Part shown: piece after piece, positions 1 through 64,000 of the stretch | Layout: each line of letters begins with the position of its first letter | How positions within the stretch are numbered: the stretch's first letter is position 1 | Assembly: GCF_000025525.1 (NCBI RefSeq) | Contig: NC_013887.1 | Span: 1,312,729-1,376,728, forward strand | Direction: 5' to 3' | Source: Methanocaldococcus sp. FS406-22 | GTDB lineage: Archaea; AGJL01; Methanococci; Methanococcales; Methanocaldococcaceae | Length of the DNA: 64,000 nt | Translations under genes and position numbers: made by a program | Notes under the pieces: generated by a model | What the model saw: only the letters and a program-made list of their open reading frames with translations | Database searches by the model: none | What the model was told of the DNA's origin: nothing

Positions 1-2558
1 GCACTCTCAATATTCCAAACATGCATTATATGCCCACCATTACACAAAGGATGGAACTTCTCCTCAATTCTAACTTTCTCCCCTAAGGTTATTGGAGCAT
101 CAACCCTAACATGGGATGAGTTTGTGTAATAAAGACTATCTACATCATTTAAGTCTCCTCTAACCACACTTATAGTCTCTTCTTTATAGTATTTGTAATC
201 CAATCTTGCCATCCTTCCAGCACAAGATTCAGCCGGAGTTTGAGTTACTGTCCATCTTAATCCAGTCTCTTCTTTCAACTTATCAGCATATTCCCTAATA
301 TAGCCAATAATCTTCTCACCAAACTTAACAGCATCTTTTGACTCATGCAACTCTTCTCCCAAATGATATTTAAGCATCTCATTCAATCCAACGAATCCAA
401 AGGTTTTCGTTGTGTGTTCATACCTATAGTATGACTCTCCATCGAACTCTTGTGTTAAGAATGGCATTAAATTATCAACATATAGCCTTTCTTTTGTAAC
501 TTCATGTTTTATTAATAAGGCCTCTTTAACTAACTCTAATCTTTCATGTAAAATTTCAAATAGCTTATCATCATCCCCATTAGCTTCATAGGCTATTCTT
601 GGTAAATTTAGAGAATACCACTGCATATTTCCAGTTCTTAATGTATCAATCTCAGCATCTCCAGTCCAATTTCCACTTAATCTTGTTCTACAACCCATCG
701 CATTTGTATTGGTTACTTGCCAATCTGGAAGCATATTTATAAAGTAAGGAATTCCAAATTTGGCTGATAATTGGTGAATTTTATACATAAGCTCTTTATT
801 TTCATCTCTAAAAGCATTTTCTCTCAACTTAATTATAAAGTTCGGGAATAAGAAAGGTTTTCCCATTGCATCTCCTTCCATCATCACATCAACTAATGCC
901 TCTAAGATTAGTTTTGCCTCTTCCTCATAATCTCCATAAGTTCCTCTTGTAGTCCCAGCCATTACTGCTGGCTTATCCTTTAAAAACTCCGGAATTTCCA
1001 ATTCTAAGTTAATGGAACTGAATATTGTATTGTGGCATAAGATACCAGTAGCTGTTATAAAGTTTTCGTTATCTTCGACACTCAAATCATATACATAGCT
1101 GTTGTAGTCAATTTCTTTAATCTCTTTTATTTCTAATTTTGATAATTTTGCTTCATCTAAGTTATCTATATTTTCAACTTTTACTAAATGTTTTAATTCT
1201 AATGGTTTAACTGCAACTAAGTTATTGTTATCATCAAAATGATATAGTGAATGGTCTTCTGTTACCGTTATTGATGTTCCATCCTTACCAATAACTTTAT
1301 AAACCTTTCCTCTTGGTTTATGTCTTGATATTGCATAAACTCTCTTAAACTCTGCCTTTCCAGTTTTAACATTAACTGATATTGTATATACTTCGGCAGT
1401 GTTATCTAAATAGAGAATTTCTGTATCTCCATCTACTACAATCTCATCTGCATATTTCTCCATGAATTCATCAATGAACTCCCCAATTTTGCAAACTTTT
1501 AAACTATCTCCTTCTTTTATGAAAATTAATTCATCTTTGCTAAGGGATTGCCCACCCCTGGCTACATACATTTGATTTAATTCATAAATAAACATCTGCA
1601 TTAATTGTTTTATCTTTTCATAGCTTAGTCCTCTAACATAAGGAGCGAGCCAAACATTAAATTCATCAATACTCTGCCCCCCACTCATGTTTGTCTGGGC
1701 TGCCATCATAACCTTAGCTGCATGCTGAATAGCAACCTCTGGATGCTTAGCTGGCTTTGAGACACTTGTATGCAATCCAGTTCCATCTACTTTCAATCCA
1801 TACATAAAGAAAGGTCTTAAATCGTGTTGCAAACAAACAGGTCTTGTTGCGGCATATTCCAAATCATGCAAGTGGATATCTCCCTTTAGGTGTGCATCAG
1901 CTATGTGTTTTGGGAAGATAGCTAATAATGCATATTGCTTCATTGTTTCATCAGCAACCCATTTATGGATTGATTCTGGATTATACATCAAATTGGCATT
2001 CTCTCTTGAACCACTTTTTATTAATTTGGTTATGTCATAGACAGGCATTCCTAATCTTGTATGCTTATGCCTTAACTCCTCAAATCCATACTCTATTAAT
2101 TTATAATTAACTATCTCCCTAATCATTGGTGCAGTTAAATACTTAACTTTTAATTTTTTTAGCTCTCTCTCAACTTCATCAGCTATTTTTTGAGCTGTTT
2201 CTTTATCTGCCCCTGTTTCTCTAATCAGTGCTTTGACTATTTTCTCTTTATCAAATGGCTCAAATTCTTTTTCTGATGTTCTGACTTTTAGTATAATGCC
2301 CTTTCTATAATTTTCAGCTACATCCTTATCAATCTTTTTTAAAATATTATAAACAACATCTTTTAACTCATCGGTTGTTATCCCGTTATAAACTTTGGTA
2401 CAAACTTCAGATATTATTTGGTCTAAGTCACCATAATTTACTCCACTGTTTATTAAGGATTTAGCCAATTTATTCACATTGAATTTCTCCTTTCTTTTGT
2501 CTCTCTTTATTACATAGAGTTCCATAACTTTCTCTGCAAAATCTTTAGCACTTATCAT
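1..2558 (-). CDS. nrdD: Anaerobic (class III) ribonucleoside-triphosphate reductase, 3' end outside window, intein-containing
   Basis: Translation from the ATG at 2558 gives 852 codons to the window edge. Upstream lies GGGTGATTAA as ribosome binding site. The N-terminal ~100 residues look like an ATP-cone ([29 protein letters not shown]). The catalytic barrel follows: [34 protein letters not shown], and after the intein [49 protein letters not shown] and [12 protein letters not shown]. These are class III reductase signatures, so the enzyme should make dNTPs anaerobically with formate as likely reductant. The glycyl-radical segment and zinc-binding Cys cluster must lie beyond position 1. The host protein is interrupted by an intein at residues 338-510. 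NrdG activase is not in view. Confidence 0.95.
1029..1547 (-). other. Mini-intein (173 aa) inside nrdD
   Basis: The reductase reading breaks off after ARGGQ and resumes with TIFSSINLE; the 519 nt between stay in frame. The insert starts with Ser1 ([16 protein letters not shown], block A), has a block-B-like [11 protein letters not shown] with the Thr-x-x-His pattern, and ends in block [18 protein letters not shown] followed by ILCHN before Thr+1. That is a standard Ser1 / His-Asn / Thr+1 splicing set. At 173 residues there is no room for a LAGLIDADG homing endonuclease, so it is a minimal, non-mobile splicing domain. Boundaries were set by extein homology and the terminal splice motifs. Confidence 0.93.
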
Positions 2559-2569
2559 TTAATCACCCA

Positions 2570-2605
2570 AAAATAGGTAAAATAAAAGTATTTATAAATT
2601 TTAAT
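2570..2605 (-). promoter_or_regulatory. nrdD promoter
   Basis: On the minus strand a TATA-like TTTATAAATA sits at about 2590-2599, roughly 35-40 nt upstream of the nrdD ATG, giving a very short leader that includes the GGGTGAT ribosome binding site. The remaining stretch to 2815 is AT-rich; I see nothing else in it. Confidence 0.5.
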
Positions 2606-2815
2606 AAACTATTTCGTTATTCCCTTTAGGAATGTGTATGTAGTTTTTCCCTAATACAATATAAATCTAACGGAACGATTTCCCCTTATATTACTTTAAA
2701 TAAGTGCGATAATCCCTTAAAATAGTATATAAATGCAGGAATCTCTTTATTTAACTAAAGAGCAATTTATATTGATTTATTATGTTGGAATATTAGTAAC
2801 AATTAATTTATGTTT

Positions 2816-4114
2816 TTATTTCTTTAACTGCTCTCCAATAATCTCATCAACTCTCTTTAAAAACTCCATAATCTTATCTTTTGGAACTACAGCACCAGAG
2901 GCAACATCATGCCCTCCTCCATTACCACCAAACTCCTTAGCAACAGACATTGCTATACTTAAATTTAACCCTCTATTTACTAAATCTCTATTTCCTCTTG
3001 CTGAAAACTTGGCTATCTCTCCCTCAATATGATAACCAATAACTGGCCTATCATCAACCAATATAGATGCTATGATTCCAATCATCCCTTTTTTGCCCTC
3101 AAAGTAATAGATGTTGTTTAGTTTTTTTAGTTTGACGCTTTTAAGCTCGTTAATTAAGTTCTTTTTATACTCCCATAAAATTTGGTTGCCAATCTTTATA
3201 CACTCATCGTCCTCTAAGCATATTCCAATACCCACAGCAAATAAACCATTTCTACCAACGGCATTTAACATCTCTGACAATAAAAAGGCATCTCTAACCT
3301 TATGTTCAATCAAATACCTATCAATCATTAAATTTTCAATCTTTGGATATTTGAAAATTATTGCTGATAATAATTTCTTCTTGTCTGTATCATCCAATTC
3401 TTTTTTATTTGGGTCAATACCAATATCTTTTAAAAACTTAAATGCCTTTCCTTCAGAAGCCAACTCTGGGATGTAAGGTTTTGTGCAGTAAGCAATTGCC
3501 TTGTAGATTTCTACGTTGTAGATATTATAGACAATATCGTTCATTATCTTAACATATCTATACTCCCTTGCCTCATTCACTATAAACTTGTTTAAGCCCA
3601 AAAGGGGATTGTATTGCATATCTCCAATAATCCCAACTATTGCTAAGACGCTTAAATCATAGTAGCCAAACTCTCTCGCCACTAAATAGCAAACTCCGCT
3701 TGCTGTTATCTCCCTTGCTCCATCCACTCCAAAGATGTGGGGATTTAGCTGAATTATGTTTTCATTAACAAAGCTCTCCTTTATAACTGGTGGATGGTGG
3801 TCTAAGATTATTGCATTGAAATTATGTTTTATTATATCTTCTATTTGTCCGCTTCCCATATCTGCAAATATAAAGAGGGGTTTATTTACTTCATTTTCCT
3901 TAGCTAATTTTTCAATAACTTCTTTAGAAAGATGTTCAACAACAGTTAAATGAAATAATTTGTTTGTCCTCATTAGCATCTTAGCTAAAATTCCTCCACT
4001 ACTCAATCCATCTGTGTCGTGATGAGTTATAACCCTAATATATCCATAGTGATTTAATATCTTCTCCTTAATTGCTTTAGTTACTTTTTCTATCTCTTTG
4101 AGTTTTTCCATCAT
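2816..4114 (-). CDS. DHH/DHHA1 phosphoesterase, RecJ-like
   Basis: This 432-aa protein has the DHH-family motif series: THHDTDGLSSGG near residue 30 (motif I), FADMGSG near 83, ILDHHPP near 97 (the DHH motif) and GIIGDMQY near 160, then a C-terminal DHHA1 domain with GGNGGGHDVASGA near 395. All metal-binding Asp/His residues are present. Archaeal members act as single-strand DNA or RNA 5'-3' exonucleases and some associate with the GINS/replication complex; which activity this one has cannot be told from sequence. It starts at ATG 4114 behind GGGGAAAATT and is divergent from the PP-loop gene at 4238. From memory this matches MJ0831, one of two RecJ-like paralogues in M. jannaschii. Confidence 0.85.
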   Translation of the reverse strand: MMEKLKEIEKVTKAIKEKILNHYGYIRVITHHDTDGLSSGGILAKMLMRTNKLFHLTVVEHLSKEVIEKLAKENEVNKPLFIFADMGSGQIEDIIKHNFNAIILDHHPPVIKESFVNENIIQLNPHIFGVDGAREITASGVCYLVAREFGYYDLSVLAIVGIIGDMQYNPLLGLNKFIVNEAREYRYVKIMNDIVYNIYNVEIYKAIAYCTKPYIPELASEGKAFKFLKDIGIDPNKKELDDTDKKKLLSAIIFKYPKIENLMIDRYLIEHKVRDAFLLSEMLNAVGRNGLFAVGIGICLEDDECIKIGNQILWEYKKNLINELKSVKLKKLNNIYYFEGKKGMIGIIASILVDDRPVIGYHIEGEIAKFSARGNRDLVNRGLNLSIAMSVAKEFGGNGGGHDVASGAVVPKDKIMEFLKRVDEIIGEQLKK

Positions 4115-4237
4115 AATTTTCCCCTTTTTTAACTTTTAAATATTTATAATAAACTGAATTTCCTATAAAAATATTAATGTTATGAAATCGAAGGATATAT
4201 TTAACAATTTCTAAAAAATTATCTAACGGTGATATTT

Positions 4238-4987
4238 TTGGAAAAACTAAAGAAATTAAAAAATAATCTTAAAGAAAAATTTGAAAATAAAAAGGTTATT
4301 GTTGCTTATTCTGGCGGGATTGATAGCTTGCTTTTATCTATACTACTATCAGAGATTACTGAAACTCTATGTATTTTTATAAAAACTCCTTATATTTCAA
4401 GATGGGCTTTAAATAACGCAATTATCAATGCAAAAAAATATAACCTAAATTTAAAGGTTATTAAAATTGACAAAATTATTGAAAATATTCCAGAAAGATG
4501 TTATTTGTGCAAAAAAATGTTTTTTGAAATCTTAACTAAAGAGAAAGGAAAATATAACTATGATGTTATTGTTGATGGAACTAACTATGACGACTTGTTT
4601 GAAGATAGGCCCGGCTTAAGAGCTAAAGAAGGATTTAATATAGTTTCTCCATTTGCAGAGTTTAAGATTGGTAAAAAAGATATCTTAGAGATTGCTAAAG
4701 AGCTAAACATGGAAATTCCTCCAAAAGAAACGTGTTTATTAACAAGATTTGAATTTAATAGAGAAATTTCAATAGAAGATTTAAAGAAGATAGAAGAATT
4801 AGAAGAATTTTTAAAAAATTATGTAAAAGGAGCTATAAGAGTTAGAGATTACAAAAATTTGGCTGTTATTGAGATTGAAAATGACTTAAATAAGATAATT
4901 AACAAAAAAGAAGAAATCATCAAAAAATTTAAAGATTATGGATTTAAAAAAGTATGTGTAAATTTAGAAGAATATAGGGGTTATTGA
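4238..4987 (+). CDS. PP-loop ATP pyrophosphatase, LarE-like sulfur transferase family
   Basis: The N-terminus carries the PP-loop VAYSGGIDSLLLS, which adenylates substrate using ATP. A RCYLCKKMFFEIL segment near residue 90 and VDGTNYDDLFEDRPGLRA near 115 are typical of the LarE/NAD-synthase-like branch, in which LarE sacrifices a Cys sulfur to build the nickel-pincer cofactor of lactate racemase. Here the Cys pair sits in CYLCK; whether it is a sacrificial or catalytic sulfur site is unknown, and no larB/larC partner lies nearby. I prefer the TTG at 4238 because GGTGAT ends about 4 nt upstream; the GTG at 4229 lies inside that ribosome binding site. The 3' end overlaps convergent prf1 by 7 bp. 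Confidence 0.75.
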   Translation: MEKLKKLKNNLKEKFENKKVIVAYSGGIDSLLLSILLSEITETLCIFIKTPYISRWALNNAIINAKKYNLNLKVIKIDKIIENIPERCYLCKKMFFEILTKEKGKYNYDVIVDGTNYDDLFEDRPGLRAKEGFNIVSPFAEFKIGKKDILEIAKELNMEIPPKETCLLTRFEFNREISIEDLKKIEELEEFLKNYVKGAIRVRDYKNLAVIEIENDLNKIINKKEEIIKKFKDYGFKKVCVNLEEYRGY

Positions 4988-6246
4988 TGAATCTTGTATC
5001 TCAATATAGCAGCTATTCCCTTAAATGCATTTAAAATCATAGCCCCTTCTTCTGTTTCTGACGAAACTGTTATAAGTTTAGCTCCACTCTGCTCACATAA
5101 TTCTGAAAGATATTCAATATAATCTTTTTCTTCAACAATACTTAAAGCCCCTCCACATTTTGGACATTGAGCATTTTTAAGCTCCTCCTCTAATTTGATA
5201 AGTTCGAGTTTTGTAACTGTTTTCTCCTCTAAATAATCACAGTTGTTACATGCTATCTTTACCTTATATTTTTCTAATTCTTCAGAAACAATTAAAGTAT
5301 CGACAGCTCCCATCATTAAAGCTTCTAAAACCTCTTTTTCTCCATAGCATGCCAATCCTCCATCTTCCTTAATTAATTCCTTTAAAAATCTTTGAACAGC
5401 CTGTCTTTCTTTCATCAACTCAACATCCTTCAATAATGGGGCTGCCTTCTCTAAAAGCTCTCTTATACCAAACTCTTCTGTATAGCACAAATCAAATGTA
5501 TCCAATACAATCTTCTTAAGTTCATGGTGTAAGTAATCTCCTTCAACAAACTCGTTTTTAGTGTGGCCTGGCCCTCCAACTAAAATTCCTCTAAGTTTTT
5601 TCTCTTGCAATAATGGAAGGAATTGTTCATTAGCTTTTTGCCCTACTCTCTGCAAGAACTCATGAGCGGCTAAATCTATAAGCCTTTCTAATCTTCTTGC
5701 TGACTGCCCTCCTGCCTTAAACTTTCCAGGAACCCCACTTGTTAGTTTTTTTAAGATATTTATGTTTCTTCCTTTAACTAACGCTATTGTTGCCTCGTTT
5801 CTATCAACCAATATTATTCCATAAACATCTTTATCCTCTAAAAACTCTTCTAATGGTTCTAAATAAAATTCTGAATCACACCTATAGATGTATGTTTTTA
5901 TTGGTTCTGGTGGCTCTATAACATAGGTCTCCATTTTTTCTGTTCCCGGCCCACTTCTTGGAACCATTCCAGCAAATATAACAACTCCTTTCTCTAAAGG
6001 TTCTTTTAATAGCTTTAATCTCTGTAAAATTGCCTCTATTGCTGATTGAACATTTTTTCTTGTGCTTTTACTTTTAATGTTTGACGCCTGTGACATCTCT
6101 TCCCTTAAATGCTGAGCCACATCAGATATTCTTCTACCAGCTGGAATATAAAGGCTAATAAGTTCAGTTCCTTTACCTTTCTTTGTTTTTAGTTCTTTTA
6201 ACATCTTTTTAAATAAATATAGTTGTTTTGAATCAGTTGATGCCAT
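4981..6246 (-). CDS. prf1: Archaeal peptide chain release factor aRF1
   Basis: 421 aa with the hallmark motifs of eRF1/aRF1: NIKS (QASNIKSKSTRKNV, stop-codon decoding, near residue 58) and GGQ (FKAGGQSARR, peptidyl-tRNA hydrolysis, near residue 180). The C-terminal domain has a zinc-ribbon-like pair, CNNCDY and CPKCGG. It recognises all three stop codons and releases the chain in the A site, partnering aEF1a and ABCE1 in archaea. The annotated start is ATG 6246, preceded by GGTGATAGTT; an upstream ATG at 6258 overlaps the ribosome binding site itself. Because UGA may also be read as selenocysteine in this genus, the factor competes with that recoding. Confidence 0.96.
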   Translation of the reverse strand: MASTDSKQLYLFKKMLKELKTKKGKGTELISLYIPAGRRISDVAQHLREEMSQASNIKSKSTRKNVQSAIEAILQRLKLLKEPLEKGVVIFAGMVPRSGPGTEKMETYVIEPPEPIKTYIYRCDSEFYLEPLEEFLEDKDVYGIILVDRNEATIALVKGRNINILKKLTSGVPGKFKAGGQSARRLERLIDLAAHEFLQRVGQKANEQFLPLLQEKKLRGILVGGPGHTKNEFVEGDYLHHELKKIVLDTFDLCYTEEFGIRELLEKAAPLLKDVELMKERQAVQRFLKELIKEDGGLACYGEKEVLEALMMGAVDTLIVSEELEKYKVKIACNNCDYLEEKTVTKLELIKLEEELKNAQCPKCGGALSIVEEKDYIEYLSELCEQSGAKLITVSSETEEGAMILNAFKGIAAILRYKIHQ

Positions 6247-6406
6247 AACTATCACCATAAAACTTTTATTTTTAAATTTGTTTTTGACATATTGATTTCT
6301 AAAATCGTAAAAGTGGTTATTGTGTTTTTTCTATTTAATATTTATAAAAATGAGATATTAATGTGAAGCGTAAGATATTATAAAAAAAGATTTATATATA
6401 ATTTTG

Positions 6407-7222
6407 CTAAGCTAACTTATCCTTTTTAATGAAATTTTTAACAACATCCAATATATTTTCTGAGATAACATATTTCGCATTATCTTTCAACACATTGTTA
6501 GCTACTTCTAAAGCTTTGTACAATTGAGCTTCATCTTTAAAATATTGTCTTGCTGCCTCTGCTACTATTTGTATTGCCTTTGCCTGCCCCTCTGCCTCAA
6601 TTCTCAAACTTTCAGCAATTCCTTGAGCTCTCAATATTCTACTCTGTTTTTCCCCCTCTGCTTCCAATATGGCAGCCCTTTTCAATCTCTCTGCTTTCAT
6701 CTGCTGAGCCATTGCATTTTTAATATCTTCTGGTGGGTCTATTTCTTTAACTTCAACCTTTTCAATCCTAACTCCCCAAGCATCTGTTTCTCTGTCCAAA
6801 ATTTCTAATAACTTTGAGTTTATGTACTCCCTTTTATTTAAAACCTCATCCAACTCCATACTACCAATTATAGCCCTTAATGTTGTTTGTGCTAAGTTTA
6901 TTAGGGCATATTCATAATCCTCAACTTCCAATATTGCCTTTTCAACATCTATAACTCTATAATAAACAACTGCATCTACTTTTACAACAGCGTTATCCTT
7001 TGTAATCATCTCTTGAGGAGGAATGTCGGTAACTTTCGTTCTCATATCAACCTTAACAGGCACATCTAAGAATGGAATTATTATATTTATTCCAGGTTTT
7101 AATTTCCCAATAACCCTACCTAATCTAAAAATTAACCCCCCTTCATATTGATTAACAATAACTATTGATTTTACCATAATAAATAACACTATAACTCCTA
7201 ATATTAGCCAAAACCAAAACAT
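6407..7222 (-). CDS. SPFH/stomatin-prohibitin family membrane protein
   Basis: One N-terminal transmembrane segment ([19 protein letters not shown]) is followed by the SPFH domain ([29 protein letters not shown]-like core, [15 protein letters not shown]) and an Ala/Glu-rich coiled coil ([14 protein letters not shown]). About 271 aa. SPFH proteins oligomerise on membranes and in archaea pair with NfeD-type serine proteases or NfeD membrane proteins; the gene directly upstream is such a partner. ATG 7222 is chosen because GGTGA lies 5 nt before it; the GTG at 7231 is inside that site. One base separates it from the nfeD stop, so the two are co-translated. Confidence 0.88.
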
Positions 7223-7223
7223 A

Positions 7224-7640
7224 TCATTCACCTTCAGCTTTTTTAACTATTAAAGAAACCCCTTCAACCCCTATAATCTCAACTTTATCTCCATTTTTTA
7301 TTTTATCTTTGGATTTTGCCAACCATATTTGATTTTCTATCTCAATCCTTCCATAACCATTTTCTTCAAAATCTTCTACTGCTATTCCAATCTTTCCAAC
7401 GAACCTCTCAGCTCCCACTTTTATCTCTTTTCCTACACCATACACAAATTTATGTAGGATGATTATGGTTAAAACTCCAGCAATTATTGCAGAAATAAAT
7501 GCATATTGTGGGATTATTAATAAAACTACTCCATATATTAATAAAGCCACTCCCCACGCAGGAAAATATAGCCCGGGTATTATGGCTTCCAATGCTATCA
7601 CTAAAAAACCCGCCAATATAAAGATATAGCCAATCTCCAT
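7224..7640 (-). CDS. NfeD-like membrane protein, partner of the SPFH protein
   Basis: 138 aa: three or four transmembrane helices in residues 1-65 ([48 protein letters not shown]), then a soluble OB-fold C-terminus with the typical [23 protein letters not shown] and [16 protein letters not shown] pattern of NfeD domains. This is the short form without the ClpP-like protease domain. It is the first gene of a two-gene operon with the stomatin-like gene, the usual arrangement for membrane-microdomain pairs. Confidence 0.85.
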
Positions 7641-7814
7641 CCATATCCCAAGCTATGATTTTTGAAAATTCTCAGTTAGATATCATTTATTATAATATTT
7701 AAAATTTTTCGTTTTTGTTCAGTTATGTTTATATAGGGTTTATATTAAAAATTATGAAAACATTTTAAACTCATCAAATCATTGAAGTTTGGTAAATTAA
7801 AAGAGGTGAAGGAT

Positions 7815-8501
7815 ATGGTAGAAAAGGGTAAAATGGTAAAGATTAGCTATGATGGATACGTTGATGGAAAACTCTTCGACACAACTAATGAAGAATTAGC
7901 TAAAAAAGAGGGAATTTACAGCCCTGCGATGGTTTATGGTCCTGTTGCTATCTTTGCTGGAGAAGGACAAGTGTTGCCAGGATTAGATGAAGTTATATTG
8001 GAGATGGATGTTGGTGAAGAGAGAGAGGTTGTTTTACCACCAGAAAAAGCATTTGGTAAGAGAGACCCATCAAAGATAAAATTAATCCCATTATCAGAAT
8101 TTACAAAAAGAGGAATTAAACCAATAAAAGGATTAACAATAACTATCGACGGAGTTCCTGGAAAGATTGTTAGTATAAACAGTGGGAGGGTTTTAGTTGA
8201 TTTTAACCATGAATTAGCTGGAAAAGAGGTAAAATATAGAATAAAAATAGGGGAAATTGTTGAAGATAAAAAGGATATAGTAAAAGAAATTGTAAGGATG
8301 TATGTTCCAAGATTAAGTGATGTAAAAGTAACTATTAGAAATGGGACAGTTAAAATAGAACTACCAGAATTTGCTCCATTTATCCCAAACATCCAAACAG
8401 CTAAGATGGCTATTGCTAATGAAATATTGAAGAGATTAGATGATGTTGAGAAAGTTAGCTTTGTTGAGTCATTTGAAAGAAAAAAAGAAGCTAAAGAATA
8501 G
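7815..8501 (+). CDS. FKBP-type peptidyl-prolyl cis-trans isomerase, long archaeal form
   Basis: 228 aa. The FKBP fold is visible in the first ~150 residues ([55 protein letters not shown]), with the insert-in-flap domain ([36 protein letters not shown]) of SlyD-like archaeal FKBPs. An extra C-terminal ~80-residue domain ([18 protein letters not shown]) is typical of the long archaeal class. It catalyses prolyl isomerisation and has chaperone activity in the cytoplasm. ATG 7815 has AGGTGAAGGAT upstream; the in-frame ATG at 7782 does not and I treat it as too early. Confidence 0.9.
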
Positions 8502-8611
8502 AATAAATAAATTTATATATTCTAATTAATCTAAAACCATTACGTAGCTTTTTTATAATTAATCCTCATACCTATTTTTTAAATCCTCTAAATTTTTAGT
8601 AGTGGATAATT

Positions 8612-9505
8612 ATGAAAGATAGATTTGGTAGAGAAATTAGGTCTTTTAGGATTTCTATAACAAATAAATGCAATTTACAGTGCTTTTATTGCCATAGAGA
8701 GGGGCATGATTCAAACAACAACAGATATATGACAGCTAAAGAAATTGGAATTATAGCAAAAACTTCAACAAAATTTGGAGTTAAAAAAATAAAAATCTCT
8801 GGTGGAGAGCCATTATTAAGGAGAGATATATGTGAAATTATCGAAAATATCAAAGATGAAAAAATAAAAGACATTTCTTTAACGACTAACGGAATCCTTT
8901 TAGAAAATTTGGCTGATAAACTTAAAGATGCTGGGTTGGATAGAGTTAATGTGAGCTTAGATACCTTAAATCCTAATCTTTATAGAAAAATTACAAAATT
9001 TGGAGATGTGGAAAAGGTAATAAATGGAATAAAGAGGGCAATAGATGTTGGATTAACTCCATTAAAGGTTAATTTTTTAGCTATGAGCATAAATATTAAA
9101 GATTTACCAGAAGTTATGGAATTCTGTAGGGATATTGGAGCTATTTTGCAAATTATAGAATTTATTCCATTAAAAGAAGAGCTTAAAAAATATTATTATA
9201 ACATTTCTCCAATAGAAAACGAAATTAAAGAAAAAGCTGATAAGGTTATTACAAGAAAATTCATGCAGAATAGAAAAAAATATATCGTTGATGGGTTAGA
9301 GATTGAGTTTGTAAGGCCTATGGACAACAGTGAGTTCTGCATGCACTGCACAAGGATAAGATTAACTTACGATGGTTATTTAAAACCATGTTTGTTGAGG
9401 GATGACAACTTAGTTGATATTTTAACTCCATTAAGAAGAGGAGAAGAATTAGAGCCTTATTTTATTGAATGTATAAATAGGAGAGAGCCATATTTTAGAT
9501 TGTAG
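8612..9505 (+). CDS. moaA: GTP 3',8-cyclase (MoaA), radical SAM
   Basis: 297 aa with the radical SAM motif NKCNLQCFYCHREG near residue 14, SGGEPLLRRDI near 65 (SAM contact), VNVSLDTLNP near 110, and a C-terminal second cluster site CMHCTRIRLTYDGYLKPC near 248-265. Two [4Fe-4S] sites are the mark of MoaA, which starts pterin (tungsto/molybdopterin) cofactor synthesis from GTP; the pterin is needed by formylmethanofuran dehydrogenase and formate dehydrogenase. The last 11 bp overlap the convergent CooC-like gene. Confidence 0.9.
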   Translation: MKDRFGREIRSFRISITNKCNLQCFYCHREGHDSNNNRYMTAKEIGIIAKTSTKFGVKKIKISGGEPLLRRDICEIIENIKDEKIKDISLTTNGILLENLADKLKDAGLDRVNVSLDTLNPNLYRKITKFGDVEKVINGIKRAIDVGLTPLKVNFLAMSINIKDLPEVMEFCRDIGAILQIIEFIPLKEELKKYYYNISPIENEIKEKADKVITRKFMQNRKKYIVDGLEIEFVRPMDNSEFCMHCTRIRLTYDGYLKPCLLRDDNLVDILTPLRRGEELEPYFIECINRREPYFRL

Positions 9506-10271
9506 AATTTTTTAATTTTAGAATGTAATCAAATACTTTCTCTATCTCTTTTACAGCTTTTGAATCTAAATTAACTGGTTTTCCTATAAAATCACTTTTT
9601 ATAACCTCCTCATCATAAGGAACAAATCCTAAAACTTCTAAACCAAGTTCTTCTTTAATGATATTTTCTAATAACTCTTTATCTTCATCTCTTACCTTAT
9701 TAACAATAACTCCTAAGTTTTTTATTCCTAAATCGTTAGCTAATTTTTTCATTCTCTTTGCAGTTATTAAAGATTTTTTTGTTGGTTCTATAACAATAAG
9801 CATTAAATCAACAGTATCTATTGTCTTTCTTCCAAAGTGCTCAATTCCTGCTTCCATATCCAATATAACAACTTCATCCCTCTTCAAAATTAAATGTCTT
9901 AATAATCTTCTCAATAAAACAGAGGCGGGGCAAACACAACCCTCCCCTCCCTCTTCTATAGTTCCCATAACTAAGATGGTTATATTTCCTATTTTATAGC
10001 CGACTTTATCTATTAAATCATCAACCTTTGGGTTTATCTTAAAAATATTTCCATAAGTTCCCGGTTTAGCTCCAGTTCTTTCCTCTATTATGTCATGTCT
10101 TTTTGATAAAGGGATTATATCCTTTTCAATTCCAAAAGCTAATGCCAATGTAGGGTTTGGGTCGCAGTCAACTCCAATAACTTTAAAGCCATTTCTCTCA
10201 AATAATCTCATTAATGTTGAGGCAATGAATGTTTTTCCTACTCCTCCTTTTCCAGTTATTGCTATTTTCAT
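9495..10271 (-). CDS. CooC-like nickel-insertion ATPase (MinD/ParA superfamily)
   Basis: 258 aa with a deviant Walker A GKGGVGKTFIASTLMR at the N-terminus, the DCDPNPTLALAFG switch, and ILDMEAGIEHFGRKT near residue 125. A CVCPASVLLRRLL segment near 110 carries the paired Cys characteristic of CooC, whose dimer binds metal and supports nickel insertion into carbon monoxide dehydrogenase/acetyl-CoA synthase. No codh gene is in the window. Start ATG 10271 is chosen over GTG 10280, which belongs to the TGTGAT ribosome binding site. Confidence 0.85.
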   Translation of the reverse strand: MKIAITGKGGVGKTFIASTLMRLFERNGFKVIGVDCDPNPTLALAFGIEKDIIPLSKRHDIIEERTGAKPGTYGNIFKINPKVDDLIDKVGYKIGNITILVMGTIEEGGEGCVCPASVLLRRLLRHLILKRDEVVILDMEAGIEHFGRKTIDTVDLMLIVIEPTKKSLITAKRMKKLANDLGIKNLGVIVNKVRDEDKELLENIIKEELGLEVLGFVPYDEEVIKSDFIGKPVNLDSKAVKEIEKVFDYILKLKNSTI

Positions 10272-10309
10272 TTTTATCACAATGATTTATTTTATTTATA
10301 TGTTTGTTG

Positions 10310-11482
10310 TTAGATAATTCTTTTTATAGCATTCCACACTAAAAATGATTGAGGTTTTAGAGTCCCTTCAATAGGATTTAGGAATAATATATTTCTTTTA
10401 ACTAAATAAATATAAACTGGCTCTGGTATTTCATCATCGCTAATTTTGTAATTATCTTTAAATAATTTTAACGCTTTAATGATGTCTTCTTTTTTAATCT
10501 CTATAACCTCATCCCCAATAGCAACCTTTGGTTTTATATAATCTAACTCTTTCAAAAAATATTTTAATTTTTGTTGTTCATTCATCAGCAAAGTTTCTAA
10601 AATCTCTTTTAAATCCTTATTTTTTAATTTATCAATAACATAAATTATATCTATCGGCTTCCCACCAACATAGTTGTAGATAAGCTCTTTATCCTCATCA
10701 GAGAGTTTTTTATTTAAAATCTCTTCAGATAGAGAGTCCATAAACTTTAGGGCATTTTCTTTATCAAAATCATCAACTAAAATATAATCTACTCTACCTT
10801 TTAACATTGCCTCATTATAAACTCTCTCAATAAATAAACTATCTGAACTTAGGCAAAAAACATGACATAGATGTTTATGCTTAGTTAGAGAGACAAAATA
10901 ATTAAAAAGCTCATAAATTAAAAATCCATTTAGTTTTAAATCTCCTATTTTTTGTAGTTCATCAATAATAATTATTGGCTGTTTGCCTTCTTTTTTAATT
11001 TCCATTAAAACATTAGTTATATATCTAAAGACGTTTTTAACTTCTTTGTCTTTCAATAGTTCATTTAAGGTATTCTTTGGTATGGGAATGCCATCAATAA
11101 CCCCTCCCGAAATCTTTAATAACATAAAATTTTTAACAACATCTGGAGAATCCCTAACTAGAGATAAAAACAATTTCTTTACTCTATCAATAAACGATTC
11201 TTCATAAACCTCAAACAAAACCTCAATAATTAGACGAAAACCTTCGGTTTTCGTTGCTCGAAGCTTCGCTTCGAAATCATCATATTTCGATATAAAAATC
11301 TCCCTCAAATCAATGTAAAAAACAACATACTTATCTTTATCTAATCGATTATTAATTATCTCATTTATTAAGGCAGTTTTTCCTGAATTTATAGAGCCAA
11401 AGATAAAATTAATTCTTTGTGGCTCAGATTCAATGATTGAGAGAATTTCTTTAATCTCTTTTTCTCTATTAAAAAATTTCAT
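10310..11482 (-). CDS. Archaeal P-loop ATPase (ATPase_2 / PF01637-like family), copy A, carrying a palindromic insert
   Basis: 390 aa. Walker A is [15 protein letters not shown] near residue 29, Walker [14 protein letters not shown] near 166, then the conserved [18 protein letters not shown] and a C-terminal winged-helix-like end [15 protein letters not shown]. This is a STAND-like archaeal ATPase expanded in methanococci; function unknown. It is a paralogue of the genes at 13546 and 29732. Compared with them it has about 15 extra residues (after SKYDDF) that translate exactly through two adjacent hairpins at 11234-11274, in frame. Start ATG 11482 has GGTGAATATTT upstream and faces away from the S-layer gene. 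Confidence 0.85.
11233..11280 (-). repeat. Two-hairpin palindromic element inside the ATPase A coding region
   Basis: On the plus strand, ACGAAAACC-TTC-GGTTTTCGT (11234-11254, 9-bp stem, 3-nt loop) is followed after three bases by TCGAAGC-TTC-GCTTCGA (11258-11274, 7-bp stem). The same two-hairpin layout, including a 9-bp first stem with TTC loop and a following CATC, occurs in intergenic DNA at 17947-17996 and 29541-29590 with different stem sequences. Here it sits in frame and adds about 15 residues ([15 protein letters not shown]) absent from paralogues. Confidence 0.75.
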
Positions 11483-11684
11483 AAATATTCACCAAAATTA
11501 ATATTTATTTTTGGTCTTTTTTAACATTATTCCTCATAGGTTTTATAAATTTCTACTAAATATTTGGATATATCAAAATTCGTTTTTAACCATTTAAAAA
11601 AGTTGCAAATGTTTGTAACTTTTTTATTTTAGAATTTGTCAAAAATTATATGATAAATTTGAAATATCAAAGATATAATAGAAA

Positions 11685-11759
11685 TTCATATCGTAAAACT
11701 ATTGTTATAACCGTTTCATATCGTAAGCTTTATATAGTAGTTCGTCGAAGGTATATACC
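11685..11759 (+). promoter_or_regulatory. S-layer gene promoter
   Basis: The 316-bp gap 11483-11798 holds the S-layer promoter. TTTATATAG at 11729-11737 is a good TATA box, which predicts a start near 11760 and a leader of about 40 nt with AGGTGAT before the ATG. Two identical 12-mers TTCATATCGTAA at 11685-11696 and 11715-11726 are spaced 30 bp apart, about three helical turns, just upstream of the TATA box. GGTATATACC at 11750-11759 is a perfect palindrome close to the expected start point. The rest of the gap is AT-rich without further signals. Confidence 0.65.
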
Positions 11760-11798
11760 GTCAATCAAATAACAACATAAAAACTTAGGTGATAAGGT

Positions 11799-13478
11799 AT
11801 GGCAATGAGCTTAAAGAAAATCGGTGCTATTGCAGTTGGAGGAGCAATGGTTGCTACAGCTTTAGCAAGTGGAGTTGCTGCTGAAGTAACAGTCATCGGA
11901 GAAGTTACAAAAGACTTATTCGTTAAAGATGGACAGCCAAACTGTTACGTTGTTGTAGGTGCTAATGCTCCATCAACAATGGACGTTGTTTCAGCTGCTG
12001 ACATCGCTGCTAAAATAGGAAGCTTATGCTACAAAGAAGGAACAGCTGAAACAGGTAGTGCTGATTTAAATGTTCATGTTTCAGCTGATGCAAGTAAAGT
12101 ATGGTTCAATACTTCTCAGTATGATAACTTTACATACATAGTTACTCCAGATGATGGTGACTACCCATTAGATAACGGTATTAAATATGCTAATGACCTG
12201 TACTATGCTAACCAAACTACTAATAATAGAATTACAAAAACATTATCAACATTGATGAAAATTGATGATGTAGATCCAAAAAATATCTATACAGTAAATG
12301 ATGACGATGGAATCGAAATAGGATTCTTCGCATTAAAAAATGAATCCAACGAGATTGGTGTAGATTTAGTAGGTTACGCATCAGTTGTAACAGATGACGG
12401 AAAAATGGATACCAACAATACATATTTAGCACCAGGAGTTTTAATTCCATTCTTAGGACAACAATACATGTTCGTTAAAGCAGATGCTGATAACGATGAT
12501 TTAATTATAGGTAAAATGGTATATAATGGAGTATTGGGCGAAGGAGAGACTTACGACTTAGGAAATGGATACCAAGCTAAAATAAAAGCAGTTTTAGAGG
12601 CTACAACTTCAGGAAGCCCTGCAAAAGTAGATGTTCAAATATTAAAAGATGGACAAGTTGTTGCAGAGAAATTTGATATAGCAAATACAACAAATCCATT
12701 GGTATTAACCTACGGACCAGTAGCAGCAATAGTTACAAACGCTTACAAAAACGTTGCAGCAACTACAGGATATGCTGATGTCTACTTAGTAAATGATGTA
12801 AAAAGATTACACTTAGGAGACAAATATGAAGGAAACTTCAAGATATATGCAGTAGTTCAAGATCCAACTACTGACCAGATAGATATAGTAAAAGATACCG
12901 ATATAACCGACAGTGGAGTAAGTATAAAAGGAGAAGGAAAAGTTGATGGTAAAGTAATCTGTGGTATTGCGTTAGTAGATGATACCGACCCAACAAACGA
13001 CGATAATAAACTTAGTGCTAAAGGAGACGAATTTGACGCAGTAGATGATTACTTCAAGTTAAAAGTTGATGACACACAAGGTGGAGATGACTACAAAATC
13101 TATGTCTGTTCAGATGTAACAAAAGATGCAGCAGTAGATGTAGGACAAACAGTTTCAGTATTGAATGCAGATATCACATTAAAAGATATAAAAGCTGAAA
13201 CTGTTACACCAGTTTCATTAACAGCTCCAATCGCTAAGTTAGACACAGAAGTTAGCTTAGACACAGCTGACAAGAACTTAGTCTTAGTTGGAGGACCAGT
13301 TGCAAACAAATTAACAAAAGAGTTAGTTGATGAAGGTAAGTTAGTATTAAACAACAGCAGCCCAGCTACAATCGCTGTTATTCCAGGAGCAGCAAACGGA
13401 CACGATGTTGTTGTAGTTGCAGGAGGAAACAGAGAAGAAACAAGAGCAGCTGCTTTAGAATTACTCAAAATGCTCTAA
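11799..13478 (+). CDS. slp: S-layer structural protein
   Basis: 559 aa, very acidic, with a Sec signal peptide ([20 protein letters not shown], cleavage expected around residue 28-30). N-terminal [19 protein letters not shown] and the C-terminal [18 protein letters not shown] segment match the methanococcal S-layer family. Several N-x-S/T sequons (for example in [23 protein letters not shown]) are potential N-glycosylation sites. It forms the surface lattice and is expected to be among the most abundant proteins, which fits the clean promoter, AGGTGATAAGGT ribosome binding site and dedicated T-rich terminator. Codon use is more G/C-ending than in neighbours, as in highly expressed genes. Confidence 0.95.
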
Positions 13479-13488
13479 ATCCTCTAAA

Positions 13489-13506
13489 TCTTTTTTTATT
13501 TTTTTA
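13489..13506 (+). terminator. T-rich terminator of the S-layer gene
   Basis: A run of T residues broken by single A bases starts 11 nt after the S-layer stop codon. Archaeal transcription ends on such oligo-T tracts without need of a hairpin. Confidence 0.6.
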
Positions 13507-13545
13507 GATGACTTAATTCATAGATTTAAATTATTTGGTGATAGA

Positions 13546-14676
13546 ATGAGATTTTTTGATAGAGAAAAAGAAATTAAAGAAATTCTTTACATTATAGAAA
13601 GAGAACCACAAAGGATTAACTTTATCTACGGTCCCATAAACAGTGGGAAAACTGCTCTAATAAATGAGATAATTAGCAACAGATTAGACAAAAACAAGTA
13701 TGTTGTTTTTTACATTGATTTGAGGGGGCATTTTTTATCAAAATATGATGATTTCGTTAGAGTTTTGTTTAATACTTACTCGCCAAAAAAATCGTTATTT
13801 GGTAGGTTGAGAGAGTATATAAAATCTTTAATAAATGACTCTCCAAATTCGGTTGATATTCCAATTTTACCAACTCTAACTTATGGAGTTTTAACAGGCA
13901 TTCCAATACCTAAAAATCTATTAAATCAACTCTTAAAAGATAAAAATTCTGATGATGTTTTTGAGTATTTAACTGAGGTTTTTGAAAGTATCAATAAGGA
14001 AGGTAAAAAACCAATATTGATTATTGATGAATTGCAAAAAATAGGAGATATGAAAATTAATGGCTATCTTATATATGAACTATTCAATTATTTTGTCTCT
14101 TTAACTAAACATAAACATCTCTGCCATATTCTCTGCCTATCTTCTGATAGCCTATTTATTGAAAAGGTTTATAATGAAGCAATGTTAGAAGGAAGATGTA
14201 AATATTTATTAGTAGACGATTTTGATAAGGAAACATCTTTAAAATTCATTGATTTTCTATTAGAAGAAAATGATATAAAACTCTCTAATGAAGATAAAGA
14301 GTTAATTTACTCTTATGTCGGTGGAAAACCAATGGATATAAAATATGTAATTGAAGAGTGCAAATTTAAAGATTTAAAAGAGATTTTAGATTATATGCTT
14401 AAGGATGCTACTCAGAAGTTAGATATGTTTTTGGATATGCTAAATTACTCAAAACCCAAGGTAGAGATTGGAGATGAAGTCATTGAGATTAAAAAAGAGG
14501 ATGTAATTGAGGCATTGAGATTGTTTAAGAAAAATTATGAACTTGATAAAAAAGATATTCCAGTGCCTGTTTATATTTATTTAGTTAAAAAGAATATATT
14601 GTTTTTAGACCCTATTAATGGAATTTTAAAACCTCAGAGTTTTTTAGTTTGGAATGCTATAAAGAGATTGTTATAA
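13546..14676 (+). CDS. Archaeal P-loop ATPase (PF01637-like), copy C
   Basis: 376 aa, closely related to the products at 10310 and 29732. Walker [16 protein letters not shown], Walker [32 protein letters not shown], and C-terminal [17 protein letters not shown]. It has no palindromic insert after SKYDDF, so it serves as reference for copy A. It follows the S-layer terminator and is 16 bp upstream of a second, more distant ATPase; GGTGATAG precedes the ATG. Role unknown; family members are often surmised to be STAND-type switches or mobile-element relics. Confidence 0.85.
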
Positions 14677-14692
14677 AATATTCGGTGATAGA

Positions 14693-15706
14693 ATGAGATT
14701 TTTTGATAGAGAAAAAGAACTTAACTATCTAAAAACCTATGTCCAATTAGAACCAAACTCTATTTTATTCGTTTACGGCCCAAAATCATCTGGAAAAACT
14801 ACAGTTATGTTAAGAGTTATTGAGGAGTTATCTAAGAGGGATGATTTAGTATTTTTCTATTATGATTTGAGGGAGTATGCTACACCAACAAAAGAGGAGT
14901 TCTTAGAAATATTTTTTGAGAAAGGAGATAAAAAGTATCTACTAAATAAATTTGAAATTAACTTAAAGATATTTAAGTTTGGAGTTGAGGAGAAGTTTGA
15001 TTTTAACAGTATAAAATTAAATGATGTATTTGGCAAGATGAAAGAGAGTATTAAAGCAGTTATAGAAGATAATAAAAAACCAATTTTAATTATAGACGAA
15101 TTGCAGAAGTTAAAGCATATTTATTTTAACGGAGGTAAGTCCCTATTAAATGAGTTATTTAATCTCTTTGTGCATTTGACTAAAGTAAGACATCTATGCC
15201 ATGTTATTTATCTAACTTCTGATACCTTATTTATTGAAGAGATATATCAAAACTCTACTTTAGAAAATACTTCCGAATATTATCTAATTGATTGGTTAAG
15301 AAAAGGAGCCATAAAGGGGATTTTAAAAGAGGAGGGTTTTAATGAGGAAGAGATTAATTATGCCTTAAATTATCTATCCTTACCTTATGAAATCTCCCAA
15401 TTAATAAATAATAAAAAATTAGGTTTATCTGTTGAAGAAACAATAAGACAATGGATAAATATCGAGAAGGATAAGATAAAATATTTAATTGATACAACCG
15501 ATTTAGATGAAGAGGAAATTTATAAAGTTCTATCCAAATTTAAGGATAAAATAAAAATCTCTTATGATAAAGAAGTTAAAAAAGAAGAAATGAAGTATAT
15601 AAAGTTCTTAATTGAGAATGAAATTTTGTTTTATGATGTGATAAATGGAATAATTAAGCCAACATCTATAAAGAAGTGGTATGCTATAAGAGAGGTTCTG
15701 AAATAA
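14693..15706 (+). CDS. Archaeal P-loop ATPase (PF01637-like), copy D, second subfamily
   Basis: 337 aa. Walker A YGPKSSGKTTVMLRV, Walker [34 protein letters not shown]-terminal ENEILFYDVINGIIKPTS. It belongs to the same family as copy C but a separate subfamily, shared with the gene at 40809 to which it is strongly similar across its length. Tandem placement after copy C with GGTGATAG as ribosome binding site suggests co-transcription. Function unknown. Confidence 0.85.
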   Translation: MRFFDREKELNYLKTYVQLEPNSILFVYGPKSSGKTTVMLRVIEELSKRDDLVFFYYDLREYATPTKEEFLEIFFEKGDKKYLLNKFEINLKIFKFGVEEKFDFNSIKLNDVFGKMKESIKAVIEDNKKPILIIDELQKLKHIYFNGGKSLLNELFNLFVHLTKVRHLCHVIYLTSDTLFIEEIYQNSTLENTSEYYLIDWLRKGAIKGILKEEGFNEEEINYALNYLSLPYEISQLINNKKLGLSVEETIRQWINIEKDKIKYLIDTTDLDEEEIYKVLSKFKDKIKISYDKEVKKEEMKYIKFLIENEILFYDVINGIIKPTSIKKWYAIREVLK

Positions 15707-15775
15707 ATTAAGATTAAAATGAAGTTTTAATTTTTAATAACATTATCTATTTAAAAAAGATTCTTAAGGGGTAGA

Positions 15776-16384
15776 ATGAAACTAACTGAGAAAAACATTA
15801 CATTATTTGCTCTAACTTGTTTTATAATCATCTCCACTGTTTGGCTATTTTTAAATCCAATTCAACCAAAAGAAAAACACATAGCTGAGATAAAAGAAGG
15901 AGATTATGTTATTATAAAAGGATATATCCAAGAGATGTATGTTAAAAGGGACAAATATAGACATGTTATTAATATTTCAAGGATAGTTATAAATGATGGT
16001 ACTGGAAATTTGGATATTGTTGCCTTTGGTAAGCCAAGGGAAGATCTTTTAAATTATATATTAAGCTATTATCCAATGATTAAAGAAGGGGATTATGTTG
16101 AAGTTAAAGGAAGAATCTCAGTTTATCAAGGGAGATATCAAATAATTTTAAATGATATTGGAGATTTTAAGCTAATAGAAAAGAGAAACTTTGGGAGAGA
16201 CATTTATCTATCCCCTACACCAACAAATATCTATGCCTCAAAGTATGGTAAAAAATACCACACATCAAAAAACTGCCCCTATGGAAAAAGATTAAAAGAA
16301 GAAAATATAATATATTTTTATTCTGAAGAAGATGCAAAGGCACTTGGCTATGAAAAATGTAAGTGGTGTGAAGAACATGGGTAG
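15776..16384 (+). CDS. Membrane-anchored OB-fold protein with Ada-like Cys motif
   Basis: 202 aa. An N-terminal transmembrane anchor (ITLFALTCFIIISTVWLFL) leads to an OB-fold (GDYVIIKGYIQEMYV, DGTGNLDIVAFGKP, GDYVEVKGRISVYQGRYQI) and a C-terminal Cys-containing unit with YHTSKNCPYGKRL and KCKWCEEHG. That last unit resembles the metal-binding segment found in Ada and in some extracellular nucleases. An anchored nucleic-acid-binding OB-fold outside the membrane could act in DNA handling at the surface, but this is inference; no partner gene is adjacent. Start ATG follows AAGGGGTAGA. Confidence 0.6.
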   Translation: MKLTEKNITLFALTCFIIISTVWLFLNPIQPKEKHIAEIKEGDYVIIKGYIQEMYVKRDKYRHVINISRIVINDGTGNLDIVAFGKPREDLLNYILSYYPMIKEGDYVEVKGRISVYQGRYQIILNDIGDFKLIEKRNFGRDIYLSPTPTNIYASKYGKKYHTSKNCPYGKRLKEENIIYFYSEEDAKALGYEKCKWCEEHG

Positions 16385-16441
16385 TTAATTATTAATTAAT
16401 GTCCCAAAATCTAATTAAGCTAAGAAATACGGTGATTAATT

Positions 16442-17062
16442 ATGGGTAAATATAAGAAATTCTTTGCCGTTGCTGTTTGTTCTTTACTATTATTTACTGT
16501 TTATTTCTATAGAGACCCGGATAGGCAAATAACAAGTGGAAATAATATAATTTTGTCTCCAGCTGATGGAACTGTTAAATATATAAAATTCTATGAAAAT
16601 GGAAACCCAGAGGTTTTTAAAGATGGGAATTGCTATGTTATAAATGTTTCAAGATATTTCCCAAATGGATGCTATATTATAGGAATATTTATGTCTCCGT
16701 TGGATGTGCATGTCAATCGAGCCCCAATAAGTGGAGAGGTTGTGTATATAAAGCATATTGATGGTAGCTTTTATCCAGCATTCTTAGAGGGCGTAGAGAA
16801 AATAAATGAAAGAAATATAGTTATAATAAAAAATGATTCCGATTATATTGGAGTTGTTCAAATAGCTGGATTTATTGCAAGGAGATGCTGTTTGAGTATA
16901 AAAGAAGGAGATTATGTTGAGATGGGGCAGAGAATAGGAAAGATAAAGCTTGGTTCCCAAACAGCTGTAATAATTCCAGCTAACTACAATATAACAGTTA
17001 AAGTAGGAGAGAGGGTTTATGCTGGACAAACAATCATTGCAGTTAAAAGAACAGCTAATTGA
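16442..17062 (+). CDS. Archaetidylserine decarboxylase (phosphatidylserine decarboxylase family)
   Basis: 206 aa with an N-terminal membrane segment ([17 protein letters not shown]), YRDPDR and [25 protein letters not shown] and the C-terminal LGSQTAVI. Gly-Ser in LGS is the self-cleavage site giving alpha and beta chains and a pyruvoyl group from Ser. It converts archaetidylserine to archaetidylethanolamine on the membrane. It is the short PSD type of archaea. GGTGATTAATT precedes the ATG; the last 44 bp overlap the next gene in another frame. Confidence 0.85.
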
Positions 17063-17912
17063 TGAGATTAAAGAGAGGGTTTTGAGAATTAGGGAGAGTT
17101 TAGGATTAGATAAAGCAGAGTTTGATATTGTAGATGTTGAAATGGATGATAAAACCTTAACTATATACACAAAAAACAGAACTGACAAATCCTCTATTAT
17201 AGGGCCGGGAGGCTGGGTTGTTGGGAGACTAAGGGAGGAGATGAAAGATAGATTTGAAGTTATAAGGGTTGAAGACTACACTGACAAAGTTTTATTTGAA
17301 AAAAGAGTGGAGATAATTAAATCTCTATTTGATGATGAAGTTATCCAAGACATCTGCAACTATTTTTTATATAAAAAGATTCCCAAAGAGAAAAAGGATG
17401 TTATCTGCCTAATTCATTGCCAATACGATTTATATGTCTTAGATATTCTCTCAAATATTTTTAACGTTAAAGCAATAACTTATGACTTCCCAGCATTAGT
17501 TCCGGATAAAACCAAAAAGAAGATTATCAGCTTTTTAAATAAAAAAGATATAGAGCATGAGTTTTTAAAATTAAACCTTACAAAGGATGATATAAAAATC
17601 CTTATAAATTCATTTCCATGCGGATTTTTAAAAAATAAGATTATAGAAGATTTGAAAGGCTGTGTATTTACAAGCTGTTTGGATAATGCAGTTTTTAAAT
17701 ATGACAATGGAATAATTATAAACTTTTTTGAATTCTTCCCAATAAAAATTAAAAAGGACGAATATTATTTAAATTACTGCCCCCTATGCATTCAAAGTTG
17801 CAAAATTGATAAAAACAAAGAAAAACTTATAAAAAAGATTGTTAAAGAGGTTTATAAAGGATTTAAAGAACCAACAGATGCATCTGAAGAGATATTAACG
17901 GTGATAAAGTGA
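17019..17912 (+). CDS. KH-domain protein of unknown function
   Basis: 297 aa. The N-terminal 90 residues look like a KH RNA-binding fold with the [10 protein letters not shown] loop (GxxG). The remainder ([16 protein letters not shown], then [13 protein letters not shown] near the C-terminus) suggests a nucleotide-binding Rossmann-like half and a Cys-rich tail. I do not recognise an enzyme. The start is uncertain: ATG 17019 lies inside the preceding gene and no better start is visible; TTG 17037 is an alternative. Its stop codon falls in a GGTGATAAAGTGA string that is an imperfect copy of the mfnD start region. Confidence 0.6.
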
Positions 17913-18057
17913 TTCTCTTCTTCAAATGAACCTTTAAGAAAGTTGAACAAAACTCTTCGAGTTTTGTAGCTGGAAAGCAGAGCTTTCTGTTTCATCAAAA
18001 CTAACACATCCTCGCTTACGCTCGGAGGTGTAAATTAAAAGATTCTACGGTGATAAG

Positions 18058-18072
<15 letters not shown>
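17898..18072. repeat. Hairpin element flanked by a 26-bp imperfect duplication of the mfnD start
   Basis: ACGGTGATAAAGTG... at 17898-17923 and ACGGTGATAAGGTG... at 18047-18072 match at 22 of 26 positions and contain a ribosome binding site and GTG start. Between them are three hairpins: ACAAAACTC-TTC-GAGTTTTGT (17947-17967), GAAAGC-AGA-GCTTTC (17973-17987) and CACATCC...GGAGGTG (18005-18030). The first two share the layout of the elements at 11234 and 29541. Only the downstream copy of the duplication leads into an open frame; the upstream one hits a stop after a few codons. Confidence 0.7.
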
Positions 18073-19952
<1,880 letters not shown>

Positions 19953-19956
19953 TAGT

Positions 19957-20706
19957 ATGCTTTATGTTGTAGGTATTGGTAGCGGTAATGAGAAACATTT
20001 CACAAAAGAGGCTGAAGAGATTTTAAATAAAGTAGATTTGATTGTGTGCTATAAAAACTACAAAAAGTTTGTTGAGAGGTTTAATAAGCCAATATACACA
20101 ACTAGAATGACAAAGGAGATTGATAGAGTAGAATATGCTTTAAAAGAGGCTAAAAATAAAGATGTAGCCTTAGTTTCAAGTGGTGATGCAACAATCTATG
20201 GTTTAGCCTCTTTAGCCTATGAAATAAATGCAGTTAAAGGATATAATGTAGATATAAAGGTTATTCCGGGGATAACTGCATGTTCATTAGCTTCAGCAAT
20301 CTTAGGCAGTCCATTAAACCATGACTTTGTTGTTATAAGCTTTAGTGATTTATTAACACCATTAGAGACAATATTAAAGAGATTTAGATGTGCATTGGAA
20401 GGAGACTTTGTTATCTGCATATACAACCCACTAAGTAGAAAGAGGATAGAGCCATTTTTAAAGGCAATGGATATTTTATCTGAATTTGCAAAAGATAGGA
20501 ATTATGTGGTTGGAATAGTTAAAAATGCTGGTAGAGATAATGAGGAAGTTTTAATTACAAACTTCAAAGAGCTTTATAAAAACTTAGAAAACTATTTGGA
20601 GTTTATAGACATGAATACAATACTAATTGTTGGCAATTCTTCAACAAAAATTATCAATGGCAAGATGATTACACCAAGAGGTTATTTGGACAAATATAAA
20701 ATTTAG
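19957..20706 (+). CDS. cbiH: Cobalt-precorrin-3 C17-methyltransferase
   Basis: 249 aa tetrapyrrole methylase: N-terminal LYVVGIGSGNEKHFTKEAE, ALVSSGDATIYGLASLAYE, VIPGITACSLASAILGSPL with DFVVISFSDLLTPLE following. These are the SAM-binding and substrate loops of CbiH/CobJ, which methylates C17 with ring contraction in anaerobic cobalamin synthesis. Methanogens need the corrinoid for methyl transfer by Mtr. It is a single gene here, apart from other cbi genes. Confidence 0.92.
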   Translation: MLYVVGIGSGNEKHFTKEAEEILNKVDLIVCYKNYKKFVERFNKPIYTTRMTKEIDRVEYALKEAKNKDVALVSSGDATIYGLASLAYEINAVKGYNVDIKVIPGITACSLASAILGSPLNHDFVVISFSDLLTPLETILKRFRCALEGDFVICIYNPLSRKRIEPFLKAMDILSEFAKDRNYVVGIVKNAGRDNEEVLITNFKELYKNLENYLEFIDMNTILIVGNSSTKIINGKMITPRGYLDKYKI

Positions 20707-20714
20707 GTGAAAAT

Positions 20715-21836
20715 ATGCTTGAAAAAATCAGAGAAGAGTTGAATGCTTATTTCTTAGAGAGGAGGGAGGAGATTGATATTGCTTTAACATCAATCTTAGC
20801 TAATGAGCATACTGTATTTTTGGGCAATCCGGGAGTTGCCAAATCACAATTAATTAGGGCTATAGCATCCCATATAAACGCTAATTACTTCGAAAAGCTT
20901 ATTACAAGATTTACTACAGAGGATGAGTTATTCGGCCCTTTAAGCATTAAAGAGTTAAAGGATAATGATAGGTTTGTTAGGAAAACCTCTGGATACTTGC
21001 CAACAGCTGAAATTGCCTTCTTAGATGAGGTTTTTAAGGCAAATAGTTCAATATTAAATGCCTTATTATCAATAATCAATGAAAGGATTTATCATAATGG
21101 GGATAGGATTGAAAAAGTGCCTTTAATAAGCCTCTTCGGAGCCTCAAACGAACTACCAGAAGAAAATGAATTATTAGCATTCTATGATAGGTTTCTATTT
21201 AGAAAAGTTGTTAGAGGAATAAGAAGTTATGAAAATCTCTCAAAACTAATTGACTTAGATGAGGAATATAAGCCAAAAACAATTATTGATGTTGAAGATG
21301 TTAAAGAAATGCAGAAAGAAGCTTTAAAAGTTGATATATCAAACATAAAAGAGGATTTGATTAAGATAAAGCTATCTTTGGAGAGTGAGGGAATAAGAAT
21401 ATCTGATAGAAGGTTTAAAAAGTCAGTTAAGGCAGTTAAGTGCTTTGCATACTTAAATGGCAAAGAAAAAGCTGATGAGAATGATTTAGACATCTTAAGG
21501 CATATTTACTGGAATGAGCCAGATGAGTTCTTTAAGGTTTCAGTAGAGATTTTTAAGATTTCTAATCACTTTGCTGGCTTTGCTTTAGAGCAGAGAGAAA
21601 TCTTAGACAGCTTAATGAATGAGATAAAGAAGATTAATAAAGATAGGATTAAATTGGGAGGAATAGAGTATAGAAAATGTCTTGAGATTTTAGGAAAGCT
21701 AAATAGCATGTCTATAACTTTAAAAGATGTTAAAAATAAAGCAATTGAGGCTAATAAACCTTATGAACTTGTTGAAGATGTTTTAAAAGAGGTAGAGGGC
21801 TTTAAAAAGTATGTTGAAGAATTGTTGAAGGGATAA
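20715..21836 (+). CDS. MoxR/RavA-type AAA+ ATPase
   Basis: 373 aa with Walker A LGNPGVAKSQLIRAI near residue 37, Walker B IAFLDEVFKANSSILNALL, sensor FGASNELPEENELLAFYDRF and a helical lid plus a C-terminal RavA-like helical part. MoxR ATPases act with VWA proteins as chaperones for metal-cofactor insertion or complex assembly; the neighbouring gene supplies the VWA partner, 3 bp downstream. AGGTGAAAAT is the ribosome binding site. Confidence 0.9.
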   Translation: MLEKIREELNAYFLERREEIDIALTSILANEHTVFLGNPGVAKSQLIRAIASHINANYFEKLITRFTTEDELFGPLSIKELKDNDRFVRKTSGYLPTAEIAFLDEVFKANSSILNALLSIINERIYHNGDRIEKVPLISLFGASNELPEENELLAFYDRFLFRKVVRGIRSYENLSKLIDLDEEYKPKTIIDVEDVKEMQKEALKVDISNIKEDLIKIKLSLESEGIRISDRRFKKSVKAVKCFAYLNGKEKADENDLDILRHIYWNEPDEFFKVSVEIFKISNHFAGFALEQREILDSLMNEIKKINKDRIKLGGIEYRKCLEILGKLNSMSITLKDVKNKAIEANKPYELVEDVLKEVEGFKKYVEELLKG

Positions 21837-21839
21837 TTT

Positions 21840-23159
21840 ATGAAAAACGTTATAAAACATGATGCCTATGACAAAAAGGCCTATGAGAGATTTTTAAAGA
21901 ACAGCAAATATTTGCAAAAACTTCTTAGCTATTACTCTCAATTTCACCCAATCCATGAAAAATTAGCTGAAGATACTTTCTACGCATTCTTTAAGTATGT
22001 TGTTGAATTTAATGAGTATGTTGAGGAGAGATTTAAGATAAATAAAGCCATATTAGAAGGAGCTATAAAAAATATTGAGTATGAGAAGAGTAAGCTTTTA
22101 ACTGAATTGGATGAAGTGAATGCTGGAACTGCAACCGTAATGTTCTGCGAAAAGTTCTTTGAAAATCTAAAACTTGCAAAACTAAATAAAGAGTTAAAAA
22201 AGTTTGCATCTGAAGGAAAAGGAGAAGGATTGGATGATAAATTAAAAGAGATAGCCAAAAATACTATGAAAGATATAGCAGATGAGGTTTCTGAAATTAT
22301 ACAGGGCTTTAATGCTGTTGAAAACTTTGGTAAAGGGGAGGGGGATAAAAAGCTACTATCTCCAGAGGAAAGAATAAAGTTAGCTGATAAAATCTTGCAG
22401 AATAAAAAGATTAGAGAGATTGTTAAAAAACTTGGTAAGTTGAGATTATTGGCTATAAGTGAATATAAATCAAAGATTAAACACTACTCTGGAGAGATAT
22501 ATTCAACAAAAATTGGTAGGGATTTAAAGCATCTATTACCAAAAGAGATTGTTAATCTTTCGGATGAGCTCTTATATTACGACTTTTTAAGAAGATTTGT
22601 TGATAAAAAGCTTTTAATCTATGATATTCAGAATAAGTTAGAGAAGCAAAAGGGCCCTATTATAATTTTATTAGACCACAGTGGTTCAATGTATGGAGAT
22701 AGGGAGATTTGGGGGAAGGCTGTTGCTTTATCTATAATAGAGATTGCTAAGAGGGAGAGTAGGGATATATACTACATTGCCTTTGATGATGGTGTTAGAT
22801 TTGAGAAGAGGATAAATCCTAAAACTATAACCTTTGATGAGATAATTGAACTCGCCTCCCTATACTTTGGTGGAGGAACAAACTTTATAATGCCATTGAA
22901 TAGGGCTATGAGCATAATAAAGGAGCATGAGGCATTTAAAAATGCAGACATCTTGCTTATAACTGATGGTTATGCAGAAGTAAATGATGCGTTTTTAAAA
23001 GAGTTTGATAAGTTTAAAATTGAATATAATACTAAACTAATCTCTGTGTTTGTAGAGACCTTCCCAACTGAAACTTTAAAAATGATTTCTGATGAGGTAA
23101 TAAAGGTTTATGATTTGGCAGATGAAGAGGCAAAGAAGATATATAGGGCGGTATCTTAA
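21840..23159 (+). CDS. VWA-domain protein, partner of the MoxR ATPase (ViaA/CoxE-like)
   Basis: 439 aa. About 270 helical residues precede a C-terminal von Willebrand A domain with an intact MIDAS: IILLDHSGSMYGDRE near residue 280, GGGTNFIMPLNRAM and LLITDGYAEVND. ViaA proteins work with RavA-class ATPases, and the gene order fits. Its substrate in methanogens is unknown. The stop overlaps the convergent AMMECR1 gene by 4 bp. Confidence 0.85.
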   Translation: MKNVIKHDAYDKKAYERFLKNSKYLQKLLSYYSQFHPIHEKLAEDTFYAFFKYVVEFNEYVEERFKINKAILEGAIKNIEYEKSKLLTELDEVNAGTATVMFCEKFFENLKLAKLNKELKKFASEGKGEGLDDKLKEIAKNTMKDIADEVSEIIQGFNAVENFGKGEGDKKLLSPEERIKLADKILQNKKIREIVKKLGKLRLLAISEYKSKIKHYSGEIYSTKIGRDLKHLLPKEIVNLSDELLYYDFLRRFVDKKLLIYDIQNKLEKQKGPIIILLDHSGSMYGDREIWGKAVALSIIEIAKRESRDIYYIAFDDGVRFEKRINPKTITFDEIIELASLYFGGGTNFIMPLNRAMSIIKEHEAFKNADILLITDGYAEVNDAFLKEFDKFKIEYNTKLISVFVETFPTETLKMISDEVIKVYDLADEEAKKIYRAVS

Positions 23160-23761
23160 AGCAATTTTTTCTCAATGACTTCTCCTCTTGGCTCAACCTC
23201 TTCAAATATTTGAGCTTCAAACCTATAAATCTTAACCCCTTCAGCTAACCACATATCTGGTGGTAATCCGGCTTTTAAACATAAGTGGGCTAAATACTCT
23301 TCAACATCCCAGCCATACTCTACTGGCACTTGTGGCAATAAAAGCCCTCTGTAAAAGCCATATTCAATAATTAAACCGTCTCTACCAATCTTTATCTTCT
23401 CCAAATATTCCTTTGGATTTCTAACTCTAATAAGCTCTGGAGGAGTTAAGATGCTAACTTCAACCACTATGCTATCCATTTCCTCTAAAGTAACTGGAGG
23501 AAATCTTGGGTCTTTTGTTGCAGCACTTATTGCCGCCTCTTCTAAAGCCTCAATTAAGGGCATTATTGGCTCTGGAATCCCAATACATCCTCTAAGCTCT
23601 CTATCTGGATATGTATGGAGAGTGCAGAAACATCCTCTCTTCTCATTGAATATTTCTGGATAACTCTCTATAACTAATTTTTTACCAGCCAAATAATTTT
23701 CTATAACTGCCCTTGCATATTTTACTGCAAAAGTTCCCTCTTCTAAGGTTAGTAATCTCAT
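23156..23761 (-). CDS. AMMECR1 family protein
   Basis: 201 aa with the AMMECR1 core CFCTLHTYPDRELRGCIG near residue 40-58 (conserved LRGCIG) and FPPVTLEEMDSIVVEVSIL, plus VPVEYGWDVEEYLAHLCLKAG. AMMECR1, MEMO and a radical SAM protein form the AmmeMemoRadiSam system; the radical SAM member lies 114 bp downstream on the same strand. Biochemical role not settled. TTGGTGGAATT precedes the ATG. Confidence 0.9.
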   Translation of the reverse strand: MRLLTLEEGTFAVKYARAVIENYLAGKKLVIESYPEIFNEKRGCFCTLHTYPDRELRGCIGIPEPIMPLIEALEEAAISAATKDPRFPPVTLEEMDSIVVEVSILTPPELIRVRNPKEYLEKIKIGRDGLIIEYGFYRGLLLPQVPVEYGWDVEEYLAHLCLKAGLPPDMWLAEGVKIYRFEAQIFEEVEPRGEVIEKKLL

Positions 23762-23805
23762 AATTCCACCAAATAAAATATTATAAAAAATTATTATAAA
23801 AAATA

Positions 23806-23869
23806 GTAACGCTCAGTTGTCCCGAGCTTCATCACAGTTCAGTGAAGTCGGCACTCATCATCGCGTTAG
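23806..23869 (-). ncRNA. C/D box guide sRNA
   Basis: In the G+C-rich gap between two minus-strand genes, reading 5' to 3' on the minus strand: terminal stem TAACGC (868-863), C box ATGATGA (861-855), guide GTGCCGACTTCA (854-843), D' box CTGA (842-839), spacer ACT, C' box GTGATGA (835-829), guide AGCTCGGGACAA (828-817), D box CTGA (816-813), closing stem GCGTTA. All four boxes match consensus, both guides are 12 nt, and the spacer is 3 nt, the exact geometry of archaeal 2'-O-methylation guides bound by L7Ae, Nop5 and fibrillarin. The D' guide would pair with UGAAGUCGG, a string I recall from the 3' part of 16S rRNA. Confidence 0.92.
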
Positions 23870-23874
23870 ATTCT

Positions 23875-24876
23875 TTATAATATGATGTCAATCTTCTCTC
23901 CACAAACCTTGCATCTTCTTGTCTCAACATCTAAATTAATTATCTTTGCATTGAATATATATCTTTCTATTAACAAAGCTCCGCAGTTTGGGCAGTAAGT
24001 GTTTTCTCCCTCATGCCCGGGGACATTTCCAATATAAACATACTTAAGCCCCTCTTCTATAGCTAAGTTTCTTGCCATCTCCAATGTCTCTATAGGTGTT
24101 GATGGAACATCAGTTAATTTATAGTCTGGATGAAACCTTGAAAAATGTAGAGGGGTCTCTTTCCCTAACTCATCCCTTACAAAGTGTATGATAAACAGTA
24201 AGTCATCTATATTATCATTATAGCCAGGGACAATTAGATTTGTTATCTCCACCCAGATTCCCAATTTCTTTGCTAATTTACATGTCTCTAAGACAGGTTC
24301 TAATGTGGCTTTACACACTTTTTTGTAAAACTGGGAGTTTCCTTTAATATCTATGTTCATTGCATCCATTGGAAGGGCTTTTAATGGTTCTTTCTCAATG
24401 TAGCCGTTGGTAATCATTACATTAAATAATCCATTCTCTCTTGCTATAACGGCCGTATCATACATGAATTCATAATATACAGTTGGTTCAGTGTAAGTGT
24501 AAGATATTCCGGGGCAGTTGTATCTTATAGCCACTTCAACAATCTCCTCTGGCGTCATCTCTCTGTAAGGAATTTCATCTGGTGGGTATTGGGAGATTGT
24601 CCAATTTTGGCAGTGCAAACATCTAAAGTTACATCCACCAATTGCCAAAGAAACCACTTGAGTTGTTGGATAGAAGTGGAACAGTGGCTTTTTTTCTATC
24701 GGGTCTATTGCCAATGAGCAAACTTTTCCATAACCAACAGCATATAAAACTCCATTAATATTCTCTTTATTCCAACAAAAGCCCCTCTCCCCCTCTTTTA
24801 TAATGCAGTGCCTTGGACAGATGTTGCATCTAACCTTATTATCATCTAATTTTTCATAAAACATAGCTTCTCTCAT
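23875..24876 (-). CDS. AmmeMemoRadiSam system radical SAM enzyme
   Basis: 333 aa. N-terminal Cys set CNICPRHCIIKEGERGFCW, radical SAM motif GGCNFRCLHCQNW near residue 80, and a C-terminal zinc-ribbon-like pair CPNCGALL and CKVCGEK. HFSRFHPDYKLTD and GNVPGHEGENTYCPNCG are family hallmarks. It is related to pyruvate formate-lyase activases and belongs with AMMECR1, encoded just upstream on the same strand. It overlaps the upstream chorismate-lyase-like gene by 4 bp (ATGA type), so the two are coupled. Confidence 0.88.
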   Translation of the reverse strand: MREAMFYEKLDDNKVRCNICPRHCIIKEGERGFCWNKENINGVLYAVGYGKVCSLAIDPIEKKPLFHFYPTTQVVSLAIGGCNFRCLHCQNWTISQYPPDEIPYREMTPEEIVEVAIRYNCPGISYTYTEPTVYYEFMYDTAVIARENGLFNVMITNGYIEKEPLKALPMDAMNIDIKGNSQFYKKVCKATLEPVLETCKLAKKLGIWVEITNLIVPGYNDNIDDLLFIIHFVRDELGKETPLHFSRFHPDYKLTDVPSTPIETLEMARNLAIEEGLKYVYIGNVPGHEGENTYCPNCGALLIERYIFNAKIINLDVETRRCKVCGEKIDIIL

Positions 24877-25370
24877 AATTTCCCCCTAATAGCAAAGATT
24901 TCAGTTATTTCCATCAGTATCTTATTTTTGTATATTATGTTATATGTTCTTTTTGGTAATCTGCTATGGTTTGTTTTTAAGAGGGTTTTTAGATAATCAT
25001 CAATCTCTGCAATGCCGATAGATTTAATCTCTCTTCGTGTTTCTAAGTTGTGTTTCCTTATTATTTTACCTATTGGAATATCAGCAGAGAGTAAATCCCT
25101 CTTTATCTCTTCTCTAAGTCCTTCTTCAATATTTTTAAATGGTGTTTTTGATACTGCATAAACTAAAGGCAAATCATTAACTTTAAGAATAACCTCCCTA
25201 TAGTTTGTATTATCAACAATTTTTTGATTGATTGTCTCTACTCTACATTCTCCTTCAAATAAAATCTCTAAGATGTTAGTTACACTTCCATCAGTCCCTA
25301 AGAGTATTTTCTCCTCATTCAGCAGAGGAAATGTTTTATTTAACTTTGCTATCTCTCTATAGATTATCAT
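24873..25370 (-). CDS. Chorismate pyruvate-lyase-like protein (4-hydroxybenzoate synthase candidate)
   Basis: 165 aa with the UbiC/DUF98-like pattern: LLGTDGSVTNILEILFEG near the N-terminus, REVILKVNDLPLVYAVS, and the C-terminal RTYNIIYKNKILMEITEIFAI. Archaeal relatives make 4-hydroxybenzoate from chorismate for the methanopterin side chain; as I recall MJ0807 was assigned this role. ATG 25370 is chosen over ATG 25376 and TTG 25379, which overlap the AGGTTGATG ribosome binding site. Divergent from pepQ. Confidence 0.7.
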   Translation of the reverse strand: MIIYREIAKLNKTFPLLNEEKILLGTDGSVTNILEILFEGECRVETINQKIVDNTNYREVILKVNDLPLVYAVSKTPFKNIEEGLREEIKRDLLSADIPIGKIIRKHNLETRREIKSIGIAEIDDYLKTLLKTNHSRLPKRTYNIIYKNKILMEITEIFAIRGKL

Positions 25371-25397
25371 GAACATCAACCTTATCTGGTGATATTA

Positions 25398-26417
25398 ATG
25401 AACAATAGGATAGAGAGGTTTTTAAAGTATATGGAAGATGAGGGCATAAAAAAGGCAGTGGTTTTAAAGAAGGAGAATATAAATTACTTTTTAGGAAAAT
25501 ATTTTATGAGCTTTTCTGTCTTAGTTTTTGAAGAACAGCCTTATCTATATGTTGGAAGGCTTGACAAAGACTATGCTGAAGAGCTTTTTGACTTTTTAGA
25601 GATTAGGGAGTTCAAAGATTGGAAAGAGATATTTAAAGGATGTGAGGGAGTTGAGAAGGAGTTGCCAATTGGTTATTTAAAATATATTGATAAGGAGTAT
25701 AAAATAATATCTGACAAAATTAAAGAGATGAGAATGATTAAAGACAAAGAAGAGATAAATCTCATCAAAAAAGCCGCAGAGATTAGTGATAAAGCTATAA
25801 ACTGGGTTTTAGATAACTTAGATAATGTTAAAAATCTAAATGAATATGAGTTAGTTGCAGAGATAGAGTATATCATGAAAAAACATGGCTCAATAAAGCC
25901 GGCATTTGATTCTATAGTTGTTTCTGGTAAAAAAACTTCTTTTCCTCATGCATTGCCTACAAAAGATAAGATAGAGGATATTTTATTAATTGACATTGGA
26001 GCAGTTTATGAAGGCTACTGCTCAGACATAACGAGAACATTTTTATTAAAAGATGATGAGGAAATGAGAAAAATATATAACTTAGTTTATGAGGCAAAAA
26101 AAGTTGCTGAAGAGCATTTAAAAGAAGGAATTTCAGCTAAGCAGATTGATAACATAGTTAGAGAGTTCTTTGGAGATTATAAAGATTTATTTATCCACTC
26201 TTTAGGACATGGTGTTGGATTGGAGGTTCATGAAGAGCCGAGATTGTCTATAAAATTGAAGGATGATGAAAATATTGTATTAAAAGAGGGCATGGTTGTA
26301 ACTATTGAACCGGGATTATATTTAAAGAATAAATTTGGTGTAAGGATAGAGGATTTATACTTAGTTAAAAAGAACGGATTTGAAAAATTAAGTAGAGCAG
26401 AGATTCCAGAATATTAA
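25398..26417 (+). CDS. pepQ: Xaa-Pro dipeptidase (M24 metallopeptidase)
   Basis: 339 aa. An N-terminal creatinase-like domain (EGIKKAVVLKKENINYFLG) precedes the pita-bread fold with the five metal ligands: LLIDIGAVYEGYCSDITRTF (two Asp), HSLGHGVGLEVHEEPR (His), VVTIEPGLYL (Glu) and GVRIEDLYLV (Glu). It cleaves X-Pro dipeptides in the cytoplasm. ATG 25398 follows GGTGATATTA; the upstream GTG at 25389 is part of that site. Overlaps the convergent gene by 4 bp. Confidence 0.92.
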   Translation: MNNRIERFLKYMEDEGIKKAVVLKKENINYFLGKYFMSFSVLVFEEQPYLYVGRLDKDYAEELFDFLEIREFKDWKEIFKGCEGVEKELPIGYLKYIDKEYKIISDKIKEMRMIKDKEEINLIKKAAEISDKAINWVLDNLDNVKNLNEYELVAEIEYIMKKHGSIKPAFDSIVVSGKKTSFPHALPTKDKIEDILLIDIGAVYEGYCSDITRTFLLKDDEEMRKIYNLVYEAKKVAEEHLKEGISAKQIDNIVREFFGDYKDLFIHSLGHGVGLEVHEEPRLSIKLKDDENIVLKEGMVVTIEPGLYLKNKFGVRIEDLYLVKKNGFEKLSRAEIPEY

Positions 26418-27028
26418 ATTAATGGGAGAGTTTTTCTTAAATCTCTCTCAATCTTATCTATCTCTTTGGCATATCTAATAGCTATCTCTTTCATAACTTC
26501 ATCTATATTGTTTATTCCTAAATCCTCCAAACCAATGATTTTAACGTGCTCTACCCCTTTTGATTTGACATTTATCCCTAAGTGGATTTTTGCTGATACA
26601 ACCCCTTTACAAGCTATACAGACAGACAATTTTTTATCTTCAAAGTATAAATCATCTCCATCTCTTTTTAGCTTTATATTGTAGCTTTCAATGACTTCCT
26701 TTGCTATAAAAACTAATAGCCGTTGCCTTAAATATATCGTTTTTAAATCAACGGCATCAAAATGCTCCACAACAAAATTTATTGCATCCTCTGATTTTAT
26801 AGGGATTTTTATATTTCTTTCTCTCTTAACATCTTTCAAGTCCTTCATATTCTCTGCAGTAACTTCCATCTTTCCTCTAAAAACAACTATACTATCTTTC
26901 TGCACATCAAAGGTTTTAAATGCCCATAATGGCTCTATCTCCTTCCCAGTATAATCCAATCTATCTTTAACAAAGATTATAGACATGTATTCAGTATCAA
27001 AAACTTCAAAATCTATTTCTTTTTTCAT
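26414..27028 (-). CDS. Conserved archaeal protein, DUF366-like
   Basis: 204 aa. I recognise it only as a DUF366-type protein: MSIIFVKDRLDYTGKEIEPLWAF at the N-terminus, FVVEHFDAVDLKTIYLRQRLLVFIA, then LSVCIACKGVVSAKIHLGIN. Methanogens and thermococci have homologues; no function known. Soluble, no membrane segment. ATG 27028 has GGTGATAAAA upstream; the TTG at 27040 is too early. Confidence 0.6.
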   Translation of the reverse strand: MKKEIDFEVFDTEYMSIIFVKDRLDYTGKEIEPLWAFKTFDVQKDSIVVFRGKMEVTAENMKDLKDVKRERNIKIPIKSEDAINFVVEHFDAVDLKTIYLRQRLLVFIAKEVIESYNIKLKRDGDDLYFEDKKLSVCIACKGVVSAKIHLGINVKSKGVEHVKIIGLEDLGINNIDEVMKEIAIRYAKEIDKIERDLRKTLPLI

Positions 27029-27074
27029 TTTTATCACCAAAATAGAAAATCTCCACTAATAAGAATATTTAAAA

Positions 27075-27423
27075 CTAACATTTCTTTAAGTAATTTTCAA
27101 TATATTTTAAAACATCTTCTAAGCAAACTTCATCTGATTCCTCAACACCATTTTTAGTATGTTTGTGATGAGGGAATGTTTTTATATTCTTATAATGTGG
27201 AGCATTATCCCATCTAATTATTAAATCTCCATTTTTATCTTGCCAGTGGGAAAGAATAAATATAATCTTCTTCAGAAACATGCTCTTTAATGTATAATTT
27301 ACTATCATCAATTAGAGTAGCTTCAATTTTTAGATAGTAGAAGTTACTTCCTTCTTTAAAGTCTAATATTTTGTAATCTTTAACGACTCTGCTATTATTA
27401 AGCAATTTTAACTCTTTCAGCAT
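27075..27423 (-). pseudogene. TumE-type toxin gene broken by a +1 frameshift
   Basis: Two overlapping frames make one TumE-like protein. Residues from ATG 27423 (LKELKLLNNSRVVKDYKIL, HVSEEDYIYSF) run into a stop at 27235. One frame over, the family C-terminus continues as HWQDKNGDLIIRWDNAPH, TFPHHKHTKNGVEES, DVLKYIENYLKK. Removing one C from the CCC at 27250-27248 restores YSFHWQDKNGD. The extra base is either an inactivating mutation or a sequencing error. It overlaps the antitoxin-like gene by 26 bp. Confidence 0.75.
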
Positions 27424-27667
27424 TTTCTACCTCTTTTAATTTTCTCTCTAATTCTTTAAACTTCTTCTCATAACTTAGCCACTCAATATAATCATCCCAT
27501 GCCTCAAAATCTTCTTCTGACTCTTCAAGCTTTTTCTTAAATTCTTCAATTGAGCAGTTATATTTTCTCTCAAACATTTTAATTCTTTCCCTAATTGGAG
27601 CTAATTCAGAGATGATTTTAAGCTTTTCAATGGTTATAATATCTTCTTTTGAGACAATAACATCCAT
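27398..27667 (-). CDS. Putative antitoxin partner of the TumE-like toxin
   Basis: 89 aa, highly charged and helical (IRERIKMFERKYNCSIEEF, KKFKELERKLKEVENAERV). It precedes and overlaps the broken toxin, the usual antitoxin-first order. ATG 27667 has GGTGATATT directly upstream; the longer frame from 27736 reads through this site and is unlikely. Antitoxin role is inferred from position and size only. Confidence 0.6.
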   Translation of the reverse strand: MDVIVSKEDIITIEKLKIISELAPIRERIKMFERKYNCSIEEFKKKLEESEEDFEAWDDYIEWLSYEKKFKELERKLKEVENAERVKIA

Positions 27668-27815
27668 AATATCACCAAAGATAGATTTAATTTGAAATTT
27701 CACTATTTTTAACCTCTCCAAGTGTCTTATCCACATCCTCCAAATTCAATCTCATCTATTAACTCAGCAAAGTTCTTTCTTTAATATAGATAAGAATTTT
27801 TATTTTTAGGCAGAT

Positions 27816-27863
27816 TTATAGGTTTGTGAGTTTTCCATAAATTGCCTCAACAACTTTTGGCAT
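27816..27863 (-). pseudogene. Remnant of a DUF104-type antitoxin gene
   Basis: Behind a good CTTGGTGATACC ribosome binding site, ATG 27863 opens PKVVEAIYGKLTNL and stops after 15 codons. MPKVVEAIY is the typical opening of DUF104 antitoxins that pair with PIN toxins, which normally continue for about 60 residues. The rest is missing. The gap 27668-28031 otherwise contains AT-rich sequence with no signal I can support. Confidence 0.45.
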
Positions 27864-28031
27864 GGTATCACCAAGAGTAGATTATGATAGTTAGATATAT
27901 ACTAAGAGGTTAGTAGAGTATTTTAGACACACTCGGTAAGTTCAAATGCTCATCTAATACCTTAGAATTTTAAGATTTTCTGTTATGTTCTGTTAGATTT
28001 TCATAGATTATAAAATTTAGGATTTATTAAA

Positions 28032-28892
28032 TCACCATGGTATGGGCTTATAATCTCTCTTAATATCCGGAACTTCTGAAAATACATCATAAGTTATATT
28101 GTTTAATATAAAGCCGTCCATCTCTTTTAATTGCACTAATAGGCATCCTTTAATAGTAACATTAATTTTAGGAGCATTTTTTTGCATTTCATTAACTATT
28201 AGCAATAAATCTCTAACTCTTCCTAAATTACTCAAATCTATTCCAGCATTTTTTAATAGGTCTTCGTTCTCTTTGTATGAAATAAGTTGATGAACCATAA
28301 TCTCATCGGCATAGCCGTTAAGTTCCTTAGCCAAATTTAAAAGCTCATTGTCATTAAATCCTGGAATATAAATTGCTCTAACGATTGTGTGCAAATACTT
28401 TGAGGCAGTTTTTATATTGTTTAAAACTATATCAAAATAGTCCTTTCCAGTCAATAATTTATATCTCTCACTACTAAAAGCACTCAAACTAATCATTATT
28501 AAATCTAAGCCCAAATCTTTAAGCTCTTTAATTATCTCTTCATTTAACAAAGTTCCATTTGTCTGTAAATCAACTCTAAGCCCCAAATCTTTACAAAACT
28601 CTATGGCTTTTTTAACTCCTTCTAAATCCAACAATGGCTCTCCGTATTGAGATATAGTAACTGCTTCTGCCTCTTCTAAGTTTCCATAAATCCCTCTCTC
28701 CACAGTTTTTAACCTTGAATAACAGTATATGCAGTTTAAATTGCACTTTTGGGTTAGTTCTATTGAAGGATGATGATGAGGATTCTCTATATCTAAGTTT
28801 ATGCCCTCACAACCAATGCAATGCCTAACAAACTTTAAATTCTTAACTATATTTTCTAATTTATCGCAAATCTCATTTCTTAAAATTATCAT
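28032..28892 (-). CDS. Radical SAM protein of unknown substrate
   Basis: 286 aa. It has CIGCEGINLDIENPHHHPSI, then the radical SAM cluster motif TQKCNLNCIYCYSRL, the SAM contact TISQYGEPLLD, and LQTNGTLLNEEIIKEL. There is no obvious SPASM domain; KGCLLVQLKEMDGF at the C-terminus holds one further Cys. It lies right after marker protein 17 with its start inside or next to that gene's end, which hints at a methanogenesis-related role, but this is inference. Start ATG 28892 follows TGTGATGTAT. Confidence 0.75.
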   Translation of the reverse strand: MIILRNEICDKLENIVKNLKFVRHCIGCEGINLDIENPHHHPSIELTQKCNLNCIYCYSRLKTVERGIYGNLEEAEAVTISQYGEPLLDLEGVKKAIEFCKDLGLRVDLQTNGTLLNEEIIKELKDLGLDLIMISLSAFSSERYKLLTGKDYFDIVLNNIKTASKYLHTIVRAIYIPGFNDNELLNLAKELNGYADEIMVHQLISYKENEDLLKNAGIDLSNLGRVRDLLLIVNEMQKNAPKINVTIKGCLLVQLKEMDGFILNNITYDVFSEVPDIKRDYKPIPW

Positions 28893-28920
28893 ATACATCA
28901 CAAAAATTAAAATTTTAATT

Positions 28921-29487
28921 TTAGTAATAGCCGGCAATATTCATTGTCTCCAATTTTTCCTTTAATTTTAATGCCTCTTCTATCTCCTCATCTTTCAATG
29001 GCCTTTCTGAAGCAATGCAAACGATAGCTTTGTCTATATAGGTATTTTTAATTCTCATGCCCTCTGGAAATACCCTACCCATAAAGTCCATAACCTTATC
29101 TACAAAGTCCTTACTTGCATCATAAACCTCCATATCTAAGTCAATATCTGAGTCAGTAATAACCTCAAACCTTGACGGCTGGTCTATGACATGTATCTTT
29201 TTTAATAGATGTGGGAGATAGGTCTCATCAGTGATTTTTAGTTTGTATATTGTTTTGCCATCTTCTTTCTTTTGTTCTACAATTTCAGCAAAGTCCCTCA
29301 ACTTAATGGCCCTTCTTGTAGGTTTTGGCAAAACTCCTAATATAAAATACGGCTCTTTCTCTTTGGCAATAAATTCAACCCTGATTATTGATTTTCCTAA
29401 GAGTAAGTCCTCTAACGCAGTTTGTATAACCTTTGTGTAAATCTCCTTCCCAGCTTTATCTTCACAATAAACAGCTATTTCAGCCAT
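28921..29487 (-). CDS. mmp17: Methanogenesis marker protein 17
   Basis: 188 aa, soluble. The sequence (EIAVYCEDKAGKEIYTKVI, HVIDQPSRFEVITDSDIDLD, MRIKNTYIDKAIVCIASERP) matches what I know of methanogenesis marker protein 17, a methanogen-specific family. Recent work places several markers, including this group, with the ATP-dependent activation machinery of methyl-coenzyme M reductase. Marker 15 is encoded 1.4 kb upstream on the same strand, separated by an inserted ATPase gene and repeats. GGTGATACC precedes the ATG. Confidence 0.75.
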   Translation of the reverse strand: MAEIAVYCEDKAGKEIYTKVIQTALEDLLLGKSIIRVEFIAKEKEPYFILGVLPKPTRRAIKLRDFAEIVEQKKEDGKTIYKLKITDETYLPHLLKKIHVIDQPSRFEVITDSDIDLDMEVYDASKDFVDKVMDFMGRVFPEGMRIKNTYIDKAIVCIASERPLKDEEIEEALKLKEKLETMNIAGYY

Positions 29488-29540
29488 GGTATCACCAATT
29501 TATAACAATCTCTTTATAGGAAACTTTTAGTAAAAGTTAA

Positions 29541-29592
29541 ACAAAATCTTTCAGATTTTGTAGCTGGAAAGCAAAGCTTTCCATTTCATCAA
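29541..29592 (+). repeat. Two-hairpin palindromic element, intergenic copy
   Basis: ACAAAATCT-TTC-AGATTTTGT (29541-29561) is followed by AGCT and GGAAAGC-AAA-GCTTTCC (29566-29582) and TTTCATCAAAACT. The copy at 17947 reads ACAAAACTC-TTC-GAGTTTTGT then AGCTG, GAAAGC-AGA-GCTTTC and TTTCATCAAAACT. Stem positions differ in a compensated way while loops and joints are conserved. Confidence 0.75.
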
Positions 29593-29604
29593 AACTCGTC
29601 CATT

Positions 29605-29708
29605 TAACCAATTATCAAAGTTTTTAATTGTTATAAGGCAGTTATGGAAGCTCCTTTGGAGCTTCCAATTTTTCATTAATAAATATTTTACCTTTTGATA
29701 ATTGGTTA
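29605..29708. mobile_element. 104-bp MITE-like element, family 2
   Basis: Perfect 15-bp terminal inverted repeats, TAACCAATTATCAAA (29605-29619) and TTTGATAATTGGTTA (29694-29708), enclose an AT-rich body with a central hairpin GGAAGCTCC-TTT-GGAGCTTCC (29646-29666). No coding capacity. Size and plan (long TIR plus central hairpin) parallel the MITE at 32207, but the sequence is different. Confidence 0.65.
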
Positions 29709-29712
29709 TAAG

Positions 29713-29731
29713 TTGGGGCTTTCAGCCCCAA
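29713..29731 (-). repeat. Hairpin abutting the ATPase stop codon
   Basis: TTGGGGCT-TTC-AGCCCCAA, an 8-bp perfect stem with a 3-nt loop, ends one base before the stop codon of the ATPase at 29732. It shares the TTC loop of the two-hairpin elements. It may act as a 3' stabiliser or be a decayed repeat. Confidence 0.5.
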
Positions 29732-30835
29732 TTAACGTCCATTCAATAATTTCTTTATTGCATTCCACACCAAATAACTTTGTGGCTTTAGAGTCCCTTC
29801 AATAGGATTTAGGAATAGGATATTTTCTTTAACTAAATAAACATAAATTGGCATAGGAATTTCTTTTTTTGGGATTTCATATTTATTTTTAAATAACTTC
29901 AATGCATTGATAATGTCTTCTTTTTTAAGTTCAATTACTTCATCTTTTATCTTTACTCTTGGTTTTGAATACTCTAAAAACTCCAAAAACATATCTAACT
30001 TAGAGACCTCTTCTTTAAGCATTGAATTTAAAATCTCTTTTAGCTCTTTATATCTCATCTCATCAATTACATTGTAGATGTATATTGGCTTTCCCCCAAC
30101 ATAAGAATAAATAAGCTCTTTCTCACCATCAGAGAGTTTTTTATTTAAAATCTCCTTAGCCAAAAAATCCATAAACTTTATTGCTGTATCTTTATCAAAA
30201 TCATCAACTAAAATGTATTTGGCTCTTCCCTCCAATTCTCCAGTGTTATAGACATACTCAATAAACAAGCTATCAGAACTTAGACAAAAAACATGGCATA
30301 GATGTTGTTCTTTAGTTAGAGATACTAAGAATTGAAATAGTTCTTTTAATAAATATTTCTGCCCATTTAACACAACGTCTTTAATCATCTGCAGTTCATC
30401 AAATATTAAAATTGGCTTTTTCCCACTCTTTTTAACCGCTAACAATAAACTGTTTAAGTATTGGAAGGCATCGTTTATCTTCTCCTCAAATAGTTTACCA
30501 AATTCAATTTCAGGAATTGGAATACCAGTTAAAATCTTAGCTCCTTTAGTTATTAAGTTCAAAACCTCTGATTTATCCTTTATTTTTTCAAAGAAATCAT
30601 CTTTTTTAGTGGTGAAAATAGCTTCAATAAACTCCCTCTTTTCTGATATTAAGTAGGTTCTGAAATTAATGTAGAAAACTTTGTAATTATCATTTAGTCT
30701 ATTTTCTATGATATGTTTTATTAATGTAGTTTTACCAGAATTTATAGAGCCGTAGATAAAATAAATTAAATTTGGCTCTCCCTCTAAGATTGATAAAATT
30801 TCTTTGATTTCTTTCTCTCTATTGAAGAATTTCAT
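29732..30835 (-). CDS. Archaeal P-loop ATPase (PF01637-like), copy F
   Basis: 367 aa, same subfamily as 10310 and 13546: Walker [16 protein letters not shown], Walker [33 protein letters not shown]-terminal [18 protein letters not shown]. It lies between marker proteins 17 and 15, an operon-like pair that it probably split on insertion, and is bordered downstream by three hairpin/MITE elements. Function unknown. Confidence 0.85.
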
Positions 30836-30861
30836 TATTAATCACCAAAAAATTAAAGAAA

Positions 30862-32100
30862 TTATACCTTTATCTTCTTGTATCTGTATCCAGATGATAG
30901 TAAAGCCGCTCCAACTGCTCCAATTAGCTGGGAATATCTTGGCACAATAATTTTTCTTCCTAAAACCTCTTCCATAGCTATAACTAAACCTTTCAACAAA
31001 CTACTTCCACCAACCAATATAACTGGGTCCCTAACATCAACCTCTTGTAATTGTTGCTCAAACACTTGCTCAGCAACTGAATGAGCTGCTGCAGCCGCTA
31101 CATCTTCAGCCTTAGCCCCTTCAGCCAATGCAGTAACCAAATCTTGGATACCAAACACTATACAGTAGCTGTTCATCTTTATCTTTCTCCAATCTCCCTT
31201 AGCCGCTAATTCCCCCAGCTCTTGGAGAGAAACTCCCAACCTCCTTGCAGTAATTTCAAAGAACCTACCACTTGCCCCTGCACAGATTCCTCCCATTGTG
31301 AAACCGTCTGGAATTGCATCGTATAAAGAGATAGCCTTGTTGTCCATCCCTCCTATATCTATGACTGTTGCCTCTCCTTCCTGCTTATCAGCTAAATATG
31401 CAGCTCCTTTTGAATTAACCGTTAGTTCCTCCTGTATTAAATCAGCTTTAAAGTATTCTCCAACAGTATATCTCCCATAACCAGTAGTTCCTATAGTTTC
31501 AACTTGGTCTAACGATATACCCGCCTCTTTTAATGCATTATTAACTGCCTCTTTGGCAGATTCAATAACATCCTTTGTATAAACCCATCCAGTCCCAGCA
31601 ACGTCATCATCTATCATAATCACTGCTTTTGTTGTTGTAGAACCACTGTCAATACCTAAACTTATTCCTTCTTGTTTCTTTCTTGCTAATAAAGATTTTC
31701 TCTCAACAATTGTGGTTAATGCCTCCATTCTTGTTAATAATTCAGATGCCTTTGTTCTCTCTGTGAATGAATACATAACAACTGGTAGGTTTGTATTTTG
31801 TTGTATAAGCTTTCTTACTTCATTTCTTACCAAAGCCCCTTCAGCACATCTAAAGCATGTAGCTATAAATACTGCCTCAGCATCTGTATTTCCTTCAATA
31901 ATTGACATTGCTCTTGCAAACATTAATTTTAGGTTGGCTGAACCAACTTTAAATCCTAATCTGTCTTCAACCTCATCTATGTATGATAAATCAACCTCTG
32001 GAAAAACAAGTTCTCCACCAACCTTTTGTGCTGCTTTTTCAATTTCGTGATAAACACCGCTCCACTCTGCTCCACATGTTAATAAGGCAATCTTTACCAT
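30862..32100 (-). CDS. mmp15: Methanogenesis marker protein 15 (BcrA/BadF-type ATPase fold)
   Basis: 412 aa. The C-terminal two thirds is an ASKHA ATPase of the 2-hydroxyacyl-CoA dehydratase activator type: [67 protein letters not shown] (cluster Cys) and [14 protein letters not shown]. The N-terminal 140 residues have [13 protein letters not shown] and [11 protein letters not shown]. Such activators couple ATP hydrolysis to low-potential electron transfer; marker 15 is tied to methyl-CoM reductase activation in the literature. ATG 32100 follows GGGTGAAGTTA; a TATA box CTTTATATATTC lies at about 32145 on the minus strand. Confidence 0.85.
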
Positions 32101-32206
32101 TAACTTCACCCAAATTTGATATTTATATGGACAATGAAACTTTTAAGAATATATAAAGTTTCATCAAAAGATATTGTTATCTAATTTATTTTTTAACATT
32201 TATCTA

Positions 32207-32310
32207 TAGTGTCTTTCAAAATTAATAAAATTTATTAAGGAATGTTGAACACCTTCCAAATGAAGGCGTTCATTTATACCTTAGTTATTCTAAGGGTTTG
32301 AAAGACACTA
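32207..32310. mobile_element. MITE family 1, copy 1 (104 bp)
   Basis: Perfect 14-bp terminal inverted repeats TAGTGTCTTTCAAA and TTTGAAAGACACTA. The body has an AT palindrome next to one end and a central imperfect hairpin (CACCTTCC...GAAGGCG). A second copy, inverted, lies at 55001-55106. No coding capacity. Flanks offer a possible TA or TTATC-like target repeat. It fills most of the gap 32101-32364; the remainder is the mmp15 promoter. Confidence 0.85.
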
Positions 32311-32364
32311 TTATCCACACTCATACTTTATTTATAAATACCCCTTATATATTACCTCCAAACT

Positions 32365-33249
32365 CTAATATTTATATGGAAATTTTTTTATTAATTCTAA
32401 CATTTTATTTTCAGATATATATTCCTTTGTGCCTATAATCAGCTTTGGTTTTTCTAATATTCTACCAAACAATACTACCGGACACTTATTTTTTAATGCG
32501 ATATCCACTACTTTATTATATTCTTTCTCTGGAATTGCCAATATATAAGTTCCCAAATACCTTGTAGCTCTTGGATATGGAAGAGATTTTATCTCAGCCC
32601 CTTTCTTTGCCTTAATTAACATCTCTAATAGATTTCCTAACCACCCTCCCCTTGATGCATCCTTACATGCGTTTATTTTTATTTCATTCTCTAAGATTTC
32701 TAAATATGTATCAAATTTTTTCTTTGCTTTATAAATTCTTTCCCCAATATCTCCCTCTACTGGGTCTCCGAGCATAATTAATAAATCTCCTTCCTTAGCC
32801 CCTCCATCTCTTATTATCAAATTTTCATCAATCAACTCCCCAAAAACAGCTACTGAAATACATGATTTTAACTCTTCAACTGTTTGAGTGTTCCCTCCAA
32901 TTATTGGAATTTCTAAACCTATGCTTTGTTTTCTTAAACCATCAACTGCCAATTTTATCTCATCTTCGTTCTTTGCTTGAATAGCATTTAATGCAAATTT
33001 TGGCTTAGCTCCCATTGCCACTACATCACATGCTGTATGAATTAAAGCAGTCTTAGCCCCCAATTTTAAGGGATACGGCCCCTCCATATTAATAACCATG
33101 TTTTTTACAACTACTGCATCATCCCCTGCTTTAATGCCACTCTTTAAACCATCAATTAAATCATCAAAGTACCAAAATGCCTTTCTTGGATAATTTGTTT
33201 CCAATATATGCTCTATAGCCATTTTTAGCTCATATTCAAAGTTTTCCAT
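32365..33249 (-). CDS. AIR synthase-related protein (PurM/HypE/SelD-like fold)
   Basis: 294 aa. GIKAGDDAVVVKNMVINMEG near residue 40 and ALIHTACDVVAMGAKPKFAL near 75 are PurM-superfamily ATP-binding motifs; PIIGGNTQTVEEL and GDLLIMLGDPVEGDIGERI follow. It lacks the Cys/Sec active site of SelD and the C-terminal Cys of HypE, so the substrate is unknown; methanogens have several such proteins. The start ATG 33249 has GGTGTAAGC upstream, inside the last codons of the TPR gene, so translation is coupled. Confidence 0.7.
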   Translation of the reverse strand: MENFEYELKMAIEHILETNYPRKAFWYFDDLIDGLKSGIKAGDDAVVVKNMVINMEGPYPLKLGAKTALIHTACDVVAMGAKPKFALNAIQAKNEDEIKLAVDGLRKQSIGLEIPIIGGNTQTVEELKSCISVAVFGELIDENLIIRDGGAKEGDLLIMLGDPVEGDIGERIYKAKKKFDTYLEILENEIKINACKDASRGGWLGNLLEMLIKAKKGAEIKSLPYPRATRYLGTYILAIPEKEYNKVVDIALKNKCPVVLFGRILEKPKLIIGTKEYISENKMLELIKKFPYKY

Positions 33250-34246
33250 GCTTACACCAACTTTTATAAAATTCTTTAGCTTTTTCAATATTTCCAACTT
33301 CTTCATAAGTTAAGGCAATGATTTCATATATTTCATCATGATATGGATTTATCTCCTTTAACTTTTCAAAATACTCCATAGCTTTTTCGTCTTCCCCTAA
33401 ATAAATATATATCCTCCCCATAAATTCAAAAATCTCTTCCAATTTAAACACATCTGGATTTAGTTTTAAAGCTTTTTTAAAGTATTTTAATGCTTCTTTA
33501 TATTTTTTCAGTTCCATATAAGAATAAGCAATTTTTAAAATTAAGTTGATGTCGTCTGATTTCAATTCTAAAGCTTTTTTGTAATAATTTATTGCCCTTT
33601 CATAATCTTCCTCATAGTATATATCTCCTAAATATTCTAACGCTTCTTTATCGTCTGGATTTAATTCTAAAACTTTTTCGAAATATTTTATTGCATTTTC
33701 TTCGTCGTTTAAGTTATAATAAGCCTCTCCTAACCCAAAGAGTGCTTTATAATTATTTTTATCTTTTTCTAGTGCTATTTTAAAATATTCCATAGCTTTT
33801 TTTGGTTTATTAAGCTTTAATAAAGCATAGCCCTTTTTACATAAAAGTTCAAAATCTTCGGGATTAATTTCTAATGCCTTGTTGTAGCAAAATAATGCTT
33901 CATAATAAGCTTTGCAGAGATATGCCTTATCCCCAAGGTTTTTCCATAGTTTCCAGTTGTTAATGTCTTTGTTGCTCAAACTTAAAATGCAATCTATTTC
34001 ATTCAATATTTTATTAATATCATCATAGAGAGTTGATAAATCATTATATATTAAACCTAAACCATACAAACTCGAATTATTTGGATTATTTTTTGAAATT
34101 TCTTCAGAAACTTCAATGGCAGTTTCTATTAACTCATCAATCTCATTAATAAGAATCTCTGTAAGTTCTTTCCCAATTATTTGGCTATTTTCTAAAACCT
34201 TATTTTTCAGTAAGTTTAGAGTTTCTAATGTGAATTTTTTATTCAT
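33236..34246 (-). CDS. TPR-repeat protein
   Basis: 336 aa. From residue ~95 on there are about six tetratricopeptide units, for example EALFCYNKALEINPEDFEL, KAMEYFKIALEKDKNNYKA, NAIKYFEKVLELNPDDKEA, RAINYYKKALELKSDDINL, EALKYFKKALKLNPDVFKL, KAMEYFEKLKEINPYHDEI. The N-terminal 95 residues are helical and unassigned. It is a protein-protein adaptor at the 3' end of the ABC-transporter operon (18 bp after the permease). It overlaps the AIR synthase-like gene by 14 bp. Confidence 0.88.
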   Translation of the reverse strand: MNKKFTLETLNLLKNKVLENSQIIGKELTEILINEIDELIETAIEVSEEISKNNPNNSSLYGLGLIYNDLSTLYDDINKILNEIDCILSLSNKDINNWKLWKNLGDKAYLCKAYYEALFCYNKALEINPEDFELLCKKGYALLKLNKPKKAMEYFKIALEKDKNNYKALFGLGEAYYNLNDEENAIKYFEKVLELNPDDKEALEYLGDIYYEEDYERAINYYKKALELKSDDINLILKIAYSYMELKKYKEALKYFKKALKLNPDVFKLEEIFEFMGRIYIYLGEDEKAMEYFEKLKEINPYHDEIYEIIALTYEEVGNIEKAKEFYKSWCKHGKL

Positions 34247-34264
34247 TTTAATCCCAATTTTTGA

Positions 34265-35368
34265 TTATTCATTTCTCAATGCCTTTATTGGGTCTAATTT
34301 TGATGCCTTATATGCAGGGTATAAAGCAGAGATTAAAGCAGTTAAAATTCCAAACATAATGCCAATTATCATATAAAATATTACATAATAGGATAGTGAT
34401 GTTTTTAATAAATAATGAACAATCAAATAACCAAAGAATAAACTCAAAAATGCTCCAATTAAGGAGCCAATAACTCCCAAAATTAATGCTTCATATAAAA
34501 ACATCATAATAATATCTTTTTTTGAAGCTCCAATACTCCTCATTACCCCAATTTCTTTAGTTCTTTCAACAACACTCATTAGCATAACATTTCCAATTCC
34601 AATACCAGCAACTAATAAAGAGATAGCCCCAATTCCCATTAAAAAGTAAGAAACCTTAGTTATAACTCCATTAATCGCCTCCAATATAGAGTTTAGCGAG
34701 ATAATAATGCATTTTTTCTCCTTTCTATTTAGGATTTTATCAGTTTCATTTTTTATTTTGTCAATATCATTTATGTTTTTAACATATAGAATTATCCTTG
34801 AATAATTATAATTATTTTCGCCATAAAACCTTCTGTATGTTTTTGCAGTTAAAATTATTGAATTATCTGGAAATAAAAATGTGCTGTTATATATTCCACA
34901 TATCCTTAGGGATATATTCTTTATTTCCAGTTGATCTCCAATATCAACATCATTTGCACTTGAAAAAAATGTATCAACAGCAGCAGAGGTATCAGAAACC
35001 TTTACTTTTAAATTAAGGTAGTTTATATCATTTTTATCAATGCCAAAGATATTCGTATAAGCTCTCCTGTTCTTTCCTTTTATATAAACAAAATCAGAAG
35101 TGGCATAAATGGGAATAACCTTACAATTTAAAACTCTCAGTTTATCAACATCCTTTTTATCAAATGAAGTGTATCCATTTTGATAATTTGGAAAAACTAT
35201 TATGTAGTTAGATATACTCCCTAAATTTTCCATAATTCCTTGCTTTAGTCCTCCACCTAATATTCCCAATGAAGAGATTGCCGCAACCCCTATTATAATT
35301 CCCATCAATGCCAAAATACTCCTCAATAAATTTCTTCTTAGATTTCTCTTTGCCAATTCGAAATACAT
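34265..35368 (-). CDS. MacB/LolC-type ABC transporter permease (FtsX domain)
   Basis: 367 aa. N-terminal transmembrane helix (LRRNLLRSILALMGIIIGVAAISSL split over 8-32), a large extracytoplasmic MacB periplasmic-core-like domain (residues ~35-235), then three C-terminal helices with the FtsX signature GIGIGNVMLMSVVERTKEIG and MRSIGASKKDI. The ATPase gene is two genes upstream in the same operon. This architecture couples ATP hydrolysis to extracytoplasmic events such as peptide or lipoprotein release rather than classical import. From memory it equals MJ0797. Confidence 0.88.
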   Translation of the reverse strand: MYFELAKRNLRRNLLRSILALMGIIIGVAAISSLGILGGGLKQGIMENLGSISNYIIVFPNYQNGYTSFDKKDVDKLRVLNCKVIPIYATSDFVYIKGKNRRAYTNIFGIDKNDINYLNLKVKVSDTSAAVDTFFSSANDVDIGDQLEIKNISLRICGIYNSTFLFPDNSIILTAKTYRRFYGENNYNYSRIILYVKNINDIDKIKNETDKILNRKEKKCIIISLNSILEAINGVITKVSYFLMGIGAISLLVAGIGIGNVMLMSVVERTKEIGVMRSIGASKKDIIMMFLYEALILGVIGSLIGAFLSLFFGYLIVHYLLKTSLSYYVIFYMIIGIMFGILTALISALYPAYKASKLDPIKALRNE

Positions 35369-35380
35369 GTTTTCACATCT

Positions 35381-35785
35381 TTAATCTTTATTAAGTCTTT
35401 CAAAAACATTTAAAAGATAGAAAAAGAGTGCTAATGCTGTATATACTCCCATACTTGGAATATGTTTGGTAAAAAATGTCATTCCTAAAAATAAAGCAAT
35501 CCCTAAAATAAAGAAAATGCCAAAGAATTTTAAAGAGAACTTTGCAAAGTCCTTAACTTTTCCTTTGGAACAATAATAGGTAGAAATTGATAATGATAAA
35601 AGAAACCCAATAATTGAAACAAAGTCGTTAAACCTTTGTAAATTTGCCATATCCGCTGGATAAACAATATATTTCCCAATAAAATGATAAACAACTTCGT
35701 TAATAACTACAACAATAAAAATATATAACCCTATTCCCAAAATAACTGCTTTCCCTTTATCAAAATTTGAAACACTGCTTATCAT
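35381..35785 (-). CDS. Small membrane protein between ABC ATPase and permease
   Basis: 134 aa, four predicted transmembrane segments (AVILGIGLYIFIVVVINEV, VSIIGFLLSLSISTYYCS, LKFFGIFFILGIALFLGMT, MGVYTALALFFYLLNVF). Unrecognised family. Its ATG overlaps the ABC ATPase stop (ATGA), and the permease follows after 12 bp, so it probably belongs to the transporter. Confidence 0.6.
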   Translation of the reverse strand: MISSVSNFDKGKAVILGIGLYIFIVVVINEVVYHFIGKYIVYPADMANLQRFNDFVSIIGFLLSLSISTYYCSKGKVKDFAKFSLKFFGIFFILGIALFLGMTFFTKHIPSMGVYTALALFFYLLNVFERLNKD

Positions 35786-36468
35786 AATTTCTCCTCTTTC
35801 TCTATCTCCCCATCTTTTAAATAAATAATCCTATCTCCAAATTTAGCCACGTTTATGTCATGAGTTACAACAATAATGGTTTTTCCGTTTTCATTTAGTT
35901 TTTTTAGTAGTTTCATTATTTTTTCTCCAGTTTTGCTATCTAAGGCTCCTGTTGGTTCATCTGCCAATATAATTGGTGGATTGTTTGCTAAAGCCCTTGC
36001 TATAGCAACTCTTTGCTGTTGCCCTCCACTCAATTGATTTGGCTTGTGATTGGCAAACCTCTCATCCAACTCAGCCATTTTTAAACACTCCAAAGCCCTC
36101 TTTTTCCTTTCCTCTTCACTCATAGCACCTCTGTATTTAAAAATCAGTGGAAGTTCAACATTCTCCAAAGCAGTTAGTATTGGGATTAAATTAAATTGCT
36201 GAAAGACAAAACCAATTTTATTTCTTCTGATTTTTGTTAATTCATCATCATCTAAGTCATTTGTTTTTACATTATCAATATAAACCTCCCCCTCTGTTGG
36301 TTTGTCCAAGCAACCAATAATATTTAGAAGGGTAGATTTTCCACTTCCAGAAGGTCCCATGATAGAAACAAACTCCCCCTCTTTTATCTCTAAATCAACA
36401 TTTTTTAAAGCATAAATAATCTCTTCTCCCATTTTATAGGTTTTTGTCACATTTTTAAGTTTAATCAT
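35782..36468 (-). CDS. ABC transporter ATP-binding protein, LolD/MacB type (MJ0796-like)
   Basis: 228 aa with all ABC motifs: Walker A GPSGSGKSTLLNIIG, Q-loop FVFQQFNLIPIL, signature LSGGQQQRVAIARALANNP, Walker B IILADEPTGALDS with intact catalytic Glu, and H-loop VVTHDINVAKF. The sequence closely resembles the structurally studied MJ0796 nucleotide-binding subunit. It pairs with the permease at 34265. The operon also holds a secreted-peptide gene at its head, which suggests a role in peptide export or self-protection; that link is inference. Confidence 0.93.
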   Translation of the reverse strand: MIKLKNVTKTYKMGEEIIYALKNVDLEIKEGEFVSIMGPSGSGKSTLLNIIGCLDKPTEGEVYIDNVKTNDLDDDELTKIRRNKIGFVFQQFNLIPILTALENVELPLIFKYRGAMSEEERKKRALECLKMAELDERFANHKPNQLSGGQQQRVAIARALANNPPIILADEPTGALDSKTGEKIMKLLKKLNENGKTIIVVTHDINVAKFGDRIIYLKDGEIEKEEKL

Positions 36469-36481
36469 AAATATCCCAAAA

Positions 36482-36994
36482 TTAGATTATTTCATTTATC
36501 GTTATTTTCTTAGGAATGCCTTTAATTTTTAATATTGTAATGTTTTTATTCTCATCTACAACTTTTTCAATTTCTTCCCAACTGCAAAATGCCATGCCCT
36601 CAATCAATATTCCTTTTTCATAGATTTTTATATGCAACGTTCTATGTAGTTCTGAAATCACCAATCCAGTCGCCAATATTAAAAACATAAGATAATTAGC
36701 ATACGGAACTCTAAAGAAATAAGCTACATAAGTAAAAATTAAAATTAACACTAAGCCAAATATAAAATAAATCCAACTTCCCATTTTTCCCTTAACTTCT
36801 TTTTTAAAGGTTCCTTTATCTACCTTTAACAGTTTTTTCTGGTTATGCATCAATATTAAGGTAATTACTAATAAACTTCCAAAAACTATTGAGATAGGCA
36901 AAAATATTGACTTAAATATTGTAATGGAAACTATTATAAAAATAATCAACGGGATTGGGACAATATAAAAGTAAAATGGATTTATCCCTCTCAT
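36482..36994 (-). CDS. Membrane protein with C-terminal PH-like domain
   Basis: 170 aa: two N-terminal helices (FYIVPIPLIIFIIVSITIF, LPISIVFGSLLVITLIL), two central ones (WIYFIFGLVLILIFTYV, YLMFLILATGLVIS) and a soluble end HIKIYEKGILIEGMAFCSWEEIEKV with LKIKGIPKKITI. A clear paralogue at 52036 in the hcg region shares MxGINPxY, YENGVVIDGLAFYDWKEIEK and LKIKGIPKEI. Function unknown. Overlaps the CARDB gene by 4 bp. Confidence 0.65.
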   Translation of the reverse strand: MRGINPFYFYIVPIPLIIFIIVSITIFKSIFLPISIVFGSLLVITLILMHNQKKLLKVDKGTFKKEVKGKMGSWIYFIFGLVLILIFTYVAYFFRVPYANYLMFLILATGLVISELHRTLHIKIYEKGILIEGMAFCSWEEIEKVVDENKNITILKIKGIPKKITINEII

Positions 36995-38514
36995 GATTCC
37001 ACCCTTTTCCTTGCAAACCCTCTATAAATCAAATATATTACTCCAATGCAGAATAAAACCCCTATTCCTACCACAATATAGTTAATACCCCCTTTATTGT
37101 TATTTTTTAAGGAAATAACTTCTCTGTCAATTTTTATTGTCTTATAAATGGCTATTAAATTGTTATTTTCATCTCTATAGGTTATTTTAATTGGAATTTC
37201 ACTTACAGTTCCATTGATTTGGCAGTGTAATTCAAAACTTCCATAATCATCGGGATTTAACGTCCCTACAAAGTAGTTTTCATAAGGTTTTTTTGGAATG
37301 ATATTTTTTGTTTTTATTACATATATTAAGACGCTCTTTGCCTTTCCAGTTCCGATATTGTCTATATCTCCAGTTATTTTAACATCATCAAACGAGCTTT
37401 CTACATCAATTCCACTTAAAACTAAATCTGCCTTTCCTACAACATTTATTGTTAGATTTTCCTCTATTTGGTTATTATCAAAATATACAGTTATAGGAAT
37501 CCCTATTATTCCTTCTTTATCAACTTTTATTTTGAAAGTTACATTTTTTGTCTCTCCTTTTTTAATAAATACTATTTTTTGATTATCTCCTACAAAGTAT
37601 TTGTTTATCTGAACTACAAAGAGAGAATCTTTATAATTATTTTTTATTGAAATTGTTAGATTTTCTATCTTTCCAACTGTAATCGTTGGATTTTTAATAT
37701 TTATTGAAATTGAATTATATGGAAATACATTGAAGGTTAAGATTCCTGTCTCTTCAACTATATTTTTGTTTTGATAGGTTAGAGTTTCAGTTTTTGAGTC
37801 CCCATTTATTGTCTCTGATTTTTGAGTCAGTTCTAATAAGTCATAAGGATTTTTGTAGGTTATTTTATAATTTAGAGAGTAAATTCCTTCTTTTTTAGCA
37901 AATATTGTTAGTGGAACATAAGTGGAGGTTTCTGGATTTAAAGAAGGTATTATAAAAGTGTTATCCCCTAAAATTACTAAATTATCTGAATTTTGAAACT
38001 CTACTTTGATATTCTCAGCTACTCCAGTCCCTTTATTTGTCAGTAGTAAAAGAATTTTATTAGTTCCTACTTTTAAGATATTGTTATTGGACGTTATAAT
38101 TAAATTTGCCTTTCCTCTCACTGGAAGGGTAAAGATTCTATTTTCAGAGTATTGTTGATTATCTTTTGTATAGTTACAATAAACAACCATTTCATAATCG
38201 TAATTTGTTGCATTAGGGCTAACTTTTATTATAAAGTGAGCTACTCCATATTCGTAAGGGAAAAGATGTCCAATCCATTGTTCTCCTTTAATAATTTTGA
38301 TATTTTCTTTGGATATGGAATTATATGGTTTTATATATATGATAGTATTGTTAATTTCTTTATCTGATTCAATCGTTATGTATAAATCATAAGTTTTTGA
38401 TGGTTCTAAGTATTGAGCTTTATAATCAATATTTTTGAATGTTATATAAGCAAAAGAGTTAGTTAAAAGAAATAAAAACAAAAAGATAATAAATAGGTTT
38501 TTCAATCCTTTCAT
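36991..38514 (-). CDS. Secreted CARDB-type (COG1361-like) surface protein with C-terminal anchor
   Basis: 507 aa. Signal peptide NLFIIFLFLFLLTNSFA, then repeated beta domains of the CARDB/NPCBM-associated kind (NKILLLLTNKGTGVAENIKV, PTITVGKIENLTISIKNNY, DIDNIGTGKAKSVLIYVI), ending in a transmembrane helix GINYIVVGIGVLFCIGVIYLI and a basic tail RGFARKRVES. So it is anchored with the bulk outside. Such proteins accompany MacB-like transporters in archaea. ATG 38514 is preceded by GAGGGAGAGG; TTG 38526 is the alternative. Confidence 0.8.
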   Translation of the reverse strand: MKGLKNLFIIFLFLFLLTNSFAYITFKNIDYKAQYLEPSKTYDLYITIESDKEINNTIIYIKPYNSISKENIKIIKGEQWIGHLFPYEYGVAHFIIKVSPNATNYDYEMVVYCNYTKDNQQYSENRIFTLPVRGKANLIITSNNNILKVGTNKILLLLTNKGTGVAENIKVEFQNSDNLVILGDNTFIIPSLNPETSTYVPLTIFAKKEGIYSLNYKITYKNPYDLLELTQKSETINGDSKTETLTYQNKNIVEETGILTFNVFPYNSISINIKNPTITVGKIENLTISIKNNYKDSLFVVQINKYFVGDNQKIVFIKKGETKNVTFKIKVDKEGIIGIPITVYFDNNQIEENLTINVVGKADLVLSGIDVESSFDDVKITGDIDNIGTGKAKSVLIYVIKTKNIIPKKPYENYFVGTLNPDDYGSFELHCQINGTVSEIPIKITYRDENNNLIAIYKTIKIDREVISLKNNNKGGINYIVVGIGVLFCIGVIYLIYRGFARKRVES

Positions 38515-38527
38515 CCTCTCCCTCAAT

Positions 38528-39181
38528 TTATAAGAATTTTATTACACTGTATAGTTGATATAAACCAAATATTATTGTTGGAATTAGAGCTGTTATAAAT
38601 GCCTTCTTTAAGTCCAAGTTTCTTGCATATTTAATTGCATAAGTCCATATATATAAATTCCATAGGGTAATACCAAAGCCAATTATTGTGTTGGTGTATA
38701 TTAAAGTTTTAGGGATTATCTGCTTTATAGCCATTTGAACAATTACTGGATTTTGCATTTGAGCTATAGTTAATGGTTGAACATGAACTTGTGATAGAAA
38801 GTAATAAGCAATAGGAATTGTTATTAAAGCTCCAATTATATTTGGTAGAAATCCATATCCAGTGAAGGAAAGAGTTTTCTTAAAGCTTCCTTTTCCTTTA
38901 AAAGCCATTGATATAAGATACATAACCCCTGCTATAATCAACCATGAGACAATTCCTCCAACAAATGATGATATCAATCCAATAATTTTTACAAAAGCCA
39001 TCATCTGTTGATATTGTGGTGGGAAGATTTTATATATTGCTGAAGTTGATATATAGGCAGAGATTGCTATTAGTATAGAGAAAATTAGAACAATTAAAAA
39101 TGGCTCTTTTAGAGAAACTTCTTTTTGAGATAGTTTTTTAAAGAAAGCATCTGGATTTGTTAAAGCCTCTATTATCTGCAT
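38528..39181 (-). CDS. Yip1-family membrane protein
   Basis: 217 aa with the Yip1 layout: an N-terminal amphipathic EALTNPDAFFKKLSQKEVSL (NPxxFF), then five transmembrane helices including WLIIAGVMYLISMAFKGKGS, FTGYGFLPNIIGALITIPIA and ALIPTIIFGLYQLYSVIKF. It sits 13 bp upstream of the CARDB gene; ATG 39181 follows GGGTGATATTA. Often found beside COG1361 proteins and MacB transporters in archaea. Confidence 0.8.
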   Translation of the reverse strand: MQIIEALTNPDAFFKKLSQKEVSLKEPFLIVLIFSILIAISAYISTSAIYKIFPPQYQQMMAFVKIIGLISSFVGGIVSWLIIAGVMYLISMAFKGKGSFKKTLSFTGYGFLPNIIGALITIPIAYYFLSQVHVQPLTIAQMQNPVIVQMAIKQIIPKTLIYTNTIIGFGITLWNLYIWTYAIKYARNLDLKKAFITALIPTIIFGLYQLYSVIKFL

Positions 39182-39238
39182 TAATATCACCCATTAGATT
39201 TTTCAATGTTTTATATCATTTTTCCCAATATTTAAATC

Positions 39239-39796
39239 TTATGTTAGTAGGTAGTTGGCTATCTTTGGAGTAATATAAACTTCTATAAAAGCGGCTATAA
39301 CTATTAGAATTATTGATATTATTGCTAATTTTAAGAATTCTCTAATATCTTCATTAGCTATTGGTTTTTCTTTCTTATCTAAGAGATAAAGAACTATCTC
39401 ATAAGGAATTTTAAAGCCTGCTACTGCTGATATCAATATGGCTGGAATTTCGAATATTCCATGTGGAAGTATTAAAGCTAAGATTAATTTTACAGGCATT
39501 CCGCTGTTATAGGTATCAGAAACCAATAAACCAAGATTAAATCCATTGTATATTAGGTTTATAAAAGTGGATAAACCGAAGGTTATTGCTCCAGCTAACA
39601 TTAGGAAAATAACTTTTAAGTTGTTAGTTAGTATTAAAGTTAAAGGTGCTGGGGTAAATTTAGATAAAATTATACAATTTTCATCTTTTAGATTATTTTT
39701 ATCACCATAGTTAATATTCATTATCAAAGCTGGAACTAATCCAAAAATAAATAGTAGAGCAGCTAAAATTAACAATATCACATCAAGTCTTTTCAT
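39239..39796 (-). CDS. SpoIIM/DUF95 family membrane protein, cassette 1
   Basis: 185 aa, about five transmembrane segments. LTNNLKVIFLMLAGAITFGL, NLIYNGFNLGLLV and LILPHGIFEIPAILISAVAG are the DUF95 (stage II sporulation protein M) signatures. DUF95 proteins occur in circular bacteriocin clusters, where they act in maturation, secretion or immunity. The last ~76 residues are identical but for one position to the cassette-2 copy at 41883, at DNA level as well, while the first 110 diverge. It follows the 121-aa gene by 13 bp in the operon headed by the glycine-zipper peptide. Confidence 0.85.
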   Translation of the reverse strand: MKRLDVILLILAALLFIFGLVPALIMNINYGDKNNLKDENCIILSKFTPAPLTLILTNNLKVIFLMLAGAITFGLSTFINLIYNGFNLGLLVSDTYNSGMPVKLILALILPHGIFEIPAILISAVAGFKIPYEIVLYLLDKKEKPIANEDIREFLKLAIISIILIVIAAFIEVYITPKIANYLLT

Positions 39797-39809
39797 AATA
39801 ATTACCTAA

Positions 39810-40175
39810 TCACAATGTATCTTGTATAGTTTTACCAATAAATTTATAGTATGTCCTATATCTAATCAAATATATTAAATACAGATATATAGCAGTTGAA
39901 ATAACTAAAGCTAGTATATTGAATTTCGTATAATATACTAATACTATAACTGGTATGGCAAGAATTATATCCAATATCATAAATACTACAGTACTTCTAT
40001 GACCAAGCATTTTCTCATGTTTATATTGAACAAAATTTGCCAATATGCTCATAATATTTTTGTTAGATAATCCCAGTTTATCCTTAAATTTTATATAGAT
40101 AGCTAAATCAACTAGTAATGGAAATACAATCGCCATAAGAATTACATACAGTGACGTTGCATAATCCAAATTCAT
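39810..40175 (-). CDS. Small membrane protein, cassette 1 (candidate immunity protein)
   Basis: 121 aa, three to four transmembrane segments (YVILMAIVFPLLVDLAIYI, VVFMILDIILAIPVIVLVYY, ILALVISTAIYLYLIYLI) with basic loops. No family recognised. It lies between the secreted peptide gene and DUF95, the same slot occupied by an unrelated 161-aa membrane protein in cassette 2. That position suggests a peptide-specific partner, for instance immunity; inference from context. GGTGATATT precedes the ATG. Confidence 0.6.
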   Translation of the reverse strand: MNLDYATSLYVILMAIVFPLLVDLAIYIKFKDKLGLSNKNIMSILANFVQYKHEKMLGHRSTVVFMILDIILAIPVIVLVYYTKFNILALVISTAIYLYLIYLIRYRTYYKFIGKTIQDTL

Positions 40176-40229
40176 AATATCACCAAAAAATTAAAATAAA
40201 AATATTGAGAATGATTTTTAAAGTTTAAA

Positions 40230-40547
40230 CTAAAATGCACCTACTGCAGCACCAATTATTGCACCTTCTGGCCCTGCCAGTGCTCCTATTTCAGCACCAA
40301 TAGTCATTCCAGCTCTCCATCCAATTCTTCCACCTAAATATGAACCAACATGTCCTGCTCCTTTTATTACATATTCATTGTCAGATAATTTTTCACCAAC
40401 ATATGTCCCTGCTTTATCTCCTAACTTATGTCCTAAATACCATCCAACATCTCCCAAAGCCACTGGCTCAGCTACTAAGGCTCCTACCATGCTTACCAAA
40501 ACTATTGCCCCAAAAATCTTATATACTCCCTTCTCTAAAAATTTCAT
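40230..40547 (-). CDS. Secreted glycine-zipper peptide precursor, archaeocin candidate 1
   Basis: 105 aa. Residues 1-32 (MKFLEKGVYKIFGAIVLVSM then VGALVAEPVALG) form a Sec-like leader with basic start and hydrophobic core. The 73-residue remainder is Gly-rich: WYLGHKLGDKAGTYVGEK, GHVGSYLGGRIGWRAGMTIG and GALAGPEGAIIGAAVGAF, an extended GxxxG glycine zipper typical of membrane-inserting peptides and close in size to circular bacteriocins. The leader is nearly identical to that of the peptide at 42963, the core unrelated. ATG 40547 follows AGGTGGCAAT; an in-frame ATG at 40574 lies upstream of that site. First gene of the operon to 34265. Confidence 0.8.
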   Translation of the reverse strand: MKFLEKGVYKIFGAIVLVSMVGALVAEPVALGDVGWYLGHKLGDKAGTYVGEKLSDNEYVIKGAGHVGSYLGGRIGWRAGMTIGAEIGALAGPEGAIIGAAVGAF

Positions 40548-40551
40548 ATTG

Positions 40552-40568
40552 CCACCTCTGTATGGTGG
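40552..40568 (-). promoter_or_regulatory. Hairpin masking the ribosome binding site of peptide 1
   Basis: In the mRNA, CCACC pairs with GGTGG of the AGGTGG ribosome binding site across a 7-nt loop (ATACAGA). The start codon lies 5 nt downstream. The cassette-2 leader has a hairpin in the same place with a wholly different stem. Confidence 0.6.
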
Positions 40569-40583
40569 TTCCACTACCCTTTA

Positions 40584-40617
40584 TTGGCTCAGCTCCATAT
40601 AGGAGCGTCATCGCCAA
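40584..40617 (-). promoter_or_regulatory. Kink-turn in the 5' leader of peptide 1
   Basis: The mRNA strand reads stem TTGGC, then GATGAC, stem GCTCC, loop TATAT, stem GGAGC, then TGA, stem GCCAA. Between the two helices, one strand has GAT-GA-C and the other T-GA: a three-base bulge followed by tandem G.A pairs, which is the kink-turn consensus, also readable as a C box (GATGA) and D box (CTGA). Kink-turns are bound by L7Ae. The sequence is identical at 43280-43313. Confidence 0.65.
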
Positions 40618-40675
40618 CTATTTTTAATTTTTTTAAAGAGTATTTTAACACATCTTTTTAACGCCCTTATCATTT

Positions 40676-40755
40676 TCCACGTTTTTCGTAAATGTAATAA
40701 TACAAATACTACTATATATACATATCGATTTAAATTAAATAGTAAAGTATAAATA
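40676..40755 (-). promoter_or_regulatory. Promoter block of cassette 1
   Basis: A conserved block shared with 43363-43442 and 44725-44810. It includes TATTTATACTTTACTATTTA, then TTTAAATCGATATG and the TATA box TGTATATATAG (40722-40712). Expected start of transcription is near 40688, giving a leader of about 140 nt that contains the kink-turn and the masked ribosome binding site. The rest of the gap 40548-40808 is the leader itself. Confidence 0.65.
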
Positions 40756-40808
40756 TGGAAATAGATTACCTACTAGAAAACTTAATAACTATAAAAAAGT
40801 AAAGTGAT

Positions 40809-41822
40809 TTACTTTAAAATTTCTCTTATGGCATACCACTTTTTTACAGAAGTCGGCTTTACAATACCATTAATCACATCATAAAATAGAATCTCATTTT
40901 TAATTAAAAATTTAACCTCATTCATGAGATTGTTTTTTATAATTTCACTAATATCAATTTTTATTTTATCTTTAAATAATTTTAAGGTATTAACTAACCT
41001 CTTCATCTCAAACTCCTTTTGAGTAGATATTAAATATAAAATCTTATCCCTCTCAATATTAATCCACTGCTTTATAGTCTCTTCAACTGATAAACCCAAT
41101 TTTTTATTATTTATTAATTGGGAGATTTCATAAGGTAAGGATAGATAATTTAAGGCATAATTAATCTCTTCCTCATTAAAACCCTCCTCTTTTAAAATCT
41201 CTCTTATAGTTCCTTTTCTTAACCAATCAATTAGATAATATTCGGAAGTATTTTCTAAAGTAGAGTTTTGATATATCTCTTCAATAAATAAGGTATCAGA
41301 AGTTATACAAATAACATGGCACAAATGCTCCATTTTAGTCAGAGAGACAAAGAGGTTAAATAGTTCATTTAATAAGGATTTTCCCCCATTAAAGTAGATA
41401 TTTTTTAATTTCTGTAATTCATCAATTATTAAAACTGGCTTTTTTCCATCTTCAACAACAGCATTTATTGATTCATTTATCTCAGCAAATACATCATTCA
41501 AACTTAAGTTATTAAAATCAAAATTCTTCTCAATCCCAAACTTACAAACCCCTAAGTTGAGTTCTAATTTATTCAACAGATATTTCTTATCAGATTTTTC
41601 AAAAAACACTCTTAAAAACTCCTCCTTACTATAAGTAGCATATTTTCTTAGATTGTAATAGAAAAACACTATATCACTGTTTTCTAAATCTTTAATAACT
41701 CTTCTCATTACAGTTGATTTACCAGATGATTTTGGGCCGTAAACGAATAAAATAGAGTTTGGTTCTAATTGGCAATATGTTTTTAGATAGTTAAGTTCTT
41801 TTTCTCTATTGTAGAATTTCAT
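40809..41822 (-). CDS. Archaeal P-loop ATPase (PF01637-like), copy E
   Basis: 337 aa, strongly similar to the gene at 14693: Walker A YGPKSSGKSTVMRRV, Walker [49 protein letters not shown]. It stands between the two secreted-peptide cassettes with its own GGTGATTTATA ribosome binding site. It may have been inserted there, or may have carried a cassette in. Function unknown. Confidence 0.85.
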   Translation of the reverse strand: MKFYNREKELNYLKTYCQLEPNSILFVYGPKSSGKSTVMRRVIKDLENSDIVFFYYNLRKYATYSKEEFLRVFFEKSDKKYLLNKLELNLGVCKFGIEKNFDFNNLSLNDVFAEINESINAVVEDGKKPVLIIDELQKLKNIYFNGGKSLLNELFNLFVSLTKMEHLCHVICITSDTLFIEEIYQNSTLENTSEYYLIDWLRKGTIREILKEEGFNEEEINYALNYLSLPYEISQLINNKKLGLSVEETIKQWINIERDKILYLISTQKEFEMKRLVNTLKLFKDKIKIDISEIIKNNLMNEVKFLIKNEILFYDVINGIVKPTSVKKWYAIREILK

Positions 41823-41882
41823 TATAAATCACCACAAAAAATAGATTTTATCTTAATTATAAAGCATAATTGTATTTAAATC

Positions 41883-42440
41883 TTATGTTAGTAGGTAGTT
41901 GGCTATCTTTGGAGTAATATAAACTTCTATAAAAGCGGCTATAACTATTAGAATTATTGACATTATTGCTAATTTCAAGAATTCTCTAATATCTTCATTA
42001 GCTATTGGTTTTTCTTTCTTATCTAAGAGATAAAGAACTATCTCATAAGGAATTTTAAAGCCTGCTACTGCTGATATCAATATGGCTGGAATTTCGAATA
42101 TTCCATGGGGAAGTATGGTTATTAGAATATATTTTAAATCTGCACCAATAAAAAATAGACCTTTAACTTCAAGACCAATAACAAAACCATTATAAAGCAT
42201 ATTAACAAAAGTGGTGAATCCAAACAAAACACTCCCAGATAAGTTTATTAATATAACTTTTAAGTTGTTTGTTAAAATACCTAAAAAAGTATGCGGAAAT
42301 ATTATGTTAATATCAATCTTTGGAAAGTTATTGGACGTTGGTATTTTTGTAAAGAATCCTATAATAAATGATATAGAAAATAAAAAAACTGGTAGAATGT
42401 AGTAGGATTTTAGTTTTTTGATTAGTTCTTTGAAGAGCAT
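41883..42440 (-). CDS. SpoIIM/DUF95 family membrane protein, cassette 2
   Basis: 185 aa. N-terminal half is its own (YYILPVFLFSISFIIGFF, VILINLSGSVLFGFTTFVNM); from ILPHGIFEIPAILISAVAG onward it is almost identical to the 39239 product in protein and DNA, continuing about 10 bp past the stop codon. About five transmembrane segments. The start overlaps the upstream 161-aa gene by 19 bp. Same role as its paralogue expected: maturation, secretion or immunity of the peptide at 42963. Confidence 0.85.
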   Translation of the reverse strand: MLFKELIKKLKSYYILPVFLFSISFIIGFFTKIPTSNNFPKIDINIIFPHTFLGILTNNLKVILINLSGSVLFGFTTFVNMLYNGFVIGLEVKGLFFIGADLKYILITILPHGIFEIPAILISAVAGFKIPYEIVLYLLDKKEKPIANEDIREFLKLAIMSIILIVIAAFIEVYITPKIANYLLT

Positions 42441-42907
42441 TGAGATTCACCAAATTTAACTCCTAATTCATTTATATTCTTTATAATTTTTAATATTGAC
42501 AAGTATTCTCCAAATAATGCTCCAAATAAAACCCCTGGAATGTATATTGCCCAAAATACTATAATACTAAACGTTATAGTGTTAAATAGTAATATAGATG
42601 ATAATATAGCAAGAATTAAAGAAATTAAGAATATCTTATTTAGTACGGCTTTAGAAAAATCTTTTATTATTTTAGAAATGGAATCCCCACTATCAATATA
42701 TTTCAACTTATCTCTCCAATAATATATTCCATACCCAACTCCAATACAGAATGCAGTTATATACATGTGAACGGTAATTGGATTAAATTGGATATATACA
42801 TTAAAAATTTTGCCCATATAAATAACTAAAAAGAACATAAATACTGCAAATATCGGACATAGGATTATCATATAATATGCATCTCTTTTATAGGAATTCA
42901 AATCCAT
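42422..42907 (-). CDS. Small membrane protein, cassette 2 (candidate immunity protein)
   Basis: 161 aa, about four transmembrane segments (YYMIILCPIFAVFMFFLVIY, ITVHMYITAFCIGVGYGIYY, FLISLILAILSSILLFNTI, SIIVFWAIYIPGVLFGALF), ending GESQCSSKN. No family recognised and no similarity to the 121-aa protein in the same slot of cassette 1. ATG 42907 has GGGGTGTTATT upstream; the longer frame from 42961 is unlikely. Immunity or processing role inferred from position. Confidence 0.6.
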   Translation of the reverse strand: MDLNSYKRDAYYMIILCPIFAVFMFFLVIYMGKIFNVYIQFNPITVHMYITAFCIGVGYGIYYWRDKLKYIDSGDSISKIIKDFSKAVLNKIFLISLILAILSSILLFNTITFSIIVFWAIYIPGVLFGALFGEYLSILKIIKNINELGVKFGESQCSSKN

Positions 42908-42962
42908 AATAACACCCCAAAAAATAAAAAATGGATTTCTAAATAATATTTCCCAATACAAA

Positions 42963-43244
42963 TTAAATGGCTACACCACAAGCTGCTGGTATAATACCCA
43001 CAGGACCTGCACATAATCCTGCTCCTATTAATTCACAAGCTACACAACAATCGTAAGCAGTAAATGGGGCTAGTATTGCCATACTGGTATAATGATGCCC
43101 CTTATATTCTTCATAATTAATGTATGCTTCAGCAGCTAATTTACTATTCCCCAAAGCCACTGGCTCAGCTACTAAGGCACTTACCATGCTTACCAAAACT
43201 ATTGCCCCAAAAACCTTATATACTCCCTTATCTAAAAATTTCAT
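42963..43244 (-). CDS. Secreted Cys-containing hydrophobic peptide precursor, archaeocin candidate 2
   Basis: 93 aa. The first 32 residues (MKFLDKGVYKVFGAIVLVSM then VSALVAEPVALG) repeat the leader of peptide 1 with four changes. The 61-residue core is unrelated: polar start NSKLAAEAYINYEEYKGHHY, then AYDCCVACELIGAGLC and AGPVGIIPAACGVAI. Five Cys in a hydrophobic Gly/Ala-rich tail resemble Cys-rich archaeal bacteriocins of the halocin C8 kind in general character, not in alignable sequence. ATG 43244 follows AAGGTGGGCAAT. Confidence 0.8.
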   Translation of the reverse strand: MKFLDKGVYKVFGAIVLVSMVSALVAEPVALGNSKLAAEAYINYEEYKGHHYTSMAILAPFTAYDCCVACELIGAGLCAGPVGIIPAACGVAI

Positions 43245-43245
43245 A

Positions 43246-43272
43246 TTGCCCACCTTTTTAGTTGGTTGGCAA
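43246..43272 (-). promoter_or_regulatory. Hairpin masking the ribosome binding site of peptide 2
   Basis: TTGCCAACC pairs with GGTGGGCAA (8 of 9 positions) across a 9-nt loop, enclosing the GGTGG ribosome binding site two bases before the ATG. Stem sequence differs from that at 40552, structure is the same. Confidence 0.65.
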
Positions 43273-43279
43273 TTCCGAA

Positions 43280-43313
43280 TTGGCTCAGCTCCATATAGGA
43301 GCGTCATCGCCAA
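43280..43313 (-). promoter_or_regulatory. Kink-turn in the 5' leader of peptide 2
   Basis: Identical over 34 nt to the element at 40584-40617, with the same upstream ~35 nt. Beyond the kink-turn the two leaders diverge until the ribosome binding site. Confidence 0.65.
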
Positions 43314-43362
43314 CTATTTTTAATTTTTTTAAAGAGTATTTTAATAACCTATCTAATAGCCC

Positions 43363-43442
43363 TTATTATTTTTCATAAACATAATAATGTAAAACTCCTA
43401 TATATATACATATCGATTTAAATTAAATAGTAAAATATAAAT
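43363..43442 (-). promoter_or_regulatory. Promoter block of cassette 2
   Basis: Second copy of the block at 40676: TATTTATATTTTACTATTTA, TTTAAATCGATATG and TATA box TGTATATATATAG (about 43411-43399). It also marks the gap between peptide 2 and the 57-aa gene at 43518. Confidence 0.65.
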
Positions 43443-43517
43443 AGTAAATTTCCCTCCTGTTAAGAAATCTAATAAGTTAATTATAATAATTAAATTTATA
43501 AAATTAAATAGAATTTA

Positions 43518-43691
43518 TTATTTATAGAATTTGTATATCAACATCATTATCTCGAATAAAGCCATAATAACCAATAATCCCATAATCCATGTTTTATAAG
43601 GTAGTTCTAAATTAAACATTAAAATAAGTAAAACCCCAAATAGGAAATACCAAATACTCCAATATAACCTATATTTTTTGTTGTTATTCAT
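43518..43691 (-). CDS. Very small membrane protein (57 aa)
   Basis: ATG 43691 behind AAGGTGATATT opens 57 codons: YWSIWYFLFGVLLILMFNL and KTWIMGLLVIMALFEIMMLI are two transmembrane helices, with basic ends (NNNKKYR, YKFYK). No known family. Too short for most gene callers but has a perfect ribosome binding site and follows the next upstream gene by 11 bp, so it is likely translated. Confidence 0.65.
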   Translation of the reverse strand: MNNNKKYRLYWSIWYFLFGVLLILMFNLELPYKTWIMGLLVIMALFEIMMLIYKFYK

Positions 43692-43702
43692 AATATCACC
43701 TT

Positions 43703-43978
43703 CTATATATTTAAAAAAATTAAAGCTAAATTTCCCAATAATGGCCCAATATAAGCCAGTGTAATAATAAATAGAGTTAGCTTTTTCCCAAATGTTTTGT
43801 ACATTTTCAAATAACCTCTTTTATATATTGCAAAGAATCCTAAACCTAAATATATAATAAAAATATTGATAATAGATAATGGTTTTGTTTTAAGATAATA
43901 TAAATTTAGAGCTATTAAAAACACTCAGTAAGCATTACCAATATTGCCATAAATTTTTCTTAGTTTTACATTATTCAT
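43703..43978 (-). pseudogene. Small membrane protein gene with in-frame TGA at codon 18
   Basis: From ATG 43978, which overlaps the stop of the preceding gene (TAATG), the frame reads NNVKLRKIYGNIGNAY, hits TGA at 43927-43925, and continues VFLIALNLYYLKTKPLSI, FIIYLGLGFFAIYKRGY, LTLFIITLAYIGPLLGNLAL to a stop at 43703: 91 residues in all, three transmembrane helices. Most likely a Trp codon changed to a stop. Readthrough as selenocysteine is possible in this genus but unsupported. A GTG at 43924 could restart a 73-aa product, without ribosome binding site. Confidence 0.6.
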
Positions 43979-44181
43979 TATTTCCCCATTGTTTGATTAT
44001 TTTCTCGTGATTTGCAATTTAATATCCATAAGGTATCAACTATTATCACAAAAATCAGAAATAATATATTTAAATATACGCTTTTAAAATTATATGACAA
44101 AAGAAGAGTTATAATTATGGTATTTATTGTTAGAAATTGAAAGTATTTTTTACGTTTCTCATTACATTTTTGTTCACTCAT
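43978..44181 (-). CDS. Small membrane protein (67 aa)
   Basis: ATG 44181 behind AGGTGAAGACA. Charged start SEQKCNEKRKKYFQ, then two helices (LTINTIIITLLLSY, VYLNILFLIFVIIVDTLWIL) and a polar tail. Unrecognised. Translationally coupled to the following interrupted gene through TAATG. Confidence 0.6.
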   Translation of the reverse strand: MSEQKCNEKRKKYFQFLTINTIIITLLLSYNFKSVYLNILFLIFVIIVDTLWILNCKSRENNQTMGK

Positions 44182-44228
44182 TGTCTTCACCTAAAAATAA
44201 ATTATGTTATTGGAATATAGGCAAAAAT

Positions 44229-44690
44229 TCATCCTACGATGTTATTTGATTTTTTGAGTATGTTGTAACCTATAGAAAAACAAATGCCGCCTCCATAGCT
44301 TAATATGGATAAGATAATCACGCTTTCTATTTGAGTGGATGATATTGGCACCAATATAAGATATTTAATTAATACTGCTGAGAATATAACGACTAATGGA
44401 AATGAAAATAAAAATATTTTAAAAAATTTTTCAATCCTATTTTTTTCAAATATGACATACTTTCCAATATCTCCATTCAATAGAATTTTTGATAAATAAA
44501 ACCCAATTAATATGCCAATTGCAAATAAAACCACTGAAACATTAAATATATTTTTTAATAAGCCCCAACCATAATTTAAATAAAAATTAGAAACCAATAT
44601 TGGAATAACCCATAATAATATACCCTCAACCATTAAGCTTATTCCAACAGTAATTGGACTATTCATCCATGAATAAGCAATATCTCCCAT
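44229..44690 (-). CDS. Membrane protein (153 aa), first gene behind the third promoter block
   Basis: Four to five transmembrane segments (ISLMVEGILLWVIPILVSNF, NVSVVLFAIGILIGFYLS, IFLFSFPLVVIFSAVLI, VIILSILSYGGGICFSIGYN). No family recognised. It stands where the peptide genes stand in the other two transcription units, but has no secretion leader, kink-turn or masked ribosome binding site. Heads a run of three to four tiny membrane genes. Confidence 0.6.
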   Translation of the reverse strand: MGDIAYSWMNSPITVGISLMVEGILLWVIPILVSNFYLNYGWGLLKNIFNVSVVLFAIGILIGFYLSKILLNGDIGKYVIFEKNRIEKFFKIFLFSFPLVVIFSAVLIKYLILVPISSTQIESVIILSILSYGGGICFSIGYNILKKSNNIVG

Positions 44691-44724
44691 AATATCCCAT
44701 TTAATGATTACTTAATGCCCCCTA

Positions 44725-44810
44725 TTATTTTTCACATTTTTTATAAATTAAAATAATACAAAATCCTTATATATGCATATCGATTTGAATTAAATAGCTA
44801 AGTATAAAAA
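44725..44810 (-). promoter_or_regulatory. Third copy of the cassette promoter block
   Basis: TTTTTATACTTAGCTATTTA, TTCAAATCGATATG and TATA box TGCATATATAAG (about 44778-44768) repeat the blocks at 40676 and 43363. Conservation runs on through AAAAATAATAGGGGGC and then stops. Confidence 0.6.
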
Positions 44811-44916
44811 GGAAATAACCTTCCTGATAAAAAACTTAACTATATAAAAAAGTAAGCTATTATTTAATTTTTGATAAATCGATAGGAATTTTTCATGGTT
44901 TCACTTAAGTTATATC

Positions 44917-45666
44917 TTAATAATCGATATTATCCCTAATTTTTTTAATGAAACTTAGCATTTCAACGTAAATCCATATAAGTGTCACTAACAAAGAAAA
45001 TGCACAATACCATTCAAAATCTTTTGGAAATTGGTTTTTAATCATCGTTTCAATCATATCAAAATCCAATAATAGATTTAATGATGCAACTGTCCCTACA
45101 AATAAACTAAAACCAATTCCTACCGCACCACTTTTAAATGTTGGCAAGTAAATGCCCGAAATCGCCAATATAAAAGATATAAAGTAAAATATCGCAATTC
45201 CAAGAGTTGTAGAAATGATCACTACTTTAAATTTACTGGTAACCTCAATAATCCTATATTTGTATATAAGAAACATTATTAAAAAGATACCAAATGTCAT
45301 GAACAATGCTTGAGACACTATTCCCTCATATGATGATTCAAAAATTTGTGAGATTACTCCAATGCTTAACCCCTCAACAATTGCATATATTGGAGATAAA
45401 TATTTCACAAGTTTAGGATTATTATATTCAAAATATGCCCAAACAAATAAAATTAACATAATAATTGCTCCCATAGCTCCAGTTAAAACCATAAGTAGTG
45501 GTGAGTGAATATAATAAAATGAAAATATTGCTGATGCTAATGTAATCAAAATTAGAATCAATGATTTATTTATAGTACCATTTACTGTCATAAATTCTTT
45601 ATTATTTGTTTTGAAAATATCTATATTATTTAAGTCTAATACACGTTTTAATAATAAGTTAGACAT
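44917..45666 (-). CDS. Bax inhibitor-1/YccA-type membrane protein
   Basis: 249 aa with seven predicted transmembrane helices. NKEFMTVNGTINKSLILIL at the start and YLSPIYAIVEGLSIGVISQI fit the archaeal/bacterial BaxI_1 branch of the TMBIM family; LLLDFDMIETMIKNQ and KDFEWYCAFSLLVTLIWIYV near the end carry the acidic residues of the putative Ca2+/H+ path. It has its own GGAGGGTATAA ribosome binding site. A membrane-stress or leak-channel protein beside secreted pore-like peptides is suggestive but unproven. Confidence 0.8.
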   Translation of the reverse strand: MSNLLLKRVLDLNNIDIFKTNNKEFMTVNGTINKSLILILITLASAIFSFYYIHSPLLMVLTGAMGAIIMLILFVWAYFEYNNPKLVKYLSPIYAIVEGLSIGVISQIFESSYEGIVSQALFMTFGIFLIMFLIYKYRIIEVTSKFKVVIISTTLGIAIFYFISFILAISGIYLPTFKSGAVGIGFSLFVGTVASLNLLLDFDMIETMIKNQFPKDFEWYCAFSLLVTLIWIYVEMLSFIKKIRDNIDY

Positions 45667-45712
45667 TTATACCCTCCTTTCTATGATTGGTATTATTATT
45701 GATTTTTCATCC

Positions 45713-46204
45713 CTAATAAACGATAACAATGACATGTTTTCCGTTCTTTTCTATATTTTTAATGTATTCTTTTAATCCTTTTAAATTGTGTATTATTTTT
45801 TTGAATGTTATTTTTTCAACTGGGCTAAATATAATCTTTGCAAATTTATCTGCAATATTCTTTTTCTTAAGCACAAACCTTAATATCGCATCTATTGGCA
45901 GCAATAACACAACCAATAACGAAAAAATAAGGATTAGTAACATATCACTATATTTACAATTATCCATACATTCGGATGCTTCGCTATCTTCAACATTATA
46001 ATAACTGATTTCTATTCTATGGTTTTTAAGTGTTTCTTCTATTTCTTTAAGCATTTCTTCCAATCCAGATTCTTTAAATAAATTGGGATCTGGACAATAA
46101 CCGAATTCCACTAAAATTACTTTTGAATTCTTTTGTTTAGCTAATTCGCTGATAATTTTATCCATTTTCTCATAAAAATCAACTATAGGCAAATACTCAG
46201 CCAT
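45713..46204 (-). CDS. Unrecognised protein with central membrane segment
   Basis: 163 aa. Soluble N-terminal half (IVDFYEKMDKIISELAKQKN, VILVEFGYCPDPNLFKESGL, EASECMDNCKYSD with paired Cys), one hydrophobic stretch LLILIFSLLVVLLLPIDAIL, and a basic C-terminal half. ATG 46204 follows GGGGATGAAA. Family unknown. Lies 46 bp upstream of the Bax-inhibitor gene on the same strand. Confidence 0.5.
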   Translation of the reverse strand: MAEYLPIVDFYEKMDKIISELAKQKNSKVILVEFGYCPDPNLFKESGLEEMLKEIEETLKNHRIEISYYNVEDSEASECMDNCKYSDMLLILIFSLLVVLLLPIDAILRFVLKKKNIADKFAKIIFSPVEKITFKKIIHNLKGLKEYIKNIEKNGKHVIVIVY

Positions 46205-46222
46205 TTTCATCCCCATGTTAAT

Positions 46223-46426
46223 TTAAAGAGTTATCTTTTTTAATGTAGCTATTGCCACACATGTGCTCATTGTGATTATGAACAATACCACGAAAGTCAT
46301 GTATGTAAAAAATCTCCAATTATACACTACAGTCAAGAATATACCAACTATTAAATATATCTTAACCAAAATCCATAAAAAAACTATATTCAATAAGTTA
46401 GATTTTTTGTATTTTTTCCATTGCAT
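46223..46426 (-). CDS. Small membrane protein (67 aa)
   Basis: Two transmembrane helices (NIVFLWILVKIYLIVGIFLT, YMTFVVLFIITMSTCVAIAT) with a basic start QWKKYKKS. No clear ribosome binding site, so the start and even expression are uncertain; it is kept because it fits the tight array of membrane genes on this strand. The following gap to 46606 is AT-rich and holds nothing I can support. Confidence 0.45.
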   Translation of the reverse strand: MQWKKYKKSNLLNIVFLWILVKIYLIVGIFLTVVYNWRFFTYMTFVVLFIITMSTCVAIATLKKITL

Positions 46427-46606
46427 AGAGTAATATTTTTATAGCATGCCCCATAAAGACACCAATAGATATTTATTCTAACCAATTTTTATTGAAGTCG
46501 TTTTTATAATTAAGAATGATGCCAACATCTTCTAAATTCAATAAAAGTTGATTACTTTAAAATAATTACATTATAATCCTCTTAGTTACGTATAGAAATT
46601 AATTAT

Positions 46607-46924
46607 TTATTCTTTATTTTTAAAGATTTTTATAATTATGTTTAAGCTTAAATGATATATTGCTAAAAATATAGCCACGATTGTTGCACCTAAGAAATAT
46701 AAGATTAAAGAATTTGGACTAAAACCCTCACTTGCAATAAAATCACTGCTATATTTCATTACAATAAATGAAAGCCCTATAGGTATTACAAATCGGTAAA
46801 TAACTTCAAAATCACTTAATTTTATATGGCTGTTTTTATTTAATTTTTTCATTAATGAATTATATAGTAAAACACTAACTAATACTGAAACTATGATTAC
46901 AATCATTGCAAATATATTTTCCAT
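46607..46924 (-). CDS. Membrane protein (105 aa)
   Basis: Three transmembrane helices (IFAMIVIIVSVLVSVLLY, VIYRFVIPIGLSFIVMKY, SLILYFLGATIVAIFLAIYH). AAGGAGGGATT is a strong ribosome binding site before the ATG. Unrecognised. Divergent from argH and last of the accessory block. Confidence 0.6.
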   Translation of the reverse strand: MENIFAMIVIIVSVLVSVLLYNSLMKKLNKNSHIKLSDFEVIYRFVIPIGLSFIVMKYSSDFIASEGFSPNSLILYFLGATIVAIFLAIYHLSLNIIIKIFKNKE

Positions 46925-47085
46925 AATCCCTCCTTATAACTTATTAATAATTTAGTAAAGTATAAACCAAATATTTGCACTATTTTATATATACTTTAAT
47001 ATTCAAATTAAATAGAAAAATATTTATACAAATTATTACCCCATTAGGAAATTTAATTAAACATTTAAATGAATTTGGTGAAAAC

Positions 47086-48540
47086 ATGAACATCTTGAGG
47101 AGAGGAAGATTAGGAAATTCAATAAAAGAAGATGTAGCAAAATACACAACAAGCTTAAGCTTTGATAAAGAAATTTTTGAAGCAGATATTTTATGCGATA
47201 TTGCCCATGTGATAATGCTTTATGAGCAAGGAATAATAAAAAAGGATGACGCAAAAAAGATTATTGAAGGTTTAAAAGAGATTTATAAAAAAGGCATGGA
47301 AAATCTTAACTTAGACCCTTCTTTGGATGATATACACATGGTTATTGAGAATGAGTTGATTAAAAAACTTGGTGAGGATGTAGCTGGAAGGATGCACACT
47401 GGAAGAAGTAGAAATGATGAGGTAGCAACAGATTTAAGAATTGCTCTAAGGGAGAAGGTTTTAATGATAGCTAAATCATTAATTGAGATGCTAAAAGATA
47501 TTTTAGAATTGGCTGAAGAGCATAAGGAGACATTAACTGTTGGCTACACTCATTTACAGCATGCTCAACCAACAACATTTGCTCACCACTTATTAAGCTA
47601 TGTTTCAGCAATTGAGAGGGATATTTTAAGGTTGTTAGATGCCTATAAGAGGATTAATATCTCTCCATTAGGCTGTGGGGCAATGGCTACAACCGGATTT
47701 AAGATAAATAGAGATAGAACTAAAGAACTCCTTGGGTTTGATGCTTTAATAGAGAACTCAATGGATGGTGTTTCAGCAAGAGATTTTATAGTAGAGACAA
47801 TGGCAGATTTAGCAATATTGGGAACAAATCTATCAAAGATTTGTGAAGAACTGATTTTATTCTCAACTTATGAGTTTGGAACTGTTGAAATTGCTAATGA
47901 GTTTTGTTCAACATCTTCAATAATGCCTCAAAAGAAAAATCCTGATGTGGCAGAGATAGCAAGGGCTAAGCTATCTAAATTAAATGGGAATTTGGTTACT
48001 GCTTTAACTATTTTAAAAGCTTTACCAAATACTTACAATAGAGATTTGCAAGAAATAAGCCCACATTTATGGGATAGTGTTTATACAACAATAGATACAA
48101 TAAAAATGGTTCATGGAATGCTAAAAACTATAAAAGTAAATAAAGAGAGAATGAAAGAACTTGCTAATGCAAATTACTCAACAGCAACAGAATTAGCAGA
48201 TACTTTGGTTAGAGAGACTGGCATTCCATTTAGAACAGCACACGGCATCGTTGGAGAGGTTGTTAGAAGAAGTATAGAGGAAAAAAAGGACATGATTGAA
48301 ATTATATATGAAGTTTTAGAAAAATACAATTTGAAAGTTGGTGATGAAAAGATAAAGAAGGCTTTAGACCCTTACGAGAATGTTAAGATGAGAGATGTTA
48401 TAGGGGGACCTGCTCCAAAAGAGGTTGAAAGAAGAATAAAGGCATTTAAAGAGAGATTAGACAAATATGAAAAAGAAGTTAATGAAAAAATGCAAAAGAT
48501 AAACAAAGTTAAGGAAACTCTGCTATCTTATGAGATTTAA
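47086..48540 (+). CDS. argH: Argininosuccinate lyase
   Basis: 484 aa. Family signatures: DPSLDDIHMVIENELIK, MHTGRSRNDEVATDLR, TVGYTHLQHAQPTTFAHHL, SISPLGCGA-type NISPLGCGAMATTGF, and the catalytic-Ser loop SSIMPQKKNPDVAEIARAK. It releases arginine and fumarate in arginine synthesis. The true start is ATG 47086 (GGTGAAAAC upstream); a longer frame from 46975 runs through the promoter, whose TATA box TTTATATATA is near 46984. Confidence 0.95.
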   Translation: MNILRRGRLGNSIKEDVAKYTTSLSFDKEIFEADILCDIAHVIMLYEQGIIKKDDAKKIIEGLKEIYKKGMENLNLDPSLDDIHMVIENELIKKLGEDVAGRMHTGRSRNDEVATDLRIALREKVLMIAKSLIEMLKDILELAEEHKETLTVGYTHLQHAQPTTFAHHLLSYVSAIERDILRLLDAYKRINISPLGCGAMATTGFKINRDRTKELLGFDALIENSMDGVSARDFIVETMADLAILGTNLSKICEELILFSTYEFGTVEIANEFCSTSSIMPQKKNPDVAEIARAKLSKLNGNLVTALTILKALPNTYNRDLQEISPHLWDSVYTTIDTIKMVHGMLKTIKVNKERMKELANANYSTATELADTLVRETGIPFRTAHGIVGEVVRRSIEEKKDMIEIIYEVLEKYNLKVGDEKIKKALDPYENVKMRDVIGGPAPKEVERRIKAFKERLDKYEKEVNEKMQKINKVKETLLSYEI

Positions 48541-48575
48541 TACTTCTTGTTTTTTATAACTTTTATTTAAAAAAT

Positions 48576-49256
48576 TTAAAAAATCAGATCTTTCCAAATA
48601 TAAACTGCCATTATTATCCATATTGCTATTAATACAATACTTTCTTTTTTTCTTAATTTATAGTTAGATATTGGATAAAAAGCCCTAACTCCAGCTGGAG
48701 TCATTGAATCTCCAACTAAATGAGATAAATATCCGGCAATTATTGGTAATATGTAATGCAAAGTTCCATCAATTCCTGGATTTAATTTTATAATATCCAA
48801 AATAGCCCATGCAAACACAGCAAAAATCATCACTCTACCGAGTAAAACCTCATTAGTAACCATTAATAAAGATATCAACCCAGCAAAAACTGATGAGATA
48901 AATGAGAGTTTATAAGCCAAATAACCCAATATAAAGGATACAAATAGTAGAGACCAAAACGTATGAGTTAAGCCCCTATGGTCTGAAAAATATGGAATTA
49001 GATATATTAGAAGAACTGAAACTCCCAAAATAAACAAATCAACATTAAACAGTTGTCTATCAAAAAAATACAGCAAAATATTTATAAGAACAATCCCTCC
49101 GGATATCAAAAGCCCTCTTTTAACAATATCTTCCTTAACATCATGGTCTAAATCTGGATACAAAGCCCCAGCTAAAGCCAAAAATATCTGCTCTGGTGAG
49201 GAAATAAATGGCAATCCAAAGATTATACCCAATATTGTATGTCCCTTCCAATTCAT
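48576..49256 (-). CDS. YdjM/LexA-binding-type membrane metal-dependent hydrolase family protein
   Basis: 226 aa. [17 protein letters not shown] at the start, [13 protein letters not shown] near residue 30 (Asp/His cluster), [16 protein letters not shown] near 90 and [22 protein letters not shown] near 180 are the metal-ligand signatures of the DUF457/YdjM family, spread over about seven transmembrane helices. Activity unknown. ATG 49256 follows CAGTGATTTTC; the GTG at 49265 is within that site. Confidence 0.8.
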
Positions 49257-49320
49257 GAAAATCACTGACTAAATCTTAAATTACATCTAACTTTGCAGAT
49301 TAAATCATCTATCTTCATAA

Positions 49321-49671
49321 TTACCCCATAACAACTTCTCCCTCTTTTATTCCAATAGTATTTAAACCTTTAACAGTTGATTCTTTAACAATTTCCTTTT
49401 TCTTCCTTAATATCCACAATTTTAGTTCTAAAGTTATCAAATCCTTTGTAATTTTGCCAATTGCTTCAAATTTAACTAAATTTTTAAGTAAATCAAACTT
49501 ATCAACGTTAAATAATTTTGAAGCATTGAGCATTTCAATTCCTACAACATCTCCATTCTCATCAAAATCAATTAAAATATCATCCAAATCTAATGTTTTT
49601 TTAGATTTTCTTCCATCTTTATAAACTAATAAACTATCATTTTCATAATCGTAGTCAATTTTAACTTTCAT
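49321..49671 (-). CDS. DUF2283-domain protein
   Basis: 116 aa. The first ~60 residues (KVKIDYDYENDSLLVYKDGR, DLDDILIDFDENGDVVGIEM) are a DUF2283 unit; the C-terminal part is helical (LVKFEAIGKITKDLITLELK). DUF2283 proteins often follow DUF4258 proteins in small two-gene modules resembling toxin-antitoxin pairs. It overlaps the upstream gene by 11 bp. Confidence 0.75.
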   Translation of the reverse strand: MKVKIDYDYENDSLLVYKDGRKSKKTLDLDDILIDFDENGDVVGIEMLNASKLFNVDKFDLLKNLVKFEAIGKITKDLITLELKLWILRKKKEIVKESTVKGLNTIGIKEGEVVMG

Positions 49672-49981
49672 TATTTCTCCCTCCTTTTTCTATATCCTGT
49701 GGAAATATAGTAATTAAATTTATTTGCAATGGTTCAACTGACTTTATACTTATCACTACAACAATATCATGCTCCTCATCAAACTCATAATACACTTTAA
49801 ATTTATCATCTTTCTGCTTTAATATTCCAACTGGTTTATTTTTAGTTAGAATTTCAAATAATCCTTCTTCAGTTGGTAGGTTATCTTTTCTAAGTCCCAT
49901 TCTAATTTCAAAATGCTCCGTTTTCTTAAAATTTTCTTTTGTAGTATTGGATAAACATTTAAGGACTTCATCAATATCCAT
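49661..49981 (-). CDS. DUF4258-like small protein, pair with DUF2283
   Basis: 106 aa. HFEIRMGLRKDNLPTEEGLF, KPVGILKQKDDKFKVYYEF and DIVVVISIKSVEPLQINLIT suggest the compact beta-rich DUF4258 fold, which is distantly RelE-like. ATG 49981 follows GGTGGAATTA. Possible toxin half of the module; inference from gene order and size. Confidence 0.6.
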   Translation of the reverse strand: MDIDEVLKCLSNTTKENFKKTEHFEIRMGLRKDNLPTEEGLFEILTKNKPVGILKQKDDKFKVYYEFDEEHDIVVVISIKSVEPLQINLITIFPQDIEKGGRNNES

Positions 49982-50011
49982 TAATTCCACCACATATATT
50001 AAAATAAAAAT

Positions 50012-51529
50012 TTAAATCAAAAGCTCAACTTTATCATCTCTAAGCTTATTCAATATTCTCAAGGCAATATTTGGGATGAAGGTTGTTATATACGCTTTTT
50101 CTGAACTCTCTACAGCTTTTTTATCATCTCCATTGCATGGATAGGCGTTGATTCCTGCCTCATTTAAAATCTTAATAGTGGCCTTCTCTACCCAACTATC
50201 TGTATCTGAAATATAAACCTCCTCCGCCTTTTCAGCAATTGCCCAACTTATATACCTCCCCCCAATCAATCCAACTTTTTCAGCAGAGATGTCATCAATT
50301 GTCTTATTTACCCTCAATTTTCTACATAGATTGCTCTCTTTTATAGCCGCCCAGTGTGCATCTCCTAAATAAAACCCTCCAATGTTGTAAGGATAAACAT
50401 TACCTTTCAAAAACCTATTTCCTAAGGCAATTGCTTTAACCATGTCTTTATCTATGAACGTTGCATTGACATTTCCAGCCTTTATCTCCTCCTTAATTAT
50501 CCTTACAACCCTCCTTAAACCAAAATTCCCTCTCTTTGCAGTTCCTGGGCTATAGCCACACATATATCCATGATGATTTAATGGAAAACCAGTTAATATA
50601 GTGTTTAATCCACTTCTTAAACCAACTCTGCATTCATCCTCATAAGCCCCATTTGTTGCTACAACTCCCCCTTTAACTAATATTCTCGATACTGCCACAG
50701 CTTTAGCAAAGGCTTTTAATCTATCCTTAGCCCTGTTAAATGGGGCTCCTTCAACAACAAACACATCAACATCTAAATCAATACATGCCTTTAATCCAGT
50801 TATTAAATCATCGTATCCATCTCCAATATGGAAAATGCCTTCCAAACCCTTACCATACTTTTTAGCTGTCTTTGCAACAATTGCCATCTCCTCTAATGGG
50901 GCGGCATGCTCCTCCCCACCCTGCTCCTCAACAACATTTATACATACTGTTGATGCCAACTTTATCCATTCTTCAAACTCATCTGCATGCTCCTTCTCCT
51001 TCTCAATTAGCCTTTTATGGATTCTATTTCTTGGACATCCCTTAAATGGAGGACCTTTGAAATAGCAATCTCCATAGCAGTGAGTTATCTCCTTAGGAAA
51101 CCTCATTGCCCCATACATTCCAAAGTGGTCTATATCTATCGGCACATCTACCTCATTTAAAATCATTTTTAAGACATCTATGGGCTTTAATCCCTCTCTT
51201 TCAGCAATATCTGCAACTGCATAAGAGCAAATATGAATTGGGAATCCCATAAAGTCCGTTAAGATGCAGTTTTCAATGAGTTGAGTTAATGTTAGTGAGG
51301 ATGAGCACGGGCCTACAGCAATCTCTACCAAATCACATCCCATTGGAAATGTTCTTAAATTGCTTCCTAATTTTTGAATCTCTTCTAAAGATAAATCATC
51401 AACTGCATCAACAATCTCAACTATATCACTTTCTTTTAGCTTTTTCTCATTTAATTTTTCTATAATTAATTTTCTTAGCTCTAATGCTGAATCTAAGCTA
51501 TTAACTGCTTCTTTTATCAAATCTCTCAT
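50012..51529 (-). CDS. hcgG: HcgG-type [Fe]-hydrogenase cofactor biosynthesis protein
   Basis: 505 aa. Restricted to Hmd-containing methanogens as far as I know; Cys/His-rich centre CYGDCYFKGPPFKGCPRNRI near residue 150, HIGDGYDDLITGLKACIDLD near 235 and HHGYMCGYSPGTAKRGNFGL near 320. The C-terminal half is fibrillarin/Rossmann-like (EKVGLIGGRYISWAIAEKA). Hcg proteins build the iron-guanylylpyridinol cofactor of Hmd; HcgG's step is not settled, though a role in CO or acyl ligand formation is often discussed. It overlaps the upstream gene by 29 bp in an operon with hcgA. Confidence 0.8.
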   Translation of the reverse strand: MRDLIKEAVNSLDSALELRKLIIEKLNEKKLKESDIVEIVDAVDDLSLEEIQKLGSNLRTFPMGCDLVEIAVGPCSSSLTLTQLIENCILTDFMGFPIHICSYAVADIAEREGLKPIDVLKMILNEVDVPIDIDHFGMYGAMRFPKEITHCYGDCYFKGPPFKGCPRNRIHKRLIEKEKEHADEFEEWIKLASTVCINVVEEQGGEEHAAPLEEMAIVAKTAKKYGKGLEGIFHIGDGYDDLITGLKACIDLDVDVFVVEGAPFNRAKDRLKAFAKAVAVSRILVKGGVVATNGAYEDECRVGLRSGLNTILTGFPLNHHGYMCGYSPGTAKRGNFGLRRVVRIIKEEIKAGNVNATFIDKDMVKAIALGNRFLKGNVYPYNIGGFYLGDAHWAAIKESNLCRKLRVNKTIDDISAEKVGLIGGRYISWAIAEKAEEVYISDTDSWVEKATIKILNEAGINAYPCNGDDKKAVESSEKAYITTFIPNIALRILNKLRDDKVELLI

Positions 51530-52064
51530 AAAAATCCCTCAATTTATTTATAATCTGCAAATATCTATCCTCAATCCTCTTAACCAATCCTAAATTATAG
51601 TTGTGTGTCTTTAAGATTATAACGTTTTCTATACTATTTCCATCAAACAAATAATCTGGAATTATTAAAATACCATCATCAGAAATTTCTAAGCCCAAAT
51701 CTTCAACAACCTTTTTAACAAACTCTGTTTTTGGATTAACTTTTATGTTTAAACCTTTGGCTAATTCTTTTAGCTCTCTTTCTTTATTTTTTAAAAATTT
51801 GATTGAGTTATTTATCTTCTCTTCATTACCAATGCCTAATTTTTTTAATTCCTCTAAATTTTCAATTAAATCTCTAAAGGTTGCTGATTTAATCTCAAAA
51901 ATCTCTGCCTCTGGGTTTAGATTTTTAACCCTCTCTTTATAACCCTTAGATATAATCAAAAAATCACAATCAACTTTGCTGTTGTAGGGATTAACTATCT
52001 CAAAATTTTCCAAACCAATTAAATCAGCAATCTCTTTATACATCTTTGTTATACCAATTTTCAT
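51501..52064 (-). CDS. Conserved protein of the hcg operon, function unknown
   Basis: 187 aa, soluble, helix-rich. KIGITKMYKEIADLIGLENF at the start, KVDCDFLIISKGYKERVKNL, then a coiled stretch (KFLKNKERELKELAKGLNI) and LVKRIEDRYLQIINKLRDFY. I do not recognise a family and see no Cys pattern of HcgF. Overlaps with genes on both sides (29 bp with the membrane protein upstream, 29 bp with hcgG) show tight co-expression with cofactor synthesis. Confidence 0.6.
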   Translation of the reverse strand: MKIGITKMYKEIADLIGLENFEIVNPYNSKVDCDFLIISKGYKERVKNLNPEAEIFEIKSATFRDLIENLEELKKLGIGNEEKINNSIKFLKNKERELKELAKGLNIKVNPKTEFVKKVVEDLGLEISDDGILIIPDYLFDGNSIENVIILKTHNYNLGLVKRIEDRYLQIINKLRDFYERFDKRSS

Positions 52065-52596
52065 AATCCCACTTATCAGATGTTTTATCCAAAGCTATCT
52101 CTTTCGGGATGCCTTTTATTTTTAATATTAGCTTATTGTTTGATTCTTTTTTCTCAATCTCCTTCCAATCATAAAATGCAAGTCCATCAATAACAACTCC
52201 ATTTTCATAAATAGAGATGTAGTGTGTTTGCTTAAGATTTGCTATTAAAAAACCAAAAAACAAAATAAATGAAGCTAATATAACAGATGCCATTCCTCCT
52301 TCAGTGAAATAATAAACAATTAAAAATCCCACAAAGATAAAAATCAATCCTAATACAATATGATGCCAACATCCAATCTTTACTACTCCTCTATAAATAA
52401 GCCTTCCAGTGTTTATTTTTCTAAGTTTTGAAGATGTATATTGCATTAGAGCAAAATAAACAATAAATAATCCAAAAATTATCCCAATTAAATGTATAGG
52501 GCTTAATTTCCTAACAATTGTTAATAGAAAGAACATCACTGCCAATAAAAAGCTACTTCCAACTGCATATAGGTAGTAGGGGTTTATTCCTTTCAT
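52036..52596 (-). CDS. Membrane protein with C-terminal PH-like domain, paralogue of 36482
   Basis: 186 aa, four transmembrane segments (YYLYAVGSSFLLAVMFFL, IHLIGIIFGLFIVYFALM, CWHHIVLGLIFIFVGFLIVY, ASVILASFILFFGFLIANL) then ISIYENGVVIDGLAFYDWKE and LKIKGIPKEIALDKTSD. Shares order and motifs with the 170-aa protein in the ABC operon. 2 bp downstream of hcgA, so transcribed with it, although no role in hydrogenase maturation is known. Confidence 0.65.
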   Translation of the reverse strand: MKGINPYYLYAVGSSFLLAVMFFLLTIVRKLSPIHLIGIIFGLFIVYFALMQYTSSKLRKINTGRLIYRGVVKIGCWHHIVLGLIFIFVGFLIVYYFTEGGMASVILASFILFFGFLIANLKQTHYISIYENGVVIDGLAFYDWKEIEKKESNNKLILKIKGIPKEIALDKTSDKWDYENWYNKDV

Positions 52597-52598
52597 AA

Positions 52599-53669
52599 TT
52601 ATCTACCATAAACCTCTAAGTATCTTCTATACTTCTCCCAGTCCAACTTTGGTTTTAGTCCCAAATCCATAATCATCTTAACAACTTCCTCCAAATTCCC
52701 TGTTTTTGGATTTCCAACTCCTTTTACATTCATTGGGTGGTTCTTAGGAATAACTGTTGCTACATTGCTTGCCCCTCCAAATAAGGCAAACTGCACTAAC
52801 TCAGCCCCTATCGTTGGTGTTGGTGAAGTTATCCTTATATTTGGAAATATCAACCTTGTTATAGCTATTGTCTTTGCCTGCTCTAAGGCAGAACATTTTG
52901 GATGATTCTCCATAGGCGTTCCTTTGTAAGGGTTGAAGCCCATTATTGGAACTTCTCCAACAATCAACTCATTCTTTAAATAAAATAAATGCTCCACCCT
53001 ATCCTCATAACTCTCCCCAATACCAATTAATAAGCCAGTGGATAACTCAATACCATACTTATTAACCAATTTGCAGACCCTTATCCTATCCTCCAACTCC
53101 TCTCCCGGCTTAACCTTCTTAAATAGCTCTTCATTTATTGTCTCTAAGTTACAGCAGATTGTGTCGATGCCATATTTTTTAAGCTCTTTAATGGATTCTT
53201 CTGTTAAATCAGCACCAGCATTGACTAAAACCTCTAAGTTTGTATATTTTTTAACTATCTTTAAAGCTCTTACTACCTCTCTACCTTGATAACCATGTGC
53301 AGAGGAACAGCTAACTCTCCTTATCCCACTCTCTTCAATTGCTATAGCTGATCTTTTTATTTCCTCATCAGTTAATCTAAAGGGCTTATAATAGCCTTCT
53401 TTTGAAGTTCCAGCGGCAAAACCGCAGTATAGGCATTTAGGGTTTATATGGCATACATTCGTTATGTGGATTGTTGAGGTAATCTCAATCTCTTTTTTGA
53501 AAAAGTCCCTAACCTTCGAGGCAATGTTAAACAGCTTTAAATAATCTCCCCAATTGTCTATTTTAAATAGTTTTAATGCCTCATCCTCATCAATAAGCCC
53601 ATTTTTTATAAATTCTTCGTTCCCTTCCTTTAACTCTTTAAAATTCTCCTCTATCTTCTCAAATATCAT
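52599..53669 (-). CDS. hcgA: HcgA, radical SAM enzyme of [Fe]-hydrogenase cofactor synthesis
   Basis: 356 aa, BioB/HydE-like. The cluster motif is TNVCHINPKCLYCGFAAG near residue 70, a C-x5-C-x2-C spacing instead of C-x3-C-x2-C; this variant is characteristic of HcgA. SCSSAHGYQGREVVRALK, VNAGADLTEESIKELKKYG, GLLIGIGESYEDRVEHL and IMGFNPYKGTPMENHPKC follow the BioB barrel. It is thought to act in forming the pyridinol ring. Lies 119 bp downstream of hmd on the same strand. Confidence 0.9.
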   Translation of the reverse strand: MIFEKIEENFKELKEGNEEFIKNGLIDEDEALKLFKIDNWGDYLKLFNIASKVRDFFKKEIEITSTIHITNVCHINPKCLYCGFAAGTSKEGYYKPFRLTDEEIKRSAIAIEESGIRRVSCSSAHGYQGREVVRALKIVKKYTNLEVLVNAGADLTEESIKELKKYGIDTICCNLETINEELFKKVKPGEELEDRIRVCKLVNKYGIELSTGLLIGIGESYEDRVEHLFYLKNELIVGEVPIMGFNPYKGTPMENHPKCSALEQAKTIAITRLIFPNIRITSPTPTIGAELVQFALFGGASNVATVIPKNHPMNVKGVGNPKTGNLEEVVKMIMDLGLKPKLDWEKYRRYLEVYGR

Positions 53670-53788
53670 TACACCACCAATTACTATGATTAAAAATATC
53701 TTACAACTAAAAAAGATTAAAAAGTTTTCGATTTTCTGTAAATTGAATTCAAATAAAAATAAAACAAAAAAGTTTAAAGAAAATCTAT

Positions 53789-54820
53789 TTACTCTTTCTT
53801 ATATTTCTCTAAGACCTTTAAAGCTGTTGGTAAGATATCTGCTAATGGACCAAAGCACATACTGTCTGCAGTTCCTAATAATGCAGCTGGGTCCAATGCC
53901 TCTTCCATGTTTGCTATTCCCTTCTCTTTCATTAAGTTGTGTAATTGTGTTAATGCCTCATCAGCCATCATCTGAGCGAAGTCAGCTGGAGCACCTAAGA
54001 TTTTTGTAACAGCGTCTCTGTAAGCTAACAAACCAGCATAGACTGTTGCTGTAACTGCTGAACACATGTCACAAACTGGACCAATTAAGTTAGCTGGCAT
54101 CTTGAATGCATTTCCTCTTGCAATCTTAGCAATCTCATATAACTTGTTGATTGCCTCTTCACTTGCGTAACCTTCAGCAATATAAATTTGCCCCTTCATC
54201 TCTGGAACTGCCCCTGGGTGGTAGGAGGTTATGTTTAAATCATCTCTTCCTAAGTCTTTAAAGATTTTTGCGAACTTTGTTGTTGGGATTGTACATGCGT
54301 GGGTTACAATAGCTCCTTCTGGAATTGCGTCTGCAAATTTCTTAATGATGTCTGGTTGTTTGTTTCCTTTTGGTAACCATGTTATAACAATTTCTGCATC
54401 TGCAACAGCCTCTCTGTCATCAGCAGTAACCTTTAAACCAACATCCTCTGGGTGAACTAAGTGGATGCAAGCCTTTGGTGGTTTTGGTAACTCTTTTGCC
54501 TTTGCCTTAACAACTTCTCTAATCTTTGGCATTATACTTTCTGGGTTTCCACTTAAATGAGCTTCCATAACTTCTTTTGGGTCAAATTCATCAATAACAA
54601 CTAACCCTGGATCTTCAGCAAAGCATGGATCTGAAACAATAACTTCTTTAACATCAGGAACTAAGTGTAAAAGCTCTGCTCCCATTGTAATTGTTGAGTG
54701 TGTTAAAGCAATTTCTGGCTTTCCAACTTGGTTAGCAACTTCACAAGCTCTCATGAAGTTTGTTATCCCTGCAGCTGCGTGTGTTCTGTAACAACCTGCT
54801 CCCAAGATTGCTATTTTCAT
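53789..54820 (-). CDS. hmd: [Fe]-hydrogenase, H2-forming methylenetetrahydromethanopterin dehydrogenase
   Basis: 343 aa. N-terminal Rossmann domain (KIAILGAGCYRTHAAAGITN), ITMGAELLHLVPDVKEVIVS, EIVITWLPKGNKQPDIIKKF, and VTHACTIPTTKFAKIF near residue 175, whose Cys is the iron ligand; SYHPGAVPEMKGQIYIAEGY and CDMCSAVTATVYAG are family signatures. It reduces methenyl-H4MPT with H2 without nickel, step three or four of CO2 reduction. High-expression codon use, AGGTGAGAGG ribosome binding site and a dedicated promoter; hcg genes follow downstream. Confidence 0.97.
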   Translation of the reverse strand: MKIAILGAGCYRTHAAAGITNFMRACEVANQVGKPEIALTHSTITMGAELLHLVPDVKEVIVSDPCFAEDPGLVVIDEFDPKEVMEAHLSGNPESIMPKIREVVKAKAKELPKPPKACIHLVHPEDVGLKVTADDREAVADAEIVITWLPKGNKQPDIIKKFADAIPEGAIVTHACTIPTTKFAKIFKDLGRDDLNITSYHPGAVPEMKGQIYIAEGYASEEAINKLYEIAKIARGNAFKMPANLIGPVCDMCSAVTATVYAGLLAYRDAVTKILGAPADFAQMMADEALTQLHNLMKEKGIANMEEALDPAALLGTADSMCFGPLADILPTALKVLEKYKKE

Positions 54821-54875
54821 CCTCTCACCTTTTGTTAATATTGTAAATAATTCGGGTAATATTATTGTTATATTT

Positions 54876-54890
54876 GGTAATATATAAAAT
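54876..54890 (-). promoter_or_regulatory. hmd promoter TATA box
   Basis: Minus-strand ATTTTATATATTACC centred about 60 nt before the hmd ATG, predicting a leader of 30-35 nt. Several ATTACC/ATATTACC repeats follow between it and the ATG. Upstream to 55000 the gap is AT-rich with no other signal. Confidence 0.55.
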
Positions 54891-55000
54891 TATCTATTTG
54901 GTTCTAAGTAGTAAATAGCCATAAATAAGTATTATCTGTGATATCATATTTTCTAATAGCCAATATTAAAAATTAAATAAGGATTATAAGGAATAATCTA

Positions 55001-55106
55001 TAGTGTCTTTCAAAACTCTTTGGAATAACTAAGGCACTAATGAATGCCTTCCAAAGGAAGGCATTTAAATCTTCCTTAATAAATTTTATTAATTTGAAAG
55101 ACACTA
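55001..55106. mobile_element. MITE family 1, copy 2 (106 bp, inverted relative to copy 1)
   Basis: Terminal inverted repeats TAGTGTCTTTCAAA (55001-55014) and TTTGAAAGACACTA (55093-55106), central perfect hairpin GCCTTCC-AAA-GGAAGGC. Read on the minus strand it matches copy 1 at 32207 along its length, including the TAATAAAATTTATTAAGGAA and CCTTAGTTATTC blocks. Its end supplies the TAG stop codon of the adjacent cyclase-family gene. Confidence 0.88.
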
Positions 55107-55679
55107 TAAAATAGCTACACACCTCGCTGGAGATGCATCAATATCAAATATCTTTAACGGCAATCCTAAAAAATAGAAACTCTTTCCAATCAAATTTTTC
55201 AAATTTTCATTTAGATTTTCAATAATTAAAATATTGTTTGATAAAAGCTTTTTATGCTCTTCTAACCCACCAATTGTGCATGCATCTATGCCAACACATT
55301 TTATATTGCTTTTAATAATATTATCAACCGATATATCTGGAATTTTATCAAAATACTCTCTTTTATTCCAATATTTAGAAAATCCAGTATAAATTAACAA
55401 AATATCACATGTAAATAATAATTTATCATGTTTACCACTATTCTTTTCAAAATCCTCTAAAGATATACAATATCCTCTCCCTTTAATAATCCCATCCTTG
55501 AATAAAATTTCATTTTTCAACCCAACATGTTTTGGATAATCTATATGAGTGGAGAGATGAGACCCCATAACTATTTCTGATACTATGAACCCATCTATCC
55601 TTTTTTCAGTAATTTTTAGCTCTGGATCTCCTGGATAAGGAAAATTAATTAAGGGCTGTGTTAAATCTAAAACTTTCAT
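55104..55679 (-). CDS. Cyclase-family (kynurenine formamidase-like) metal-dependent hydrolase
   Basis: 191 aa. DLTQPLINFPYPGDPELK at the start and the metal-binding motif GSHLSTHIDYPKHVG (HxGTHxDxPxH type, with the Gly replaced by Ser) near residue 40, then GIDACTIGGLEEHKKLLSNN and SPARCVAIL at the end. The fold hydrolyses amides or cyclic esters; substrate unknown. Its stop codon TAG lies in the terminal repeat of the MITE, so the original 3' end may have been altered. Divergent from gar1. Confidence 0.8.
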   Translation of the reverse strand: MKVLDLTQPLINFPYPGDPELKITEKRIDGFIVSEIVMGSHLSTHIDYPKHVGLKNEILFKDGIIKGRGYCISLEDFEKNSGKHDKLLFTCDILLIYTGFSKYWNKREYFDKIPDISVDNIIKSNIKCVGIDACTIGGLEEHKKLLSNNILIIENLNENLKNLIGKSFYFLGLPLKIFDIDASPARCVAIL

Positions 55680-55740
55680 ATTTTCACTTTAGTTTTTATA
55701 TATTTGAGTATATTTTCATTAAGTATATATACTTCTTCAA

Positions 55741-55787
55741 TTCACATATATATAAAGTTTTCGAAAACTATATATAGTAGTTGTGAA
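55741..55787. promoter_or_regulatory. Bidirectional promoter with central palindrome
   Basis: AGTTTTCGAAAACT (55756-55769) is a perfect 14-bp palindrome. It is flanked on each side by a TATA box pointing outward: CTATATATAG toward gar1-tfb (+) and TTTATATATATG toward the cyclase gene (-). TTCAC at 55741 and GTGAA at 55783 extend the symmetry. The plus-strand start is expected near 55795. Confidence 0.65.
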
Positions 55788-55820
55788 TAAAGATAAATCA
55801 GCATATATAGAGGGAGCAAT

Positions 55821-56066
55821 TTGAAAGTAGAAATACTTCACAAAACGCCAAAGGGTTTCTTGATAGGTAGGGGAAAGAGAGAGATAAAGATTGGTTCGGT
55901 TGTTATTTTTAAAAATAAGAAAATTGGTAAGGTAGTGGATATTTTCGGCCCAGTTGCTAAACCGTATATAAAAATACTCCCTGTTGATAAAGGCATAGAA
56001 GTTTCTGGGACTGTGTATATAAAAAACGATAAATCTAAATATAAAAATTCTAAGAAGAAAAATTAA
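55821..56066 (+). CDS. gar1: H/ACA RNP protein Gar1
   Basis: 81 aa: EILHKTPKGFLIGRGKREIK, VVIFKNKKIGKVVDIFGPVA and KPYIKILPVDKGIEVSGTVY make the six-stranded Gar1 barrel; the tail is Lys-rich. It binds Cbf5 and helps product turnover in pseudouridylation guided by H/ACA RNAs. Start is TTG 55821, preceded by GAGGGAGCAA; there is no earlier in-frame start. The gar1-tfb pairing is common in euryarchaea. Confidence 0.88.
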   Translation: MKVEILHKTPKGFLIGRGKREIKIGSVVIFKNKKIGKVVDIFGPVAKPYIKILPVDKGIEVSGTVYIKNDKSKYKNSKKKN

Positions 56067-56083
56067 ATTTAATGGTGTAGCTT

Positions 56084-57088
56084 ATGGAAGCTCTCAAAAC
56101 AAAAGAAAATGAAAAAACAAAAGAAAAGAAAATTATAACAAAAGCCGAAACTTCCGAAAAAAAAGAAGAAAATGTTAGGGAAGAAGAAATTGTTTGTCCA
56201 ATTTGTGGTAGTAAAGAAGTTGTTAAAGATTATGAAAGAGCTGAAATTGTCTGTGCAAAATGTGGATGTGTCATTAAAGAGAAGTTATTTGATATTGGGC
56301 CAGAGTGGAGAGCATTTGACCATGAACAGAAAATTAAGAGATGTAGAGTTGGGGCTCCTATGACGTACACTATCCACGACAAAGGATTATCAACAGTTAT
56401 TGATTGGAGAAATAAAGATAGCTATGGAAAAGATTTATCTGCAAATAAAAGAGCTCAACTTTACAGATTAAGAAAGTGGCAGAGGAGAATTAGAGTTAGT
56501 GACGCTGCAGAAAGGAATTTAGCATTTGCTTTATCAGAATTAGATAGAATTACATCAAAACTTGGATTGCCAAGACATGTTAGGGAGAATGCCGCTATAA
56601 TTTACAGAGGAGCAGTTGATAAAGGATTAATAAGAGGAAGAAGTATTGAGGGGGTTGTTGCTGCTGCTATTTATGCAGCTTGTAGAAGGTGTAGAGTGCC
56701 AAGAACTTTAGATGAGATTGCCGAGGCTTCAAGAGTAGATAGGAAAGAAATTGGAAGAACTTACAGATTTTTAGCAAGAGAATTAAATATAAAGCTAACT
56801 CCAACAAATCCAATCGATTATGTGCCAAGATTTGCTTCTGAACTTGGATTACCTGGAGAGGTTGAGTCCAAAGCTATACAGATATTACAGCAAGCGGCTG
56901 AAAAGGGATTAACAAGCGGTAGAGGCCCTACTGGTGTTGCTGCTGCAGCAATATATATAGCAAGCGTTCTCCTTGGATGTAGGAGAACTCAGAGGGAAGT
57001 TGCTGAAGTTGCTGGTGTAACAGAGGTAACTATAAGAAATAGATATAAGGAGCTAACAGAACACTTAGATATTGATGTAACTTTGTAA
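56084..57088 (+). CDS. tfb: Transcription initiation factor TFB (TFIIB), intein-free
   Basis: 334 aa. A charged 35-residue N-terminal extension, then the zinc ribbon [20 protein letters not shown] (first half) and [11 protein letters not shown], the B-reader/linker ([17 protein letters not shown]), and two cyclin repeats ([40 protein letters not shown]) ending with the BRE-contacting helix [14 protein letters not shown]. It recruits RNA polymerase to TBP-bound promoters. The protein is continuous; as I recall the M. jannaschii orthologue carries an intein. Confidence 0.96.
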
Positions 57089-57193
57089 GATTTGGATAAG
57101 ACAACTTATGAGTTAAATTTAAAAATTATAAGTAGACATATCTTTTTTTATTTTAATTATTTTTGTATATTAGATAAATTTTGGTGATTTGTA

Positions 57194-59290
57194 ATGGGGA
57201 TATTAGATAAAATACATAAAAAATCTGAAAAAAGTGAAAAAGAAAAAAAATCCGAAACTACAATTTCAAATAACGTTAAGATTAAACCTGTAGAACCCTA
57301 CCCAACTGTTGATAAAAAGACATTGGTTGGAAATAACGAAACCTTATTGGATACTTACACTATAAAAATTGATGAAATAGAAATGGAAGTAGTGATTAAA
57401 AGAGAAAAAGGTTATATTTATTACACAATCCCTGAAATTGAAAAGATTAATGCATCCCTTTCAAAACTTACAAAAGACCATATAAATCATATAAAATCCC
57501 AAATTAGTGATTTAGGTCTGATAGAATATCAACAGATAAAAGAGTATTTAACAAATTTCTCTATGAGGTATAATTTAGCTATTCCTTATATTGACTCATT
57601 AGCAAAATTCTTTTATTTAGTAATTGGAAGACTCGGACTATTAGAAGTTCCGCTAAATGATGATAGATTAGAAGAAGTTATGGTTAATGGTTACAATGTT
57701 CCAGTTTTTGTATTTCATAGAAAACATCAGATGTGTGAAACAAATATTGTGTTAGATAGAAATGAAGTTGATAGGATTATTGAAAGTATTGCAAATTTAG
57801 TTAATAGACCGATAGATTCAAGAGTTCCAATGCTCGACGCATTTCTACCCGATGGAAGTAGAGTGAATGCTACCACAGCCGATATAACCATGAACGGAGC
57901 TACATTAACAATAAGAAAATTCTCAAAAAATCCATTAACTGTTATCGATTTAATAAACTTCGGAACTTTAGATATAGATACCGCCGCTTTTTTATGGCAA
58001 GCTGTTGAAGGTTACTTTGGAGCAAAACCAGCAAACACCTTAATAGTTGGTGGAACTGGTTCTGGAAAAACAACATTGTTGAATGTTTTATCATTATTCT
58101 CAATGTACAACGAAAGAATCATAACTATCGAAGATACCCCAGAGTTACAGATTCCTCATAAACATGTCATAAAGATGGTTACAAGGCCTGCAAGGCCTGG
58201 AATGCCAGAGTATGAAGTTACAATGGATGATTTGATTAAAAACGCTCTAAGGATGAGGCCAGATAGAATATTTGTTGGAGAAGTTAGAGGGGAAGAAGCT
58301 CATTCGTTGTTAGTTGCTATGAACACCGGGCACGATGGGGCTTTAGCTTATGACGAGCTAATTTATTTATCAGATGGAAATATAACAAAGATTGGAGAGT
58401 TTGTAGATAAATTCTTTAAAAAATACGAAAACAGCATAAAAAAAGAAGATAATGGATTTGAATGGGCAGATATTAAAAACGAAAATATATATATCAAAAG
58501 TTTCAATAAATTGTCACTAATTATTGAAGATAAAAGAATATTAAGAGTTTGGCGAAAAAAATATTCTGGAAAATTAATTAAAATAACAACTAAAGGAAAA
58601 AGAGAAATTACTCTAACTCATGACCATCCTGTATATGTATTAAAGGAAAAAATTTTTGAAATAAATGCAGAAATGGTAAAGGTTGGAGACCTCATATATA
58701 TTCCAAAAAACAAAAATATGGACTTAGACAAAGTAACTAAAATAGAAACCATTGATTATAACGGATACATATATGACCTAACAGTCGAAGATAACCATAC
58801 CTATATCGCTGGAAAAAATGGAGGTTTTGCTGTTTCAAACTGCTCTGGAACATTACATGCGAATAGTGCTGATGAAGCTATTTTAAGATTAACAAGCCCA
58901 CCAATGAATGTCCCGAGGATTATGCTAACAGCATTAAATTTCATTATAAACCAGCAGAGGATTAGAAGGGCTGGAAAAACAATTAGGAGAATTCTTGAAA
59001 TCGTGGAGATTGTGAAAGGTGGTGGTGAAGGTCACGAATTTGCCAAAACCTCCCTTTACGAATATAATGGATTAAAAGACCACTTAGAAAGAAGAGGAAT
59101 TTGTATGTGGGAAGAAGAGGTTTGTGAAATAGCAGGAATTACTAAAGAGGAATTATTAAGAGACAGAGAAAATAGGAAAAAGGTTTTAAGTTACTTGTAC
59201 AAAAATAATATTAAAAAACTTGAAGATGTTTCTAAATACATAATGGGATATCAGGCAGATCCTGAAAAACTTATGAGATTGATAAGATGA
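57194..59290 (+). CDS. klbA: KlbA-type secretion/type IV pilus ATPase, intein-containing
   Basis: 698 codons, 531 after splicing. A charged N-terminus precedes the GspE/TadA fold: DGSRVNATTADITMNGATLT, Walker A IVGGTGSGKTTLLNVL near residue 288, TIEDTPELQIPHKH, DDLIKNALRMRPDRIFVGEV, and after the intein CSGTLHANSADEAILRLTSP (His box). Two membrane proteins of the TadB/TadC-FlaJ type follow, so it likely powers a type IV pilus or secretion apparatus. The intein splits MNTGHDG from CSGTLHAN, in the most conserved part of the active site. Confidence 0.93.
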   Translation: MGILDKIHKKSEKSEKEKKSETTISNNVKIKPVEPYPTVDKKTLVGNNETLLDTYTIKIDEIEMEVVIKREKGYIYYTIPEIEKINASLSKLTKDHINHIKSQISDLGLIEYQQIKEYLTNFSMRYNLAIPYIDSLAKFFYLVIGRLGLLEVPLNDDRLEEVMVNGYNVPVFVFHRKHQMCETNIVLDRNEVDRIIESIANLVNRPIDSRVPMLDAFLPDGSRVNATTADITMNGATLTIRKFSKNPLTVIDLINFGTLDIDTAAFLWQAVEGYFGAKPANTLIVGGTGSGKTTLLNVLSLFSMYNERIITIEDTPELQIPHKHVIKMVTRPARPGMPEYEVTMDDLIKNALRMRPDRIFVGEVRGEEAHSLLVAMNTGHDGALAYDELIYLSDGNITKIGEFVDKFFKKYENSIKKEDNGFEWADIKNENIYIKSFNKLSLIIEDKRILRVWRKKYSGKLIKITTKGKREITLTHDHPVYVLKEKIFEINAEMVKVGDLIYIPKNKNMDLDKVTKIETIDYNGYIYDLTVEDNHTYIAGKNGGFAVSNCSGTLHANSADEAILRLTSPPMNVPRIMLTALNFIINQQRIRRAGKTIRRILEIVEIVKGGGEGHEFAKTSLYEYNGLKDHLERRGICMWEEEVCEIAGITKEELLRDRENRKKVLSYLYKNNIKKLEDVSKYIMGYQADPEKLMRLIR
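58340..58840 (+). other. KlbA mini-intein (167 aa), Ala1 type
   Basis: Insert starts ALAYDELIYLSDGNITKIGE after HDG, has block B REITLTHDHPVYVL, block F DYNGYIYDLTVEDNHTYIAG and ends GGFAVSN before Cys+1. Residue 1 is Ala rather than Cys or Ser, so the N-S/O shift cannot occur and splicing must use direct attack by Cys+1. The penultimate residue is Ser, not His. No endonuclease domain. Matches the non-canonical KlbA intein known from M. jannaschii in size and termini. Confidence 0.95.
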
Positions 59291-59326
59291 TAAAACATTA
59301 AACATTATGTCTAATTGGTGAATTAA

Positions 59327-60343
59327 ATGGGTGAATATTCTAAAAAACTAAATATAAAGAAAAAAATTGATTTGTTATTATATAAGTTAGGACTAAAACC
59401 TCTCAGTATAGAAACTTTAAAGGAGTTAAAAGAATCCAAAAAAGAGGAAGAAACTCCTGAATTCTATGACGTTTATTTTGAACCTGAAGAAGAATTCACT
59501 GATATAGAAAAGTACGAATTTATACTATATGAAGAAGATATTGTTGGTAAGACAGCAAAGTCACTGTCAAAAATATTTAAAGGTAACTTATTTCCATCAA
59601 GAAATGAACTTAGGTATATGGGAATTAGAGATGAAGTAGCCTATTTTAAAAAGGTAATAACCTATATGATTATAACTTTTTTGGTATTACTCTTTATGGG
59701 AATTTTAGATAATGATCCACTTCAAGGATTAGCCAATGGATTATTAGGAGCTGGAATTATATTAGCATTGTCATTATTTTACCCAAAAATCAGACTAATA
59801 TTATTTAAAGGGGAAATAAAACTTCAAATCTTATTTACATTGATATATATGGTATCAATCCTTAGGGCAGGAGGGTCTCTACCAGAAGTTTTAGATAATA
59901 TTTCAAAAAGTAGAGAGTACGGAGTCGTAGCATTTGAGGCAAGGTCTATAATTAGAGACGTTAATATAGGAGGTTACAACTTAGTAGAAGCACTTGAAAG
60001 AGCTAAGATGAGGACAAAAATCCCCCTATTAAAAAAATTATACGACCAGATGATTATAGGTTACAATAAAGGTAATCTACCCCTACTTTTAGAGAAATTA
60101 TACGAGGATATTGTTAGAGAGTCCATGATTAAATTGGATTCATCGAAATTTATGATACAAAACTTAGGAAACTTAGCATTTGGGGTTGGGTTAATACTTC
60201 CATTTACTGGGATGATATTATCGACTATGATAAGTAATCAGGGGTTTTCAGGAATATTAAGCACTATAAACCTACTGCTATTGAAAATTGGTCCATTATT
60301 AACACTAATATTTGGAATTTTTGTTAAACTAAAAATAGAATAA
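59327..60343 (+). CDS. Type II/IV secretion system F family membrane protein (TadB/FlaJ-like), first
   Basis: 338 aa. About 105 N-terminal cytoplasmic residues rich in Glu/Lys, then helices near 110-155 (VITYMIITFLVLLFMGIL, GLLGAGIILALSLFYP), a T2SSF domain (LQILFTLIYMVSILRAGGSL, GGYNLVEALERAKMRTKIPL, YNKGNLPLLLEKLYEDIV) and C-terminal helices. Platform protein of the pilus/secretion motor, directly after klbA. Confidence 0.85.
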   Translation: MGEYSKKLNIKKKIDLLLYKLGLKPLSIETLKELKESKKEEETPEFYDVYFEPEEEFTDIEKYEFILYEEDIVGKTAKSLSKIFKGNLFPSRNELRYMGIRDEVAYFKKVITYMIITFLVLLFMGILDNDPLQGLANGLLGAGIILALSLFYPKIRLILFKGEIKLQILFTLIYMVSILRAGGSLPEVLDNISKSREYGVVAFEARSIIRDVNIGGYNLVEALERAKMRTKIPLLKKLYDQMIIGYNKGNLPLLLEKLYEDIVRESMIKLDSSKFMIQNLGNLAFGVGLILPFTGMILSTMISNQGFSGILSTINLLLLKIGPLLTLIFGIFVKLKIE

Positions 60344-60361
60344 AATGCTTAATGTGATAAC

Positions 60362-61261
60362 ATGCCCAAATACTTAACAACCCTATATAAAAGAACTATA
60401 AAAAGGAATGTCATACTCTTTAAAAAACTTGGTAAGGAGTTTGATGAAAAAAAGTTTGTATTGTTGTTAATTATTATAGCTGCGATACCAATTCTAATAT
60501 CTTATTATCTAAACCTAACCTTGAAAAGTATGATTATATTCGTAGTTATATATGTGGGAGCTGCATTGTTCATCCCCTCTATTTTATACGAAAATAAAAT
60601 AGAAACTCTTGAAAATAACATTCCACAAGCTCTTTATATTATGATATTAGCCCTCGAATCTGGAAGGTCCATAAACGAAGCATTACTTGAAGTTGTTAAA
60701 AGCAATATAAAAGAAGTTAGTGATATATTTAGAAAAGTTCTATATCTAATGGAAAATCAAAAATTAAGTTTTGAAGAGTCTATGACAATTGTGTCTAATT
60801 TATATGACTCTAAAGTATTAAGGATGTTAGCAAGAATTATGATTGAAAATAGGAAATACGGTGGAGATTTGGCAGATTCTCTAAAAATATTGGCTAAAAC
60901 TCTTGAAGACTTTAAAATGTATAAAAAGCAGTTGTTAAGTGTTACAGCAAGTGGTTTAGCTATTGGTTTTATTATATTGTGTGGGGTCATTCCAGCTGTT
61001 GCTGCACTGTTGGGAGCTTATTTAATAGCTGTTTCAGGTATGTTAAGTGGTGTTGCTCCAATACCTCCAGTTAAACCAGAAGACATATCAAAAAGATTAG
61101 AGATTGTTCAAATGGGAACGGCAATTATAGGAGCTTTGTTTGCAATTCCAATATTTGGGTTAAAAATAGGGAGGATGTTTGTAATTTCTGCTATAACCAT
61201 GACAGTTGGAGTTTTAGCATATTATACAATCTTAAAAATTGCTCCAGGGTTATTTTCATAA
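60362..61261 (+). CDS. Type II/IV secretion system F family membrane protein (TadC/FlaJ-like), second
   Basis: 299 aa with the T2SSF domain (NNIPQALYIMILALESGRSI, EESMTIVSNLYDSKVLRML, YGGDLADSLKILAKTLEDFK) between membrane helices FVLLLIIIAAIPILISYYL, LAIGFIILCGVIPAVAALLG and VISAITMTVGVLAYYTIL. Paired platform proteins of this kind are typical of Tad and Epd-like archaeal pili. 18 bp after the first; GTGATAAC ribosome binding site. Confidence 0.85.
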   Translation: MPKYLTTLYKRTIKRNVILFKKLGKEFDEKKFVLLLIIIAAIPILISYYLNLTLKSMIIFVVIYVGAALFIPSILYENKIETLENNIPQALYIMILALESGRSINEALLEVVKSNIKEVSDIFRKVLYLMENQKLSFEESMTIVSNLYDSKVLRMLARIMIENRKYGGDLADSLKILAKTLEDFKMYKKQLLSVTASGLAIGFIILCGVIPAVAALLGAYLIAVSGMLSGVAPIPPVKPEDISKRLEIVQMGTAIIGALFAIPIFGLKIGRMFVISAITMTVGVLAYYTILKIAPGLFS

Positions 61262-61266
61262 AATTT

Positions 61267-61776
61267 TTATTTTAAAAGATTGTTTATCTCATCATTTAGT
61301 AAAATAATTCTCTTAATTGAAGGGTGATTTCTACCCAATCTTTTTTCAAATTTTTTTATTACCTCATTTATTTCAACTCTCTTCGTCCCAAATATTAAGT
61401 TATCAGCATGAGCTACAATCTTTTCTTCCAATGTTATTGGTAAATAATCTTTTGGTGGAAGACCAAGCTCTATAGCCTCTTCTTTTGTTATTCCTGCCCC
61501 AATATGCCTCTCAGCTATTAATGCAAGTTTCTCATCAAAACCCAACTCCCTTAAAATTTCAGCCCCTACAACTCCATGATCTATACCATGGGTTTTACTC
61601 CTACCAATATCGTGCAACAAACCTCCCAATCTAACAAGCTCAATATCAACATTATGGCCGTTGTTTTTTATAGCTAAAGCTAATTCATAAGCATATTCCG
61701 AAACTGCTATACAATGCTCTACCACATTCTCAGGGCATAAGTTTTTTAAAATAGATAGGGCTTTTTCAAATTCCAT
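61267..61776 (-). CDS. HD-domain phosphohydrolase
   Basis: 169 aa. VVEHCIAVSEYAYELALAI, VRLGGLLHDIGRSKTHGIDH (HD motif near residue 55) and EILRELGFDEKLALIAERHI give the full H...HD...D metal site. This archaeal subgroup (about 170 aa) is uncharacterised; nucleotide or cyclic-nucleotide hydrolysis is likely from the fold. Confidence 0.85.
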   Translation of the reverse strand: MEFEKALSILKNLCPENVVEHCIAVSEYAYELALAIKNNGHNVDIELVRLGGLLHDIGRSKTHGIDHGVVGAEILRELGFDEKLALIAERHIGAGITKEEAIELGLPPKDYLPITLEEKIVAHADNLIFGTKRVEINEVIKKFEKRLGRNHPSIKRIILLNDEINNLLK

Positions 61777-61804
61777 AATCTCACATTCATTAAATTATTT
61801 ACAT

Positions 61805-62362
61805 TTATTTCAAAAAAGGATTGTTTTTTAATTCCCCCTTTAAAAATTTTATTTGCTCCTCTAAATCCCTAATCAATTCATTGTTATCAAACTCTTGCAA
61901 CATGTTTCCACAGCCGGGGCATGCAAATCCATAATCCATCGCCTCTTCAAATGTAAATCTTACATTGCAATTTGGACAGAAGAAAAACATGTTGTTTTTC
62001 TCAAACTCTAACTTCTCCTCAAGGTCTTTGATTAGCTCATTTATCTTCTTTTTTACCATATAAGGCAGTTTTTCAAGTGTTGGTAGCCATGTATAGGAAT
62101 ACCAATTAGTATCTTCATCTTTCCATCTCTTGTAATCAACCAATCTTGCATCATACAACTTATAAAGCAGTTTTCTAACTACATTAAGCTTTACTCCAAG
62201 CTCTTTGGCTATTTCCTCCTCTGTTGTCTCGCCCTTCTCTAAAAGAACGTCAATAACCTCAAACCCTTTCTCGTCTCCTTCAAATATATTAAAAAGAACT
62301 TCCTGAACCAAAGGGTCGTTTAGCATCTCATATATTCTCTCTATTTTCTTTTCTTTCCTCAT
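61805..62362 (-). CDS. tfe: Transcription factor E (TFE alpha)
   Basis: 185 aa. Winged helix (VIDVLLEKGETTEEEIAKEL, LNVVRKLLYKLYDARLVDYK) followed by a coiled coil and the zinc ribbon FFCPNCNVRFTFEEAMDYGF / ACPGCGNM. It stimulates open-complex formation and contacts the polymerase clamp. ATG 62362 gives the usual short N-terminus RKEKKIERIYEMLNDPLVQE; ATG 62386 is a possible earlier start. The start lies inside the end of the ATP-grasp gene (35 bp overlap). Confidence 0.93.
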   Translation of the reverse strand: MRKEKKIERIYEMLNDPLVQEVLFNIFEGDEKGFEVIDVLLEKGETTEEEIAKELGVKLNVVRKLLYKLYDARLVDYKRWKDEDTNWYSYTWLPTLEKLPYMVKKKINELIKDLEEKLEFEKNNMFFFCPNCNVRFTFEEAMDYGFACPGCGNMLQEFDNNELIRDLEEQIKFLKGELKNNPFLK

Positions 62363-63428
62363 ACTCTGCACACTCCCTATATACATCGTTTATTATTGAT
62401 TTAATGTTTTCTTTTGCAATTACTGTAGCTATAGGCTCTCCTCTCTCTATGACTGCATTCTTCTTTGGAATGTCATAAACAAAGTCCCTTTTTGATATAT
62501 TGGCAATAATTTTTTCTTTAGCGAACAATATTCTTTTTATATACATTTCTTTTGGTTTAAAATCCTTAGCATAATTGTTATTTAACAAAACCCTCGCCAA
62601 ATTTTGAGATGCACTCATCTCTATTGTCTCATAAGTCCCTAAAATGCGAGGATTTATATCGACAATATACGGTTCATTATATTTAATCAAAAAATCAATG
62701 CCATTCATTCCTTTTAATTCAAAAGATTCTATAGCCTCACTAAATATTTTAATAAACTTCTTTGGCAAATTAATATAAGGAGTTAAATTCCCAGCATACA
62801 TTCCCTTAATTATAATTTGTTTGTTAAAGGTTATAAATGTATTGCCTATAAAGTTGGCACTGAAACTTTTCCCTCCAATATATTCCTGAGCAATAATTGG
62901 GAACTTAATTTCATTAATTATCTTATCAATATAAAAATCATTTGACTCAAGTTTTATAATTCCTCCTCCACTTCCATAAATGGGTTTTAAAATACAGGAC
63001 TTAAATTCCTCTAAAAATCCATATAATTGAGTTTTATTATTAATTTTCTTTGTTTCTGGTATATTAAAACCAAGGTTTTGTAATTTTTTATATGTCTTAT
63101 ATTTGTTACTGATTTCATTTATCTTTTTTGGCTCATTACCTACAATATTATCCCATCTTGGAATTTTCGAATTTTCGAATTCAAAAACACCTGAGGTTAT
63201 GAAGATATAATCAACTTCATCAGCTAAGTTATCAGCTATCTCAATTAATTTGTTTTCATCATAGTTTTCTCTCAATCTCCCATGAGATAGAGGATTTATT
63301 AAATAATATTTTTTATCAGCATTTAAATCTTCTGGGGCATAGTAAGAGACGGAATATACATAAAACCCCAATTTTTTTAGAGAATTAACTACTGGTCTTG
63401 TGTTTATACCTAAAACCAAAGCTTTCAA
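62328..63428 (-). CDS. ATP-grasp domain protein
   Basis: 366 aa. ALVLGINTRPVVNSLKKLGF at the start resembles a pre-ATP-grasp domain; CILKPIYGSGGGIIKLES, FPIIAQEYIGGKSFSANFIG and GMNGIDFLIKYNEPYIVDIN with NPRILGTYE are ATP-grasp motifs with the metal-binding Asp/Asn. It should ligate a carboxylate to an amine or thiol; related methanogen proteins are uncharacterised. Starts with TTG 63428 after CGGGGGAGAAAT. Confidence 0.8.
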   Translation of the reverse strand: MKALVLGINTRPVVNSLKKLGFYVYSVSYYAPEDLNADKKYYLINPLSHGRLRENYDENKLIEIADNLADEVDYIFITSGVFEFENSKIPRWDNIVGNEPKKINEISNKYKTYKKLQNLGFNIPETKKINNKTQLYGFLEEFKSCILKPIYGSGGGIIKLESNDFYIDKIINEIKFPIIAQEYIGGKSFSANFIGNTFITFNKQIIIKGMYAGNLTPYINLPKKFIKIFSEAIESFELKGMNGIDFLIKYNEPYIVDINPRILGTYETIEMSASQNLARVLLNNNYAKDFKPKEMYIKRILFAKEKIIANISKRDFVYDIPKKNAVIERGEPIATVIAKENIKSIINDVYRECAEYEERKENRENI

Positions 63429-63529
63429 ATTTCTCCCCCGTTATAATTAGTTAAAAAATGTTCTATTGCATATTGATATCCTTAGATGACTATAGTTTTT
63501 TAGCAAAGTTATTAAAAATAGAGGAAGTT

Positions 63530-64000
63530 TTAAATCAACTCAAGTTCTTTTCTCAACTCTCCCAATGTAGCAACTTTTTCAGCAAATGCATCATGCCTAT
63601 GAATACTCTCCATATTTATCTGCCTAATTGAAACCTTTGTCTCATCTGGCAAGTGTTTAAATTTCTCCACTACCCTTTTAGCCATCTCCCTTACACAATC
63701 TTCAACAAACTTAGGATTTCTATGGCTTTGCTCAACAACATAAGCTTCATCAGCCCTCTTCAATATACCATGAATTTCAGCACTCATAGATTTTTTAATT
63801 ATGTCTATAATTTCCATAATCTCAATCTCATAGCCAGTAGGAACTTCCAAAATAATTCTGCCAATTCCCCTCTGATTGTGAGTAGCAAAGATAACTGAAT
63901 CTAATATTTTATCAATATCATCATCAGAAAAGCCCTTTTCCTTTAAATTTTTAATGCACATCTCTTTTATCAAATTTTGAGCACATGGACATGCAGTTAT
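63530..64000 (-). CDS. mptA: GTP cyclohydrolase MptA, 5' end outside window
   Basis: 157 codons of the C-terminal part, entering the window with ITACPCAQNLIKEMC, the Cys/Pro motif near the metal site of type IB cyclohydrolases. FATHNQRGIGRIILEVPTGY, SHRNPKFVEDCVREMAKRV and VSIRQINMESIHRHDAFAE fit MptA/FolE2, the Fe(II)-dependent enzyme that makes 7,8-dihydroneopterin 2',3'-cyclic phosphate for methanopterin. An internal ATG at 63973 is not the start, since the frame runs on to the window edge. Confidence 0.9.
   Translation of the reverse strand: MTACPCAQNLIKEMCIKNLKEKGFSDDDIDKILDSVIFATHNQRGIGRIILEVPTGYEIEIMEIIDIIKKSMSAEIHGILKRADEAYVVEQSHRNPKFVEDCVREMAKRVVEKFKHLPDETKVSIRQINMESIHRHDAFAEKVATLGELRKELELI

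Follow-up and report, generated by a model that had tools for sequence, protein, structure and literature searches.

Palindromes that insert in frame into protein-coding genes are a rare documented way for selfish DNA to add residues to proteins, and we know of no mechanism by which such elements move. The repeats nearest to those considered here, in Methanocaldococcus jannaschii, were reportedly described from one genome and sorted into three groups, named MJRE, one of which reportedly has a few of its copies in coding sequence. Two short hairpins side by side are likewise dispersed in fungal and algal organelle genomes, as the mitochondrial double-hairpin elements. The M. jannaschii repeats (Suyama, Lathe and Bork, 2005) are palindromic and have coding potential, as cited in portions of PMC2229807 and PMC2996958, and the portion of PMC2996958 that mentions them cites in-frame insertions in that archaeon; on these accounts they contradict an earlier note on the present locus, which knew of no such case in methanogens. 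The Rickettsia palindromic elements (RPE) are given a length of 105-146 bp in the relevant portion of PMC2229807 and of about 150 bp in that of PMC10969869.

The window, the whole stretch of DNA analysed here, comprises 64,000 nt of Methanocaldococcus sp. FS406-22 (NC_013887.1, positions 1,312,729 to 1,376,728). The earlier note proposed that a palindromic element had been inserted in frame into one of its ATPase genes, here called gene A, at 11233-11280; the double hairpin does lie there, while the actual insert sits slightly further left, at 11229-11273. The features concerned are the following, R1 and R2 being covariance models introduced below.

10310..11482, minus strand: host gene A, ATPase_2 (PF01637) with an MJ1010-like C-terminal domain (PF21690), 390 aa, open across the insert
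11229..11273, element orientation plus: 45-nt double-hairpin module, read on the minus strand as gene A residues 71-85
11234..11254, plus: hairpin 1 of the gene A insert, 9 bp, perfect, TTC loop
11258..11274, plus: hairpin 2 of the gene A insert, 7 bp, perfect, TTC loop
17942..18001, plus: intergenic family member, module with TTTCATCAAAAC tail, in the training sets of R1 and R2
29536..29595, plus: intergenic family member, in the training sets of R1 and R2

The insert contributes exactly 15 codons to gene A and leaves the open reading frame unbroken, and its boundaries are ambiguous by one base (11229-11273 or 11228-11272); judging from its placement against the empty sites, the last base of hairpin 2 is probably target DNA. 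Much of what had been read from the locus is borne out, in that both adjacent hairpins are perfect, the protein stays open through them, and the roughly 15 residues described as extra are absent from the paralogues at 13546-14676 (copy C) and 29732-30835 (L166). When perfect 7-bp stems with loops of 3-5 and a gap of up to 8 were counted over the whole window, adjacent hairpin pairs turned up at two places, 11235-11274 and 29522-29583, with 8 overlapping pairings, whereas 100 shuffles that preserve dinucleotides averaged 0.22 pairings and never gave more than 2; the count passes over the element at 17942, which has the same plan and a second hairpin that is not a perfect 7-bp stem. Another hairpin, with a perfect 10-bp stem and a loop of 3 nt, is found at 29645-29667, about 50 bases past the intergenic element at 29536. 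The window holds four ATPase-family paralogues (10310, 13546, 14693 and 29732), three of which surround the S-layer gene (11799-13478), and other genomes of the genus have 2 to 28 ATPase-family matches each.

Alignment of the ATPase gene copies of the genus that span the site places the insert in 5 of 72 and an empty site in the remaining 67. This set was drawn from one listing of ATPase copies, with the distant 35-42% family represented by two singletons only; L193 and L195, which do not span the site, and L082 and L083, which duplicate L199 and L198, were excluded. Synteny, sought in seven genome stretches and based on MinD-like and S-layer genes on either side (neighbours named by eye), identified the corresponding gene in two further genomes (our handles G001 and G011), and both are insert-free: that of G001 is intact and 82% identical to gene A, and that of G011 is a degenerate copy. 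As most copies, including these two, have the empty site, the insert is derived in the gene of the window; an ancestral origin of the 15 residues, shared by all orthologues, does not fit the 67 copies that are without them. Gene A is itself mosaic-looking, its residues 86-150 resembling the ATPases L015 and L004 and the remainder the syntenic L003.

In-frame insertion of the same family into unrelated genes is also supported and, together with the empty syntenic sites, upholds the proposal of a palindromic repeat inserted in frame. CobN of G005 (CobN-Mg_chel) carries an insert of exactly 45 nt (12 homologues empty), BioF (Aminotran_1_2) carries 57 nt in G000 and 51 nt in G011 (10 homologues empty), and LarC of G001 (Ni_insertion) carries a 114-nt composite insert (12 homologues empty); a 6-nt difference in hairpin 1 separates the two BioF inserts, with pairing and frame both kept. 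In an acylphosphatase-like gene (PF00708), counted with the HypF-like rows L304 and L305 left out, 45 nt net are present in two G033 copies and one G029 copy against 24 empty places listed, and two of these three insert-bearing copies are broken or truncated. Further in-gene copies, located by open reading frame alone and with hosts named by eye, lie in a HAD phosphatase and a protein of no assigned kind (G013), a helicase intein (G004), a transposase (G012) and the end of a TnpB gene (G004); the three R1 matches interior to reading frames in G004 are the ATPase, the intein-bearing helicase and the TnpB-like gene (the last two by eye). The TnpB-like transposase, L134, carries its module near the C-terminus, and similar flanks occur in L092 (G006) and L100 (G005); with such a host, an insertion sequence could carry the element along. 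A ferredoxin-domain ASKHA-like protein of G022 (L286, 1001-1058; by eye) apparently contains two modules in frame.

The kinship of these inserts to dispersed intergenic repeats was examined with R1, built from nine copies including the gene A insert, and R2, built from eight intergenic copies with the gene A insert left out to avoid circularity. R2 matches the gene A insert at 11229-11286 (E 9.4e-6, rough calibration), third in the window after two training copies, and thereby ties it to the members at 17942-18001 and 29536-29595, where the two-hairpin plan had been noticed near 17947 and 29541. With L062, an individual intergenic module from the same genome, as the query, 11230-11274 is matched (E 2.1e-4) and nothing else at E<=1; L062 differs from the insert chiefly in a single compensated base pair and in its tips, which are 4-nt TAAC in place of 3-nt TTC, the TTC-tip form without TAA being the one that measures 45 nt. 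A sequence-only profile of the eight intergenic copies scores the gene A insert weakly (E 0.044; core alone 0.34), and structure or a closer module is therefore needed to see the relationship.

R1 finds at least 30 matches at E<=1 in its own genome, at least 22 of them at E<=0.01, and matches in at least 11 of the 14 Methanocaldococcus genomes; at E<=0.001 it matches at least 17 of 36 Methanococcales genomes in four of five genera, with none among the matches listed for a group of seven Methanococcales genomes (g2); a search set to the whole phylum covered these same 36 genomes. Within the genus, 78 of 108 matches have no open reading frame of 80 codons running through the element, a set that leaves out three own-genome matches and one G004 match overlapping another on the opposite strand, and that includes five own-genome matches weaker than E 0.01 (up to E 1), the BioF insert at E 0.07 among them. 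Many of the copies outside reading frames are composites in which a left hairpin is followed by one to three modules, then TTTCATCAAAAC and a tail (by eye), and many intergenic composites have ATGAAAC on their left side and GTTTCAT on their right (by eye), neither of which is present on the 45-nt coding module. An Rfam search of seven element loci gave four matches at E<=1, the only one above its gathering score being HgcC, a neighbouring gene; TD-1 over the element at L052 fell below its gathering score (32.6 against 64.5) and was set aside. The HgcC RNA gene (L079, 2689-2814, in G004) has an intergenic element about 1.1 kb away.

The model that we put forward with considerable confidence is that the ATPase gene received, in the form of these 45 bases, one copy of a double-hairpin repeat of Methanococcales that is mobile but non-autonomous. 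Such an insert would persist as its length is divisible by three, its frame is free of stops, and the 15 residues that it adds, in a variable region, would be neutral or nearly so.

The same near-identical 45-mer occupies the same ATPase codon in gene A and in one copy in each of four other species (G004, G005, G006 and G010), and the insert is thus not unique to gene A; the G004 copy is presumably MJ1010. At up to three mismatches, the 45-mer pattern has nine occurrences spread over 6 of 14 genomes, namely in five ATPases, in CobN and at three places in G012, and a reversed-pattern control gave no match in the same 14 genomes. One of the three G012 occurrences lies in a transposase-like reading frame, and the three share flanks pairwise, left or right, and probably go back to a single insertion that travelled on an insertion sequence. 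An exact 22-base pattern searched in 84,980 species genomes returned one record only, Methanocaldococcus sp. SG1; exact matches known from other 45-mer species went unreported in that scan, which is thus no proof of absence. No two of the five loci share a neighbouring gene besides the ATPase within 13-14 kb (for G010, 3.9 kb). Grouping the five insert-bearing ATPases in one clade is rejected (p-AU 0.0014 with five rows; 0.0058 with four, without the G010 fragment) and the insert requires five changes on the ATPase tree, four of them forced by starred branches, these tests being weakened by recombination among paralogues and by two long branches. With one codon shared, no common neighbours and no clade, either repeated insertion at the same site or conversion over very short tracts must be invoked.

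It is possible, although we lean away from it, that gene conversion or recombination spread an old single insertion among paralogous ATPases in several species. The shared codon and near-identical 45-mer would follow directly, and the family is both paralogous and mosaic, the segment of gene A after the insert being close to L015 (G004) and the rest close to L003 (G001). The left flanks of the insert-bearing copies are also alike (0.83-0.93 identical mutually over 15-30 nt, the frameshifted G005 excepted) and do not discriminate between the readings; at 30 nt, no left flank matches that of the G010 copy better than the one in gene A. However, outside its five-base tip the insert is 99% identical, against 80% for the left and 58% for the right 45-nt flanks (the frameshifted G005 not counted). 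Over 45 nt the right flanks are better matched by insert-free than by insert-bearing copies in all five cases, clearly in gene A (0.87 vs 0.56), G004 (0.93 vs 0.71) and G005 (0.96 vs 0.89) and narrowly in G010 (0.91 vs 0.89) and G006 (0.76 vs 0.73), with some ties at 15-30 nt. The rejected clade and the five changes on the tree also speak against conversion, as does the near-identical 45-mer inside CobN.

On these flank comparisons, repeated insertion at one site appears favoured, with a conversion tract that stops immediately next to the insert as the less likely course. We therefore propose, tentatively and at not quite an even chance, that the archaeal mobile element is homing-like, inserting repeatedly, independently and in frame at the same ATPase codon and at one acylphosphatase-like site, without target duplication and through some enzyme. 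If so, this would be a homing-like, protein-tolerated palindrome insertion recurring in a paralogous ATPase gene family across species.

The absence of a target duplication longer than 2 nt, the flipping of the hairpin tips, and arm changes that are two-sided without one-sided G-U steps lead us to infer a DNA hairpin or template-switch step. No duplication of more than 2 nt was seen by eye at the ATPase, CobN, BioF and acylphosphatase-like sites, two of the four having an ambiguous AT. The coding-strand tips of the five ATPase inserts read CGAAG, CTTCG, TGAAA, TTTCA and TGAAA, so that the loop flips between GAA and TTC and the closing pair is changed on both sides. Among 12 coding copies picked for one common layout, five of whose rows are near copies, 96.4% of paired cells pair (7 cells do not), and both-sided changes number 20 by cell (shuffled mean 6.9; 0 of 500 shuffles as high) and 6 by pair (mean 3.4; 3 of 500 as high), with no one-sided standard change in any cell; further pair types, one of five measures, show no excess (6 against a shuffled mean of 7.7). 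Copies that derive from different sources can show such covariation as well. Resemblance of the target to the TTTCATCAAAAC tail is unsupported by ungapped comparison at the same four kinds of site, where scores are mostly ordinary; the ATPase site was scored one base out of phase, and the CobN site reaches at best 7 of 13, equalled at about 6-8% of positions. The element would thus spread as DNA via a hairpin-forming intermediate, and an even call may be made for movement by some host or mobile-element enzyme or by template switching.

It may alternatively be proposed, with little probability, that the insert is retained for useful RNA hairpins or for the 15-residue peptide. The insert DNA is strongly conserved across species, synonymous positions included, and its hairpin arms change together. 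However, one-sided G-U changes, expected to be allowed under selection on RNA, are lacking, and the peptide encoded by the element varies with strand and frame, from which it follows that no one peptide has been selected across genes. The stretch that holds the insert is, moreover, indel-rich and poorly predicted: in an AlphaFold2 model of gene A (27 sequences, mean pLDDT 79), it falls inside residues 63-149, nearly all with pLDDT below 50, between the strand after the P-loop helix and the next well-predicted core, and a model of such low confidence is uninformative on whether the 15 residues disturb the fold. Foldseek returned only the archaeal ATPase fold for gene A. Of the 5 insert-bearing ATPases 3 are broken, and of the 69 others 12 are broken or partial (Fisher p 0.054), in a crude test that uses a single alignment and also counts contig ends and split alignments; relaxed constraint on the insert-bearing ATPases is at best hinted at by these sequences. 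The 15-residue peptide is likely to be without selected function.

Mobilisation as a REP-type element by a Y1 (RAYT/IS200-like) transposase is very unlikely. Single-strand transposition would suit the lack of target duplication, and one Y1 gene is present in the genome of the window. Many intergenic copies read TTTGTAGC before hairpin 2, comparable to the GTAG tag of REPs (in the pertinent part of PMC3733652). However, the gene A insert has GTTG and others ATAG, and a search for Y1 transposase (PF01797) found it in 2 of 14 genomes, the own genome included, with all other element-bearing genomes but one lacking it, against elements in at least 11 of 14. Y1 transposase was accordingly set aside as the general mover, as its presence does not track the elements. 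A local origin of the hairpins, through chance or duplication, with convergence behind their resemblance to the intergenic repeats, is hardly credible: the sequence is short and its sequence-only score against the main intergenic type is weak (E 0.044), but hairpin pairs are rare in shuffles, L062 and R2 match it well (E 2.1e-4 and 9.4e-6), and the 45-mer recurs nine times in 6 of 14 genomes against none for the reversed control.

For the mobile double-hairpin repeat, the recurrence of a near-identical 45-mer at one ATPase codon in five species looks new; no paper on such repeats in other Methanocaldococcus species or on same-site recurrence was found among open-licence PMC papers, recurrence not having been a target of the search. 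With clean empty sites between closely related species, exact boundaries, several hosts and one codon in five species, the family offers an archaeal system in which the rule of insertion and the enzyme behind the movement can be put to the test.

Comparison with described elements places the repeat as follows. MITEs have target site duplications, of which none over 2 nt is seen at the four sites here (by eye), and terminal inverted repeats, which may have a counterpart in the ATGAAAC/GTTTCAT of many intergenic composites (by eye) but not on the 45-nt coding module. REP/RAYT systems share short hairpins and, in many intergenic copies, a GTAG-like tag, and some REPs lie inside genes (in the part of PMC3733652 concerned); unlike them, the gene A insert has GTTG at the palindrome foot, where a GTAG or CGTC tag would stand and where most others have GTAG, ATAG or GTTG, and 12 of 14 genomes have no Y1 transposase match. 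The mitochondrial double-hairpin elements agree by description in having two short dispersed hairpins with few bases between, but belong to organelle genomes. RPEs are likewise in frame in unrelated genes and tolerated by their hosts (as described in portions of PMC2229807, PMC10969869 and PMC2996958), and differ by description in length, the insert here being 45 nt with two separate hairpins, or 51, 57 and 114 nt in other genes. The M. jannaschii repeats are of the same genus, palindromic and, in some cases, in frame in protein genes (Suyama et al., 2005, as cited in part elsewhere). The in-frame trait recurs here in the ATPase, CobN, BioF and LarC, each with empty sites. The mostly extragenic habit that defines those repeats is matched by a family in at least 11 of 14 genomes with 78 of 108 matches lacking an 80-codon reading frame. 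Likened by description rather than by sequence, the gene A insert very probably belongs to the M. jannaschii kind of coding palindromic repeat, to which the present data add empty sites across species, recurrence at the same ATPase codon and occurrence in other genera.

Follow-up and report, generated by a model that had tools for sequence, protein, structure and literature searches.

The window that we analyzed, a 64,000-nt stretch of the Methanocaldococcus sp. FS406-22 genome, carries two gene cassettes that open and close with nearly the same DNA and enclose unrelated genes. What do they encode, and how did such different contents come to lie between the same ends? Both are on the minus strand and contain all the parts described in the initial annotation, in the order 5'UTR with signal peptide and core, small membrane partner, and DUF95. 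We suggest from sequence that each cassette quite probably specifies a bacteriocin-like secreted peptide with its own immunity protein, and that these are exchanged between the constant ends. The two cassettes and the gene between them are:

40545..40621, minus strand: cassette 1 5'UTR, kink-turn hairpin (40586-40615), then a hairpin masking the Shine-Dalgarno sequence GGTGG (covariance model R1, E 5e-21)
40452..40547, minus strand: cassette 1 leader, predicted signal peptide, 32 aa
40230..40451, minus strand: cassette 1 core, 73 aa, glycine-zipper-like, candidate peptide toxin, relatives in G008, G005, G007, G003, G016 and G024
39810..40175, minus strand: cassette 1 membrane partner, 121 aa, candidate immunity protein, core-less orphan homologue in G013
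39239..39796, minus strand: cassette 1 DUF95/SpoIIM (PF01944, E 2e-29), variable before codon ~109 and constant after
40809..41822, minus strand: archaeal ATPase_2, MJ1010-like (PF01637, E 4e-56)
43242..43317, minus strand: cassette 2 5'UTR, kink-turn hairpin (43282-43311) and Shine-Dalgarno-masking hairpin (R1, E 9e-20)
43149..43244, minus strand: cassette 2 leader
42963..43148, minus strand: cassette 2 core, 61 aa, five Cys
42422..42910, minus strand: cassette 2 membrane partner, ~162 aa, candidate immunity protein, no family
41883..42440, minus strand: cassette 2 DUF95/SpoIIM (PF01944, E 5e-31)

The better start codons are the ATG at 40547 for cassette 1 and that at 43244 for cassette 2. 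The leaders, MKFLEKGVYKIFGAIVLVSMVGALVAEPVALG and MKFLDKGVYKVFGAIVLVSMVSALVAEPVALG, were rightly called near-identical, but they differ at three residues (91% identity) and not at four: the fourth change is residue 33, the first of the core, which is D or N depending on the cassette. With its charged start, hydrophobic core and cleavage site of the form L/V-V/F-A followed by E/T-P, the leader would be a Sec signal peptide. As had been described, the 73- and 61-residue cores are unrelated, the first glycine-rich (without Cys, its glycine-zipper Pfam match below cut-off) and the second with five Cys; Pfam and NCBIfam assigned neither to any family. BLAST gave no match between the two partners, which had likewise been described as unrelated, and both DUF95 genes match PF01944 over the cut-off. 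The intervening ATPase_2 gene is probably a passenger; its relatives break into DUF95 genes at three other loci (L026, L028, L029). PADLOC returned weak ATPase matches and nothing else. Parts of the system that the initial annotation did not include are the constant 3' end of DUF95, a bank of orphan partners, a transporter operon and the structure of the 5'UTR.

Comparison of the two cassettes reveals a mosaic. DNA identity rises from 70% far upstream to 86% in the 5'UTR and 95% in the leader, drops to 47% in the core, 50% in the partner and 55% in the 5' part of DUF95, reaches 99% over the last 213 nt of DUF95, and is 55-60% beyond. The same pattern is seen across species. Leader identity is 81% within genomes versus 56% between them, and core identity is 32% in both; G006 and G020 share a core (79%) and partner (71%) yet have leaders of different genera (41%). 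There is weak support for the N-halves of DUF95 tracking the core (correlation 0.32, versus 0.12 for the C-halves). Because the ends (5'UTR plus leader, and the 3' half of DUF95) are identical, the block of core, partner and DUF95 N-half would be replaceable by homologous recombination, a probable mechanism for the observed mosaic.

The leader search across genomes that had been proposed was carried out on a set of one genome per species, so that variation is read at the species level. The leader is present in 10/14 genomes of the genus and 16/36 of the class Methanococci, with at most seven matches per genome, a recurrence that excludes a chance origin of the leader likeness. At this level cores vary and their neighbours are conserved, contrary to the invariant cores that had been named as a refuting outcome. 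No relative was found in the viral contigs searched, and the genome-contig search gave a single MAG. Cores are 47-98 residues long and mostly hydrophobic, and partners are membrane proteins of 57-200 aa. Cores often start with D/N-hydrophobic-G. Two observations weigh against the bacteriocin-like reading: a Gly/Ala-rich C-terminal part is common to many cores whose partners differ, and a search for a protease dedicated to the system found none.

A hydrophobic partner follows nearly every core and co-varies with it. Core and partner are both similar in 12 of 594 between-genome pairs (correlation 0.84), a count reached in 0/5000 permutations (permuted maximum 6). The pairing is not strict, since the partner family of G020 and G030 accompanies two dissimilar cores. 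Upstream of the cassettes, at 43518-46924, six of eight array ORFs match cassette partners of other species, with E down to 5e-61 and the core absent, compared with 0/101 and 0/338 control ORFs:

43518..43691, minus strand: orphan partner, candidate spare immunity, matching partners of G003 (E 6e-24) and G007 (E 4e-9)
43703..43924, minus strand: orphan partner, matching a G013 cassette partner (E 9e-15)
43978..44190, minus strand: probable orphan partner, 60% identical to L024 7266-7469, also similar to L032 6698-6904
44229..44690, minus strand: orphan partner, matching partners of G015 and G020 (E 5e-61)
45713..46216, minus strand: orphan partner, matching partners of G030 (E 5e-35) and G020 (E 1e-13)
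46223..46426, minus strand: orphan partner, matching a G020 partner (E 3e-12)
46607..46924, minus strand: orphan partner, matching the partner of a G003 cassette (E 1e-19)

The ORF at 43978..44190 had no match below 0.005 among cassette partners; its L024 relative occupies the partner position of a decayed cassette. The reciprocal case also exists: G013 has a core-less orphan of the cassette 1 partner (L026 12790-13161, E 2e-29), and at L032 7169-8123 partner and DUF95 remain with the core missing. The covariation and the orphan copies thus point to the membrane partner as candidate protection, a specific immunity to its own core, and the array would be a bank of spare immunity genes left behind by displaced cassettes. 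Orphan immunity genes are likewise kept next to an active effector-immunity pair in the Type VI secretion arrays of Vibrio cholerae, where effectors are displaced sequentially, according to the account of Kirchberger 2017 given in PMC12483513. The delivery system and proteins there are unrelated, whereas here a membrane immunity would act against a peptide. Concordance of core and partner, together with the controlled orphan matches, supports the earlier proposal that core and cognate immunity gene are swapped between constant ends.

Core-partner covariation and lineage diversification would also suit pherotypes, in which a pheromone core would be recognised by the partner as its cognate membrane receptor or sensor; orphan sensors, eavesdropping on neighbours, are conceivable. 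We consider such intercellular signaling unlikely, since the partners of 57-200 aa contain no recognisable signaling domain, the cores are long and hydrophobic, and the accompanying DUF95, Yip1 and MacB-type ABC transporter are a bacteriocin toolkit. The tight pairing resembles that of toxins and antitoxins, and other genes of toxin-antitoxin appearance lie between cassettes at L024, L028 and L030. Nonetheless, unreleased intracellular or addiction-type membrane toxins with the partner as antitoxin seem very unlikely: DUF95, an exporter operon and conservation of the signal peptide speak for export, and banks of orphan antitoxins better suit exposure to foreign peptides. Predicted secretion, variability and recombination at constant ends might suggest that the cores are antigenically varying subunits of a surface layer, pilus or adhesin, served by partners that resemble chaperones, but this is hardly credible given DUF95/ABC neighbours throughout, the lack of a class III signal peptide, core-less orphan partners that would serve no purpose, and cassette loci where known pilus and archaellum genes were not seen.

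The bacteriocin-like reading also draws on the operon downstream of the window cassettes:

38528..39172, minus strand: YknW-like membrane protein with a Yip1 domain, at the head of the operon (PF04893, E 4e-30)
36991..38526, minus strand: CARDB-domain secreted protein with C-terminal membrane anchor (PF07705, E 5e-9)
36482..36994, minus strand: small membrane protein, no family
35782..36468, minus strand: ABC ATPase, orthologue of MJ0796 (PDB 1F3O, 1L2T, 3TIF; E 5e-138)
35381..35785, minus strand: small membrane protein
34265..35368, minus strand: MacB/FtsX-type ABC permease, conserved in L027, L029, L032, L091, L097, L099 and L100

MJ0796 is a textbook structure and a much-used model ABC ATPase, and its PDB entries still carry the label hypothetical or uncharacterised. 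In M. jannaschii the ATPase adjoining a cassette is MJ0796 itself (235/235 identical). Strong orthologues of the CARDB protein occur in 19/36 genomes. Transporter and cassette co-occur (14/2/5/15; Fisher p 2.4e-4, uncorrected for phylogeny), but the operon is also present in cassette-less genomes (G014, G029, G031, G032), a point against the bacteriocin-like reading, so the transporter either serves other functions or exports more generally.

The closest plasmid-borne relatives of the cassette DUF95 are in a Priestia circular-bacteriocin cluster (p2 locus, 36-42% identity) with YIP1 and a MacB-type ABC transporter, and on a Methanomethylovorans plasmid with YIP1, CARDB and ABC genes. In the DUF95 tree, the cassette and bacteriocin proteins group apart from housekeeping DUF95 (support 100/99; branches long). 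This grouping, and the finding of one core under leaders of different genera, agree with the proposed secreted-peptide system diversified by swapping. A DUF95 structure model (pLDDT 78) had no match below E 1 in a PDB fold search, and a PDB sequence search found no relative.

Circular bacteriocins combine a leader and a hydrophobic core of ~60-75 aa with a class-defining DUF95/SpoIIM protein and a small hydrophobic immunity protein (PMC8534725, PMC6131525); the cerecyclin cluster comprises precursor, DUF95, immunity, YIP1 and ABC genes (PMC8534725). The cassettes resemble this type (cerecyclin, AS-48, uberolysin) in leader and core, DUF95, small hydrophobic partner (a candidate for the immunity protein), YIP1 and MacB-type transporter, and the ATP-binding transporter of the class has its counterpart in the MJ0796-type ATPase and MacB-type permease. 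They differ in that no CycB/CycD-like pair was seen, a secreted CARDB protein takes the place of the Priestia MFP, and the cassettes are tandem and swappable. The cores are also unrelated to PF09221 and TIGR03651 (no match up to E 1-10 among scanned cores, Priestia control peptides matching), and their alignment with Priestia circular bacteriocins or pMETHO01 peptides is at noise level (z <=3.6). For putative rings, assuming a cut after Gly32, the predicted minus-water masses are ~7330 and 6292 Da. AlphaFold2 modeling of the cassette 1 precursor with seven relatives was unusable (pLDDT 49, pTM 0.26).

Like YknWXYZ of Bacillus, which exports the hydrophobic SDP toxin (PMC4887032), the operon combines a Yip1-type membrane protein with a MacB-type ATPase and permease; it differs in having a pair of small membrane proteins along with the CARDB protein. 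No YknX-like MFP was seen in the operon, leaving the set (Yip1, MFP, ATPase, permease) incomplete, and the Yip1 protein scores below the YknW_fam cut-off (39 versus 110 bits). Kinship with halocin C8 had been suggested and is not supported, the cores having no family match: one of the two window cassettes shares with this archaeal secreted peptide a Cys-rich hydrophobic core, but there is no sequence match, the partner is a separate gene, and the layout is that of a DUF95 cassette. In halocin C8, immunity is conferred by the N-terminal part of the precursor. A preprint on TMcin proved unrelated. Makarova et al. 2019 (mBio) reportedly lists candidate archaeocins, and the cassette families may already be among them.

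The 5'UTR bears a kink-turn, with C stem, 3-nt bulge, tandem G.A pairs and NC stem, of the pattern UUGGC-GAU-GA-N-stem...stem-N-GA-GCCAA (0 in the control). Its GAUGA/GA internal loop is invariant in 17 loci, and the NC stem pairs covary. The kink-turn hairpins are in tandem in G007 and G013; Rfam gave no family match up to E 1. A second hairpin masks the Shine-Dalgarno sequence. A kink-turn 5'UTR controls the Sulfolobus l7ae mRNA through L7Ae, and shares the C stem, bulge, tandem G.A pairs and position close to the ribosome-binding site (PMC5539422). Here, by contrast, the mRNAs encode secreted peptides of Methanococci, with a separate masking hairpin and putative L7Ae binding.

Taken together, the two hairpins probably hold translation, one of them a kink-turn, backed by covariation, of the kind bound by L7Ae. 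The leader would position the core within or across the membrane, DUF95 would help its maturation or release, possibly with ring closure as assumed for bacterial circular bacteriocins, and the Yip1/CARDB/MJ0796-type operon, by analogy with YknWXYZ and circular-bacteriocin clusters, would extract or export the core and may add self-protection. It is possible, if doubtful, that the cassettes form an order-wide class of head-to-tail circular, membrane-active archaeocins, with a universal swappable cassette in which core, immunity gene and half of the maturation protein move together as a single block between constant ends, with L7Ae gating translation by way of a new family of kink-turn 5'UTRs, and with the MJ0796 transporter as exporter.

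To our knowledge, there is very little documentation of peptide warfare among hyperthermophilic methanogens. From the bacteriocin-like reading one would expect specific pairs of toxin and antidote, a reserve of spare antidotes and cross-species immunity, and archaea would join bacteria in using the DUF95-YIP1-ABC toolkit of bacteriocins. The reading also suggests what MJ0796 may do physiologically, and the kink-turn 5'UTR may tie a ribosomal protein to the control of secreted weapons.

Read on the minus strand (38500-44500), the window does contain the two cassettes of the initial annotation:

Components of the two cassettes, in transcription order
42963-43244 (-), leader and core, cassette 2
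42422-42910 (-), small membrane protein (partner), cassette 2
41883-42440 (-), DUF95/SpoIIM protein (PF01944), cassette 2
40230-40547 (-), leader and core, cassette 1
39810-40175 (-), small membrane protein (partner), cassette 1
39239-39796 (-), DUF95/SpoIIM protein (PF01944), cassette 1

Their leaders, candidate signal peptides, differ at three of 32 residues rather than the four first counted. DNA identity is 95% in the leader, falls to 47% in the core (candidate toxin), 50% in the partner (candidate immunity protein) and 55% in the 5' part of DUF95, then jumps to 99% in the 3'-terminal 213 nt of DUF95 and falls back at the stop codon. The exchanged block is thus constant at both ends; the 5' end had been recognized in the initial annotation, and the 3' end, inside DUF95, overlooked. 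The cassettes are mosaics, and recombination would be the mechanism of the swap. The window also has an ATPase_2 (MJ1010-like) gene between the two cassettes (40809-41822). In three genomes such genes lie directly 3' of a DUF95 gene cut at about codon 49, as if inserted into it (L026 10030-11334, L028 5797-7043, L029 738-2042).

By profile search, the leader occurs in 16 of 36 Methanococci genomes, with up to seven matches per genome; it is present in 10 of the 14 genomes of the genus, and in none of the 7 of genus g4. Five genomes (G003, G006, G015, G020, G030) carry tandem arrays of leader-core, partner and DUF95. Genes resembling, by eye, HicAB, RelE and PIN-domain toxin-antitoxin systems stand among cassettes (L024 8068-8515, L030 8824-9271, L030 10536-11004, L027 6636-7320).

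We compared cores with cores and partners with partners across 36 cassettes using shuffle-corrected alignment scores (similar, z above 6). Among 594 between-genome pairs, 12 were similar in both core and partner, another 40 had only similar cores, and a single pair had only similar partners; the two scores correlate at 0.84, and none of 5000 permutations reached 12 doubly similar pairs (maximum 6). Cores and partners are therefore paired. Related partners mostly accompany strong core relatives (z above 17), and unrelated partners accompany cores alike only in their Gly/Ala-rich C-terminal part. Leaders are 81% identical within genomes versus 56% between, and cores 32% in both, which indicates local homogenization of leaders and none of cores. 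Within genomes, DUF95 N-halves average 41% identity versus 88% for C-halves. Two genomes of different families, G006 and G020, share 79% identity in a core and 71% in its partner, with only 41% in the leader.

Partner genes also exist without cores. Upstream of the cassettes in transcription order, an array of eight genes (43518-46924) includes six that match partners of other species' cassettes (E-values 6e-24, 9e-15, 5e-61, 5e-35, 3e-12 and 1e-19), with no core alongside; none of 101 ORFs taken as controls elsewhere in the window, or of 338 at other loci, matches a cassette partner. The seventh gene, at 43978, matches ORFs adjoining decayed cassettes. The eighth encodes a Bax-inhibitor-1-like membrane protein (44917-45666; PF12811, E 6e-60), also found in the corresponding region of G013 (L026 11356-12027). 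Reciprocally, G013 has an orphan of the cassette 1 partner (E 2e-29), and a partner-DUF95 pair lacks a core at L032 7169-8123. Were the partner an export factor or chaperone, an orphan copy would have no use; an orphan antidote is useful, and mainly for this reason we favor an immunity role for the partner over the rival readings, the core being the putative killer. Arrays of this kind are left behind when toxins displace one another in series, a process reported for Vibrio T6SS (Kirchberger 2017, as cited in PMC12483513).

Downstream of the cassettes, an operon encodes Yip1, a CARDB protein, a small membrane protein, an MJ0796-type ATPase, another small membrane protein and a MacB-type permease. 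In M. jannaschii (G004), the cassette-adjoining ATPase is identical over 235 residues to MJ0796, the ABC ATPase of known structure; this match identifies G004 as M. jannaschii and places the window, which belongs to that genus, in Methanocaldococcus. Cassettes are associated with this operon: 14 genomes have both, 2 cassettes only, 5 the operon only and 15 neither (p 2.4e-4, treating genomes as independent and ignoring phylogeny). Because four Methanococci carry the operon but no cassettes, the operon probably serves as a resident exporter of peptides, exploited by the cassettes; it would export the cores. The Yip1-containing, MacB-type transporter YknWXYZ of Bacillus exports the SDP toxin (PMC4887032). 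The M. jannaschii Yip1 gene beside MJ0796 (L025 8983-9408) is cut to 141 aa versus 217-220 elsewhere, which suggests a frameshift.

The common 5'UTR forms a conserved RNA structure: a hairpin with the internal loop GAU-GA/GA of a standard kink-turn, followed by a second hairpin that pairs the Shine-Dalgarno GGTGG. All 17 loci keep this loop unchanged, and across 15 distinct elements the upper stem takes several sequences that differ yet remain complementary (GCUCC/GGAGC, GCCUC/GAGGC, GCUUC/GAAGC, GAAUAG/CUAUUC, GGAC/GUCC). No Rfam family matches the element. A genus-wide pattern scan found it almost only at cassettes and related secreted-protein genes, and the reversed control pattern gave zero matches. 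Translation from archaeal 5'UTRs that carry a kink-turn is repressed by L7Ae, which binds the motif (PMC5539422); the protein may likewise control the cassettes. Two species have tandem kink-turn hairpins in one 5'UTR (L029 23-88; L026, G013:C1:312359-312424 and 313770-313835). The element extends beyond cassettes, since kink-turn hairpins without the leader precede other secreted or exported proteins (L110 6591-6649, L107 6419-6493, L108 6516-6607). Secreted proteins of 240-390 aa at unlinked loci (L102, L103, L092 on the minus strand, L096 and L098) are preceded by the kink-turn 5'UTR, a related leader, or both; one such locus, with both, is in the window's own genome (G000:C1:1281467-1282424, L104 6468-7424; at G000:C1:1281536). 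Several are followed by small membrane proteins; they may be larger toxins with immunity genes, or unrelated secreted proteins.

A tblastn search of 72,556 plasmids with the window DUF95 found two loci. One, in Priestia megaterium, has four annotated circular bacteriocins with YIP1, ABC and MacB-type genes. The other, on pMETHO01 of Methanomethylovorans (L163 3370-8501), encodes SpoIIM, YIP1, a CARDB-like protein, ABC genes and two nearly identical 66-aa hydrophobic peptides; it is an unannotated archaeal example of the cassette layout outside Methanococci. In the DUF95 tree, which has long branches, cassette, pMETHO01 and Priestia proteins stand apart from the same archaea's housekeeping DUF95 (support 100/99), evidence of kinship between cassette DUF95 and that of a circular-bacteriocin cluster. 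The cerecyclin cluster is built from the same gene set (PMC8534725). The Priestia peptides match circular-bacteriocin models, whereas none of the cassette cores scanned does, and the cassettes are therefore only candidate members of the circular bacteriocins. The leader would be cleaved by the Sec pathway and the core matured by DUF95. The putative peptide system works like a DUF95-type bacteriocin system.
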